Of a stretch of DNA of 64,000 bases, positions 1 to 64,000 are shown piece after piece. This stretch comes from Fragilaria crotonensis. Taxonomy: Eukaryota; Bacillariophyta; Fragilariophyceae; Fragilariales; Fragilariaceae. Below the pieces are notes generated by a model. It made no database searches, was not told the DNA's origin, and was given only the letters and a program-made list of their open reading frames with translations. The stretch is from assembly GCA_022925895.1 (NCBI GenBank), contig JAKSYS010000231.1, positions 18,429 through 82,428 on the forward strand. The letters are read 5' to 3'. Position numbers and translations under genes: made by a program. Each line of letters begins with the position of its first letter. Positions within the stretch are counted from its first letter, which is position 1.

Positions 1-189
1 ATTTTGGGTTATTCATCTCACAATAAGTCTATTGCAAAAATAACAAGCCTATATTTATATTTACTAATTGGTTGTAACTGAGCCCTTACTTGTTGCTCCA
101 TTGCCTTGAATAAAACTAAGTCTTGATCATTTAAACTCAAATTTGGCATATCCTTGATAAGCACTCAATTGCAAGCTAAATGCTGCACT

Positions 190-1894
190 CACTCATCAAG
201 AAGCTCTTCTTCCAAGTCATGTTCTTCATCATTTCTTGGTCTCCAAGATAACTATGGCTACCCAAGCACCTGATGACCTCAACTACTCTGATCAGTCTAC
301 TGCTAAGCTCTTTAAAGCTGACACAGTGGCTCTATCCATCAAGTTTGACTGCAAGCCAGACAACCTTCAGCTCTTCTTGGATCAACCACGGACACATGCA
401 TTGTTGTTGACTGGCTCAGCATCTTGAGCATTCTAAGCCAAGGTGATGTTGCCCTATCCAAGGACCTCATTGAGTTGTATGGTGAGATTTCTTTTCAAGA
501 TGCCTGCAACCATGCCCTCACCTACAGTTCATTCAACTTCACTGGGCTCAAAGAAAGCATACTAAAACAGTGAGGGTGAGTAAGGTCAGTGGCAACATTG
601 CAACCATGTACACTGCTCCCAGCTACAAGGCTTTTTCCAGCACCTTCTGCAACATGTGTGAAGTGGAACAGGATGAGGATCATGATCCAATCATTGTCTC
701 TATGGTCACACATCTCATCCTTGATGATTAAAATGAAGACTTGAAGGATAAGCTCCTCAACCAGAAGCACCATATGCAACCAGATGCAACTAGAAGCACC
801 TTATGCTTCGTTATGAGGGGTGGATTGGAGCCAGCCTTTAAATACACCAGTCTCATTTGATCTTGGAGCTAGCTAATGACCGCATCAACTTGCCAGTCAT
901 CATTGAAGATTTAAAGGACACTGCTGTTCATGAGAACCCTGCCACAGATATCCTTTGCTGGCATCACAAGTTGAATCAGGTGTCGGCTGCCAAAATGCAA
1001 AGCATGGCCACCAAGTGCAGTCTGCTCCCCAAGGAGTTGTTGGCCAAGTGCCAGGTTCAAACTTGCACCATCTGCTTGTATGGAAAAGCCACCAATGTGG
1101 AAAACCTCAAACAGCCTCAGAGCCAGGACAGTGCATCAGCATTGATCAGTTGTAGTCCAGCCCTCCAGGTCTCATTGCCCAAATTATGGGTTGGCTCACC
1201 AAGAAAAGGTACAAGGTGGCTGGAAACTATCTTTGTTGATCACTTCAGTGGTTTGTCATACATCTACCTTCAGAAGTCAACCAGCCAATGCAGATGAAAT
1301 TCTTGAAGCAAAGCTGGCCTTCGAGAGGTATGCCTCCAAGTTCAAGGTCCAAGTCAAGAGTTGTCAAGCTGACAATGGCAGGTTTGCAGGGAACAAGTTC
1401 ATGGCAGCTGTCAACTAGCAGGTCAGGCAATCACTTTCTGTGGAGTCAATGCTCATTTTCAGAATGCTGTTGCAGGAAGAAGATCAGGACTTTGCAAGAT
1501 CAAGCAAGAACCATCATGATTCATAATCAACACAGGTGGCCCATGGCTATTGTTGCTCATCTCTGGCCTTATACTCTCAGAGTGCCACTCTGAGAGCATA
1601 CACCAACAATCAGAAGCAAGAGAGGATCACAAGTCTCCCTTTGAGTTGTTTGCAAGGTCTGAAGTCAATCCAAATTTGAATCATTTTCAACCTTTTGGAT
1701 GTCCTGTGTTTGTCCTTGTTGACAACAAGATGAAATCTGGCAAGAAATTGCCCAAGTGGGAGGTCAGATCACGCAGGGGAGTCTACCTTGGCATGTCTAT
1801 TCAGCATGCCTGGAGTGTGGCTCTTGTTCTCAACCTCAAGATTGGCCATGTCTCTCCTAAGTTTCATGTCACATTTGATCCCAAGTTTGAGTGA
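190..1894 (+). pseudogene. Degenerate Ty1/copia gag-pol fragment
   Basis: Remnant of a copia retrotransposon broken by many frameshifts and stops. Around 265-420 a gag N-terminus can be read (LFKADTVALSIKFDCKPDNL). At 950-1100 there is a GAG-pre-integrase region with a His/Cys zinc-binding pattern (WHHKLN, then CTICLYGKAT). Integrase pieces follow in shifting frames: FVDHFSGLSYIYLQKSTS near 1230-1280, the catalytic-Asp stretch QADNGRF near 1370, NAHFQNAV near 1450 and the core end HRWPMAIVAHLWPY near 1540. The integrase C-terminal part (FELFARSEVNPNLNHFQPFG) runs to 1894. No reverse transcriptase, RNase H or LTR is visible. The left edge may lie outside the window. It differs from the two copia elements further right and is clearly much older. 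Confidence 0.85.
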
Positions 1895-2094
1895 ATGTAA
1901 TGGTATAACAACAACCATTATAAATTGTGTGCCTCAACCCTCTACTGTTCCTGGAAGCAGGTCCAGCCTAAGTACACATTTGGGGGTTACTTAAATGCCA
2001 ATGAAATGTGCACACCAGCCCACCAGGATGACTGGCTGGCATGAAGAGAAGTGAAGTGTTTAGAACTGGTGTTGATGCATTGAGTTGAAAATGT

Positions 2095-2545
2095 TTTTTG
2101 ATCATCAGCAGATTCTGTTAGTACTAGATTTTTGTCATCAGCAGATTCTGTCAGGAAATCTATTTGTCAGAAGATTCTCCATTTAGCAGATCTTCATTAT
2201 CACTTTTGTTGGCAGATTCTGTCATCACTTTTCTTTGGTCAGCAGCCTCTTTTTTGTCAACCAATTCTGTGTACAGATTTCTCTTGTTGTCAGCCAATTC
2301 CTAGGCATGAAAGTCAGTGAGAGCCACCGCTAGTACCCCTTGACAACAATTTATTTGTCACAATTACCCCATGAAATATACAAAGATTTCTCAGGAGGTT
2401 CCATCATCAGAAGTTTTTTTTTCAAGCAGATTGCATCAGAGGATGTTTTGTGTCAGGAGGTTTTTGTTGTCAGCAGATCTTGTTTTTGTCAGCAGATTCT
2501 GTAAGCAATTTGGCTTTGTCAGCAGATTTGTTTTTTGTTAGCAAA
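2095..2545. repeat. Degenerate tandem repeats (TTTTGTCAGCAGATTCTGT type)
   Basis: About a dozen diverged copies of a roughly 20-30 bp T-rich unit with core TTTTGTCAGCAGATTCTGT, separated by irregular spacers; clear copies lie near 2100, 2133, 2210, 2465, 2490 and 2513. No convincing gene lies here. The stretch from 1895 to 2095 also shows no gene. Confidence 0.6.
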
Positions 2546-3269
2546 CGTCTTTGCATATGTCATCAAATAGACGCTCACGCCGGCGTATTCAGTTTCGCGC
2601 CAGGCAGTTTCTAGACAGAAACATTTTCTCCTCCGGCCAGCGGGCATTTTCGCTTCAATCACGATTGCATTCGTTTCGCCGGACCTTCCTAAGGCGTGCG
2701 ACAATCGCACCTGCTACGGAATACAAAGCTGCAACTCCTGAGAAGAGAAAGTGCAAACGTTGCCAACGAGTTCAATGAGGATCATTAAAATCAATTCTAT
2801 ACAGTAGCGAGAGCAAATGTTGTGCACGAGAAGCTATATGTGGTGGGAACCTTGGTGCTACAGTAGTATGCATACCTGGTACTTGTACCAGGTAGTAACT
2901 GTACTCCAAGTACAAGTAATTGGTATTCTACCGTTTGTTCAACGCCTGTCCATCGCTCGTATCAGATTGATAGTACGAATGACTTACGAACTTACGACGG
3001 CCATCACAGCCCACAGCTCACAGCCCACAGCCCACACACTTCGTCAGTCGGTTCTCCAGACTCCGGACCACTTCTGATCAACATCCGGCGTGCCACAGTT
3101 CGGCAACCTCTTGTGAATTCCACGCCCCTGAGTATTCCCTGGATCCGCCGCTTGATTCGCCATTGTGCGGCCTCAGATTCCAACCCCACCTGCGGTTGCC
3201 CAGAAGTGTGCTTGTGTTGTGCTTCCATCTTGGCAACGTATCCTATAGGGCGAACAAGCCCAAAACCCA
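2546..3269. other. Intergenic, upstream of SAMDC
   Basis: No recognisable coding region. At 2860-2935 there is a run of short GTAC-rich palindromic words, and at 3000-3035 a short 'cacagcccacagctca' tandem. This stretch should hold the SAMDC promoter and leader, but no conserved upstream ORF of the plant or animal SAMDC kind was recognised. Confidence 0.4.
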
Positions 3270-4568
3270 GTGATTAAGATGGATGGTGAAATGGCATCAC
3301 CCCATTCAAATGAATCCGTAACTAGCGACTCAAGCAACGATCACATCATTGAAGTCGTCAACATTATTCAACCTTCCCCTGACTACGGCATGGACGACGA
3401 TAACTCAGGGGAACTTTACCGCGAGTATAACGGGGTTTTTGAAGGTCCTGAGAAAACCCTTGAAGTACGCTTCAGGCATACGGTGGACTACGTCGAGCCG
3501 GAAGAAGGGGGCAGGATTGGCCTTCGCCGTCTTGAACGTCAAGACCTTGATCGCCTGTGTGCACGGGCTAGGTGCACAATCCTTCCTGTGTCTCCAACCA
3601 GTATTTGGACGCTTACGTCTCAGAATCATCGCTGTTTGTTTATCCTCACCTCCTAGTACTTAAGACTTGTGGAACGACGACACCTTCGATGCATCGGCGT
3701 ATTGATTGACCTTGCCCGTCGCCTTGAATTGGAGATAGACTGGGTGGGCTACAGTAGGAAAAACTTCAGCTTCCCCGTCGACCAAGCGTTTCCACATCAG
3801 TCTTTTCACCAAGAACTCGACTATCTCTCGAGTCATCGAAACCTGTGCGAACGCCTGGATGGGAACGGATACACGCTTGGACCTGTGACCTCGGATCACT
3901 GGTTTGTTTTTGTCGCTGATCAGACGATCAGAGTGAACCCGGACACGGATACTGACCGGGTCCTTAACTTAATGATGTTCGACGTGGATCCGGATGTTGC
4001 CCGTGTCTTCTATTACGAGCAATATGGGAAAAAGGAAGATGAAGCAAAAGATGAAGAGGCTGCGCGCATTTCCCGAGAGATGACCTCGAAATCGGGGATC
4101 GATGCGCTTTGCCCAGGATCAATTATCGACGCTCGTGCTTTTGAGCCGTGTGGATACTCCATGAATGCGATCCTTTTCAGGTCCTATTCCACGATTCACA
4201 TTACCCCGGAATCTGGGTCGTCGTATGCCAGCTTTGAGACCAACCAAAAGGTTGCCTCTTACAAATCACTCATAAACAATGTGGTTCGAACATTCCGGCC
4301 GAAGCGGTTTGTGATGACTCTTATGGCAGATGAGTTGGGTTTACATGAAATGAGGGAGAATCCATTGACCGAAAGCGCGTCGGGGTCTCGAATTGTTGTT
4401 CCCGCCGTCGGTAGAGAGAAGCAGATGTGTTATAAACGAAGCAGTCTTGCTTCGATCAAGGTCGAAGATGATTGTTGTTGCATGATGGGCAATTGGATTA
4501 TTACTACCGAAGGCTCGACTGTCAATGAACTCAGGGCCGACAAACTACGTGGAATGTCAGTTTCGTAG
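3270..4568 (+). CDS. S-adenosylmethionine decarboxylase proenzyme, with one frameshift
   Basis: Pyruvoyl enzyme that decarboxylates AdoMet to supply aminopropyl groups for spermidine and spermine synthesis in the cytosol. The N-terminal part (3270 to about 3585) carries [10 protein letters not shown]. The C-terminal part carries GYSMNAI and [16 protein letters not shown], which hold the Ser and His needed for self-processing. The cleavage region (3609 onward) reads [14 protein letters not shown], then LKTCGTTTP with the catalytic Cys. Two oddities are seen. The frame changes by one base near 3585 (ATCCTTCCTG), where one extra T would restore TILSCVSN. The usual Leu of YVLSESS is absent. The start at 3270 gives a plausible acidic N-terminus. 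It converges on the XRCC3-like gene, 92 bp apart. Identity is secure; whether the frameshift is real or an assembly error is open. Confidence 0.9.
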
Positions 4569-4660
4569 CACGATTAGCAACCTTCAGCACGTTTCGAATG
4601 TAATAGACTGGCTTATATTCAAACAGGATTGTAGTGAGGCGAGAAGAAGATATGGAATGT

Positions 4661-5614
4661 CTAGAATTTGGTTTGCAAGCAGCGATCCTTAGCGTCAAAG
4701 CCTTCAACACCAGCGCTGTCAATGAAAAAGCTCACAGCACTTGGGCCTCGACAGGGAGACAATCCTATACGAATTCTGCGTTGAAACTTGAAGGATGAGG
4801 TGTCACGTCCTAAAGCAGCATCTTTCCGTTCACGCAATACCAATCGCGGGGAATTTTCATCCCGGGATAGAAAGTAGCTGACATTCACGCAATTGGCCCA
4901 AGATAATCCCAAAGCAGGAATGTTTGAATTGCCGCTTGATTTGAAATCGGTCGTCACCTGGTTGATAATAACGAAAGGAACGCGATGATGCCCCGACAGT
5001 TTCTTGATCTGTGCCGCAATGCTGAAAAGACAGCCGCTTCGTTCTACTGCACCGTTTGAACGGCTTTTGTCCAACGCTCTATACATGGAGGCGATGCTGT
5101 CGACTGCAACAAAAGCGATATCGTTATCTTGACCTAAAACTCGAGGAAGTTCATGAAAAACAAAAGTTTCGAACTCGTCTTGATTCCGTATAAACCGTGT
5201 GAGAATTCTCCCCAGTACTGATGTGATCGACTGGCCTGCCAGGTGGGCTGTGGGACTCGCTAAACGAGCAGCAGCCATTTGAGATAGCCTTTTTGCGATG
5301 ACTCGCTGCGATGTTCCTTCTCCAAGCGAGATATATATCGCTTTTCCGAAACCAGGCAAAGACAGGTCTGGGACTTCCAGGCGAGTGCATGCACAAGTCA
5401 CACATACGCTCAAGGCAATCTGCGTCTTTCCACAACCGGCGGTACCTGCGAGTTCGGTGATGCCTAAACCAAGGTCGAAATCAGGATTGGTTTCATTGTC
5501 GTCGCGAAAGCGAAGCATTGCCAATCGCCGTCGTGACCCTTTAGAAGTCAACAACGCCAAAGCTGTGCATGGTCGAGCAGCTTCTGCGGTAGACGACGTT
5601 GTAATCACATTCAT
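4661..5614 (-). CDS. XRCC3: RecA/Rad51-family DNA repair ATPase, XRCC3-like
   Basis: A 317-residue RAD51 paralogue for homologous-recombination repair in the nucleus. The Walker A motif is GTAGCGKT at residues 57-64, preceded by ITELAG as in XRCC3 and RAD51 proteins. The Walker B strand IAFVAVDS is at 166-173. Next come the loop region VPFVIINQVT and the segment PALGLSWANCVNVSYFLSR, which resembles XRCC3 (ALGLAWAN) more than RAD51 or DMC1. The N-terminal helix-hairpin domain of RAD51 is missing, as expected for a paralogue. The frame is intact over its whole length with no intron. It converges on SAMDC. XRCC3 is preferred over RAD51C, XRCC2 or DMC1 by these motifs, but no phylogeny was possible. 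Confidence 0.8.
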   Translation of the reverse strand: MNVITTSSTAEAARPCTALALLTSKGSRRRLAMLRFRDDNETNPDFDLGLGITELAGTAGCGKTQIALSVCVTCACTRLEVPDLSLPGFGKAIYISLGEGTSQRVIAKRLSQMAAARLASPTAHLAGQSITSVLGRILTRFIRNQDEFETFVFHELPRVLGQDNDIAFVAVDSIASMYRALDKSRSNGAVERSGCLFSIAAQIKKLSGHHRVPFVIINQVTTDFKSSGNSNIPALGLSWANCVNVSYFLSRDENSPRLVLRERKDAALGRDTSSFKFQRRIRIGLSPCRGPSAVSFFIDSAGVEGFDAKDRCLQTKF

Positions 5615-5699
5615 CCCTTTCGATGCAAGGGTTACTTCGTTACGTTGGACCTGGCGCGGTGAACGGGGAAAGATGAATCCGATCGGAGACGGAGTAGTA

Positions 5700-5722
5700 G
5701 TACTACCGGTTACCGGTAGTAC
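5700..5722. repeat. Perfect 11-bp inverted repeat with ACCGGT core
   Basis: GTACTACCGGT, one T, then ACCGGTAGTAC, lying 86 bp upstream of the XRCC3-like start. The same ACCGGTAG word recurs in many other intergenic stretches of the window. The rest of 5615-6226 shows no gene. Confidence 0.6.
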
Positions 5723-6226
5723 AGTAGTACTGGATTACGAAAGGTCCTACGACAAGGGTCTCGAGGACGTCTTTCGTCTTTCGTTGTTCAATTTGTCTAT
5801 GTGACTATGTGTCATAGTAGCTACTGTAGCTACTGTACTACCAGTAGTAGTAGTAGTAGTGGTATAACAAATTAGATCACACATCAAGTTTACCTACTGT
5901 ATGATACGTAAACCGTAAACCGTACCAGTAGGCAGTAGAAGAATGTACTCCCGTACGCCTCTTCAGGCAATGGCCTGCTCACTTGGGGCAAAAATCCATG
6001 AAGAATCCTTTCCGCTGGAGGCAGTTTCGTTGCTCTCTGCGATGCTAAATGCTAACACAATATCGTATTCTTCTTGATGAATAGCAAGAAGAATGGGCTC
6101 ATTAACCTGTTTACGATAGTCATCTATTAGTAGTAGGAAGTGGTTACAGTGCCAGGTACTACTGTATCCACTCACGATGCACACAACAGCAAGCGTACTT
6201 GTACTGTACAACCAGGTATATACCCG

Positions 6227-6443
6227 GTACCATGTACCATGTACCATGTACCATGTACCATGTACCATGTACCATGTACCATGTACCATGTACCATGTAC
6301 CATGTACCATGTACCATGTACCATGTACCATGTACCATGTACCATGTACCATGTACCATGTACCATGTACCATGTACCATGTACCATGTACCATGTACCA
6401 TGTACCATGTACCATGTACCATGTACAATGTACAATGTACAAT
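6227..6443. repeat. Heptamer satellite, 31 copies of GTACCAT/GTACAAT
   Basis: 28 perfect head-to-tail copies of GTACCAT (6227-6422) followed by three copies of the variant GTACAAT (6423-6443). As 7 is not a multiple of 3 and the unit makes no stop codon in any frame, all six frames stay open and give artificial heptapeptide repeats (VPCTMYH on +, MVHGTWY on -). These are not genes. The flanks are also rich in GTAC and CTAGTAC words. Confidence 0.97.
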
Positions 6444-6997
6444 ACTAGGTACTAGTACTAGGTACAGTATGCATATTTGCCATAGACAACGACATTTCGT
6501 GCATGATTCCTCGCGCTATTTTTTGAAATTGCCGCGTTGCAGCGTTTTTCAATTGGTACGAGTGCTTTTGGTACGGTGTGGTAGTTCGCCTGTATGTGCT
6601 TCCATTTCCTATATTCGAAACCGAAGACATATATCTTTCTCGATTCTTGCCATTCCCAAATGTTCTTTGCATACCTGGCACCTGGCACCCTACCCTACAA
6701 GTTGTGAATTCCACTTAACGAGTATATCATAGAAAGGATATTTGCACGTAGAGAAAGGGTGTATTCATGCAAGTACGCCTACTAATGTACTCGGTGTATG
6801 TAATAAAAATTTGGCGCGCAAATTCTATTGCTCAAATCTTGTACGTAGCTCAGTATGGATCCTTTGCGGGAGGGGAGAGGGGAGGGACCCTCATGACATT
6901 CCTTGTTATCACATTTGTTACATCCGCTTGATTCGGTTGCGAGATTTTCTTTGTTGGCGGAGATTCTGCGATTCTGCTACGATATCAGTTTGGGACG
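6444..6997. other. Intergenic, upstream of RNR1
   Basis: No coding region recognised. The stretch must contain the promoter and 5' leader of the ribonucleotide reductase gene, but no defined element could be assigned. Confidence 0.35.
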
Positions 6998-9756
6998 ATG
7001 TCGATGTATGTTCTGAAGAGAAGCGGGAAGCGAGAGTCTGTCCATTTTGACAAGATTACTAGCCGCGTTTCCAAGCTTTGCTACGGCCTCGACGCAAAGG
7101 TATGTCGATTTTGAGAAACTCCTTGCCTTCTCTCGATTCCAGAGGAGAATTTCTCACCCATGCATGTTGACTTCCACTCTAGCACGTTGATCCCGTCGTT
7201 ATCACGCAGAAGGTAATCCAAGGAGTTTACCCTGGAGTCACAACTTACGAATTAGATGAGTAAGAAAAAAAGCGATCGTCTATGTGGCATCTTCTCAATT
7301 CGTCTGCTCGCCTGAATCAGTTACTCACACCCTAGCTGCTCTTTTCCGAATCAAGACTTGCTGCACAAACTGCAGCTTCTTTTGCAACCCAACACCCCGA
7401 CTACTCCATTTTGGCGGCTCGCATTTCGGTGTCAAACCTCCACAAACAAACGATCAAGAGTTTTCGGAATGCATTGAAGTTTTCTATCGGTACTGTCACC
7501 CGAAGACTGGAAAGGAAGCATCTTTGGTCAGCAAGGAGACTTACGACATCGCAATGAAATACAAAGACCAGCTTGACGCTGCCGTTATTCACGATCGTGA
7601 CTTTGAACTGGATTACTTTGGATTCAAGACTTTAGAGAAGTCATACCTTCTCAAGATCGATGGCAAGATTGCTGAACGTCCACAGAACATGCTCATGCGT
7701 GTCGCCGTCGGTATTCACGGGGACGATATCCCAAGAGTCATCGAAACGTATGATCTTCTGTCGCAAAGGTATTTTACCCATGCTACGCCTACGCTATTCA
7801 ATGCTGGAACGCAGAACGCACAAATGTCCTCCTGCTTTCTTTTGGCCACCAAGGATGACTCAATCGATGGGATCTACGACACACTCAAGAACTGCGCTGT
7901 TATTTCGAAGTACGCCGGAGGAATTGGATTGTCAGTGCACAATGTGAGAGCATCAAAATCGTACATACGAGGAACTAATGGAACGTCTAACGGCATCGTC
8001 CCTATGCTACGGGTTTTCAACAACACCGCCCGCTATGTTGACCAGGGCGGTGGAAAGGTGAGTCTCCTTTCAACTGGAACATAGGCACCCTGAAACACAC
8101 TAACCATCCGTTTAGCGTAAGGGGAGCATCGCTATCTATTTGGAGCCATGGCATGCTGATGTATTTGCTTTTCTTGACTTGAAAAAGAATCACGGAAACG
8201 AATCCGATCGCGCCAGGGACCTTTTTTATGCACTGTGGATCCCCGACTTATTCATGGAGCGCGTCCGAGACAATGGCGATTGGAGTCTCATGTGCCCCAA
8301 TGAATGTCCTGGCTTGGCCGATTGTCACGGTGAAGAGTTCAAGCAACTGTACGAGACCTTCGAGAAGGAGGGTATGGCCAGAAAGAGCATCAAAGCGCAG
8401 CAGCTCTGGTTTGCCATTTTGGACTCTCAGGTCGAAACTGGGACGCCGTATATGCTTTACAAGGATCATTGCAACTCCAAATCCAACCAAAAAAATCTTG
8501 GGACCATTAAGTGCAGTAACTTATGCACTGAAATCGTGGAGTACACCGCAGCCGACGAAGCCGCAGTTTGTAATCTTGCGAGTATTTCACTCTCCAAATT
8601 GGTGACCCCGGCAACGGATTACAGTGGTCAGAGCGGATCGTTTGACTTTTCCAAATTGTTTGAAGTTGCCAAGGTTGTCACACGCAACTTGAATCGTATC
8701 ATCGACCGAAACTTCTATCCTATAGAGGAGGCCAAAAAGTAAGTACTGGATGACTGAACTTGGGCGCCAAATACCCTTGCACTAACTCCATTGCATTGCA
8801 GCTCCAACATTCGCCACCGTCCGATTGGAATAGGGGTTCAGGGCCTCGCCGACGCCTTTCAAATGCTGAAAATTCCATTCGAGTCCCCAGCGGCGCAAAA
8901 GCTCAACAAAGACATTTTTGAAACTATTTACTTCGGAGCTTGCACTGCCAGTTGTGCACTTGCCCACGAAGAAGGTCACTACCAATCTTATCAAGGTTCC
9001 CCTGCCAGTCAGGGGCTGCTTCAATTCGATCTTTGGGGAGTCACTCCGTCAGAGCGATGGGACTGGACCTCTCTGAAAAAGAAAATTGCTCTCCATGGGC
9101 TTCGCAACTCTCTACTGGTTGCACCAATGCCGACTGCTTCCACAGCTCAGATTCTTGGGAACAACGAGAGCACCGAACCTTTTACCTCGAACATGTACAA
9201 CCGTCGTGTTTTAGCTGGAGAATTTACTGTTGTGAATAAGCATTTGCTTCGTGAACTAACGGCTATGGGCCTTTGGACGGATTCGGTGCGAAATCACATA
9301 ATTGCCGACGGTGGCTCTGTTCAGAACGTTCACGACATTCCGAAGCCGGTCAGGGAAGTTTACAAAACTGTATGGGAAATTCCTCAGAAAGCCATCCTCG
9401 ACATGGCTGCTGATCGGGGCCCCTTCATTTGCCAGAGTCAAAGTATGAACGTGCACATTGCCGAGCCGAGCACGAAGAAACTAACGTCCATGCATTTTTA
9501 CGCCTGGAAGAGAGGCTTAAAGACAGGAATGTACTACCTTCGCACCCAGCCCAAGGCCGCGGCGATTCAGTTCACTGTCAATCAGGAGCAGCTTGCGGTG
9601 GACAGAGCCAAGTCTGAGGCGTTGCAAAACAAGGAAAATCTCCTGAATACTAGCACTCTGGCCGAGAAAGTCACTTCCGTGAGTAAATTCGCGGTGTCCA
9701 TGGGGGGTCTTGAGACGAAGGATGAAAACGACGAGTGTCTTAATTGTGGCGCTTGA
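6998..9756 (+). CDS. RNR1: Ribonucleoside-diphosphate reductase large subunit (class I), five exons
   Basis: Catalytic subunit that reduces ribonucleotides to deoxyribonucleotides. Exons: 6998-7099, 7183-7259, 7356-8057, 8116-8738, 8802-9756. All four introns are GT-AG (83, 96, 58 and 63 bp) and the joins restore conserved sequence, e.g. exon 2/3 ELDELAAQTA. The protein starts [15 protein letters not shown]. It carries SSCFLL with a redox Cys, the radical-site motif [12 protein letters not shown], and ends with the C-terminal shuttle CLNCGA. One base is missing in exon 3: in the T run 7461-7464 the frame moves from HKQTIKSF to FSECIEVF, and a fifth T would mend it. For an essential gene an assembly error is likely. 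The apparent ATG at 7284 lies inside intron 2 and is not the start. It converges on SHMT, 119 bp apart. Confidence 0.95.
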
Positions 9757-9875
9757 TAGTAATGACCGTGGGATCTAGAAGGTAGATCGACTAACAAGTA
9801 GAACAGCAGTGAAAGATCGCATTGCTTCTCCGGTTCGATGAGGAGCTACTCTCCAAATGTCTACGGTGAATCTTA

Positions 9876-11408
9876 CTACAGGACTCCCGGCATGGGGAAC
9901 TTGGAAGCGAAAGCCTCGACTTCACACTTGAGTTCAGCGATCTCCCTCTTGATTTCGTCGTCACCTGTCAATATCGCAACGTAATCTCTGAGAAGCACTT
10001 GCTGTATTTGTGGCGTCTCATCACCACGGAGTGTGCGCTGCAACTGCAACTCAGCTGCAGCCTTCTTCTGTGCAGCAACAGCAACCTTGCATCCGCGATC
10101 AAGGAAATCTGCGACTGTCTCGAAATCAGCTTCACCCAAACCACGGCTCGTTAGGGCAGGAGTTCCGATCCGGACGCCTCCTGGATTCACAGCGGAGACA
10201 TCACCAGCAATACTATTCTTGTTTGTGGTTATACTTGCGAGCTCAAGAACCTTTTCAACCTTAGACCCTGTAAGCCCCAATGGTCTCACATCCCACAGCA
10301 AGAGGTGGTTATCAGTACCGCCAGTGGCCAGTTTATGTCCTCGCTCGACTAGCCTTCGACCCAGGGTATGCGCGTTTGCAACTACCGCCCTAGCATACTC
10401 CTGAAACTCAAGGGAATCGGCCTCCTTAAGCGCGACTGCGAGTGCAGCAATCTGATGGTTGTGCGGGCCGCCTTGCAGTGAGGGGAAAACTGCGGCGTTA
10501 ATTTTCTCCATGTATGCCTTCCTCGCGAAGATCATTCCTGATCTAGGACCACGAAGCGTTTTGTGAGTTGTGCTCGTCACTACATCGGCGTGTTCAAAGG
10601 GGCTATGCGCACAATTTCCTGCCACAAGACCGGATATGTGTGCCATATCGACCATGAGCAGGGCCCCCACCGAATCAGCAATCTGCCTCATTCGCCCGTA
10701 GTCCCATTCACGAGGATACGACGACGCGCCTGCAATCAAGAGTTTGGGCATGAACATTTTGGCTCGCTTCTCCATGTCGTCGTAGTCAATTAGGCCGTTG
10801 ACTGATGATACAACATACGGCAAGCTCTCGAAGTAAACGCTTGAAGCAGAGATTTTCTTCTTAGGAGTTTGAAATCCATGTGTCAAGTGCCCTCCTGATG
10901 GCAGATCCAAACCCATGAGTCGATCGTGCGGCCTTAGGAGTGCTGTGTAGACGGCAAAGTTAGCTGGGGAGCCAGAGTATGGCTGGACATTAACACCCCA
11001 CTCCTCAGGGTCTAGTTTATACAGCCGTAGAGCCCTTTTCATACACAAAGACTCAATCTGGTCGATAAATTCATTGCCTCCATAATAACGTTTACCAACT
11101 TGCCCTTCACTGTACTTATTTGTGAGACAACTTCCGAGGGCTTCCCGCACAGCGGCACTGACAAAGTTTTCTGAGGCGATTAGTTCCAAACCGCCCCTTT
11201 GGCGATGATCTTCGGCATCGATCAAAGCAGCGATCTCGGGATCAAATACACTGAGTGATGATCCAATCACCATTCCTTCAACTGAACCGTTTCTCGAGTA
11301 TGTGGGATAGCGCAAAGGGTTATCACCCATCCAAAAAGCCGACACCAAGAGCATCTGTTGTCCAAGGGAGCACAAGCATAGCAGCACAATTCTGTACATC
11401 GACTTCAT
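9876..11408 (-). CDS. SHMT: Serine hydroxymethyltransferase, probably plastid-targeted
   Basis: PLP enzyme that interconverts serine and glycine and loads one-carbon units on tetrahydrofolate. The PLP lysine lies in [15 protein letters not shown]; other family motifs are [18 protein letters not shown] and [13 protein letters not shown]. The frame is open to 11588, but the Met at 11408 starts a good signal peptide ([16 protein letters not shown]) ending LLVSAF. Cleavage before Phe in this setting is the diatom ASAFAP-type bipartite plastid signal, so this start is preferred. The longer form would add 60 low-complexity residues. A further stretch precedes the enzyme domain and could be the transit peptide. 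The reading frame is intact with no intron. An ER or secretory location is the alternative if the transit part does not work. Confidence 0.93.
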
Positions 11409-11588
11409 CTGTAACACACCCAGCCTCTTCTCGATTAACATTGATGGCGCAGATTTGTATGACATGGTTGTTTTCGGTGAAGAAGACCGTGCTTCGTCAG
11501 CCTCATCACCTGAGGGTTCGCCGTGCGGGAAATTGGAAATAGTGTGCATAGAGATGGCGTGTACTGTACTCCGAACTCCGAACTCCAA

Positions 11589-12546
11589 TACGAGTCAGAA
11601 GCACTTGTAACTTGTATACGACTAGTAGTCTACTACTCTAGAGTATCAAAATACTGAGTACTAATACTACAGACGACTGAGTACAGAGTCGACACTCCGG
11701 ATTGCAAGTACTAGTACTGTAATACCTGGTACTCTAGACCGGTAGTACCTGTACATTGTATGATACATACACTCCAGCCTCCAGCATATACATACGACCT
11801 GACAGCTGCGGGACTGACATCCAAATTTTCTTCTTTTTTAAAGGAAATTGCTATATTCGCTTCTATGACATAAATATAAACAGTCTCTTTGTGAATAGCT
11901 TAGTGTGCTGTGTGCTGTGTTTCACAGGGTCAAAGTTGGCAGGGCTGAAAATTGGAAAATCGTTATAAAAAGGGTGATCTGGTAAATGTTGACAGACAGA
12001 AGAGAAGTTGTGTTAGTAATTGTCAAAAGCGTATATTTTATGACAATTAAAAAGCAAACAAAACGGGTGATATTGTAAATGTGGGCAAACCAGCTAAGAG
12101 AACATCCATTGTAAGGCCCAGCCTTCTGAGATTTTTTCAAAGAAGCAGAAATGTTTCAGTTTCTGAAACATAATGTTACCACCCTAACGAGCAGAAAAGA
12201 TGAATTTCCAACAGAAACCACTTCGATTCCCTCGGAGTGCACTGATTTTAAGCGCCACAATACAAGTTACAAGTGAAGTGTTAAGTAGGGAAGTGAGGAG
12301 TTTGTCAGTGAAGGATGAATTACATTCTGATGCATTTTTTGATGAGTAGATCTGCTTAATTGAAGAATGTCACCCACTCCATCTGGAAAGGATAGTAGAG
12401 CTGTTGGGTTGAAGTGAAGATTGCTGGATCATTGAAAATGAGGCTGCCTATGGTTTCAAATTCTAACCCACCACTTACATGACCCATGCAGCAAACTCTG
12501 AGGTGGCAGGGCGCTCATCCACCTACTTTATGAATGTTGTTTTCAT
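11589..12546. other. Intergenic, no gene seen
   Basis: Upstream of SHMT. It begins with a 150-bp stretch dense in TAGTACT/GTACCTG words and then turns AT-rich. No coding signal was recognised. Confidence 0.4.
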
Positions 12547-13569
12547 GTGGCCCCATCACCGCCAACATGGCCCGTTGTTGCTCGTGCATTAGAGCAGGAT
12601 CCCTTGAAGGGGGTGGACCACCTGCTGCTCATCTGCCAGACGGGTTCTGGATGTTGGTTTAACATGGTGGTGCTGCACTACTACAATACACATCGTGCAG
12701 TTCTTGTTGAAGCTCAGTGTGCCTTTTCCTTTTAACAACAACAACGTGTTTTTTGCATTGTTGAGATCACATCAGTGGCACTCTTGCGAAATCACAAACG
12801 CTGCTCTTGATTACTTGTTGCTGCTTCAGTGCTGCAAGACCTATGCGCGCATCTGGCCTTTGCTCACACAAGTATCCTTGATGATCTGCTTGAGAAGCAG
12901 CATTTTTTTGGTAGTCATCATCATGACTTTGATTTGTCATAAATACTGGAACTTTCTTCTGGAAATGTTAGGGCATTTGAATTTGGAGGTACCAAGAATT
13001 GTTTTGGAAGCAGGTCTCAGAAGGAAATTTGGGGGTGTGCATTGTTGCCGTCAAAGTTCATTCACCCAACGTCTTGGCACAGCAAGAAGGACATTCCTTG
13101 CTGGATTGGCTACTAAGTTCAAGAATAGACATTCTAGCAGGATGTTCATTTTTGGATGAAGTAATGTGAGTCTCTAGTGACCAAACCACACTCTCATGTT
13201 TGTATCTACTGGCTGCCAAAAAGCAGAATCCTTGCTCTTGGAATCGGCTCTCCGAACGAGGACAAGTGTGCAAAACATACGCAGCATTTGCGATGGATGG
13301 ATCAAGAATGCACTTTTTTGATTCCATGGGACACAAAGAACACCAAACATTTATTTCTCAAGAGCATCATCATGACGGTCAGTTGTCAGAAGGTTTACAA
13401 GAGGATTTTGGACAGCTTGATGTTCAGTGTACATCGAAGGATCCCTGAACACCAGCAGTGGTGCAAATATGAAGGCGTGCAAACGGCTGAGAAGTTGAGA
13501 CAGGTGACTCCGGAGTCCGGAGGAATCAAAAAGATGGTTGAACATACGAACAGTTGGAGTAGTAGCTGA
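12547..13569 (+). pseudogene. Unrecognised decayed coding remnants
   Basis: Several short overlapping + frames with protein-like composition that switch frame repeatedly: 12695-13159, and 13177-13569 with 13200-13448 (e.g. MYLLAAKKQNPCSWNRLSER). I do not recognise the family. The pattern fits an old transposon or gene fragment with many indels rather than a working gene. 13570-14029 shows nothing further. Confidence 0.3.
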
Positions 13570-14029
13570 AGCTGAACACCACGACATGGCTATTTCACCT
13601 TTGGTACGTGCAAAGTCTAAAACCTGTATAATTTGTTTTGCTCTCTCTCTTTGGTACGTGCAAACACTCTTGCTTTTTGGGAAAGAGCTGTTTCTTTTTG
13701 TATGCCTGATTGCCTAGATGGATGGCGCTCCGGGTCAAACGATGGGAATCCAACTAAGTGCGCTGAAGTGAATGATTTTAGTACATGAAGAAATTGGAAG
13801 CAAGGAAGTAAGGAGCAGAATCACAGACACAACACCCGACGCAGGAGAAAGAATTCAAAAGATTACATTAAGTATTTAAGTCCTACGGTGGTTCTCACAG
13901 TTCATCAATTTGGAAATTCGGGATGCCGGCTCATCAATTTTCAGTTTCATATGATTGCTACTGGAGGATTAATGACACAACGCAAGTAGTTTTAGACCAC
14001 ATTCAAGTGCATGACAATTCAAAAATGAT

Positions 14030-15448
14030 TTGAAGACAAAAATTAATTGGAGTAAGAACGTACAGGATGAGCGGGATGCACCTTGGCAGGTTATGCTGGG
14101 AAGTATCAACCTCGTTTTCTGTGTGCTAATCAGTTTGGGACTTTGGTTGGAACGCAATTTGAGATCGACGCCGATTGCAATGGCTTCACCATATGTTTTT
14201 GCTTCTTCCGAGGATGCTTTGATTCCGTTTTAGGTGGTTTGAAAGAAATCAAAACAGCACAATCAATTATTGATCAGAATGTGTTGTGACTCAAAGGATT
14301 TCAGAGTGGAGGATTGCTTGGAAGTCATTCAATTCGTACGTTTGCCTCTACTCACAAACGTTGATGCTGGATTTCCAATGATGACAAGGACACCAGGGGG
14401 CGCTGGATATGAAATGGAAGAGTTTCAGATAGATGTGATGATGTTGAATTGCCGTATCGCTCCCGACTGCAAAGTGGCAGAAAAGTTTTGTATTAGTGGA
14501 GCGACCGTATGTCTATGTGATCGACAATGCTATTTGTAATACAAATGTTCTGACAACATAAATTTAATGAAGGTTGTCCCCAGTATCCGACAATGACTTC
14601 CTGATTCTGCAATTGTTTTGGGTAAGGCTGTGCTTTGGTTTGTATACTTAATTGCTGCTTGCAATTTTATATCAACAGAGTACAGAGAGAAATTGAAGAG
14701 CGATATGGCTGACACAAGAATTCATCAAGTTGGAGATGGACAAAATCCGATCATAAAGATGCCAGTGATTTTTAGTGGAAACCAGGGAACAGTGTATAAT
14801 GATGAGCTACTGCGGATTCCTGGAGGTCTTGTAGTGGAATGGAACAGAGCTCCCGATGCAGCTATGAATGTACTTGACAGCAGCAAGATGCGAGGACCGA
14901 GCCGGCAAATGCTGAACAAAACAATGCCAGCAGGAACTAACTTCAAAATTGGATACTGCAGATGCAGAGTGGAATGATGCTTGCAATGGAATGTGGATTT
15001 CACATTGTGAACAGTAATGTCAGGCAGGTTGCACTGCAGCCTGCTGTTGCTTGGTCAAGGGTAGCATCAGATGCTGCTGATGAGCGAGCGTGCAGAGCGG
15101 GCTTTGCTTATTCCTGCCCTCGCAGTGATGACGAGCCCTGCATTCCTAATGGCAAACCCAAAGTCTCTTTACAACGTTTGGAATAGATTCCAGAATGGGG
15201 TCGGAAGGAGGAAGCCTGCCAGGCTTTCTTCCGATGCTGAGCGAGGGCGGGTCAAGCTTAAGTACTCACGACAAAAGGTGATTTGGGAAGTAGTTCAAAA
15301 TATGGTCAGCTTGGGCCACTCGGCAAATCAGACCAGCTACCGCATTTGTCAGGTTTATGGCCCTCAAACTATTGTCACTGATATCATCAACAGATTGAGG
15401 AAGGACAAGAATAATGGGACTCTCAATCCAAATCTTCAAATTGAGTGA
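14030..15448 (+). pseudogene. Unrecognised gene or transposon remnant in several frames
   Basis: Protein-like segments on the + strand at 14083-14289, 14270-14539, 14618-14977 and 15071-15448, with no intact frame. The last segment looks most gene-like: RRKPARLSSDAERGRVKL, then YSRQKVIWEVVQNMVSLGHS and ICQVYGPQTIVTDIINRL, which reads as a basic, helical, possibly DNA-binding C-terminus. No family can be named with confidence. It may belong with the remnants at 12.5-13.6 kb. Confidence 0.35.
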
Positions 15449-15869
15449 TATGCATGAACGGCAATCCAGATGGATTTCCAACTTAAGATTTTTATTGTGT
15501 CACTCAGACACATGATAGTTGCTGGTGTTGGAGTACTAGTACTTGTATCATACCTGGTGGCTTTTCCAAGCTCGTTGCTTATACCACCAGTAGTCATTCA
15601 ACAAATGTTATAACCATGGTTGACCTCCATTGGGAATCCATGTACATACAGCCACAACCCGTAGTAAAGGGGCATGAAGGCCCTATGAAGACTTTCAAGG
15701 GAGCCCGAGTGCGTCCCCTTATCGAGCCTGCCATCACCTACGCCAGTGCTAGTGTACAGGAGTCTGACTTCTTCTGACATCTGGTACGGTATAGGGTAAT
15801 GTTCTACCTTGGTGCCTCAATCCTCTGAGGAGCAGCTTGAGATTCGTATGTAAACGTAATTTGTAATTT

Positions 15870-16537
15870 AAGGCCCTCCCTCATCGGAGCAAAAGTTGCA
15901 ACGAACAACTGACCCCTCAACTTGAAAACTGGTGTTTCCCCGGCCTTATCGAACTAGCTACCCCAAAAGAAGGGTTTTCCGGGTATTTTTTGTCGTAGTG
16001 GCGCATTTATTCCATACTCCAGTTTTTTAGGCAATTCCACCGCACACCGTCATTGGCTGCTCGTAACCTTGATACCAACATCGTTGAGGAAGTCAAGAAG
16101 TAAGAAGCTTGAGCCCCTTAGGTTGTTTCTTGTTGGTGGCTCAAAGTCCATGAAAAAGCTACAGCAAACAGCCTTTTTTTGCTGCGTATTATTCTGCTGT
16201 CTTTTGTCCTGGAAGTAGTGTAACGGACAAAATAAATGCGACACTACGACAAAAAATACCCGGAAAACCCAACTTTCTAGGTAGTTCAATAAGTCCGGGG
16301 AACAACTTCTTAAAAAAGTTGATGGTCAGTTGGCTTGTTCGTTGCAACTTTTCACTCCGATAAAGGAGGGCCTTGGGGCCCAACTTTTAACAGCAACTTT
16401 GTGATGAAAAGTTGAGGTTGGTCCACCGACTTGGTTTTGTGAGCAACTTTTAATCAATAAGGCCGGGACAAGAGACACAAGAAAGTTGGGGGGTCAGTTT
16501 TTAATTGCAACTTTTTGCTCCAAGAAGGCCAGGCCTA
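15870..16537. repeat. Foldback (inverted-repeat) element
   Basis: Left arm 15870-16013 and right arm 16232-16374 are imperfect inverted repeats of about 143 bp. Their ends match (AAGGCCCTCC against GGAGGGCCTT), as does a near-perfect 40-bp inner part with a single mismatch. A further partial copy of the outer arm (AAGTTG..GGGTCAG, then GCAACTTTTTGCTCC) lies at 16483-16537, so two ends may be stacked. No coding region lies inside. This is the structure of a non-autonomous foldback or MITE-like transposon. No target duplication was found. Confidence 0.75.
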
Positions 16538-16780
16538 ACTTGCAGAGTAATTTATGGAGTCAATTTATTTATGGGTTCCCTATGTCATACTGTACCTGGT
16601 CGTACAAAATTCTGCCGAAAAGTGTGTTCTTTGGGGGGGGGATGGCGGCAGTGTGCCCCTTTTAGAGATCTACTACTACTGGCACTCTGTCACACTGTCA
16701 CTCATAATTACTGTAAGGTTTAATGCCATACGGTAGTACAGTAGACAGTCCCCTATTTTTCTTTGTCTGTCTGTGACCTG

Positions 16781-17130
16781 TGTTGTAATGTCAGTATATT
16801 AGACGATACGATAGGTCATAAACCAAGTATCCTCCTTGTCTAATGTCGTAAACAGAATTGATAACAGAACGAAAGTCAATCAAACCTTGATCCTATTAAC
16901 GGGATTGTTTCGAGATAATGATCCCGAAACAATCCTTTTATTGCTACGCATCACTGCTTCCTTTACTGCGAACATGCGTAGCTCTACGTTCTTTGTGTTC
17001 GTTGGTACCTTTCGTACTACGTCTGACCAAGTGATATTGTGCGGTGTTCCTTGCACTGTACTGTCGTTCACGGTGTCGGTTACAACTGTAGCTCCGTCCT
17101 TATTAGAGTCAAATCGTACTTCTCCAACAC
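16781..17130 (-). repeat. 3' LTR of copia element 1
   Basis: 350 bp, TG...CA, matching 22853-23204 except for scattered substitutions, a 2-bp length difference and a changed patch near 16972-16982. Inside is a 9-bp inverted repeat, ATTGTTTCG and CGAAACAAT (16904-16933). Confidence 0.95.
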
Positions 17131-20100
17131 GCTCCTCGATAGGTATCATAAGGGCGGAAGCAAGGCTGTCGACGTGAGCCCTGCCGAGTAACACATCCCG
17201 AAAGGTTCGGAACAGATGTCCTTGGAGCGGTTTCGTGAAGAAATCCGCTTACATTTCCAATGTTGGGCAGTGTCGGATCTGAACCCCTGCCGATTTAATC
17301 CGGTCCTTAATCCAAAAGTATCGGATGTCAATGTGTCGTGACTTTGGACCCGCAGAAATCCGACCGTTCGTTTCGAGCTTGATAGCGCTCTCGTTATCCT
17401 GCTCAAAGATATTTTCCGTTGTAGTGTACCCTTGTGCTTCGAGGAACATTTTTACCCAGAGCGTATTAGGTAGGTAATCGCTCGCCCCAACGAACTCGGC
17501 CTCGGTCGAACTTTTGGTGTTCAATTTTTGCTTCGTGGATTTGCAGATTATTCCCCGGTGCCAAACGAAATCACACCGCCGGTATGGCTCTTCATGTCGG
17601 GGTGCACGGCGAACGACGCATCCACCCAAGTTCGCATGCGACCCATGTCATCGGCCCCGACCGTGTATTCCATGTCCATGCTACCGTTTATGTATTCCAA
17701 TACTCTCTTTAATTTCGAACGGTCCTGTTGGGTGCTCTTTGATACTCGTGTCCACAGAAAAGCAATAGCAAGTAGCAGGTCAACGCGAGCCCGGATGGCA
17801 ACATATAACAACTTGGCAGCAACTTTATGGAACGCTTCGGCCTCGTCACTTTCCAACATCGGAGACTGTTCGTTTACTTCAAATAGGTTCCTTTGGGAAG
17901 GTGTAGCTGCTGCACCCGTGATGTTCATTCCCGATTCGAGTAAAGCCTCCTTCAAATATTCTTTCATAGTAGTCACGGCGGTGCCCTTTCCTGTGTAGCG
18001 AATGTTCATTCCAAGGAACACGTGCTCTGCGCACCGTGTCACTGTCATCTTACCGAAACGCTCTTCCATTTTTTCAATAATAGACGTTACTACCTCTGGG
18101 TTTGCATGGGAGATCTTGGTATCGTCAACCTACCATGCAATAGTGCATTGTGTGCCGTCGATCATGCAGTTAGCGATGCACGAGTCATACGGATTCAGCA
18201 CAAAACCCATCTCCTGGAGGTTGTTGTAGAACAAGTCGTACCAGAGGAGGGCAGACTTAACGCACCCGTAAAGTGCCTTCTTAAGTCGAACATACAATAC
18301 TTTTGTTCCGTTTTCGTAGGCCACGAACTCCTTGTGGCGGGGATTCATGGCGCAGAGTATGTCCACGGACTCGCCGGTGAACTTCATTACAACAAAATCG
18401 TCCATGAGGGCCTTCAAGAATGCACCAGCCACGTCGGCCGTTCCAACGTCGCGTCGCTCATATGCGTCAATAATGATCGACAGGATAAGAGCATCGGTTG
18501 AGACAGTCGGTGATGCAGTCTGTGACTTGTCGTAAAGTCCTCGTTGCGACCTCCCATCGGCAACGGTGCGTCCCTTAAGCGACCCGTCACGCTTTTCCTG
18601 AATAAGGTTCAAAGCCCGTATCACGGCTTTTCGTTGCTCTTTGGTAAGGGAGCTGGCGTGTATGGCCTCATATACATCCTGGTCTTCCAATTGTGCGAAT
18701 TCCTTCATGAGAGCAGCCTCGGCATACTTTCCATGTTTCTTTAGTGCGGCCTTTGCAGACATCTGAGTCATGATGTATCCAAAAATGTATTTCTTGATAT
18801 CATCCGCACCCATCAATCGCCTGCTTCCTTGCTGAAGTAACTGCATTGGTGGGAAATATGACTTGCTGTTGTGCGGTGCGTCCATCGCGTGTTTAAAGGT
18901 GTCTGGTGCCGCGACGTTTCGTTCTCGCAGGTTGTACGGCCTTTCGAGCGTAGGCGCTCCTTGGTCTGCTGCCTGTTCAATGGGCGCTCCTTGGTCTTCT
19001 GTCGGTTCGATGGGCGCTCCTTGGTCTGCTGCCGGTTCGATGTGTTCGTGAGGGTGGAGCTCGTCCGCCTCGAAGGGCGCTTCAACAGTCGCGAATGGCG
19101 CTCCTTGCGCTCGTTGTTCGCGAGGATGTTCAGTTTCACGAGGCGCGTCGTGACCGCCATAGTCGTCATTGTCGTCAGAGTCATAAACGTCGTTGTCAGT
19201 GTAGGAGTCGTCGTCATCTTCGTAAGGATCATTTACATTCATAATCGCTCCTTGGTCCGCGAGGAGATCGGCGACTTCATCGTGGTCGATGGGATCGTAG
19301 TTGTCGGCGACAAAAGCAACAGGGACGACGTTGGTTGGGGACTCGTAGTCGAGATCGTATTCGGAGTCGTCAATGAGCTGGTGTGGCCGCCATTCAACAA
19401 CAAGGCCAGAGTTCTGGATGAGAGGTTGCCCCTCGTGAAGTGCGAGTGCTTCAACACGGGCAATGGCAGTGTCCGTCATGGGGAGAGCCGTCCATGCGTG
19501 ACGTGACAGTTTGTTGCCAGTGGCAAGGGACAAGAAGTAGTAATCGCCCTGGGCATTTCCGGTGGGTGTGAGGGCAATAGCTCCCAAAGAACGCGCACGG
19601 AGAGTGTTGGAAGGGTCGTTATCTTCAAAAACTTGAGCGTAGGTTCCAAACTCGACACGCATGCACTGATAGTCGGGAGTGCCAACTCCTGTAACAATTG
19701 TGGCGGGACTCATGGTGTCAGAGATGCCGTTTTTCCATGGGAATTGGTTAAGGCACCGCACGGCGTCGGCCACCATGTGCGTGACAAGCAAACGTGGAAG
19801 CCGCTTAAACGGCAATCCGTGAGCACATGAGCGGAGGCGCTCCTTAATTGTGCGAATAGATCGTTCAACCTCGCCCACGTGGCTATCCGTCGGGACAATG
19901 TTGAGAACAATGGGCAGGAGGGAGTCACGAACGCACTCAAGCTCGTGGTCCCCATGGACGTCGCATACGGTTAGCCCACGGGCTTCGTATATGTGTATCA
20001 CCTTTCGGAGCACCTTGAGGAGTGTAGGTTTGCTGCGATCAGGTATTGGGTGCGCTGTCCGGAAACCAATCCCCCGTGCGACGGTATGAAAGAAAGGTAG

Positions 20101-21470
20101 CCCTTGAACAAAGAAAATGTCAGCACATAGTGTGACATGTCGGTGGTGCTCCAGTATCGGTGCCGGTATGGACGTAGCCACAAAGGTTGGCGCCCGTGGA
20201 GCAGCGGCGGATCGCGTGGTCTTTCCTTTAAGTACGGCAATGTCAGGGCCGTAGATAAGGAGGGCTCGCTTTGCATCATCGGTCGTCACTGGACAGTTTC
20301 GAATCAAGTTATTCTTTAGGATCTGCTGGAATTCGACCTCGTCGGGTCGACCAATCTTGCGATAGAGTTCACGAGCGGCATCGGCGGACTTTATTTCCCG
20401 GCGCGAAAACAATTTCTTTTGCGCTGCTACGGTTGAGACCATCGTATAGTATCCAGTAACATCCTCGTTAGTACGGTTGTTACTCTTGTACACGTAAAGG
20501 CCTGATGGGTGCTCGAGGAATTTCATCACAGAACCATCAAGTCGGTGAACAAGCAGAGCGGGTTCAGCCGACGTATCCATCGTGACCCGACAAACTTTGC
20601 GCACCTCGGCAAGGGAAAGAATGTTTGCAATAGATGCTTTGTTATACCATACTTCACCCAGGTTTGGGAAGTCGCCCACCATGCTAGAGTCTTGATGGCC
20701 TCCATTTGTTAGGGCCCTGAGCACATGTTCACCACGGCGAATGTTGGTAAGCATGTTTTCATTCTTAAACACAGAGATCGTCGATTGAGAATCGAGGAGG
20801 ATCCAGGTAGGATCAATCCCGTGCTCGTTGTTACTGACGTCGGCGGCTTGTGCGAGCATAAATGCATACTGGGTAAGCGTTGTACCTGACATCGTTCCAC
20901 TTCGGGATCCCGTGGGGCAGTCACCTGCGTAGTGACCGTGCTGTTGGCATGTCCAGCATTGGATGCTATCATGCGTCACACCGTTTGTTCCGGCCACAAG
21001 GGCGTTGCGTTGCGCGAACGTCATCGCGGTTGCTTCGGGGCTTGCGGCAGGTTGGCTTCGTGAGGCAGTTCCACTCCTGTTTGTTGGCGCATTGGTGGGT
21101 GTCTTATACATCACCAAGAGACTTTTGGCGGCAACCACATCGGTAGGGTATTCGTCCTTTCCCTTCGCATACTGGTTGGCCAGGTCGGTAATGAGCGTTC
21201 CGTATCTCGATGCGTCGGCGCTTCGGATTAGAGCGATGGCCAGCGTACGTTCGCGCGCAATATCCTTTCGTACCTCGATGCTACGTGCGTTGCCGGCCCT
21301 GTCAATCGCCGGGATCAGCTCGTAGTTTGCTGCCACGTTTCCACCGTGAGTCTCAATCGTGTCTGCCCATCCGAGCAAGCATTTGGCATACTCATCGGCG
21401 GACTGTCCAATTAGTTGCTTACATGCGAAACTGTGAGCATCAAGGAGGGAAAGGAATCTGCTTTCATCAA
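17131..21470 (-). pseudogene. Pol and gag C-terminus of copia element 1
   Basis: The main open part (18130-21378, extending in frame upstream to about 21470) holds the gag C-terminus, a CCHC zinc knuckle (CWTCQQHGHYAGDC) and the protease strand WILLDSQST. The integrase follows with its D, D and E in CADIFF, DVHGDHEL and GEVERSIRTIKE. Next is a linker with three QGAPIE-like repeats coded by GGCGCTCCTTGG units, and then the reverse transcriptase (ADVAGAFLKA, RLKKALYGC). A TAG stop replaces the residue just before VDD of the RT active site (18130). RT continues at 18129-17548. A frameshift near 17550 leads to RNase H (KLNTKSSTEAEFVG) and a TAA at 17249 precedes ADFFTKPLQG. Inactive as read. Confidence 0.9.
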
Positions 21471-21513
21471 ACTGTTACCGACTTGATTTGTCAGATTACC
21501 GTGTATACCGTTG

Positions 21514-21986
21514 AGGGGTCGGTGATAAGTTACTGGACCACCAGTTAACTGCAGTTAGTTAACCAGTGACTTGAAATCACGACAGTTAACTAACCAGCTA
21601 CTCAGTCATACTACTGAAACTTGACTTAACTAAACTGCAACGTCATACTACTGAGACAGGGTGGGGTTAACGTTAAAGGGTAACTCTGGTCGGAGTAATT
21701 ATGTACTTACGTCGTAGGAAATGATTGGTGTTCGCAACATAGTTTAAGTGGATATTGATGACGTCATTGTTGGAACTCAAGAATCCCTCAAAACTCGGGT
21801 ACTGAGTCTACTACACCACTGGTACCGTCTTATCTGCAATGTTCACAATTAACTGAATACTGGAGGCTAAAAAACATAAGTATTTCTGCCCGTATTGCAG
21901 TACCAGTAACCAACCATAGGTACTTCGTACTAAGTAGCTGACAGCGTAAGTGCAGTATAGTTAAAGTTTAACTTCACCGACCCCTG
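21514..21986. mobile_element. MITE inserted in the gag of copia element 1
   Basis: A 473-bp non-coding insertion with terminal inverted repeats: AGGGGTCGGTGATAAGTTA at the left and TAACTTCACCGACCCCT at the right, with one extra terminal G. It is flanked by the 6-bp direct repeat CCGTTG (21508-21513 and 21987-21992). Removing it restores a continuous gag reading (NAATVYTVI). The superfamily is not recognised. It is younger than the retrotransposon it sits in. Confidence 0.85.
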
Positions 21987-22042
21987 CCGTTGCCGCATTG
22001 CTGGCAAGAGCTCGTGTGCGTTTAACATACTCCTTTACTTCC

Positions 22043-22456
22043 TCAGCAAATATCATCTTCATTGTCTCCCCAGCGCCTTCTTCCAGATCCTCGGGTAGAT
22101 TGATCGCAGGCATCTCCATCTTCGAGCGAGGCAAACAAAGGTGCCATGTCTGCGGAGTAGGTGAGGTTCTTCTTTACATATCCGTCCAGCGCTTCGATTG
22201 TCTTCGCGTATTGACGCCGGTCACTTTGTTCCTCAAAGCACTGGAATACGTGACCATTCATGTCGTCGGTGTTACTACCTGTGAATACGGAGCGGTTGTT
22301 GCTCGACGACCCTTGTTGTTGCCCGCTTGCTCCTCGGGTTCGTCCCGCTCGATTTCCACGTTGACGATTACCTCCTCGTCCTCCGCTTGCATTGTTGGCG
22401 CTGCGTCCACTGGTCGCGCTGCCACTTGCCGTTACTTCTGGAGTTGTAGAACTCAT
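22043..22456 (-). CDS. Gag N-terminal part, copia element 1
   Basis: Begins with an ATG at 22456, 2 nt after the stop of the leader ORF (TAA CG ATG). A low-complexity Ser/Gly/Arg-rich stretch is followed by the conserved gag block HVFQCFEEQSDRRQYAKTIE. A one-base frameshift near 22050 separates it from EEVKEYVKRTRAL (to 21993). Then comes the MITE, and then a shortened gag core from 21470. About 60 residues of gag core appear to be lost after TVYTVI. Confidence 0.75.
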   Translation of the reverse strand: MSSTTPEVTASGSATSGRSANNASGGRGGNRQRGNRAGRTRGASGQQQGSSSNNRSVFTGSNTDDMNGHVFQCFEEQSDRRQYAKTIEALDGYVKKNLTYSADMAPLFASLEDGDACDQSTRGSGRRRWGDNEDDIC

Positions 22457-22458
22457 CG

Positions 22459-22803
22459 TTACTTTTGACCAATTCTTGTTAGATTGTTCGTTGCTCGCCA
22501 CGTCTTCACGCCGTTATCCGTTACAAAGTGTACCTGTCCATTGTAGTTGTGTGTGACGGTTGCGGTCTGTGCTTGCTCTTGGTTCCACTCGGTGCTATCG
22601 GACCACGTAGCTGGTTTACGCAGTTTGTTGTTGATTCTAACACAATCACCGCGTCGGAAAACCGGTACTTGAAGTGCGGGTTCACTGGCGCTGCTTGCGC
22701 TGCTGCCTTCCCTGGGTGCTGCGGCTGCTTCAAGCTGCGCTACCCTAATCTTCAGGTTCTGTAGTTCAGCGGTTAGTTGTGTAACAATGTCTTCTCTCTC
22801 CAT
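22459..22803 (-). CDS. Extra 114-aa ORF upstream of gag, copia element 1
   Basis: Intact ORF starting about 50 nt after the 5' LTR and ending TAA two bases before the gag ATG. The N-terminus is a short coiled coil (VTQLTAELQNLKIRVAQLEA). The C-terminal half (FRRGDCVRINNKLRKPATW, then GQVHFVTDNGVKTWRA) looks like a small beta-barrel of Tudor/KOW type. Its role is unknown. It might be made as a separate leader protein, or be the N-terminus of gag cut off by a mutation, though no frame joins it without a shift. Confidence 0.6.
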   Translation of the reverse strand: MEREDIVTQLTAELQNLKIRVAQLEAAAAPREGSSASSASEPALQVPVFRRGDCVRINNKLRKPATWSDSTEWNQEQAQTATVTHNYNGQVHFVTDNGVKTWRATNNLTRIGQK

Positions 22804-22838
22804 GGATTGTCAACTTTTTAAACAGTACGAATCTTTCT

Positions 22839-22852
22839 TTATCTCGAAACAA
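22839..22852 (-). other. Putative primer-binding site, complementary to own LTR
   Basis: The 14 nt directly inside the 5' LTR read TTGTTTCGAGATAA in transcript sense. They are exactly complementary to 22980-22993 within the same LTR, and the last LTR base extends the match to 15. This fits a self-primer, not an obvious tRNA. Confidence 0.6.
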
Positions 22853-23204
22853 TGTTGTAATGTCAGTATATTAGACGATACGATAGGTCATAAACCAAGT
22901 ATCCTCCTTATCTAATGTAGTAAACAGAATTGATAACAGAACGAAAGTCAATCAAACCTTGATCCTATTAACGGGGGGATTGTTTCGAGATAATGATCCC
23001 AAAACAATCCTTTTATTGCTACGCATCACTGCTTTGTGTTCTGCGAACTAGCGTAGCTCTACGTTCTTTGTGTTCGTTGGTACCTTTCGTACTACGTCTG
23101 CCCAAGTGATATTGTGCGGTGTTCCTTGCACTGTACTGTCGTTCACGGTGTCGGTTACAACTGTAGCTCCGTCCTTATTAGAGTCAAATCGTACTTCTCC
23201 AACA
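22853..23204 (-). repeat. 5' LTR of copia element 1
   Basis: 352 bp, TG...CA. In transcript sense AATAAAAGG lies about 28 nt upstream of a TCATT initiator-like word around 22992-22996, which suggests the transcription start and the beginning of R. Confidence 0.93.
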
Positions 23205-23539
23205 ACCTGTTCCAGCAGTATTCTGAGAATCAGAACCCTGGTACCGATTTGCAACACGCACTGTTTGAATTTACTTCCCTAAGTAATTCAAACCATGACT
23301 GTTGTTGATAACTTCAACAACACTTGTTTTAGTAGCTATGGACAACAGTCCCCAACCACCACTCAGGAAGTGGGACTAAGACAACACTTCATTTGTGAGC
23401 CTCCAACTAAGAATGTTGGAGATCTCACCTTCATTTTTCATCCTTGTTTAAACTTATAACATTCCCAAACCAAAAACTGAAAGGGCCTTCACTTCTTAGC
23501 ATCTACATTTTTCACACTTGTACCATCAAATCTACCGCC

Positions 23540-24403
23540 ATGGTGTATCTCTTCAAAACACCATCGCCCAAAGCTGGACGATCCGTCAGGTTTGCTCCCT
23601 CACCCGTCAAGTCCGTCGCCAGACTTTTACCAGTAGGTCCTACATCCTACTGTAACCTTAAGTCTACCGTCGGCCAGTACTCGCGTACCGACCCCAAACG
23701 AATATTGTCAGCCACCAAGAAACGACGGTACCAGTACGACGGCAGGACAGGTGCTGGGATCATTGGCGAAGGAACATTTTATGAATTATTAATAAAACTG
23801 TATAAGATTGAATATTATGCCGAAGACCCGAACACCAAACAATTGTTCGATTACCTGTATATACCGGTCCGAACCCAGGATGGGTTCTGGAAGGCAGCGA
23901 CATATCTCAACTCAGATCTCACCATGTGCAGCGATTTGGGAGAAGGATCACGCTGTTGCGCCTTTTATTCAGCGGTTGGTACCCTTTTCACAGTAAGTTC
24001 CTTATGGAGCGTACGTTATGGAGTCGACTTGGCGTTGTCTACCAGGGGTTGTCGCGTTTATATGTGTTTGTTCGTGGTTTACTGGAGAATACTCGTTTTC
24101 GATCCTGATTTCCCTCGCAATCAAATAATGAGTCACTTACAATTGCGCACTTCGTTACTTTAGCTTTGGGTCGGTATCCTGATTAGTCAGCAACCATTTT
24201 TCATTGCAGGCATTGAGGATGCTCAAGAAGCGAAGAAGAATGCCTTTGGTGCTATGGGAATGTTCGCTGTCACATTCCTTGTGTCTTTAGCTGGTATCTG
24301 GTATGACTCGAACTACAAGAAAGACCCTGCCGTGTCAGACGAGGCGGCAGAAGGCTACCAACTTAGCGCTGGAGATGTGCCAACGTATGGAACATCTGCA
24401 TAG
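23540..24403 (+). CDS. Small membrane protein, two exons, function unknown
   Basis: Exons 23540-23992 and 24164-24403, with a 171-bp GT-AG intron (GTAAGT donor, CTTTAG acceptor, phase 0). This gives 230 residues. The ATG is in a strong context (ACCGCCATGG). The N-terminal half is basic and soluble (TPSPKAGRSVRFAPSPVKS). A Cys-containing hydrophobic segment spans the exon join (CCAFYSAVGTLFT, then LWVGILISQQPFFIAGI). After a short polar loop (EDAQEAKK) a second membrane helix follows (GAMGMFAVTFLVSLAGIWYD), with an acidic tail ending VPTYGTSA. Two membrane passes are predicted. Translating the second exon only from 24210 would give the wrong frame; the upstream acceptor fits both frame and hydrophobicity. 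It starts 336 bp beyond copia element 1. I do not know the family. Confidence 0.7.
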
Positions 24404-24470
24404 ATGCAGACTCCAGCCGATTTCAATCCTTGGAGAGCCCACCTTCTTTAAGCGTATCCTAGATACCGGC

Positions 24471-24915
24471 CCCTGAACGCAGTCTCCAGAAATCCTTTGT
24501 GTCAAGCCTAGAAATTGCGTATTAGTGGGTCTTAGGGTAAATCGCGTTATTCTCATTCGGAAGTACTATGTATGGTACTGTAACTGTTAGATGTCATCAT
24601 CTGAAAATTCTGCCAGTACTCGACGAGGGACTTAGAGAACATGATAGCCAAGAAGGTTCTCGCAGCTCTGAGTATGCATACGTCTTTTTTTGCCCCTGAA
24701 CGCAGTCTCCAGTCTCCAGTAATCCTGTGTCAAACCTCTAGAAATTGCATATTAGTGCGGGTTTTAGGGTAAAGCGCGGAACTCTCATTCAGAAGCACCC
24801 ATGTAGTGCAAATGTTCAAAGTTACCAAATCAAAATTCTGCCATTACTCGAAGAGAAACTTAGAGAACTATGATAGCCATGAAGAAGCTTCCCACAGTTC
24901 TCAGTACGTCTTTGT
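24471..24915. repeat. Diverged tandem duplication of about 220 bp
   Basis: 24471-24686 and 24694-24915 share CCCTGAACGCAGTCTCCAG, TAGAAATTGC.TATTAGTG, TTAGGGTAAA.CGCG, AAAATTCTGCCA.TACTCGA and CTTAGAGAAC in the same order, with many substitutions. It is non-coding and lies just 3' of the small membrane-protein gene. It may be the duplicated 3' end of a transcript or an unclassified repeat. 24916-25175 shows no gene. Confidence 0.8.
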
Positions 24916-25175
24916 AGCCGCCGAGTCCTGCACTTTTGAACGACGAACGCTACACTGAGACTGCCATCGCTATTTGACGACCAATTTTGCCACCGGATCC
25001 TTGTCCGCGACGAAATTGAGCAGTCTTCAACGCAGGTTTTGTTGCAGTGTCGCGGGAATCTGCGTGAGTTGCGTCATGACTAAGTATACCCAACTAAGAG
25101 GAACTACAAGCTACTGGAGTACAGCATGGCAGTCGTATGATTTTGAAGTACTGAAACGTTGCATTCCCGTCAGAA

Positions 25176-26985
25176 TCAAATCAATCCTTGTTTTCTTAAC
25201 CCTTTCTGCATTTCATGCCTTGCGGATAATTCATGTTCTTGCTCTGAAACTCGTCGCTGGTGACACTCGCGTTTCTTCGCCACGTTCGCGGTAATACTCC
25301 AGAGATCGATCTCGTTCATGATAATCTCGCCTCCGTCACTGACACCGTAGTAGCCCAAGGTGCATTCGTTATCCTTGAGCTCTGTAGGAAATGCCTCACC
25401 CTTGACGAAATGGTGATGTTAGTGAAAGGTGCACATCATGTGTGCACAGTCGGTGTAAGTCACTCACCTCTGATTTGCAGTGCAAGACTTGAAGATCAAA
25501 ATCTAGTCCGAATGCCCGTGCACACAGAGCCTTCAGTCGTCCGACGGTCAGCGAAGTCGGAAGTCTCTTTTGCAGGGGTTGCTTCTCGCAACTTTCTGAC
25601 GCGAGACTCGTGATCGTCACATTAACTGTATACGACGTTAAGCTTTCACCACCAAAACGATTACCCTGCAGTATCATGTCTTGCTGAAACTGCTCCATTA
25701 ATCGAACAAATTGAGGGTGGTTCGTGGCCAAGAAATGATCCTTGTCCATGCCAAGCTTGTCAGTAAGGAGCAACTCTTGTGCTACATGCATGACATACCT
25801 TTTCTCGGCCTCCGAGCGCTCCTTCACCGATATCGGCGACGAATTTACAACAGTTATGAAAGGAAATCGAGCGATGATCATGAAGCGTGCCTCTGAGACG
25901 CCAATGGAAGAAGTAAGAGGCGTATCACGGAGCGATAGCGATTCAACTGACGGCAACGATTGCAATCCTTGCAGGTTTTTCCAATCATCGACAAGTATTC
26001 CGGCCAAGCTCAGATTCTTCAGTCTTCTAAATTTCCCATCATCAGTCCATAAAGGGATGAAGGCAATTGGATTGTAGTTTATCAGGAGACTCTCCAAGCA
26101 AGGAAGATCCGAGAATTTCTTGATCTGACTATTCCACGAGGTGAGACAACATGAGGATACGTCGAGACGACAGAGTTTGCGAAATCCATATACAACTTCC
26201 ACAGATGCCAGATCGGACAAATCATTTCCAGCCACGCACAATTGCTCCATGCACGGAAATATTTCATTCAAATTCTGAATGGTCACAAACGATTTCACCC
26301 CACACGAGCAAACGTTGAGATGGGACAACCGCCCATGCACGACTCCCGGTGACTGTTGTAGATCGCCCAGTCGATTGGCCGCTAAACTCAAACAAGTAAG
26401 ATTTGGAAAAGCGCGGAGAATCCCGGGCAAAATATTCCAATCACAAAGCAGGTTGCCTCCCAAGTCCAAGTCCAATACTCGCGTCAGGGCTTGGAAGGTT
26501 GGGTCAATCGATGAAACACCCATGTTTCTCAATGATATTCTCGATAATGTGTCCACTCGTTGCCGTTCTCTGAGTTCCATTTCTCCATAAAGCTCGATTT
26601 TCTTCTCCCTGCCCGAAGATGTCAGTGCAGAGTGCGGAAGAATGTTTTTGGGTGCAACTAGAGGAGCATCAGGTTCAACATATTTTGTTTGAAGTACGGA
26701 TAAGTTCAAAGGTATTCCTGTGTCAATTTTGCTGATTTTCAAGAAGCTGCCCCCTCTGCTAGAGAAATGTCGAATAAGCTGCTTCGTTTGCCGGCAAATC
26801 ACACTGCCGTCGTGTTTTCCCCTACTCGGATCGTCCCACGAAATTCCAACGTAGACCTCGCTTTGATTCTTGGCCGACGCCACGGAACCGAGATACTCCA
26901 CCGTCCCGCAAAATCCATCGATATCGCGAACTCGAGTTTTTCCAACGAGAATATGTTGCACACATGCATCAACTGTGAGAGACAT
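25176..26985 (-). CDS. TBCE: Tubulin-folding cofactor E
   Basis: Chaperone that binds alpha-tubulin and, with the other cofactors, completes alpha/beta-tubulin dimer assembly in the cytosol. Exons 26985-25468 and 25400-25176, split by a 67-bp GT-AG intron in phase 0, give 580 residues. Residues about 10-75 form a CAP-Gly domain (VGISWDDPSRGKHDGSV, with the GKHDG signature at 56-60). Leucine-rich repeats follow (LTCLSLAANRLGDL, LKNLSLAGILVDDWKNLQGL), then the ubiquitin-like domain, which starts near TSLTVGRLKALC and is completed by exon 2 (LGYYGVSDGGEIIMNEID). Domain order and length match TBCE; TBCB lacks the LRRs. A reading that stops at 25396 in the unspliced frame would lose the end of the ubiquitin-like fold. 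Confidence 0.93.
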
Positions 26986-26997
26986 GTATACTATTGA

Positions 26998-27933
26998 AGT
27001 CAGCGCCGAATGCTATGGATTTGTTGAAGGACTGTTAAGAGTTAAGAGTGATGAGAGGATGCTCCACCAGTACAACTCCATCACGTTTAGGGGTACGCCG
27101 CCCAGTAGCCCAGTAGGTAAGTCTCTAGTAGCTACCGGTACAAGGTAGGTAGTACTCGTATGTAGGATAGTCTTGGATTCTAAGACAGTATGAACATATA
27201 GTAGTGCTCCAAGGACGTTCGTAGTACGTACTCGTAGCTCGTAGTACACATGTCACATGTGTATGATATATATGATGTGCGAATTAATGGATAGTGCAGT
27301 GAATATGATAGTGAATATGTGAATATAGCATACAAGATATGGAATCTGGAGTCTGGAATACGGCAGTACTCCGATTATGTAAAACTACTGCTTTATATCA
27401 TACTACTCCCTGGTCTAATGCAGTAGTATGACATACCGTATGTACTACTATGTGGTATCTGGTACCCAGGAGTACTGGAGTACCACTACTGGCACTCCTT
27501 CCGTTTGCCATCCCTGTGTGGCGCACGTCGGCCTCTTGACAGGGATGCGAGTGGAGGAGCCAAGAGCCAACGCACACTTCTACAATTCAAAAATGTGCTG
27601 ATGACATTTGGGATTGATATCAAATATTCATATCTGTGTAATAAAAGAGGCTCTCCATCATTTCAATCAAAAAATTCATGCGAAATTTTGTTGGGACGAG
27701 ACTCCCCTGTTCCACTGTCTTCCGTTGCGTTGATTTTTGATTTGTTTCCTCCGTCCTGGGAGAGTAATGCGCGATATATCTACTGGTAGTAGAGTATTGC
27801 ACATGTACCAGCCCACAACCTGGTACGTCTACCTGGTTTGCTTTTAGTGAGCCGCCAACCCTCAAAATCTACTTTGCGCCGTTCTTGAACCAGGCTATTT
27901 CAGAAAAAGGCAACAGTCCTTGCTTCTAACGCC
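26998..27933. other. Intergenic between divergent TBCE and ARM genes
   Basis: Shared upstream region of two divergent genes, rich in GTAC, TAGTA and ACCGGTA words (27110-27250 and 27370-27500). No coding region was recognised and no promoter element can be assigned. Confidence 0.4.
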
Positions 27934-30900
27934 ATGGCACCACGAGAAGCAACAGGGGCTTTTCCGGATCAGTACCTGGCCTTCGATTATGATGCATCAG
28001 CGGCCATAGGTCTTCCACCGCCTCATGAAACGCCTGTCGGTCCAGGGACAACTGAGCAGCAGACTCAAGCATCGATAGAGCCGAATTTGTTGGATGGTGT
28101 TGGTCATCACGTACAACCCAGTATGAATTCTACTCGCGGTGCGGTTACCACTTCGTCGCACATCGATCCACTTTCTATTGATCCAACTCCGTATCCATCG
28201 TCTCCATGGCTGCCTCCTGTGGATGCATCGGCCAGTCTAGCAAGTCCTCCGTCTGAACCAAGCAGTATAGTGCCCATTCCCGCAGGAGGTAGCTTTGGCT
28301 CGTCGAGAGGAATCCCGTGCGTTGAGTCCCCACTCACAGCGCTCCCCCGCCAAGTTAGTCACAGCCCAGATGATATGAATGCGTCTTCGAATGGATCATT
28401 TCCGGTGATCTCTCTCGATTCATTTCATTGTGACTCTCCAGCAGTGCTGGGAAGTTCGTCGCCGGTTAGCGCGAGCAACGTTTATTCGACTTCGCGCTTG
28501 CGTCTCCGTTCGTTCCAGGGAACGATTGGGTCTGTTCTCGACAATAGCACGTCCATTGAAAGCGATGACGACGAAGATGAAGATATTCCAGATCTCGATA
28601 GAACATTCGATAGTTCGGTGTCCAGCCCTCAGAAGATTGTTGAAAACACTCAAGCGCTCGATGTGGTGACCGATGAAGAAATCGGCAGTGATACGAGCTC
28701 GTGTGCAGCGTCATCGCGGTCTAGCCCGTCTCTTCGTCTAATTCACAGGAACAGCGCGTTTGACATGGCGAATGACACACCTCGATCTCCAGAGCCATCG
28801 GCGCCACCATCCAATGCTCCCTTGTCGCCCACATCGATCCTGTTATCATTCGGTCCGAATACAACTGTAGCAGATCTCAAGTATTTTGCCGAGCGCGGAT
28901 GCATTGTTGCCCTTTTGCAAGCCCTTACAACGCCACGGCTTGTAACGCTTGGAACTCGCATGCTCGCTGATTACGCTAAAATGTCAGATCGCCGCGTTGC
29001 CGTTGCGTCCAATCGACGTATCCTTGAGTTTGTGCTCCGTACCATGCTTCAAGTCTCCGAGCAGGCGGATTGGCTGGGGAGGGAGTATGCTGTCGAAACT
29101 GTGCGCAGTTTAACGGCAACGGAAGAGAGTGATCGATACCTTATGACTACGCCAGGACTGCTGAATACGTTGGCACTCGTCGCGCGCGGAGGTCCTTTTC
29201 TTACTCATGTGCAAGACGGAGGAGTACGAACAACTCTCTCGCTCGCTTCTGAGAAGGCTCGTTTACACGCTTGCATTGCTATCATGAACCTCAGTTGCGG
29301 AAAGGCTAATAAGATTGAGATCGCGAAGGTTTCGGATGTTCTAGAGGCAATGCGGGATGTCATGATTAACAACCACGACGAAGCGCGACTGAAGGCGACG
29401 ACATGTATCAAGAATTTGAGTAACGCTGATGCCAATGATTCCGCTCTACTAGGCACTCCTGGCTTGGTGGAATCTCTTGGACATGTTGCGGCTGCCACCT
29501 GTAGTCCCGAAAGTGGCGCAACAACATGCACGACTAACGCGTGTCTGGCCTTAATGAATTTGTCGATCTCCAAGACAAATAAACACCGGGTCTTTCGCAC
29601 TCCTGGGGTCATGGAAGCCCTGATGGTTGTCTTGGAAAGGACGACAGCGCAGGGATCAAACAACGAGGCTCGGATCAAGGCTTGCTCCGCATTGTCCAAT
29701 CTAGCAATCGGGTACGACAACAAAATCCCAATGTTTGCCTATCCTGGATTTGTAGATGCTATTTTGAATGTGATTCAAACAGACACTGGTGAAGCCAGGA
29801 CAAAAGCTTGCTCAATCCTGTGGAGTTTTGCAGCGGAGATGAAAAATCAGGTTCCGGTAAGGTCACCAGTCAAACTTGCTGCACTGAAGTGCTCAACAAC
29901 TCACACCGTGTTCTCTTTCCAGGTTGTACACCGAGGTGACATCTTGCCAGTTCTGGTACAAGTGGCTGAAGAAGATGGAACTACAGAGGCGCGCTTTAAA
30001 TGCGTTGCGGCTCTTACACTTCTCGCGGAGTCGCTGGAAAATGCAATTCCGTTGTTGGAGGCTGGAGCCCTGGCACCGTTGATGGATATTCTTCTCGAGG
30101 CTGGCCCTGATCCGACGCAGTGGAAAGGCCAAACTGCTTCCTGGTGTGTTGGCTTTTTGATGAATATTGCCCAAAGTGACGAAGCTGTTCCAACGCTGCG
30201 AGAAGCTGGCGTAGTGGAGTTGCTCACGCCGTTGCTTACACTTGATCATTATCAGAGTCTCAAGGCTGCGATGGCCGTCACTTTTGTTTGTCGCTACGAT
30301 GAAGGTGACGAAACGTATGATCTCCTTCGAAAAACTGAGAATGTGATCCCCAAGATCATTAGTCTTCTACACAATACTCTGTCCGGTCGAGGGGGAAATG
30401 GCTACAAGTATGGGGTCTTCACGCTGCGATCGTCCGTTGGCTGCATCGCTGCTTTGGCGTCTGGTCCAGATTTCATGAAGGAGAGAATCGCAACAGGGCC
30501 TGTATACGAGAGCCTGCTTCGAGTTGTCTCCGACTTTTGTGTCGAAGGTGGAACCCCCGGCGCAATCGTCGGGGGAGGCCGCGATGATGCTCTTAGCGCA
30601 ACGCTTGCCATCAGGGCGATCCAGTTACTTACTGGCCACCTCATTCCCATCGTCGGGAGCACGTCGTTGCCGTTTGGTATATCCATGGAAGCCCGACTTA
30701 TTAAGGCCCTAGAGGCGTTTGCACTTTGTGGGCACCCTGAAATCAAGGACGATACTCGACTGCTTGCTCAAGATGCCAGGTTTCGGATCAAAGGAGGTCA
30801 GAGAATAGATCATGTGCGAAACGGTGCTTGCTCGATGGGGGCTGACGGTGATGTAGATATGGGAGATGTTGCTCATTTGACTAGTCATTGTTGTGGTCTA

Positions 30901-31236
30901 GATACTCTCCCAGCGATGGGCGAAGATTTCTTGCAGGTATTGACCTACAATCAAAGCGACCCCAGCGCGTCAGTTGTTGGTGGCGGCAGTATTGTGGAAG
31001 AAGAAGACGGCAAACAGAGGGTACGCACGTTTCTGTTAGCCGATATGCGTAGTGGGCGTCGATTTGCTGTTCCGATTGAGGCGAGTGGAGGCAGGGCTTT
31101 CAATGACAACAGACACTGGTGTTATCGACGCGGGCGCTTCTGCACATCAGGAGAAGAGCCGGACCCCAATTTCCAATGGAACGATGATCTGCAACGTGCA
31201 TACGAAGCGTCCATTGCAGGACAACAGATACCGTGA
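27934..31236 (+). CDS. Armadillo-repeat protein with long disordered N-terminus
   Basis: About 1078 residues after removing a 66-bp intron (29857-29922; GTAAGG donor, CTTTCCAG acceptor) that is a multiple of three and therefore reads through. Residues 1-300 are Ser/Pro-rich and disordered, with an acidic patch (ESDDDEDEDIPDL). From about 310 on, armadillo-type helical repeats follow one another (e.g. CIAIMNLSCGKANKIEIAKV, KACSALSNLAIGYDNK, RTKACSILWSFAAEMKNQ). The last about 100 residues are a separate domain. It is probably a protein-interaction scaffold. No catalytic motif, F-box or U-box is visible. The start ATG is in a good context (GCCATGG). The exact family is not known. Confidence 0.85.
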   Translation: MAPREATGAFPDQYLAFDYDASAAIGLPPPHETPVGPGTTEQQTQASIEPNLLDGVGHHVQPSMNSTRGAVTTSSHIDPLSIDPTPYPSSPWLPPVDASASLASPPSEPSSIVPIPAGGSFGSSRGIPCVESPLTALPRQVSHSPDDMNASSNGSFPVISLDSFHCDSPAVLGSSSPVSASNVYSTSRLRLRSFQGTIGSVLDNSTSIESDDDEDEDIPDLDRTFDSSVSSPQKIVENTQALDVVTDEEIGSDTSSCAASSRSSPSLRLIHRNSAFDMANDTPRSPEPSAPPSNAPLSPTSILLSFGPNTTVADLKYFAERGCIVALLQALTTPRLVTLGTRMLADYAKMSDRRVAVASNRRILEFVLRTMLQVSEQADWLGREYAVETVRSLTATEESDRYLMTTPGLLNTLALVARGGPFLTHVQDGGVRTTLSLASEKARLHACIAIMNLSCGKANKIEIAKVSDVLEAMRDVMINNHDEARLKATTCIKNLSNADANDSALLGTPGLVESLGHVAAATCSPESGATTCTTNACLALMNLSISKTNKHRVFRTPGVMEALMVVLERTTAQGSNNEARIKACSALSNLAIGYDNKIPMFAYPGFVDAILNVIQTDTGEARTKACSILWSFAAEMKNQVPVRSPVKLAALKCSTTHTVFSFQVVHRGDILPVLVQVAEEDGTTEARFKCVAALTLLAESLENAIPLLEAGALAPLMDILLEAGPDPTQWKGQTASWCVGFLMNIAQSDEAVPTLREAGVVELLTPLLTLDHYQSLKAAMAVTFVCRYDEGDETYDLLRKTENVIPKIISLLHNTLSGRGGNGYKYGVFTLRSSVGCIAALASGPDFMKERIATGPVYESLLRVVSDFCVEGGTPGAIVGGGRDDALSATLAIRAIQLLTGHLIPIVGSTSLPFGISMEARLIKALEAFALCGHPEIKDDTRLLAQDARFRIKGGQRIDHVRNGACSMGADGDVDMGDVAHLTSHCCGLDTLPAMGEDFLQVLTYNQSDPSASVVGGGSIVEEEDGKQRVRTFLLADMRSGRRFAVPIEASGGRAFNDNRHWCYRRGRFCTSGEEPDPNFQWNDDLQRAYEASIAGQQIP

Positions 31237-31707
31237 TAGCTTACGACATGGCGTGTGGCGAGATTGGTAGTTCTCAGAAACTAGTTCTGTTCGTCTTCCG
31301 TTGGTTCAAGACGGCGGGGTCAATCGGTCAAGTGGCAAGTGCGGCATGTGGATTAAAGTGTTGGAATCAACGAACATGCAGGTCTACGTTCTTGTTTGCT
31401 ATAGTGCTCCAATGCCCCTACTCAAAATGCACAACTGTGATCTCAAGTAGTCCGAGTACACAGTATAGTAGTCCGATGCGACAAAACTTAAAAACCTTTT
31501 CACATCGGTCATATGTAGCAATGGCACAAGTATGTTCATAGCCGTAAGTGCGGGAGGAAGTATTGCGGCATGGAGCCATGATGTAATGAAGAGATAATTC
31601 AATAAGCGAAGTAGTTTATGTCATGAATAGATAAATCAAAATGAAACTTAAGAGAAAGCCGACAGCAGCTGTATAATACTCCATATTCCAGAGTATATGC
31701 CTACGTC

Positions 31708-34298
31708 TTATTCAGTAGCCTTCGCTTGCGTAGATTTTGAACGAGAAGCGAATCGTTCGCCCCAGTATGACCATTCGCGAAGCGCGCTTGGTTTTGTGGC
31801 GTTGGTTTCCAAGACAGACAACAGGTGAATTTGTTTTTCCTCGAACAGCTGTTTTGATTCCTTCGGTATCCTGCTCTTGGCCCATTTCAAAAGAGCAACG
31901 GAGAAATCCCGCCACTGTGGGAATACAATGTTTTCACCCTCATCGCCATCGAAAGCCCCATTCCTCGCTAGGGCTCGTTGAGTCATACCAAGGGACGCAA
32001 ACACACTCATGCGCGCCTCATTTTTAACCTCAGTTAGCTGACCGCGCACGGAGGAATCAAACTTGCGATGACTGCAAACTTCTTTGTGGTAGAAGTGAAT
32101 ATTCTTTGAAGCGGCAATCGACGTCCAGTGGAATTGCACATCATTATGGACCTTCGTAGGACCGAAGAAAACGTCAGCGTCGAACAACAGCTTTGACGAC
32201 GTCAGCTGTTTCCACGGATAGTTTATCAAACCAAGAGCAGCTTCTTTTTGACTGCTATGAGTCCGCTCTGGGAGTGCTTTCACTCCCCTCCAGATGCGAT
32301 CATCACTTTTCATCATGCCCTCCCTTCTTACCACTTTATCTGGACCAACATAGTCGACAAAGTAAGGCAAGATCAGCAGGTCCTTTTTGTACCTGGTGGC
32401 ATATTCGACTGCTTCAGTTAGTGCCCCAAAGTCGTAGCCGTCGTCAGCATCAACAAAATAAACATAGCGACCCTCAACAAGCGGGAGGGCCAGATTTCTG
32501 GCTTTTCCGGCACCATTCGAAGCCGATGTTGACATGAAGTAGAAGTTGTGCTTATGATCATCAGCAAAATCACGGAGGATATCTGCGGTGTTATCAGTCG
32601 ATCCGTCATCAATTGCAAATACTTCAAAAGTGAATCCTGGCTTAAAGAGCTCAGCATATATGGAGTCCAGGAGATCGTAGATGAATTCCGCAACGTTAAC
32701 TGTTGGCATAATGATGGATAGGTCGATTTGTTTCGGTCGTGAAGCCCAGTTGAGACTGACAGACTCGTTCAAGCCTAGCCAGTAGTCCTCTGGTACAATG
32801 ATGTCCTCTTGACCAGGCCAATGCTGCCTGACTTGATCTAACCGCCTGTAAAACTTCTCACGCATTTGACGCGTTATCTGCTTCTTCCCAATCCACGCAC
32901 TGGCGGTTAACCACGCAAAGTAGGTAGCAGCTATTTCTTGAGGAGCAACTGGTGGGAGGCACTCAATTTCCTGCCTTTCTAATACTGACGTTTCGGGAAA
33001 GAGACCGCGTCCAATTGCGAATAAATTGGGAAAGTATCCACCAATCTTGGCAGCATTGGTGTAGCGACGGAACCATTCCATGGACATCACGACAGCTTCG
33101 CCATCGGCCTGATTGAAATTGAAGGAAGTTTGTCCTTTGCGGGCGCGGCGATGATGAAAGAGGACGCGGTCGATTTTTGAGCAGCGTGCAGCATGAGTTA
33201 GAGTTTTCCAGTGGAACGCGTTGTCTTCATAGAAATAGTCCCCCCTGTAGACAACACGAATGTCAGCACAGTTGAGTTGTGATTTACGAATGGTTGATCT
33301 ATGACTTACTCCGGAAACTTCAAGTCATACTTGGTCAACATTTTTCGCCTATACATCTTTCGCCATGGCACGGGTGAAGTTCTTAGCACACGGGGATGGG
33401 TCAAGATATTGAAAGGCACATTAGTTGGTATTTCGTCCCAATGGTGGAAGTCATAGCTCGGTTCAGAAACGACTGTTCCGTTTGTCACAGGCATGACGAC
33501 GTCAAAGTCTGCCATGACTACATCCGAATTGAACATTTCGGCATGTGCTAACATAGTCCCAACCGCATCATGCTCCATGTAGTCATCGCCATCGGCAAAC
33601 ATGACGTAGTCGGTATAGTCTGAACAACTGTCGATTCCGATGTTGGAGGGTTGGCCAGCACCTCCGTTGGTGTTGTGCGTCAAGCTGATTACTTGAAGCG
33701 TCGGCGTTTTTGTGTTCGGACCCGGTGGGGGTGTTGCATACTTGTCGACGAGCAGGTGAGTCGTCCCGTCGTTGGAATTGTCGTCGACCACAATAATTTC
33801 TACGTTCTGGTAGGTTTGCTGCAGTACAGATTCAACTGCGATGCTGACGTAGTCTACAACATTGAAAGTTGTAACGATAATGCACACGCGAGGTTGCCTT
33901 CGTTGGGAAGGGATGACGGTTGAGACGACCGATGGCTGTCGAACTGCGTACGTTTGCTCCGACACAAGGAGTGGAACCGCCATTCGTAGAGGATTTTTGC
34001 ACTCCTTCAAGGAAGGAACTGCCTTGGATAGAAGGAAACGTTCGGTAACTTCTGATTCGGTGAAGGAACTCAACGTTTCAGCGAGTTGCGAAGAATTCTG
34101 TATGGAGCAAAGAAGGTAGACAGGGATCAGAAGCAACACTGAAATCATCGCTATGTGAAAGTCGTGGCGATTTGTCGCTCGACATAGCGTCACAGGCCGA
34201 GCATGGCCCCTTGAAGCGTTACCATCTTCTACCGGTAGTCCTCCTCCTCCAGGGAGGGCGTGTTTGGTGCGATTGACGCGATGCCTGAAATCAAGCAT
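31708..34298 (-). CDS. Type II membrane protein with two GT2 glycosyltransferase domains
   Basis: Exons 34298-33310 and 33244-31708 with a 65-bp intron (GTAAGT, CTACAG). The join restores KFPEGDYFYEDN and gives 841 residues. A signal anchor at residues about 49-66 (AMISVLLLIPVYLLCSIQ) suggests Golgi lumenal catalysis. The first GT-A domain starts at VCIIVTTFNV (about 138), with the donor-binding VVDDNSNDGT and the metal-binding DGDD (236-239). The second starts at LSIIMPTVNV (about 505), with AIDDGSTDNT and DADD (595-598). Both end with similar PWRKMYRRK and PWKQLTSSK blocks, so the protein probably arose by internal duplication. The second domain has MPTVN where MPTYN is usual. Acceptor and sugar are unknown; cell-wall or glycoprotein glycan synthesis is a guess. 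Confidence 0.85.
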
Positions 34299-34774
34299 CG
34301 TCGCGAGAACAATTGAAATGCAGGGTTTGTGTATTATATATGTAGATGGTGTTGGCTACCAGAAATACCGGGTAATGTTTCAAAAAAATGGTGAAGACCC
34401 ACCCGAGAATGGCCGTTAGTACTGCGGCATAATGTATCATATGCATACTGAATACCTTGATCAGATTTATGTCATAGCATTACACGTATTTGTTCAACAT
34501 GTGTTTAGAAGTATGTTGACTAATTAGAATGGAATGAACAATGTGGACGTCCTAGTAGAGTCTCTAGCTTGAGTAACGATAGCTTCCATTTTCGCCGTTT
34601 GCATGCAACTGTATCATATGGCGGGAGAACGTTCGAATTAATTTCTACGCATATATATATAAAAGAATCATACATTGACATTTATACAAGTTATACGAGG
34701 ACTTATGATTTACGACATATATCATATATGCAATACTTAGAGAAGCAATTTGGAGGCAACATGTGAATCCTGTG
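34299..34774. other. Intergenic, no gene seen
   Basis: Upstream of the GT2 gene; AT-rich, with ATATATATAT near 34652. No coding or RNA gene was recognised. 31237-31707, downstream of the ARM gene, is likewise empty. Confidence 0.35.
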
Positions 34775-35440
34775 AATCCCATGGATTCCCAGAAGTCGCC
34801 ATCGCCTCAGCTGTACTGCACTGTTGAACGGTATGGTGGTGCTAATGTAGACACTATTTTACATAGCAACTACGTGTGACCCCGTACTGGCACTGTCTTG
34901 TGCGTACGTACGTCTTTGAGTATTACATGGTGACAGTAGTCTAGTGGGCAAAAAACGTAGTGACGATGACGATTTTATAGTATCCAAGGAGTCCACTAAA
35001 GCACTGGCATTAGCAAAAAAGAACATTGGATGATATTGCATCACCAATGCATTCAAATTGCTCATTTGCAAAAAGCATGTCATTAGCATAGCAACAACTG
35101 TTAAATTGACACTCAAGTACTGCAATAGAAAAGAGTAGCTTACTTAACTAGTGTTGCATTGGCTTAAAGTCTTATCTGCAAGAATCCTATGGATTCCCAG
35201 AAGTTGCCTCAGCTGGACTGCACTGTTGAATAGTATGGTGGTGCTAATAGTGAAACCACTAACCACATAGCAACTACGCTACGTGTGAATCCTTACTGGT
35301 ACTGTCTTATGCGTATGTAATTCTATGAGTACTACATAGTGACAGTAGTATTGGGCTAAAACGTAGTGACGATGACGATTTTAAAGTACCAGGTATCTGA
35401 GGAGTCCAGCGGATTCCCGGATGGTTCACTAAAGCACTGG
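34775..35440. repeat. Direct duplication of about 240 bp, spaced
   Basis: Copy 1 at 34775-35008 and copy 2 at about 35182-35440 share GGATTCCCAGAAGT, GCACTGTTGAA..GTATGGTGG, ACATAGCAACTACG, ACGTAGTGACGATGACGATT and CACTAAAGCACTGGC in the same order. Copy 2 has a short extra stretch (GGAGTCCAGCGGATTCCCGG). Non-coding. 35441-35986 contains no recognised gene. Confidence 0.8.
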
Positions 35441-36410
35441 CCTGCCCAAGTCGTCTGCTGACGCTGACGCAGTGTAGCAGGGTCGGGGGGCCATATCGTT
35501 CGGCGGCAGACAGCCGGGAAAAATAGAAAAATAAAAATTTCTGTGCGTCATTTGGGTTGCTGTAATTGGGTTGAGCAAGACAATGAGACAGACATCTCAG
35601 TTGGGTTGCTGAAACTCGATTGAGTGAGACAACGAGACAGCAGGAAGATGAAATGATGTCCTGCGTCGGTATCATACCAGGTACCGACCTGTACTGGAAC
35701 GAAGCCACGTCCGCAACATTACAACAAAATAGTGTTACTGTAGTTTTGCGATGCCTTGTCTCATGTCTCATGTCTCAAATCATGTCTTTATGATAAGTAG
35801 ATTGTTGCGCGTGTGCAATATGTACCAGACCCAACGGTAACATCCAGCGTTATCATATTTCCTACCGGTACTAGTTCTCTAGTAGGAGTAGCTAGTACTT
35901 GTACTTGCACTACTGTACTCTGGTTTCATCCGTCAACGCAAAAGCAAGACATTTGTATGCATACATCTACACTTGAAGACTCGGAGTACCAGTTAAAAAT
36001 GGCTTTGAGTCATTAAAAAACACCATGTTGGACTAAAAAGTTCTCAATGACAATCTGATGCAATGCAATTAATGTTAAGTGCCACACATTGCAATCATGC
36101 TTTATGCTACCGCATGGTTGAATCATTTCTATACTGGACAAAGAATTCATGAAGATGTTGATGCTTTTACAAGCATCGTTCTTGGCTTAATGGCTCTAAG
36201 CAATTTACTCGTCTATATCTATACCTGAGTATTTTTCGATATCGGTCCGTTGAGTTTTTTACCCCATTCAACAAAAATTTCATCATCATCTTCACCCAAT
36301 TTCCTTGTACTGCTACGCTGATTTGTACGTTGCACATTCGTATGTTATATTCCAAGATTTGACTAAGATTCCTTACGCAGCGAGCATGTATATAATACTA
36401 TTTTGTGCTT

Positions 36411-39237
36411 TCACAGCAACTCTGACATCTCCATTGCTCTCGTTTCTTGCCTTTCTGGTCGAGCAAAGTAAGGGATGGGCTCTTTCGGCTCATCACGATC
36501 ACATATCTCTCGCAGTCTGGTAAGTAAAGCTTGGCGTGTTGTTGGTGCGGACGCATCAGTGGGACGCTTGTACCATGAAATCATGGTTCGCAACTCCGAG
36601 ACAGTCATTTGATCATGTGTTTTGTTGAGTGCACGGATATCCAGAACCTTCCTTTGCAAAGCCTTGAACTCTCGGATCTTCTTATGCACTTTCTCACACT
36701 CCTTTTCTTCTTTTCTCATTTCTCTTTCAGTCATATTCTTCAGCACATCAGGGCCACTCAGCGCGTGCGATCCAGAGGCCATAAGATTACCGGCTGTTAT
36801 TTGCTTACCCTTCTGAATGGCATCAAGTGCCGTCTAAATTTGCTTGCGACGAGTATCTTCGAGGTTCACACCGTTGCGAGCATCATCTCTCATCCTCGTC
36901 TCCACAATTTCATCGATCAACATACCTGCCATGCCTTGTGACAAGTTCAATTCGCTGGCGATGCATGTTGAGTTCGGAAGAATGATATCTGCAGAAATCG
37001 GGGACTCTTGTGAACTTTCTTGTGATTGTTGCTCACTTGTTCTGGTGTTTGATGCAACACCGTTGTACTTTGTTGCAAGTTTTTCTGGATGCAGCAGACA
37101 ATTGTATGTCAGCGGATTCCAGCCTCTTTCAGCAATTGCCTTTTTATTCGGTTGAACACGAGCAAAGGAATCAAGCCAAGCTTGATGCACAAGGTAAACC
37201 ACATCGCGCTTTTCGATCGCAAATTCTAACCGACATTGTTCCTTCCGTGTCAAGAGATTCCTTTTGTGCTTGGTAAGTGCCATCTTGAAACAGCCATTCT
37301 GTTCGGTGGAATCCCCAACCTGCCAGTAACTGGTACCATAAGGTACTCCAATGCACACATTCCATTTTGTCTTGTCCCTGTTTATGTATTGTAAGAATGT
37401 CAGATCGAATCGACTTCCATGGCCATCGAGCAGAAGAAATGGAGGTACACCATCAGAACGATAAAAACACCGAGCTTGTCAATTTCCGCGAGCATCTTAA
37501 CAAGTAAGTCACCCGTGATGCTTCCGCTCTCAGAGGCACAGCAGAATGTTGGAACTTCGATGCCATTCGAGTTGCACACCGGTCCCATAGGAAAAGGTTT
37601 CCCAAGTCCACCACTATTCCCTATCCTGTCGGTATCTTCTCCAATCCATGGCGCGCTTGCATCGAATCCAAGCACCCACTTCTCATCCAATTCTTTTGCG
37701 GAGAATATAATTGCATACATTAATGGAACACCCGTTGCAGCTGTGAACCCCAACAGGGTAAAGTGTGAGTCTCTTGTTGCGGCTCTCACTTGTGGTCGTG
37801 CACCTGCCTCACAAAGGTAGTTCTCACCCCCCACGTTTCCATCTTTAGTGGTGGATGTGTTAGAGCCGACCTCGTCAACGAAGATTATTTTATCAGGATG
37901 CTGCATCATGTATGATGTTGGAAGACCGCTGGCAGCATTCTCATTGGTTGGTTCACCATCGCGGTTCAAAAAGATTTCATCAGTTTGCTTTGTTGCGATC
38001 CCGCCTTTCACCATTTCCTCGTACACTTCTCTGTACATGATGGAGAAGTTGTGGTGCGTACACCAATCAGCTCGTTTCAATTTGAATTTCACGGCCTTCT
38101 TGCTCTTAATCAGATGACCATTCCGATTCATGAACCCTCTCCAGTATCCCCATCCGAGAAGAAGGTTGCTTGTATTAGCTGCACAGTTGTCGATATTCAA
38201 CATGCGGCGAGTATGGACATTCTGTTTCTCTTTCCATGCTCTGAGTTTCGATTCGAATATGGTCCCAACAATGAGAGAATTTGCGAGCTGCAGACCAGCT
38301 GCGACAGTTATTGGCAAACGCATCCTTGAAAGTTGTGTGATGAGGGCGACAAGATATGGCTCAATGCTGAGCATCGGAGACGGAGTTCCTTGGCACACGT
38401 CAGGGTTCAGCTTGTTTCGCTTGGCTCGCGTGCAAACTGTATGAATGCTGATGTTGGCATCGATGATTCCGTACTTGTGCTTTGCAGCGGCAACAATATC
38501 GGCAAGGCTCCCTCTCTTTGCTCTTAAGTTTGCGAGCTTTGCCTTCTCTCTCACATCTCTGCTGTACTTTGCTGCCGCCTCTTTTGTCGCAAGTCTCACC
38601 CGCTCTTTCAAGTCTCGCGAGTACATCATGGTCGTTCCTCTTGGGCGTCCAAATGAGTTACTAGTACTCTCTTCATTGGTGTGGGAACGTTCGACAACCA
38701 TCACTCTCCCAACCAAATCTCTACAGGTGGGTGTTGAAGCTGCGTCGTTGCTGTTTTTTCACCTGCTGTCGTCTTTTCTCCTTCCACCATGAATTCACTA
38801 TTATCTTCTTCTTCCTCGTTGTCTCTTGCATGGTGGTGGACAAGCCCTAGTGGTAGCGCGGTGGTGATGTGGTGATCTAGCGGCTTATAGTTTTGTGCCT
38901 GAGGAGGTTCCGTCATGTTGTCCTTGGTACTGTCGGCGGCGGATTCATGTGTCAGTGTTGACAGTGTGCCTCCATCGGTATTGCTCATGCTGGAACCAGG
39001 CAAACTGGTGCCATTTTGTCCACTGCCACCATTATTGTACTCATCATCACCATCTACTAGATCATTCATCATTCCATTCCGTTTTCTTAGTTGATGTTGG
39101 ATCATATCCTTTGTCAACCATGGAAGCAAATGTGTCATTTTGCGAACCATGGAAGTAATAGCACCGTACGGTATCTTTCCATCATTGTTTACTTTTGCAG
39201 CTTCCAGCTCCCTGACAATGTGATTCAGATTAAGCAT
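36411..39237 (-). pseudogene. DDE transposase (IS630/Tc1/mariner superfamily), disrupted
   Basis: The N-terminal part 39237-38701 (LNHIVRELEAAKVNNDGKIP, helical, then a long acidic/Ser linker) ends in TGATG, overlapping the next ATG at 38701. The central part (38701-37400) carries GRPRGTT, helix-turn-helix-like segments and the first catalytic Asp in IIFVDEVGSNTST. Near 37463 a missing base in an A run shifts frame. Beyond it PPFLLLDGHGSRFDLTFLQY carries the second Asp and YWQVGDSTEQNG the third, making a D-D-D triad. The C-terminal part follows at 37358-36837. An in-frame TAG (36834) is followed by a coiled coil and a SAP-like segment (MTVSELRTMISWYKRP) to 36411. One gene split by one stop and one or two shifts. 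Confidence 0.85.
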
Positions 39238-39730
39238 CTTGCAAATATCTTTGAGGCTTTGCTTTGTACTTTGATGGTCGTTGGCTCCTTTTCTTGGTTG
39301 GCATGATTGCGATCGCGCCGTGACAAATTGTGAAGAAAGGATATTGGATCACCGCGAGGTACCATGCCAATGCAATACTGCATACTGTATCGAATCATGT
39401 CATGGTTATGGCGCGAAAACTACAGTTAACCTGTTATCTATATTTCTCGCAAGCATTAAAAAAAATACTGCGTGGCATGTCTACATTAAATTGGTGGCCC
39501 GGCTAAATGGTGGAAAATTTGAGATGTGCAAAATCTCGGAGGTGCCATCGTCCAGTGCGTTTAGCGAAACCCCGGCTTCCAAAATGCCTGTTTTGCACAG
39601 CAAAAGGAACGTCGCTCCACATGGCAAGGAACATCATTGCCGTATGTGAAGAAGTAATTAAAATGATATTGAGTACCTTTTTTGTAGACGTCGTGAAAAT
39701 TAAAACATTTAGTGGCTCAATTTCTTTGAA

Positions 39731-40239
39731 GGGGAAATTACAAAAACATCAACTAAGTTTTCCATTTTCAATAACACTTAATGACCCTGTATAAACGAAA
39801 AAGCCCTTTGGTATTTCACAAAAATTTTGCTCATTATTACAATAACACCAGATATCTTTGTCACGTTTTTACTTACACATCTTATTGATCTCAAACATTT
39901 ACAATAACCCCATTTATCGCCAGCCATGCCAATTCTCCACAGACACATTGGTACACCGTTGCTTTCGTACCTATCATCAAAAATGAAGATTGCATCCTGA
40001 TTGCCATGGCCATTATCTCATTCCATGCACTATCATCAACTTTGAACCAAGGCAAGCATGTGCCTAATGATGCATGAATTACAAAGCTTAGCAGCGGTCA
40101 TAATTTGTTTTAGTAGGATGTTGTTGTTCTTTTACATGCAATTCCGAGTCCGTCTGCTCGATTGATGAATTGTTGGCATCACTGATGCCAGTATTTTACA
40201 CAATTCCTCGTACCCAGTACCGTAAGTTATCACAAATTT
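39731..40239. repeat. Left TIR of the MULE (509 bp)
   Basis: Inverted copy of 43554-44062; mismatches seen include one G/A in the AAAAGCCC run, one in CATAATT.GTTTTAG and one in CTAATG.TGCATGAA. Confidence 0.93.
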
Positions 40240-40350
40240 TGGCTTTTCCGCATCAACACACCTCACACTTCCCATCTCAATGGCTGGCTATACTTACAAC
40301 AGGTATCTAATGTACTTATCAGAACTCCTACTTCTCATCATGTTAACTTA

Positions 40351-42628
40351 CTACAAAGTCCTAACTTGGTTCTTGCATGTTCTTTTATTGTGTCCTTGTT
40401 GGCCACAATCTGAACATTTAATCGGTGATTCCTCTGGATCAAGAAACTCACTTTGTTGACGAAGTCGTTTGCTTCGTGGGCGCCCAGGCTGTCGCTTTGT
40501 TACAGCAGGAGGCCTTGTCACGCCATCGTATTTTACGTTGTCAATGCACGCTGGAAAGATGTTGTTTTTGTACATCTCTTGTACGTACTCAAACTTGTAG
40601 TATGGATGCACCAAATTTCATAGGATATAGCCAAAATCCTTTTCCTTCCATTTCCGAAAGATAGCACAACCATGCCGACATGGGTACAGAACATCTTGCC
40701 AAATGCCACAAGAGCACCACTGCAACTCTGGTTTCACAATGTAGACAGTGTTTGGTTGCCCTGCATTGTATGGCATGCTGGGCAAGTGAGGGTCTTTGTC
40801 GGAGTCTTGTACTGTCGAAGGCTCCACAACTTTGAAATCTCCACACCCATGCACCAACTCAACAACTGTGATGGATGCCGCAGCATCCCAACGCCTTTTC
40901 AGAATCTGTGCCACACGAGGCACAACCTCTCCCGGCTCCCGATCAATGTGCTTTGTTCGGCAGGTTGAAATTCTTGTTGACATTACATCCACAATGCTTT
41001 CTACCGCCTCCAGCCATCCCACACTGCGAGCCTGTGCAAACATGTTGTTCACACATTCGCTTGTGTTGGAGGTTACAATCCCATAACGCGGCGGGAGTGG
41101 ATTCTGCTCATCTAGCCATGATGTACTTCTCCAAAGGGTATCGTTGTCAACATTTTCAATATAATCTGCAGCTTGCGGCTTGATGGTCCTCACTTGATCA
41201 ATCAAGTGATTTGAGTATCTGAAGGAGAAACGTTTTGCAATTGCCATCACATATCGAGCACATTGTTGACTGAACTTCTGGCATACATTTGCTTCAATAT
41301 GTTTCGCACAGCTCGTTTCCTTATTTCTTGGAAACACACTTCGAAGGGCCGGTTTCAGACCCTTGTCGCGGTCGGAAACAAATAGAAATGGATGCTGAAT
41401 TTCTCCCTCGTCACGCTCTCATTGCCAAAACCCTGCTCAGAGATGATTGGGCACGCCTCCTTCAAGTATTTCAACATTGTTGTCCACGTCTCGCCATCTT
41501 CATTCCCAGAGGAGATCATGAATCCAATCGGATACACCTCATTTGTTCCAGAAAGGACTGAAGCCACATACATTGTCCCTTTGTAAGTACTCTTAAATGT
41601 GCTGCATCCAGAGATATAACTGGTCTTGCAAACTTTAATGCCGTATTCATGAAACGAGGAAAACATGTACATGTTTAATGGATCTCTCCTCGCTATCATA
41701 TGAATACCCAATGACAGAGTCGGCGTTCAACTGTTTCATTGCCTCAAGGTACCCTGGCAGTAGTTCAAAATTCTTTGAACTCTGCCTAAACTGGGCACGA
41801 TTGATTGTTGAGAGCGCGATATGCAGGCATGTAAGTGATTACCTCACCATCCACGCTTGCAGCTGTCTTTATGACATCAGCTGGAGTTGGATCGTCCTTT
41901 TTGGATCAAACAACCTGAACAATCATCTCGTCCAGTTTCCCAGCTCGTCGTTTCTTCCATTGACGCCCATCACGTGCAACAGGTTCGCATCGCTGGGCAG
42001 TGTGGTACGTAATGTTCCGCTTCACAACATAGGCACCATTAAGTCGGCGCCGCCCGATGTAAATCTGAAAAGTACAGTTCACATGTTCCTTGCAGATGTA
42101 AAGACAATACTCACCAACAAGACTTCGTTGAATGGCTAACCGATTGCCTGATTTCTTCTCATAGGCCTCAACTGGACTGACATCATCCAAAGTCGGAAAT
42201 TCAACAATGTTTTGTTGGCGCATAATATCTTGAAAAGATGTGTCCTCATTCTTGCTGTTTGTCAATGAAGAAACACAGCCTTGACTTTCAATTGTTGCAT
42301 TGGTTGCCGCCGCGGTAGGTTTAGGACGAGCACTTGGCTTACTGTCCCCATTAGTTGAGCTGTCGTCATCAGGAAGATTTCTTGTCGGTGGCATCTTGGC
42401 TTCCTCGGTTGTTACATCATCCATCTCAGCATCTTCCCTGCTTATGAGTATCACATCATCATCGTCGTCATCATCATTTGTCTTGGCAGCAGCAGGAACC
42501 GTGACAACGACCTCAACCCCATAGCTGCTGAGGATAGTCGTACCCTTAAGTTCTGGAAAGCAATCTCGTACAACTTGCCTTATTTGTTCATTGACATCAT
42601 CATTCTTGCGGTTGAAATGGGCTGCCAA
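40351..42628 (-). pseudogene. MULE transposase, interrupted by stops and frameshifts
   Basis: Read from 42628. A linker with an acidic run precedes the FLYWCH/WRKY-like DNA-binding region (LYICKEHVNCTFQIYIGRRR, then HTAQRC). TGA, TAG and TGA stops and a frame change follow near 41905-41765. The MULE catalytic core continues at 41711-41355 (STYKGTMYVASVLSGTNEVY, MISSGNEDGETWTTMLKYLK) and, after another shift, FLFVSDRDKGLKPAL. At 41337-40618 come TSNTSECVNNMFAQAR and the SWIM finger (CSCGIW, then CRHGC). After an in-frame TGA the C-terminus (40614-40351) ends in a CCHC knuckle, CSDCGQQGHNKRTC. The expected first catalytic Asp is not clear in this copy. Inactive as read. Confidence 0.85.
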
Positions 42629-42634
42629 TTTTGA

Positions 42635-43513
42635 TCAAAGTAGGATGCAGTGGTTGAAGTTGAAGGTGTCTTCAGTGACAGGCTTGAAATCAAGCAAATG
42701 AAGGACAACAGCAATACAGAATAATCCACAGTCGATGTCATTATACTGTCCTGGACATTGGTGGAAACCTATTATGTCCAAGCGAATGAGATCGTCATCC
42801 GAAGGAAGAGTGATATGGTTCAACTTGTTCTTGCCATGCAACACAAAATTGAAAAAGAAATCCCTGACCTCACGAACAATGAGAAAAGCAGGGGTGCCTT
42901 GGATTACTCCAGGTCCTCCTCGCGAAGAGCGTCGCAACGAATCGTAGTATTCGAAACGCAAAAACAATTCTCGGCATGCGAAATTGAATTCCACCACAAG
43001 CACAAAGAAATGCACTGCGTTGACAATTGGAATAATAAGAGTCTTGGTGGCATCATCATCATTGATGTCAGAAAAAAGATCAGCCAAAGTTGACTGAATC
43101 CCTTTGATCTTGGCTTGGATCCGGTTCCAGTTGGAAGGTTTAACAGATTCACGGGCAACGTGTACCAAAGCGTTGCAACTCTCCAGATATGATCTTGTTT
43201 TGAGACTTCCAAGAAAAACTTGAAAAGGAGTGTCTTCATGTGGTGGTGGTGCGGAACGCTGAAGGAGGCAGTCAAGGAGACGACTGTTCAACATTTGCCG
43301 ATTCCCAAGTGCCTGCAAATCATTCGGTGTCGGATTAATCCTCACGCCATAACGTGGATCGGTTGGAAAGTGACATTTCTTCTCTTTTTTCTTCTTTGCC
43401 ATTTTGTTGTTACAAGTGCATGAAAGAGATGGAATGGATGCCACACCAGCAAGAAGGAAGAGTGGTGGTGAGTATGTGAGAACTTGCTTGTGGCGATGCA
43501 GCACATGCAGCAA
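42635..43513 (-). CDS. Ulp1/SENP-like C48 cysteine protease of the MULE
   Basis: A 292-residue ORF with the C48 catalytic set: His168 in NAVHFFVLV, Asp191 in EYYDSL, Gln256 and Cys262 in CPGQYNDIDCGLFC. Ulp1 proteases cleave SUMO or SUMO-like tags. A start at Met39 (before KKKEKKCHFP) is as likely as the first Met. The following transposase is in the same frame: only one TGA (42635-42637) separates HCILL from SKLAAHFNRK, and the transposase piece has no ATG of its own there. The original product was therefore probably a fused protease-transposase; CGA-to-TGA would explain the stop. Known plant MULEs with captured Ulp1 domains are the nearest parallel. Confidence 0.85.
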   Translation of the reverse strand: MLHVLHRHKQVLTYSPPLFLLAGVASIPSLSCTCNNKMAKKKKEKKCHFPTDPRYGVRINPTPNDLQALGNRQMLNSRLLDCLLQRSAPPPHEDTPFQVFLGSLKTRSYLESCNALVHVARESVKPSNWNRIQAKIKGIQSTLADLFSDINDDDATKTLIIPIVNAVHFFVLVVEFNFACRELFLRFEYYDSLRRSSRGGPGVIQGTPAFLIVREVRDFFFNFVLHGKNKLNHITLPSDDDLIRLDIIGFHQCPGQYNDIDCGLFCIAVVLHLLDFKPVTEDTFNFNHCILL

Positions 43514-43553
43514 TGAATCAGCATGGGATATAAAGATGACTCTTAAAGATACG

Positions 43554-44062
43554 AAATTTGTGATAACTTACGGTACTGGGTACGAGGAATTGTGTAAAAT
43601 ACTGGCATCAGTGATGCCAACAATTCATCAATCGAGCAGACGGACTCGGAATTGCATGTAAAAGAACAACAACATCCTACTAAAACGAATTATGACCGCT
43701 GCTAAGCTTTGTAATTCATGCAACATTAGGCACATGCTTGCCTTGGTTCAAAGTTGATGATAGTGCATGGAATGAGATAATGGCCATGGCAATCAGGATG
43801 CAATCTTCATTTTTGATGATAGGTACGAAAGCAACGGTGTACCAATGTGTCTGTGGAGAATTGGCATGGCTGGCGATAAATGGGGTTATTGTAAATGTTT
43901 GAGATCAATAAGATGTGTAAGTAAAAACGTGACAAAGATATCTGGTGTTATTGTAATAATGAGCAAAATTTTTGTGAAATACCAAAGGGCTTTTTTGTTT
44001 ATACAGGGTCATTAAGTGTTATTGAAAATGGAAAACTTAGTTGATGTTTTTGTAATTTCCCC
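43554..44062. repeat. Right TIR of the MULE (509 bp)
   Basis: Inverted copy of 39731-40239. The promoter for the protease-transposase unit should lie inside it, as the first ORF starts about 40 bp from its inner edge. Confidence 0.93.
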
Positions 44063-44097
44063 TTTTTTTTATGACTCAAAGCCATTTTTAACTGGTA

Positions 44098-44331
44098 CAC
44101 ATGTATTACGGTGATCCACACATGCATATACTGTAGGAAATAGGAACATGAAGAGCACGTACTGTACAAACCTTCGTCGTCAAGCCCAATTGCCTGGTCA
44201 TCGTTGCCATGAGTGCTTCGCTGTCCCTAGCATCGAAGCTTAAAGGCCGATGGACGCGGGACGCAAAGCGACAACGTAAGGACGCCAAGTCGGCTGCCAC
44301 AGAAAAAAGTAAATTACGAGGAGACACCTTG
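44098..44331 (+). other. Short stretch between two transposons, possible split ORF
   Basis: A + frame from the ATG at 44210 reads MSASLSLASKLKGRW and then a basic KRQRKDAKSAATEKSK up to the LTR of copia element 2. The frame would resume on the other side of that element (50062, KTTDDKIR, stop). This could be an exon or leader peptide cut by the insertion, or chance. No other gene is seen here. Confidence 0.25.
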
Positions 44332-44659
44332 TGTTGAAACCACAATATCAACATACAGTACCTACGTGCCAATCAGACAACGATACAGTACTGCAGTCAA
44401 CACTGGGAGATTAAATCGCTTGTAAATCGGAAAATTAAATTAGAATGAGACTATCACTCGTTTCCCAAGCTGGTCCGTTTACAATTGACCTTTTCGTTCA
44501 CACGTGATACGTTCTCAGTCTTGCCGGCACTCAATCGTGACAGCTTCCGTTTCTCCTTAATGTCTTGTTTAGACTCCACGGTTCTCCATCCGGTATCCGT
44601 TTCGTCTCCGTTCGTCCTCTCACTATGTCCGGTCATTCCGACAGTAATATTATTCAACA
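44332..44659 (-). repeat. 3' LTR of copia element 2
   Basis: 328 bp, identical to 49733-50061 but for one C. The 3' end of the coding frame runs into it (last in-frame stop at 44454). Confidence 0.97.
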
Positions 44660-47600
44660 CACTCCTGCAATCCTGCGATCCATCATCGTAGGTCGTAGGA
44701 TTGACGTTCATGATCTCGTCACGGAACTTCATAAATTGCATCCCTTGCAAAGGTTTCGTAAAGAAGTCACCAACCATTTCGTTGGTAGGACAATGCTCAA
44801 TTTTGACCTCTCCAGAGGCCACTCGATCCTTGATAAAGAAATAACGGATGTTGATATGTCGAGTTCGCTTTCCACTTGACGCCTTCCCGTTTTCGGCCAG
44901 TAGGATCGTACTTTTGTTGTCCTGATAGACAATGGATTCGTTAACTGCGTATCCCTGGGCCTCCAAGAAATATCGGGTCCATAAGGCTTGTGGAAGAATG
45001 TCGTTTACCCCAACCAGTTCGGCCTCAGTTGAACTTTTCGTATTAATCTTTTGGCGAGTGGAAGTGCCGTAGATTGCCCCCTTGCCAAGCATCATCACGC
45101 CACCTGTATGACTTCGCATATCAGGGTGCACCGCAAACGAAGCGTCAACCCACCATTTAACGATGTTACATTCGTCAGCCTCCAAAATCAAGGGCATTTT
45201 AACCGTGCCTCGCAGGTACATCATAGTCCTGCCCAATTTTTGTAGTCGTCGACGTCCGGTTCTTTACGCGAGTACATAGAAATGCCACTGCTGTCTGTAT
45301 GTCCGGCCGTGCGCGCGCATAGAAACAGAAGCTTGGCCACGTTGTGATGGAAAAAATCGGACAACTCGGTGTTCAGCTTTTCTGCATCATCGTTCACATC
45401 GAATAGATGCGATGATGCCGGTGACCTGACTGTTCCTGACATGTCGGCCGGCAATTCCGTTATCATGTTCTCGATGTAGTCGATCATCGTGAACTTAACC
45501 TTGCCCTTCACGCTGAAGTCGATCGTCATTCCAAGGTATTCGTGCACCTTTCCTCTTGAGATCGTGAGCGGGGCCTCCTTCCCAAATTCAGACTTCAGCA
45601 GCTCGATCACGTCATCAACGACCTTCGGGTCAACATGGGAGATTTTAAGGTCATCCACATGCCACAAAATGGTACACTGTTTACCATTGACAATTTTGTT
45701 GGCGACACAGCTGTCATATGGGTTCAGAACAAATCCCCATTTGATTAGTTGCTTGCTTAGCTTTTTCCAAAACAGAAATGCGCCAGTCAGCGTGCCGTAC
45801 AGCGCCTTCTCCAGTTCCACATAGAGTACCATTCGCCCGTTTTCCATCTGAATGTACTTCCGATACATTTTGGGATCAATTCGGACCATGAGCTCTGCCA
45901 TCTTCCCTTCCAATTTCATGTGGACTGTTCTTTCACCTTTCATCCCGACCTGCATGAATGCAGCTGGGAGGTCAACCACCCCCACATCTCTTTCTTCTTT
46001 GGCGTCAATTGTGCACGATAGCATGACGGACTCAGTTGCGACTGTTGGTGAACTCGCCTCTTCCTTGGTTGTGTATGGTCGCTGTTTTCTGCCGTCCGCA
46101 CAGCCTCTTCCTTTTACCGTGCCATCTCGTTTCTGCTTCAAAAACATCAGGTATTGTAGTGCCGCCTCGCGCTCTTCATCGGTCATCTCGTCCTTGCCCC
46201 TTGGCCTTATGACCTCACGGTCATACAGTTGCGTTAGTTCTTTAAGCACGGCGTCAACGCCGGCCTCGCCAAAAATTCGGGCCCTTTTCGGACGCTGTGC
46301 TGTGTCATGGCGATGGACTCGAGCGTAGCGTGTAGGTGGCCATAATCCCGCGGCTTGCGGGCCCGAAGATTATATTTCCCAGTCTTCTTCCGTATCGCAC
46401 GTCCATGAGTTCGTCAACTTGCATTGCAGGTCGCGCAGCCTCGACTTGTATTGTTGGCGCGACTGGAGCGATCTCGCCCTCTCGCGACTTCGTTCGCGTC
46501 CTCGTTCGCGTCTCTCGCAACTTCGTTTGCTTCTTCGTTCGCTTCTCTCGCGACTTCGTTCGCTACATCGTTCGCTTCTTCGTTTGCTTCTTCGTTAGCT
46601 TCGTCGTCTCTCGCGACTTCGTTCGCTTCTTCGTTCGCGTCTTCGTTTGTTTCTTCGTTAGCTTCGTCGTGGGCGTTTCTCGCGACCTCGTTCGCTTCTT
46701 CTTCACCAGCTTCACCAGCCTCTTCTATCGCGACATCCGGGATGTCTTCGTCGTTTGCATCCTCTTCTATCGCGACACCCGGGATGTCTTCAGCGTTCTC
46801 TTCAACGTTCTCTTCAACAATCTCAACAATCTCATCATCCACTCCTGCGATCTGACCGTCGATCCAGTCATCATCATCGTCGTCGTCATTAGCTGGGTCG
46901 TCGTTCGGATCGAAATCATCATCATCATCATCGTCATCATCATTCGCATCGTCGTCATCATCGGGGATTAGCACTCCTGCCCGATCGGAAAACTCAAGGG
47001 GAGTTAATTCGAGATCGCGACGCGATAGTTTGTGCACTCGATCAATAACGTCTGCGGGGATTGGGAGCTCCGTCCATTGTGTGCGGTGCAAGCGCTTACC
47101 AGTTGTAAGGCTGTAGAAATAGTGTCCCCCTTGTGCGTTACCCGTTGGGCGGAGCGCAATGGCACCCGTCGTACGCGGTAGCATAGAGTTATCGTGGGGT
47201 TCATGGGTCTGGACGTAGGCGCCGAACTCGATCTTGCAATGAGTGGCGTAGTCAATCGTCGACCCCACCACGAGAGCTCGAGGGCTCAACACATCGGAAA
47301 TGCCTCTTTGGACAGGGAAACTGTTGAGCCAGAACACGACGTAGTGTATGAGCTCGATGACGATCCTTGCGGGCAACTGTTTGAACGGCAGCATGCCGAC
47401 CACACTCCTGGATCTTTCTTTGATGGTCCGGATGTGGCGCTCTATTTCAGGCACATGTTCCTCGGCGGCCACACAATTAATGCTGATTCCCAGCTCCGCA
47501 ACGTCACCGACGAGACCGTCCTTGTCGAATTCGCCGTCCATCAATATCACCTCAATGTGAAACCCACGTTTTGCATACGTCTGGTGCACATGTGAGATGG

Positions 47601-47985
47601 CCTTAAAGATTGTGTCGGATTTTCGGTTGGTTAGAAACTCAGATGTTGAAAACCGGATATTCCTCGAAATCGTAACGAAAAATGGAAGCTTGTTTACGAA
47701 CATGATATCACCGGCCAGAGTTACCTTCCGGTACCGAGACATTATGGTAGCTGGTATATTGGTGTAAGTAGCCTGCACTGCTTTTGGCGTCTTTCGGACT
47801 GTTTTGCCCATGAGCGATCCGACCTCTGGGCCAAATATACGCTCCGCTGCAATAATGTCCTCACGCTTGACAGGACAATTTTGGAACAGGTTCTTGTCCA
47901 CAATGCCCAGGAATGTCTTAGTGCTTGGTCTTCCAATAATTTTTTGTACCTTTCGGGCCAGTACCGCCTTCGAGTAGTCGCGTTC
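44454..47985 (-). CDS. Pol of copia element 2 (integrase, RT, RNase H), frameshifted
   Basis: Read from about 47985 (DYSKAVLARKVQKII). Integrase residues lie in TLAGDIMFVNKLPF, VILMDGEFDKDG and EIERHIRTIKERS, then FPVQRGISDVLSP. An acidic linker of about 150 residues follows, first Asp-rich (46860-46980), then repeats of EANEEANEVARD type (46480-46700). Frame changes occur at about 46420, 46370 and 46280 (AAAAGGG). RT follows: VKGRGCADGRKQR, DLPAAFMQV, LEKALYGTLTGAF and the active site CTILWHVDDLKISH. Two compensating shifts lie at 45310 and 45260. A missing A in the run before 45236 separates RT from RNase H (INTKSSTEAELVG, YQDNKS, GDFFTKPLQG). No stop is explained only by substitution. Confidence 0.88.
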
Positions 47986-48021
47986 GGGTAGTACGGTTAT
48001 CCTCTACCGTATTGATCAGGT

Positions 48022-49702
48022 TCACGTCATAGTGTCCTGTGTCTTCATGGTCCTGCTCCTTGGTATCGATGTAATACAGCCCCTTCGGGATTGCTTGAAA
48101 ACACGCACCGTGCCGTCATGCTTGGTTAGGTGAAAGGCATTTCCTTCCTCGGTATCAAATGTCACGCGGTACCCACGTTCCTTCGCCTTCGCGAGAGACA
48201 ATATGTTCGCAATGCCTGTAGGGTTGTACCATACAGTTCCGTATCCACGGAGCTCGCCGATCAATTTAGTACTGGCAACGCCTGCATTGCAGTGAATGTC
48301 CATCGAGTTTGAATGCTCGCGAATGTTCGATAGCAGCTTTTTGTTGCAAAACACATCAACTGTAGACTGGTTATCAAGGAGGATCCAGTCTCGCGGAAGC
48401 CTGCCGTCGTGCTCGATTTGCATGACAACCCCGTGGTCGGAACCGGCAGCGCCGACGTTAACGAAGGCATAGTTGGCGACCTCATCTTGGTCATCAAGGA
48501 AGTCGATGTCGTACATGCCACTCGTAAGTAGCGTCGTTCCTGACTGTTTCTTGACTGGTTCAGCTGCTGGCTTCTTCTCATCACCCTCCGCCACACGTTC
48601 ACCATCGCACTCGTTTGCGTAGTGTCCTTTCTTCTTGCAGCGGTGACACGTAATGTGTTCTTTACTTCTGGGTTTGGCCTTTTTGTCCCCTTTTTCGTTG
48701 TCGGCGTTTACGAAAGCAATCTCCCCTTCACCTCCCACCTCGCGCTGTCCAAGTCGAGGATTGTTCTGGTAGTTGGAGAGGCGATGAAACGCATCGGCCC
48801 TGCTGCTGGGATAGCGAGCGTTACCCTCGTTATAATCGTTGTTGATCCCTTCGATGTACTTGCCGAAACGAGCACGGTCGCATGTCAACATGAACGCAAC
48901 TCCAAGGATCCTGTCTCTGATTTCGGCCTTCAAGGTACCCAGCTCTGCAGGGGTCATTGTGGCCTTGTCTCTCCCGTTTAGGACGTATCGTTCCATTCCG
49001 ATGTCATCATCGATGTTGCCGCCAGTATGTTCGAGCACATCAACGAGATTGTTGAAAACGGTGAGATGCTCCTTCAGAGTAGTGCTTCCGTTCTGCATCA
49101 AGTTGAAGTATCGCTTCTTTGCTTCATGAATGGCCCTTCCTGGATAGTTCTGGCTTTGGAACGCGTATGCAATGTTCTTGATCAGGATGAGCAGTTTCAA
49201 GCCGTCGCCGCTTCGCCAGATCTCGTCCCAGCCAGTGCTCGATTCCAGCTTCTGCTGCATCATGTCGGTGCATTGGCCCCATACGAGGGCGTATAACTTC
49301 TTGACGTTTTCGTTGAAGCCTGCCATCTGCTTTCCGACCATTGTGACTGCGTCTCCCCACAGCTTCTGCTGACCAGCAGTTGCCGTTGGCGGTAGGTCAT
49401 CTGGTATAAAAAACGTTGGTGCTTCGAGTGTCGATAGCGAGGCGAATGTCGCCGCCATGCTTGAAAGTCCTACCGCAATAAGCGGATAACTCCTTCTTGG
49501 TTCTGACGAACGTGTCGGCCATTTTCGATTCAGAACAATCAAAGATAGCTCCGTTCAGCTCGTCACATTTTCCTTCAAACTTCTTCGATGCGACACGATG
49601 ACCCTTGTTGAAATTGTAGCCTCTCTTCTTGGCTTCGCCTTCTTCCTTGTCCTTCTGTCCTGCATCACTGTTGCGCTCGGTCCTTTCCTTGGCCTCTGCC
49701 AT
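48022..49702 (-). CDS. Gag and protease of copia element 2, frameshifted
   Basis: The ATG at 49702 starts MAEAKERTERNSDAGQKDKE and runs to FKHGGDIRLA. A one-base shift near 49440 leads to the long gag frame (YALVWGQCTDMMQQKLESS, the usual copia gag block), a CCHC knuckle (CHRCKKKGHYANEC, about 48640) and the protease strand WILLDNQSTVDVF. The region before the GAG-pre-integrase part (VWYNPTGIANILSLAKAKER) is intact. Another shift at the C run near 48100 (KQS to PKGLYYIDTKEQ), where one more C mends the frame, leads into pol. The fusion is expected to be one Gag-Pol protein in the intact element. Confidence 0.85.
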
Positions 49703-49718
49703 GATTAGGTCTTGAGCT

Positions 49719-49732
49719 TTCTAATTTAATTT
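49719..49732 (-). other. Putative primer-binding site, complementary to own LTR
   Basis: The 14 nt directly inside the 5' LTR (AAATTAAATTAGAA in transcript sense) are exactly complementary to 49833-49846 of the same LTR; the last LTR base extends the match to 15. Same geometry as in element 1, with a different sequence. Confidence 0.6.
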
Positions 49733-50061
49733 TGTTGAAACCACAATATCAACATACAGTACCTACGTGCCAATCAGACAACGATACAGTACTGCAGTCA
49801 ACACTGGGAGATTAAATCGCTTGTAAATCGGAAAATTAAATTAGAATGAGACTATCACTCGTTTCCCAAGCTGGTCCGTTTACAATTGACCTTTTCGTTC
49901 ACACGTGATACGTTCTCAGTCTTGCCGGCACTCAATCGTGACAGCTTCCGTTTCTCCTTAATGTCTTGTTTAGACTCCCACGGTTCTCCATCCGGTATCC
50001 GTTTCGTCTCCGTTCGTCCTCTCACTATGTCCGGTCATTCCGACAGTAATATTATTCAACA
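49733..50061 (-). repeat. 5' LTR of copia element 2
   Basis: 329 bp, TG...CA. In transcript sense a TCATT initiator-like word (around 49845-49849) directly precedes or overlaps the segment complementary to the primer-binding site. Confidence 0.95.
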
Positions 50062-50204
50062 AAGACTACAGACGACAAGATTCGATAACAACTCACATCG
50101 CTACTGGTATACGGTCGAGCGTTTTTAATCTGAACGCAGCGGCAGCACGATAAATTAGATATGTGTTTTATTTCACATCGCATTGCGATCGAAGGAATCA
50201 GCCG

Positions 50205-50672
50205 ATGGCATCCAATTCCTTCAGATCTACTACTACCGGTAATAGTATCACCGAACGTTGGATGGAGCGTGTGGCACAGACCGAAGGATTGGAGCACGTG
50301 ATGCAGCAATGGTGCCAGAGAGAGATTCCGGCAATCCAAGATCTAAACGTTCTTGCTCCTTGCGTCTTTGCGAACGAATGCTGCACAACCCCAGATGGCG
50401 AAATGTGCTCCTCCACCATGTGCAAGGCCGTGATGACGCTGAAAGCAGAATGTCAGAGTTTCATCGAATGCAAGGACGCATATGCTGTAGCTAGAGTGGC
50501 ACATGCCGAAGCTGTCAAGAAACTTGACGACAATCAAACTCAGCCCGATCAGCATGACGCGATATCGTTGGAACCGCTGGCTTCGATACACGCCAAATTG
50601 GTTGCCGTGACAGAATCGGTTGTTTCCAAAGACGCCCAGGCGTTTGCCGCGAAAGTCCCAGATGATTTTTGA
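50205..50672 (+). CDS. Small Cys-containing protein, unknown function
   Basis: 155 residues from the ATG at 50205 (context GCCGATGGCA); the frame is open to an earlier ATG at 50163, but that adds only 14 poor residues. The central region has six or seven cysteines (HVMQQWCQREIP, LAPCVFANECCTTPDGEMC, MCKAVMTLKAEC), which could form disulphides or bind metal in a helical fold of CHCH-like spacing, although no exact CX9C pair is present. The C-terminus is acidic and soluble. There is no signal peptide or membrane helix. It lies 143 bp beyond the LTR of copia element 2, so its promoter may include that LTR. No family was recognised; real but unassigned. Confidence 0.55.
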   Translation: MASNSFRSTTTGNSITERWMERVAQTEGLEHVMQQWCQREIPAIQDLNVLAPCVFANECCTTPDGEMCSSTMCKAVMTLKAECQSFIECKDAYAVARVAHAEAVKKLDDNQTQPDQHDAISLEPLASIHAKLVAVTESVVSKDAQAFAAKVPDDF

Positions 50673-52035
50673 TCGTCACTTTGGGGTCCGGATCATGTTA
50701 CAAGCATTGAGGGCTTCTAGGAACAAGACTTCCCTCGTACTATTTGACGGAAAGCCAGACAAGTGACGCTAGTGCGAGACTCGATCCGATCGCAAGTCTG
50801 TGTCTTTTATTCCTGATTTCGATACACTTTGCAGTCCTTGTGAAATGGAATTGGATAACGTTGCGGAGTTCCTTCCTCTTCTTTGACGAGGAACACGTCG
50901 AAATCGCTTACTCCGTTCTTCACACACTAAGATAGCGGTTTGGGAATGGCATCAGTGCTTGCTTCCGCAGATGAGCAATGCATCCTTAAAATTGATAAAT
51001 CAGGCAATACTAAGATTGGATAGAACATCAACGACAATTTGAGAACAATGATTGAAAAGTTCTGTCAGTCAAAAGTTCCATGATATCATGATGATCTCTG
51101 ACCGACTGTAGCGTTGATCTTGATGGGAAGCGTTTCAAGCTGCCCCGGACGGCGATGCACAAACGCATTGCACGTGCCCTTTTGTATTCCCTTCTGTGAT
51201 GGCATTGGGGTTTATCGAGGTGCTTGCCATGTGTGTGCCGCGCGCACTGTGTCACATTTCCTCCTATTACACGCAATTTTCCACTGTAACCTGATAATGT
51301 AGATCTTTTGTCAACCTACCAAAAGCAACTCTGTTCACTATAATAGATTCATACACAGAGCTAAGGCGAAGAATTTCTTCAAATTGCGATAAGGAATGGA
51401 ATGGACCGAAATGTTTGCACGGACGCCGTTTGACTACACAAGCAGCAGCCTTACATTGGCAGGAGGAGACCTTCCAGAAAATTGCGAGCTTCGTCCTTTC
51501 CAAATTTGTCATTGAGTTTCTTGACAGACGTATGGAGGGCAGTCAATTCTTGCCTTCCAAAGGATCTTCGGGAACGTCACCGTCATACGCTTCCAAGGCA
51601 GAAAGCAATTTTGATTCTCCGTCGGTCACGTTATCATCGAGACGGTAGCGGCGGAAAGGCATTAGGGCAATCACAAAGATCAAGCGCCATTGGCGCCGGC
51701 GCGGTTTCCAAATTGGTCGCCGTACCTAAGCTTAAGTAAATAAATGACTCCCAGACGTTCCATGTAAGGATGGCGATGGGCATCATGGAGCAGCAAACCC
51801 TTTCGGAACTGAATTGGGTGGCCGTCTAAAGCTATGGGCCCAATCATCCCAACACCAGGGGCAAAGATAGGTGTATCAAGCCGCCCAATGTAAAGGCGCT
51901 AATGGCGAGAAGCTTCACCAATCGAATGAGCATGGTTCCCACAGTTAGCCCAAGGGCCCAGCATTCTTCAACAAATGTTAGAGTTGTAGTGACAAGTTAT
52001 TTGCACGGGTTAGAGACACTTACCGAGGACAAGCA
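50673..52035. other. Intergenic, no secure gene
   Basis: Only short ORFs are present (e.g. 50744-50935 and 51415-51648 on +) without recognisable similarity or splice structure. A GC-poor stretch around 51000-51400 has no special structure. Confidence 0.35.
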
Positions 52036-54534
52036 TCAGGAAATTACCTCAATCGGCCTCTTGCGAAAGAACCCTACAAAGAGAATTCTGCGCACGAAAG
52101 AAGAAGGAGTGAAGACAAGGGTCACCAAGATTCCAATCACGTTGGCAAGCAAAATCATCACATATGTTCGCGTGACGCTCCAGACCAAAGCAAACGTAAC
52201 CAATCCAACAATGATCAAGATAGACAAGGCACAGTAAAGGTCCCCAGAAGGCTGAACCAAACAGGATGGTGGTAAGGTCAGGCGCCATGCGATATTCAGG
52301 AAAGACCGGCAGCGAAGGCTGCCAATGTGACCGCAGCGAAACTGCAGGATAGTGCTGACACTCGATGGAATCCAAACAAGCGCGAGTGAAGCCGCAGCGA
52401 GAAACGCAACAACACAACCCACACTGCCAGCAAATCGTACTTCAGCCTCGGTTGGGAACCAATCAGGATCGGAAGAATCACAAAGCCTCTTCCTGAAGGT
52501 GTCTGTATTGCTGGTCGAGCTCAAAGAGGTGTCTAGTGGTAGCGGTGGAATTTGAAGCAGTCCCATTGGCCATGGTTTGCGCCAGAGCCGCTGCAAAATG
52601 GCGAGTGTCTCTTGTTGTTGTAGGCTTGCGACGGACTGAAGGATCTCTGGGTTACTGGCATTGAGGAGATATGCAACAAACTTAAAAGCAAGGTCCGGTT
52701 TGATACTGCGTAACTCTGCCACACTTTCCAAAATAATTCTCCACCAATACTTAACATCTTTTCGACGGCCTCAGCTACGTAAGGGACGTACGTAGCGACG
52801 AGTGCTTCAATATCGACTGGTGACATTGTTGGCGATGGTGTTGTTGGTGAAGGTGACACGGAAGGGGCTTGCGTTTCAGGGTTGTAAATCGCTTGGATGA
52901 GTAGGTCGATGCTTGCGTATAGGATAATGTAGAAGATGACGATGAACCATTGAGCAACATTCATGGAGTAGAGGCCGGCGTGGATGTACACGCCGTCCTC
53001 CTTGAACAAGGAACCGTTCCACATCTTTCGAAATGTATCCAGAACGCCTCCCACTGGTTCGCGGTGGTCGGCAGTCGCTTGAAAGTGCATCATGGCTTTC
53101 GCATGGGAGCTATTTAACGAAGTACCCCTCAATTTGAGACTGGCGGTTTCTGATTTTTCGGCTCTTTCAAGACAAGTACCACTGTGCTGTTCCAAAGCAT
53201 GGTCAACCATGCTGTTGATCTTGAACGCCGCAGCTTGCTTCGAGCAACACTCGGATTTGGCCATTTCGCACGTCAACCAGAAGTTCGAGAAAGGGAGTTT
53301 CTTCCACATTGACCTTGGAACGAGGACGTAGAGGAGTGCCTTTATCTGGAAAAGGAGAAGGAAGCAGCCCAAAGCAAGCGCAAAGCCGTAAACGAATTGA
53401 TATTGATAATCCGGAGCCTTGTATGTGTTGATGAGAAAGAATTTAACACTGTAGATGTATGACAAAATGCAGGAGATTGTGATCGATGCAATTCCAACCA
53501 CAACACTAAAAAAGCCAGGAAGATCGTGTTGGAGGTAAATGGAGTTACCGGCGGTAGACAAAACGACGAAGATCGTTCCCAAAACAATGAGCTGCAACAT
53601 GATCATCATCCAGGCAATGATGGAGTTGGCGACGCGACATCCAAACTCGGACATGAACGACGTCGGGCAATCCTGTCTGTTGGAGTATAACGATGTGTCG
53701 TATTGGGTGAGAAACAAGAGATTTTCGGGCAAATCGCAAAACGTTTCCGTGTGACGGCGTTGGTAAACTTACTGTCCAAGCTTTGTTCTAAACTCAAACG
53801 CATACGCGAAAAAAGCAACAACTACCAACACCCAGAGATAGATATTGAAGGTCTTGGACCGATAATTCTCGGCGACGGTATCGATCGTAGGCAAAGTGAA
53901 GAGTCGACTAATCTTGTCAAGGGCATCGTCAAAGTTCGTTTGTTGCATCTGGATCGTTGTCTTCCAAATTTGCGTCGAGAACAGTTCCTCGAGAACCGTC
54001 GTCGTAATATCGTTTACGTTTCTCGATTTTCCCAGATCCAGTCGTGTTGAATGTCTGACGTTGTGGCATTTACCAATACATTGTAATCAAACATTGTGGT
54101 ACCGTCTTGGTTTGCGCCAGCTGAGCATCTCATCCACCATCGCTAATCGGCACATCATCCTCACCATAGGTCTTCATGATATTGATCATCATTTTTCGGT
54201 CCAAACGCACGGGTTCTGTAGATCCGGTGACATCCAACATGATCATCTTGAGGACTTCGCCAACGAGCACTTGAGCATGATCATCATCAGCCCCAGTCTT
54301 GCGAAGGTGTGGTATGAGCAAAATGCTGGTAAGCTCAACGAGATCAAAGACTGCGGTGGGAATCGTCAATAGCGCCGGCCAAGCCGGGCATAAGATTCTT
54401 TTCGACGTACGCCAAATCGACTTTGATGCCATGTCGAGACAAAGGAAATTGACAACGTCTTGGGCTGTAGAAGCAGGATTCACTGGGTTAGATGATAATT
54501 CATAGTCTGCATCGTATGAGGATGAGGACATCAT
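52036..54534 (-). CDS. Large multi-pass membrane protein, unknown, with frameshifts
   Basis: About 800 residues read as one gene. The N-terminus 54534-54130 has a hydrophobic segment (AWPALLTIPTAVFDLVELTS). After an indel near 54138 comes MRCSAGANQDGTTMFDYNVL; after another near 54012, VNDITTTVLEELFSTQIWK. A membrane helix, NIYLWVLVVVAFFAYAFEF, follows. A 96-bp intron (53772-53677, GTAAGT, CAACAG) joins to DCPTSFMSEFGCRVANSI and at least three more helices (WMMIMLQLIVLGTIFVVL, FFSVVVGIASITISCILSY, FALALGCFLLLFQIKALLYV). A further helix comes near WFIVIFYIILYASIDL, then a Ser/Pro/Thr loop, and after a missing base at 52737 a last pair of helices to 52036. The extracytosolic loop with Cys and NxT sites suggests a surface protein. 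Family not recognised. Confidence 0.6.
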
Positions 54535-55745
54535 GGAGGAATGAGGGCATGCATACCTGTTATAGATGCGTCCTGTCTGAGCGTCGGTCCAGATTGATGC
54601 AACGCTGAGATGTACTCGAGTTCCTTGACATCGGCGTGTGCGCCAATCGGTTTCTCAAAGTAATCATGATGTATGATCAATATGATCAAGTCAGATCAAA
54701 AGATCAGAGGGTAGATAATGAGAATGGAGAGTGCTGCCGATTGTACTTGAGAAGATATTCGAACTTTCAGAAGGTAACAAGTTACGTGCTGGCAACCTAT
54801 CCAGTAAGCCGACTTGAAAATCCTGGTACATAAAGTTTTATCTATGTACTTGGCGTACCATGTATGCACACATGTCTTACCGAAGTAATTTGTACTTTAC
54901 GTACGTTTGCGAAATACTCGAGCTACATTGATGACATGATGACGCCTGCCTTGTCCGTTCGTCTCTATGTATTCAAAAAAGGAATCTTCAGCCCTTCAGT
55001 GCGAACTCCAGTATGTCGCTTCCTGTGTCACACAAAAGATGTCTGACAACATTAATGCGTTTTTTTGTAGTATGTAGTATGTACTATGTACTGTATAATG
55101 TACTGTATACATACTACTCTCAGAGTTCGCCTTCATGAGGATTTCGGGTCACAATTGCTGATGTCACCCAAAGTTCAAGGGCAAGTTGAAGAATCGTACA
55201 TCCTCCGTGGCGTCAAGATGGACAACTACGCTATTGGTTGTACGACGTACCTGGCATTACAGCAATTACAGCACACGTCTTGCACATGATGTTGGACTAC
55301 CTGGTACTGTATTTAGTGGTACCAGGTATTTGAGTACGGAATACACGAATGCAGATACAGGTATGCTGGAGCAGATACGAAATGCTATGATATGAATACA
55401 AGTGTATTCTCACAGGATATCATATAGCATGTACCCTGGTACAGTACTCGGAGTAGTTGAAAACCTACCGGTAGTTTCAGTAGAGTGTCAAAATCACTTT
55501 CCAATCGAAAATTGTTATCGCGCGCGCCTCCATTAAGATTTACAACTGGAGCACCCGTACTCTCGTACTCTGGTACGTGGTTTCTGGCATCATACCTGGT
55601 ACATGTACTGTCTGGCGATAATCTGGGTTCTGGGGTCTGGGGTCTGGGGTAGCTATACGCATACAACTCGATTGTACACAATGACACTTGCAAGAAGACT
55701 ACGTAAGCAAAGTACACCCAAGCTCGGGGTATACCTCCACACTCC
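54535..55745. other. Intergenic, no gene seen
   Basis: Short GTAC and TGTATAC words at 55075-55110 and 55295-55460, including CCTACCGGTAG near 55467. No coding region recognised. Confidence 0.35.
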
Positions 55746-56495
55746 CATCCCCACCCGTCAGGGTCTTTTGGGACGCTATTTTTCGAGTAGCGTCCTTAGA
55801 AACTTATTTAGGACATTTCCGATATGTCCGATCACTCCTCCAATTCCCACCCGATGCGCTATTATATGGGGTTTAAAAAGGGGGCGCACCCGTGCGCCGT
55901 ACTATTTCACTATACGAGTACAGTACGATATTCGGATTTCATTCTTTTGTCGTCTTCCTCGTCTCTCGTTCTATCATCATATCATCATCATCGTGGTTGT
56001 AGAATGGATCCACCTGTCAACAATGACGATTTGCTCATGAAGCATTTCGTTTTCAAGCGTGAAATCACCTCCTGGTGTGAAGAACAACATCATCACTACC
56101 GGTAGGTAGATGAGTGAGGTCACCATTGTCATCCCAAACGACGTCCATTTTGTTGCGATTTTTTTACAAACGTAGTCGAGTAGTTCAAGTAGTACAAAGT
56201 ATGGCGCACCGAGCACAAATATGGCGCACCATGCCTGAATCCAATGTTGAATAGATCTAAAGTCTCGAATCGAGTTGATCAAATAGGACGTATTGAGCAA
56301 CGCTATTTTATTGCCAGGAAGCAGAAATCATATTAATTCTGCCATATGGCAGAATGAATAGCGTTATATTCCAAGATATTCCATGAGCTTTTACGAAAAT
56401 GTCCATCGGGCCCCAACCGGTGGTATGCCGATTTCTAAAGACGCTTAAATGAGGCTAAAATCAAAATGTCCGAAAATACCCCACGGGTGGGGATG
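55746..56495. repeat. MITE-like element with imperfect TIRs and internal hairpins
   Basis: The ends are inverted copies (CATCCCCACCCGT at 55746, ACGGGTGGGGATG at 56483-56495). The match extends imperfectly inward for about 100 bp (GGGT.TTTT.GGAC, GCGTC.TTAGAAA, GGACATTT). It contains a perfect 8-bp stem, GGACGCTA/TAGCGTCC (55771-55795), and a 20-bp perfect palindrome, ATTCTGCCATATGGCAGAAT (56336-56355), itself flanked by AACGCTATT/AATAGCGTT. No coding region. Confidence 0.65.
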
Positions 56496-56503
56496 CTCTT
56501 ATA

Positions 56504-57344
56504 GGGCGTTGTTAACTCCCAAAAATGCACCAAAACCGGATACAACTCCGGGTATTTTTGTATCATGCCGTTATTTTTTGCCGTTAGCTTGATACGGTAT
56601 CCGTGAACCTGATACGAATTTTTTGGAACGAAAATATCAGGATCAGGATCACGGATACCGTATCACGATGCCGGCCAACGATGAAATAACTTCTAACGGC
56701 AACAATTTCTCCATGTTTGATAAATAATGTAAATAACGCATGTTGCAGAGTATTACATACGAATACTGCGGTATAATATATCATACATGGATAAACATAC
56801 AGTACCTAATATCATGAATACGCACATTATCATTTTGCTACATATATTTTGTATGCATATTCTCTCTTGTTGAACAACTATGCTGAGTGTGATACGAACG
56901 CCAATACAAGGTGCAATGTACAAGCTGCAATGAATACGTGTATGGTGCGCATACATATGTCTATTGTCTCAATTGTTGACGTATCGCTGTACGTGTATGT
57001 TGTACTCCGGTATGATTCTCAACCGAACCAATGCAATGCCAGCACTGTGCACTGTGCACGCGAGGCACAACGACGATTGAATCCCACGAGAGTTTGTCTC
57101 AGTGGACAGTGGACGCATAGAAGCGTTGTGTGTCGTTTTGCTGAACGAACGAATCAAAGTGTGTGACGTTATGTGGGCAGTTAAAATAAGTGTGGATGCG
57201 TCAGCAATCATCGTGATACAAGCTGTTGAGTTAATAACGAATTCTTGTATCACGGACTTTCAGGTGAATAAAAAAATATTTAACGTTAAGTTCTACACTG
57301 CCTGATACAAAATTTTGTGATACGCGAAGGAGTTAACAACGGCC
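56504..57344. repeat. Second MITE-like element, with 75-bp hairpin
   Basis: The ends read GGCGTTGTTAACTCC at the left and GGAGTTAACAACGGCC at the right, inverted to each other, each followed inward by TTTTGTATCA. Inside, 56591-56665 forms a hairpin with a perfect 16-bp stem (GATACGGTATCCGTGA and TCACGGATACCGTATC). No protein similarity. It abuts the preceding MITE-like element. Confidence 0.55.
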
Positions 57345-58385
57345 CTTAACGGATTGATCGTCCTCTCTACCATCACAGAAATCACTGAGTACTGGAAGGT
57401 ACTACTGGTAGCGGAATCTGAGGTATGTCCTATCGGAACTGTTGTCATTTCGAATGAGCATTTTGATCCGTATATACTGTAACACGTTGAGCATTGCACA
57501 CAACTTAGTAGTATGCAGCATCCTGAAGAACTCGAGAATGCTCTGGAGTTCTGAAGTACCTCGCATATATGAGAACCAGAGAGCTACCGGAAGTAGAGAG
57601 GTAGAGAGATGATGGCGAGTTTTTGACAACTCATGTCGACGTGATGACGTCGCACCAGAATGAATGAAGATGTGAAATTCGGTGGTGGTGCGACTGTGTA
57701 GAAGAGGACATACACAAATGGGTCTCAAGAAAAAGGCCAGTTCAACCGCGCAAGGAGGACCTGTACCGATCGAGGCGATACCCGTTTAGACAATCCATAA
57801 TGGAGCTGAGCTTTCAATTGTCGGAAATGTGTACTGGTGATGCCTGTATGATGTATGCCATATGGTTGTACTGTGTTATGTTGTACTGCTTGTGCTAGTA
57901 CCTACGGAAGCTCTGGAGGCCAAGACCAGAGTGACGCTTGCGGGCGAGTACGTTGTGGATCTGCAGGTGGGTAGAATAACTCTCGTGATCATTCTATGAT
58001 GCTGTGTTGTACTTCTACAGCTGTGCCCGTGAATTTGCATACTGAACCTCCATTTGACTCAAAGCGTGGTACGTTGTTCGACGAGCGGGCCTCGTCACCG
58101 GTTATTCCGCCACTTCGCCAAACCCTTTCGGATTGGTCCGCCGGGCTTCCTGGAGCCATGCATCCATTTTTCTCATCATATCTCTTATTCTGAAAACGAG
58201 GTTTCAAGAACGGCGACGACGAAGCTCTATTGTTGCTACCGGTAGAGCTGCTGCATTTTCGTAACGCCACCAGATTCATACCCCATTCGACTCTACACAA
58301 ATCCTCGTCGCCCGGCATTATGCCCGAGTTCCTTCGCTCCCAGTTGATGCCTCATGAGGTACTTGCTCGATTTGTTTTAGTTTGG
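57345..58385. other. Intergenic, no secure gene
   Basis: Open frames at 57989-58318 lack recognisable features. A + frame at 57989-58200 has a splice-like AG|GTGGGT but no clear partner. Left unassigned. Confidence 0.3.
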
Positions 58386-59099
58386 TCACCACTGAAAACT
58401 CTGGTCCAGCTCCAATGCCTGCGTGGTTGATTGTGTATCCATAAATCTCACTTCCATCAGGCCAGTACGACGTTTCAAATCTTCAATCACGTATATCCCA
58501 CCCTCCCGGAGCGATGATTTCCAGAGCGAATAGAGGAAAACCGGACGTGCTGTGGTACGTGCGAGCCATCATCAATAATGATATCAAACGGACCTGCATC
58601 GGCCAACACCTGCATGGTTTCTCGAGTGGATTGATCTCCAAAATGGACTCTAACATTTTGGCGCATGCCGGGGATCACTTCCGGCAAATTCTCGGTGCCA
58701 TACGCATAGGCTAATCCCAGGATTAACTCAGCATGTTCAAAGTAATTGTCCCATAATGAGATTGATTTGCCTCCTTTCGCACCAATTTCGAGAATCTTGA
58801 GGTTTCGTTTCTTCCGAAACGGTTCAGACCAATCGGGTAGTAGCGTTCAAAATGATGTCGATAATACTTGTCCGATCCGGACTCTTCCAAGAGTTCCGTA
58901 AGGATTTTCGGACCACTTACCTGATTGGAGTGAAATCATCTTCCAACAGCTTTGCAGAATAATTCATCGTAACAATGATGTAAACGGTCATAAACCACCA
59001 GATAACGTAATAACTCTCATATTGTACGACCGCATGACTATAAAGGACTGTTTTGGGGAAAACAAGGAGAGTATTTTGAGTCTCGAAGATCCCCAGCAT
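58386..59099 (-). CDS. Membrane-anchored class I SAM-dependent methyltransferase, frameshifted
   Basis: About 238 residues if three missing bases are allowed for. The N-terminus (59099) has a signal anchor (YYVIWWFMTVYIIVTM). Then comes GSDKYYRHHFERYY, a motif typical of a class of sugar and natural-product O-methyltransferases, the AdoMet-binding strand LKILEIGAKGGKSISLWDNYF, the acidic-loop region, and the motif FDIIIDDGSHVPQH, ending GGIYVIEDL and a short tail to the stop at 58386. Frame changes sit at homopolymers: a TTT near 58932, CCC near 58834 and CC near 58547, each mended by one more base. Substrate unknown; a glycan at the Golgi membrane is an inference from the anchor. Alternatively a recent pseudogene. 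Confidence 0.7.
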
Positions 59100-60002
59100 T
59101 GCAAGTGTTGAGACATGCAGTCCGCCAATGACCTTTCTTCCTTCCTACGAATCACACTGGTGGTAATCACTCCCCAACAGCGACAACTCTCCTCCAAACA
59201 AAGCAGTCGCAATGATACTATTAGAACTAACCGTAATAACGATACTCACATTGATGATATGCGCGAGAGACCGCTGACAAATGTGATGGAAGCACGACGT
59301 TTATGAGTTTGGACCGTTGAATAAGCGAGATTGTGCATTGCATACACAGTATCCTGTCTACTCCTCAGTCCATATGTAGCAGTCACCTTTCAACCATGAA
59401 TGCGGAAAATTACTGTATTGCCCAAAACGTCATTTGCTTCGCATTCACCAGTATTCGCATGATCTCCACTGATAATATGTATGAATATACATGTTGAAGT
59501 AAAGGAGTGCCAACTTAGTGCTCAAAATTGAGTTTACAGATTGTGATTTTTGGAATTTTCGAGTTTTCTTGTCATAACTCACAATGATTCAACACCTTTT
59601 AAGGCCTTTGGGGCACCGTTACGTATTCTTTATACAATTGAAAAACGGACAAAAACGTTTTTGTATTTTAGGGTTCATTTTACCACTGTTAGATGATACA
59701 GAAAACATGTGGCGACAGTCGACAGTATTACACGTTCTCCCTGTAGCCTGTAGACTACCGTAAACACAAAAGACAACACAAATGAGTTCTCGGAGTGGCT
59801 ACTTGGTACTAGGTACTGTAGTATTGAGTACTCCACCACGCATAAATAATTCATTGCTTCAAGCTTCAACCAAGCGCCGGGGTTGAGCATTGCAACGTTA
59901 CGTCTCCTTGTACAAAGCAGCTTTACTCTGGAGTCTGGACTATTGAAGTACCTGGAATAAGAACCAGAGAGCTAACGATAGTGGTGAGAGAGGGAGATAC
60001 AT
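59100..60002. other. Intergenic, no gene seen
   Basis: Probable shared upstream region of two divergent genes. AT-rich, with no recognised coding or RNA gene. Confidence 0.35.
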
Positions 60003-61981
60003 ATGATGCCAGTGTATGAAAATGAAGAGCCACACAGAAATGGCGATTCTTTGCCTAACTCGAACCAACCGGTAGATCAACAACAACAGCGAGCGAATAG
60101 TATGATCTCATCGCAGTCAAGATCATCCTTCAATTTCACCGAGGCTGTACCTCTTTCTCTATCGAGTTTGGCGCACATGGCAGTGCCCTTTGGATGAGGG
60201 TTATGGATGGTATTCGTGAGATTGTCCACCACATGCAGCTCGCGTGTGTCAATTATAAAGAGCAACGACAGCCGTCAATACTCTCTCAAGAATTGTGGGT
60301 GGATGATTGGCAATGGACCACATCGGCAGCTTCGATTTGCCACCGGCACTTGCGAAATGGGAATGAAACACAAGTATTGCCAACGCGTCAATATATGTGT
60401 CGGACAGCCCCAAGATGGGAAACCAGAACAAACTGAGAATTCTAATTCCAATTCGACCACGACCGCTGCTGCGACTGCTGACTGTACAGGAGAGTGACAA
60501 TTGGTTGGATGACCCTTTAGTATTGGGAACACTCAGCTTTGGTACAGTTCTCAAGAACTATTCACCGAGGAAGAGCTTCAAGACGAAAATCACGATGAAC
60601 TCGAAATGAATGACGATGATGACATGCCAAACTGTATTCTATACAAGGTTGCTGTTGAATACCGATCCTTGCCACCGACTGCGAATAAAATGGCGGTTGA
60701 AGCGGAAGAACTTAGCATGTTGAGTTTTGGTGGTTCGGTGGATGACGCCGTCAAGTACGGTGCTCTAGCGAGTTTGCATGACGAGAATGCCAAGTATGTC
60801 ATGGAAATTTGTTCGGTACGTGGCAAGAAGTATAAGTTCGACTTGATGGATTCCACATTGAGTGATGGTCGATTGCCTCGATGGAGGGCCAAGGAAGGAT
60901 CCGAACCCCCCTTTGTCAAAAGTCTCTGTGTCACCGTCACGGACCACACCCACGACGACAATGTTGCTCGCCTATCCCTTGTCCTCGATGGCAATCTTCG
61001 AAAACCAAAGGAATGTCATCCAAAATTGCACTTTTACACCAAGAAACTAGTGTCATCTTTTTTGATCTTTCGAAAGCCTGTCAGTGTCACGGCCGTGCCA
61101 TCGCAGCAGTCGCTCCTGTTGGATGCCGACTTGGCAGGACAAGTCTTTATCGATGGTCGGTACGTGACAACGTGGGGACAGGATTGCAAAATGGATCCCA
61201 TGTGAAGCTCTCTTTGGGTTGGATCTCAATTCCATACCAGTATGGCACGGCCATTGTGGACTATAATGTCATGATGCAAGTGTATTCTCTCTTGTGGCAG
61301 GACCTTTTGGTCGACTCGCGCTTGATGGGATTGGTTTGCCAACATGTTGCTCTCCGTCTCATGTACGGCAAGGACGAGACGGAAGTATACGACGACGACG
61401 ATGACAATATTGATACGTCTCAAGATACTCTCGAGTCACAAATCTTCTCCTCGTCCAAGTACGACCCAGTAGGGATTTGTCCCAAGGCATTGGCCACTCG
61501 CTTTGCCAACGAATTTGGAAAACTAGCAATTCCAGTCCTTGAGGATGATGTGCATGTCGTCAAACGATTGTTGGGTCATCGCACTCCAGTCGTCGTTCCA
61601 CCTCGTTTAATGTCTGTCTTGATGCGAGGTGGATACTTTGGTTTAGGGGCCATTACCACATGGTTTACCGATGGCATCGTTGTCGTTCGACCACCACAAG
61701 ACGACCATGAAACGAAACTCATTGTCGATGCCGTGCAGCTCTTGATCGATGTTGGTGTTGACGACGTGACAACGGAGCAAATGGTGTTTGCCAAGATTGA
61801 TGATCCAAATCCCGAACGGCATTTCAACATGTGTCGTTATTACGAGACTGAGCAGCAATACTATCTGAACGAATGTTTGGCAACATCCACACCATTTTGG
61901 GTCGCACATGCGATTGTTCGAGAACATCCTGCCGGAGGATTGGCAGAACGGAAGCTGTTGGAGAAGATGATGATGAAGTAA
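60003..61981 (+). CDS. Large unrecognised protein, N-terminal half disrupted or spliced
   Basis: The C-terminal two thirds are clear: 60500-61200 reads SSQELFTEEELQDENHDELE, MNDDDDMPNCILYKVAVEYR and LLLDADLAGQVFIDGRYVTT. At the GGGG run near 61170 the frame moves, and one more G gives WGTGLQNGSHVKLSLGWISI. It continues with HVALRLMYGKDETEVYDDDD, DVHVVKRLLGHRTPVVVPPR and a C-terminus LLEKMMMK at 61981. The N-terminal part (MPVYENEEPHRNGDSLPNSN at 60006, DGIREIVHHMQLACVNYKEQ at 60207, HKYCQRVNICVGQPQDGKPE at 60370) lies in different frames with stops between, so it contains either an intron or more indels. No membrane helix or known catalytic motif. Possibly a diatom-specific protein; function unknown. 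Confidence 0.6.
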
Positions 61982-62384
61982 AAACCTGTGACACTTGTTT
62001 GTGTGGGGGGCAGATGCATGGCATGGAACGAACGGGACTTGGTTAATTAGTAGTGAGTTGTGTTTGGTGTTTAGCACCTCTTGGCTGTCCTGATATTTGC
62101 ATAATAATCAGCCACATATTAAATGCTTTTGCACGCTTGCGAAGGTTTTGGAACCTCAACCGGCATGGAAAAATGTAGCAAATGGTCACACAGGTGGATG
62201 AGCACCTTCGTATTGCCGACTGCCCCTACGTGACTTACGGTAATGCACAAAGACACATGTAGCTTATTAATGTTTTACTTCTGTGAGAGCACCTGACGAG
62301 AATAAACTTTACATCGATATCTCGGAGAAATTGTTACCAGTCCAAACAAACTGCACACACAGCCAAGGCTTGGATGTAGCGCAT
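61982..62384. other. Intergenic between convergent genes
   Basis: 3' regions of the preceding + gene and the following - gene; no further coding region seen. Confidence 0.4.
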
Positions 62385-63540
62385 CTAGCCTCTGTACTTG
62401 TTAACTTGTCTTGTTCGTCTCACCATAATGTTGTTGTTAAAGTTGGTGTTCATGTTCTCCATGGCAGTCGAAGGACGGGCAGAGGGAAATGCGGTTGGCA
62501 ATGCCGATGGTACGATTGTGATGGATGGCGATTGAGATGGTCTCAAGGAAGGAGCAGCACTAATGGTCGGGTGCGCACTAACAGAAGGCTTACTCGATGT
62601 CGACGGAACTTGTGAAGGACTCTTGGATGGTGGCGAAGTCGATGGAGACGATGAAGGTTGCATGGTGGATGGGAAAGCACTTGATGTAGGTGCTGACGAT
62701 GGAGATGGACTGGGTGCCGGAGAGTCGGTGGGTTCCAAACTAGGAAGTGGAGTTGGAGCTTTCGTCGGAAATTGCGTCGGGGTTGGGTTGGAACCGTCGT
62801 TGGGATCAAAGTAACAGGCGCGTCAGTAGGAACCTTGACAAATTTCGTGGGTCAGGGAGAGATTGTAGGGGCCGCAACAGTTGGCATGGGAACCTTAGTT
62901 CGCAGGGGTACCTAGTGCCACCTTCAGGCTCTTGGCTGCTTTAGTACCAAAATGGAAAACGTAAAGATGAGAAATCACATGTTGGGCGAAAAGAACATAT
63001 AATAGCAACGTGAAAATGATCGTACCTTGAGGCTCCATCTTGTGCCCACACGGGTGTTTGACTAGCAGAGTTGTTGTTGACCCCAAATATAACTCCGGTG
63101 ACCCCGATCACGATGAGGTCGTGACAATAGCGACAATAATGATCATTCGGTTTCGAGCGTTATCTGCTTCTTCCTTCGACTTGATAATCTTTTGAAGTGA
63201 CGGCATCAATCGTGGATTTGGGAACCGACTGGTTGGCACTGCCTGGGCCACCATCAAATTCGTCTTCGACAGGCGTTGGTGCTTCCGCAGCTGCCGCTGC
63301 AGCAGCAGCTGCTGCAACTGCTGCAGCTGCGGCTGCTGGTGGGGGTGGTGGTGGCAGTGTCTCTGACTCTGAATCCGACTCGGTCTCTGGTGCATTACCA
63401 TCTGGATTATCCGCATCGTAGCTGTCACTGCCGCTGTCACCTTCGATGGGTTCATCACCCGAAGCAACCGAAGGCTCATACTCCTCATCAATGTCAGACA
63501 TTACCATTTCGTGTCGGAAGCTGTCGATGCCAGAACTCAT
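62385..63540 (-). CDS. Single-pass membrane protein with Ser/Pro/Thr-rich ectodomain
   Basis: Read from 63540: an acidic N-terminus (MSDIDEEYEPSVASGDE), a Pro-Ala run with two long poly-Ala tracts (GCTGCTGCA repeats, 63280-63350), then KIIKSKEEADNARNR and a membrane helix (MIIIVAIVTT, then LIVIGVTGVIFGV). A probable intron lies at 63025-62939. The rest is a stalk of PT and PSxxPS repeats (APTPLPSLEPTDSPAP, SPSTSPPSKSPSQVPS) ending VNKYRG at 62385. Single-base frame changes occur at 63186, near 63120, near 62860 and at 62765, mostly at homopolymers. The layout (cytosolic acidic part, TM, PS-rich stalk) is that of diatom receptor-like proteins that often carry LRRs after the stalk; none is seen here, so it may be truncated. 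A wall or adhesion role is inference. Confidence 0.6.
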
Positions 63541-64000
63541 GGTGCGATTTCGTTTATTCGTGATCTCCTTGGAGGTTTTATGTGATATTCTTTAAAGTCA
63601 CGAAGGAGGTGCTCTACCGGTAGTCGATGCAGATTTGATGGCAGTGGATGTCTGAAAGGCAGGAAGTCCCACAAAAACACAAAATCGGACCGACGTGGGA
63701 GTTGGATCGTGCCAATGCTCCAATGCTCTCGGAAAAATGAATCTCGTGTAGTTCGCGAATCATTGGACCATATGGTACTGTCGTCGATACTGGTAACTCG
63801 TAGGTCATTCTACTCAGTACGCATGCAACGTCAACCTTCGCACCTTCACAACCAACCAGAACTTGTGATGACGTATGCATCGGGTACTGTACTAGTGATG
63901 TCAGTACAAGTAGTACCATAGCAAATGTAGTAGCACGATAGGAAACATCTCAACGCTGGACAACCAATTTTTTGGGCAAGGTTGGGCAGATTCACTATTT
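63541..64000. other. Intergenic to window end
   Basis: Contains CTCTACCGGTAGTCG near 63615 and GTAC words near 63880-63920. No gene recognised. Confidence 0.35.

What the first reader, a model, noticed from the sequence alone, without database searches (positions are those of the whole stretch)
49719..50061. Copia element 2 shows the same self-complementary geometry with a different sequence
Seen: 49719-49732 is exactly complementary to 49833-49846 in its own LTR, 14 nt (15 with the last LTR base), starting at nt 216 of the LTR and again directly after TCA. Element 1 has nt 212 and an unrelated 14-mer. Two unrelated sequences with equal length, position and TCA context look like co-variation, which chance does not explain well: a 14-nt exact match at a fixed site has low prior probability even allowing for low complexity. 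Inference: self-priming is a shared trait of this copia lineage.
Basis: partly seen in the sequence, partly recalled or inferred. Interest (0 to 1): 0.85.

Follow-up and report, generated by a model that had tools for sequence, protein, structure and literature searches.

The report
Self-primed copia retrotransposons of a diatom
A group of copia-type jumping genes in this diatom genome appears to start copying its RNA into DNA with a 14-letter piece of its own RNA's front end instead of a borrowed tRNA, and that piece and its docking site have changed together, letter for letter, in many families.

Summary
Confirmed and extended. The 14 nt after the 5' LTR of element 2 (49719-49732) are the exact reverse complement of LTR nt 216-229 (49833-49846), directly after TCA; element 1 has the same layout at LTR nt 212 with another sequence. 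No 13- or 14-nt match arose in 20,000 shuffles of either LTR. In the same genome (a diatom by its silicon transporters), 27 of 34 stretches fetched upstream of related reverse transcriptases (RTs; element 1 included) show the layout; six hold no recognisable 5' LTR and one, L091, is a true negative. There are 16 different 14-mers plus one 13-nt case. All 224 pairs of the 16 are Watson-Crick; swapped partners give 7.7 of 14. Some other copia elements here have sites matching two parts of a tRNA-Met gene. Best reading: Tf1-type self-priming; the 14-mer would be the RNA 5' end, folding onto the site, being cut, and priming minus-strand DNA. Start site, cleavage and priming are inferred. Self-priming is known in Tf1 (Ty3/gypsy) and predicted for the plant copia TAR lineage; my searches showed no diatom report.

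The parts
49733..50061 (-). 5' LTR of element 2 (329 nt)
44332..44659 (-). 3' LTR of element 2; 99.4% identical to the 5' LTR; no target-site duplication (flanks CCTTG / AAGAC)
49833..49846 (-). self-primer arm, LTR nt 216-229 (TTCTAATTTAATTT), inferred 5' end of the RNA
49847..49849 (-). TCA before the arm, initiator-like; inferred transcription start
   Evidence: initiator consensus in PMC3599244 (passages)
49719..49732 (-). self primer-binding site directly after the 5' LTR (AAATTAAATTAGAA)
44454..49554 (-). coding region of element 2: frame with a weak zinc-knuckle hit (under its cut-off), frame with integrase-like D-D-E motifs, RT frame with W-H-V-D-D; split over several frames in this copy
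   Evidence: the integrase was read by eye, no Pfam hit
22853..23204 (-). 5' LTR of element 1 (352 nt)
16781..17129 (-). 3' LTR of element 1; target-site duplication ACCTG at 16776-16780 and 23205-23209 (read by eye)
22980..22993 (-). self-primer arm of element 1, LTR nt 212-225 (TTATCTCGAAACAA), after TCA
22839..22852 (-). self primer-binding site of element 1 (TTGTTTCGAGATAA)
17788..21474 (-). coding region of element 1: CCHC knuckle (Pfam hit just under its cut-off), DSQS protease motif and integrase-like D-D-E (by eye), RT; a stop codon stands in the RT active-site motif (W-stop-V-D-D), so this copy looks dead

Best explanation
Both window elements belong to a divergent Ty1/copia lineage of a diatom that primes reverse transcription with its own RNA. 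SHOWN: a TCA (GCA or TTA in a few), a variable 14-mer and then T and nearly always C stand in the LTR about 110-147 nt before its end; the exact reverse complement of the 14-mer stands directly after the 5' LTR; the two change together in 16 distinct families. INFERRED: Pol II starts at the A of TCA, so the 14-mer is the RNA 5' end. It folds back onto the site, an RNase-H-like cut after nt 14 frees a 14-15 nt RNA primer, and RT extends it, first copying the terminal CA of the LTR. When plus-strand strong-stop DNA is made, the still attached primer is copied into the new site, so every cycle rewrites the site from the RNA 5' end. That would explain why the arms are exactly Watson-Crick with no G-U.
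For: Exact match at a fixed place in both window elements, not reached in 20,000 shuffles of each LTR. 27 of 34 RT-anchored stretches (element 1 included) carry it, and so does the 5' member of all 12 LTR pairs among the loci of the LTR search (element 2 included). In 16 distinct arm/site pairs: 224 of 224 Watson-Crick, 0 G-U, swapped partners 7.7 of 14, and 0 of 240 swaps perfect. On alignments of whole leaders, 9 of 15 pairs (9 rows) and 11 of 15 pairs (8 rows) have both-sided changes; slid registers give at most 1 and 6. The match stops sharply: the A of TCA pairs in 1 of 16, position 15 (with the last LTR base) in 16 of 16, position 16 in 0 of 16. The helix is in the minimum-energy fold of all 17 leaders, with 14 of 14 pairs in 16 and 13 of 14 in L064. 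The arm follows an initiator-like TCA in most families. Two other copia groups of the same genome show conserved sites matching parts of a tRNA-Met gene, about 14-15 nt by eye.
Against: No RNA 5' end, primer or cDNA end was mapped. The script that collected arms asks for at least 13 exact bases and an ACA before the site, so the 100% pairing of the collected rows is partly selection; the searches did not ask for that place or for 13 bases, and asked for no minimum length. L091 has an intact site but no arm in its LTR. LTR borders were checked against a 3' LTR only for the two window elements and the LTR pairs; for the others they are inferred. Of the pair-count controls some are not exceptional: shuffles reach the number of further pair types in 56 and 101 of 500 and, in the second alignment, the number of both-sided pairs in 19 of 500. 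Element 2 lacks a target-site duplication, and both window copies have broken frames. If transcription starts at the A of TCA, that first base is unpaired in 15 of 16 families. Only one genome could be read.
Confidence: 0.87

Rival explanations
1. The complementarity is an RNA or DNA structure with another task (dimerisation, packaging, translation control, promoter cruciform), and priming uses an unknown primer.
For: Structure alone would also give covariation; element-1-type LTRs have a further inverted copy just upstream of TCA; small extra hairpins appear in the leader of that group.
Against: The downstream arm sits where a primer-binding site must sit, directly after the LTR end, also in the searches that did not ask for that place. 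The absence of G-U pairs and of one-sided changes in this helix fits copying better than plain pairing. I saw no other candidate site there.
Confidence: 0.08
2. The primer is the 5' end of a second RNA molecule of the same element (priming in trans inside a dimer), not an intramolecular fold.
For: The sequence evidence is the same for cis and trans; retroelement RNA is packaged as a dimer (general knowledge).
Against: The leader folds on itself with the helix in the minimum-energy structure in 17 of 17.
Confidence: 0.2
3. A tRNA or other host RNA primes and the LTR match is a fossil or chance.
For: Some other copia elements of the genome have tRNA-Met-matching sites.
Against: 16 different site sequences in one lineage, each mirrored in its own LTR. 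None of them begins with TGG, and neither tRNA-Met-matching sequence seen in other copia is among them. Chance fails. A scan of the sites against all tRNAs of the genome was not done.
Confidence: 0.02

Closest known systems
Tf1 / Sushi group (Ty3/gypsy), self-primed; also Tj1
   Same: 5' end of the RNA complementary to the site directly after the 5' LTR, cleavage at the end of the match (PMC7175516 and PMC4600332, passages)
   Different: Tf1 uses 11 nt and is Ty3/gypsy; here 14 nt in a copia lineage with an integrase-like region before RT and a W-H-V-D-D active-site motif
TAR lineage of plant Ty1/copia (Houba, Osr-1), predicted self-primed
   Same: Ty1/copia elements with predicted self-priming (PMC6317226, passages)
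   Different: Plant lineage; its arm sequences and distances were not available to me. Whether the trait is shared by descent was not tested
CoDiI / CoDiII copia lineages of diatoms
   Same: Divergent diatom-specific copia elements (PMC2806351, passages)
   Different: The main text has no occurrence of 'primer binding', 'self-prim' or 'tRNA'. I could not compare sequences, so assignment to CoDiII is a guess
Fungal GalEa copia with a Conserved Hairpin Site
   Same: Copia elements without a tRNA-type site (PMC5445492, passages)
   Different: Those authors found no complement of that site in the LTR; here it is exact

Membership tests
Ty1/copia (Pseudoviridae) | RT of the RVT_2 family | tested here: met
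   Element 2 RT E 5.9e-15, over the cut-off; element 1 E 5.1e-7, just under it
Ty1/copia (Pseudoviridae) | integrase before RT | tested here: inconclusive
   D-D-E-like motifs (the last one just before RTIKER) read by eye before RT in both elements; no Pfam or NCBIfam integrase hit
Ty1/copia (Pseudoviridae) | TG...CA LTRs and short target-site duplication | tested here: met
   TG...CA in both; ACCTG duplication for element 1, none for element 2
Tf1-type self-priming (as a mechanism) | site next to the 5' LTR complementary to an LTR stretch | tested here: met
Tf1-type self-priming (as a mechanism) | that stretch is the 5' end of the RNA | tested here: inconclusive
   Initiator-like TCA directly before the arm in most families; no RNA data
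Tf1-type self-priming (as a mechanism) | cleavage at the end of the match and extension of the RNA primer | not testable with these tools
   needs cDNA or primer mapping
Tf1/Sushi family (descent) | Ty3/gypsy RT | tested here: not met
   The RT matches RVT_2, the copia family, and no other RT family in Pfam at E 0.001
CoDiII diatom lineage | RT clusters with CoDi5 | not tested
   I had no CoDi sequence to compare

The most novel reading that the evidence does not exclude
In this lineage the binding site is rewritten each cycle from the RNA 5' end, so primer and site evolve as one sequence with no G-U intermediates. One diatom genome thus holds three ways of priming copia elements: its own RNA 5' end, the anticodon half of tRNA-Met, and a shorter D-arm fragment of the same tRNA, each with a footprint of about 14 nt. 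In element-1-type LTRs a third inverted copy before TCA may lock the 3' LTR's copy of the primer sequence in a hairpin so that only the 5' end can prime.
Probability: 0.4. Interest if true: 0.75.

Novelty: new variant of a known kind. Interest (0 to 1): 0.68.

Why it matters
In the passages I read, self-priming is demonstrated for Tf1 and otherwise implicated or predicted. A copia lineage with 16 co-varying primer sequences inside one genome is strong comparative evidence that the mechanism also occurs outside the Tf1/Sushi group and outside plants, and it fixes the primer's likely length and both ends almost to the base. It offers a natural data set for how primer choice switches between tRNA and self within one superfamily.

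Tried and rejected
Chance: rejected. AT-richness: rejected, since the element-1 type is not AT-only and swapped partners fail. tRNA primer for this lineage: rejected on the number of different sites, without a scan against all tRNAs. The geometry as a general copia trait: not borne out, since no inverted match of 12 nt or more was listed in the eight canonical stretches L095-L102, two of which show an anticodon-type and five a D-arm-type site; L102 (C215) shows no recognisable priming type. A viral-contig search with the RT found no relative (15 stretches matched a pattern, none confirmed). PDB sequence search with the RT: nothing at E 1. NCBIfam: only a weak portal_PBSX match (E 0.099, far under its cut-off), taken as noise. 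A first fold of element 1 used a wrong range and did not show the full helix; the right range does (L061). Longer or other inverted matches away from the site also turned up (for example 19 nt in L084, 12 nt in L076, L079, L086 and L090) and were set aside because they do not lie at an LTR end. A pattern with a recalled eukaryotic tRNA-iMet start gave no match; the gene was found with another pattern.

Loci dropped before counts: of the 46 loci given to the collecting script, L072, L078, L081, L084, L086, L091 and L094 gave no row, leaving 39; L064 (13-nt arm) was left out of the pair table. Of 35 stretches asked for, one does not exist in the assembly. Of the 30 loci from the LTR search (40 matches), 24 form 12 pairs 5.2-5.5 kb apart by their coordinates and six are single; the 12 five-prime members all match, the other 18 loci are not followed by a site. 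The RT tree used 19 of the 30 canonical RT loci; priming was not read for one of its relatives of element 2 (L030), and one fragment (L023) was left out as too short.

Full report
WHAT IS THERE. Element 2 lies on the minus strand with LTRs at 49733-50061 and 44332-44659. Element 1 has its 5' LTR at 22853-23204, arm at LTR nt 212 and site at 22839-22852. Neither match is a chance event: in 20,000 dinucleotide shuffles per LTR the longest complement was 12 nt.

THE GENOME. The window is part of a 62.1-Mb assembly of 881 contigs. It has many silicon-transporter matches (19 rows, 18 over the family cut-off), so I take it for a diatom; the 18S search did not run. Searches for the element 2 LTR and RT found many relatives; the element 1 RT is among the latter at 40% identity.

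RELATIVES. I read the 5' zone of 34 elements chosen only by their RT, element 1 among them. Twenty-seven hold the layout TCA (GCA in L075, L076, L079 and L083, TTA in L080), 14-mer, T and then C (T in L083 and L090) in the LTR, with the exact complement directly after the LTR end (L064 has 13 nt). Six stretches (L072, L078, L081, L084, L086, L094) show no similarity to any other 5' zone and so probably do not hold the 5' LTR. One, L091, keeps the site but its LTR lacks the arm (best match 8 of 14). Among 30 loci found by LTR similarity, 12 pairs of LTRs can be made by position; the 5' member of all 12 (element 2 among them) has the match. The 39 loci together hold 16 distinct 14-mers plus the 13-nt case. 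LTR ends of the RT-anchored elements other than element 1 are inferred, because their 3' LTRs were not read.

COVARIATION. In the 16 distinct pairs every one of 224 positions is Watson-Crick; none is G-U; 13 of 14 positions vary. Exchanging partners between families gives a mean of 7.7 and never 14 in 240 trials. The match ends sharply at both sides: the A of TCA pairs in 1 of 16, position 15 with the terminal A of the LTR in 16 of 16, position 16 (C opposite C in these 16) in 0 of 16. On alignments of whole leaders, RNAalifold finds the same helix by itself, and sliding the register removes most of the signal. In the shuffles of those calls the covariation score and the share of paired cells are never reached, but the number of further pair types is reached in 56 and 101 of 500, and the number of both-sided pairs in the second alignment in 19 of 500. 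Rows were collected with a minimum of 13 exact bases, so the perfect pairing is partly selected; the counts 27 of 34 and 12 of 12 start from elements chosen without regard to it. The helix is in the minimum-energy fold of all 17 leaders, short of one pair in L064.

MECHANISM. The layout is that of Tf1, whose first 11 RNA bases pair with the binding site and are cut off between bases 11 and 12 as primer (PMC7175516, passages). [quoted passage not shown] I therefore infer a transcription start at the A of TCA, a fold-back of the RNA 5' end, a cut after nt 14, and extension into U5. In this model the primer is copied into the new site during plus-strand synthesis, which would explain why the arms show no G-U and no one-sided changes. 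Start site, cut and copying are inferred, and priming in cis or in trans cannot be told apart from sequence.

CONTRAST IN THE SAME GENOME. Eight canonical copia stretches were read. L095 and L101 have GGTTATGAGCCC, the complement of the anticodon region of a tRNA-Met gene of the genome, which I take for the initiator (L103, ARAGORN). L096-L100 share ACGCTTCCTCTGCGC, the complement of its D-arm. That sequence's complement occurs at 72 places, the tRNA gene included; 39 lie 3.7-5.5 kb upstream of one of 73 listed RTs in the right orientation and none in the wrong one. No inverted match of 12 nt or more was listed in L095-L102, although L095 holds little of its LTR. The self-primed lineage stands apart on the RT tree (support 1.000, long branch; element 1, element 2 and seven relatives of element 2 against 19 canonical RTs; element 1 is the only one of its type there), with 19-29% RT identity between element 1 or 2 and the canonical RTs and, in element 2 and its relatives, the active-site motif W-H-V-D-D in place of YVDD or YTDD. 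Element 1's copy has a stop in that motif.

A SECOND FEATURE. In element-1-type LTRs (9 families) an imperfect inverted copy of the arm lies directly before TCA: mean score 18.6, against 9.4 for shuffled upstreams. Swapping upstreams between families still gives a mean of 15.0, so the copy is only weakly family-specific. The element-2 type (7 families) does not show it (11.1 own, 10.0 shuffled, 10.7 swapped). A hairpin there could mask the arm's copy in the 3' LTR; this is speculation.

WHAT IS KNOWN. Self-priming was described for Tf1 and proposed for Tj1, and predicted for the Tcn1 clade (Ty3/gypsy) and the plant copia TAR lineage (PMC6317226, PMC4600332, PMC7175516, passages); for one Tcn1-like element another paper found no evidence of it (PMC2864245, passages). 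In the diatom copia paper (PMC2806351, passages) the main text has no occurrence of 'primer binding', 'self-prim' or 'tRNA'. Searches for self-priming with copia, Ty1-copia, Houba, diatom or algae listed no paper that is about a diatom case (of 43 papers only 12 were listed). Two papers hold both 'self-priming' and 'diatom'; the passages I saw of them do not join the two. The library holds only open papers. I therefore call it a new variant of a known kind.

Noticed in passing
L096-L100; 72 sites in the genome: Copia elements whose putative binding site (ACGCTTCCTCTGCGC) matches the D-arm of a tRNA-Met rather than its 3' end or anticodon half; 39 of 72 sites lie 3.7-5.5 kb upstream of a listed copia RT in the right orientation, one of the 72 is the tRNA gene. 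LTR ends were not confirmed with the 3' LTR.
   Followed up: partly
window 39729-44064: Two 511-bp inverted repeats (99.4% identical) around frames with weak MULE transposase, Mutator and SWIM hits (under their cut-offs) and a Ulp1 peptidase hit over its cut-off: probably a Mutator-like DNA transposon next to element 2.
   Followed up: partly
L061, L070, L071, L074, L075, L076, L077, L082, L087 (element-1-type LTRs): A third, inverted and imperfect copy of the primer arm directly upstream of TCA, not seen in element-2-type LTRs.
   Followed up: partly
L091: Element with an intact self site but an LTR lacking the arm.
   Followed up: yes
G000:C97:29749-33762: Three silicon-transporter matches in a row in one open frame of 1456 aa.
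   Followed up: no
window 6162-6483: Tandem array with a 14-bp period within the open frame 6106-6732.
   Followed up: no
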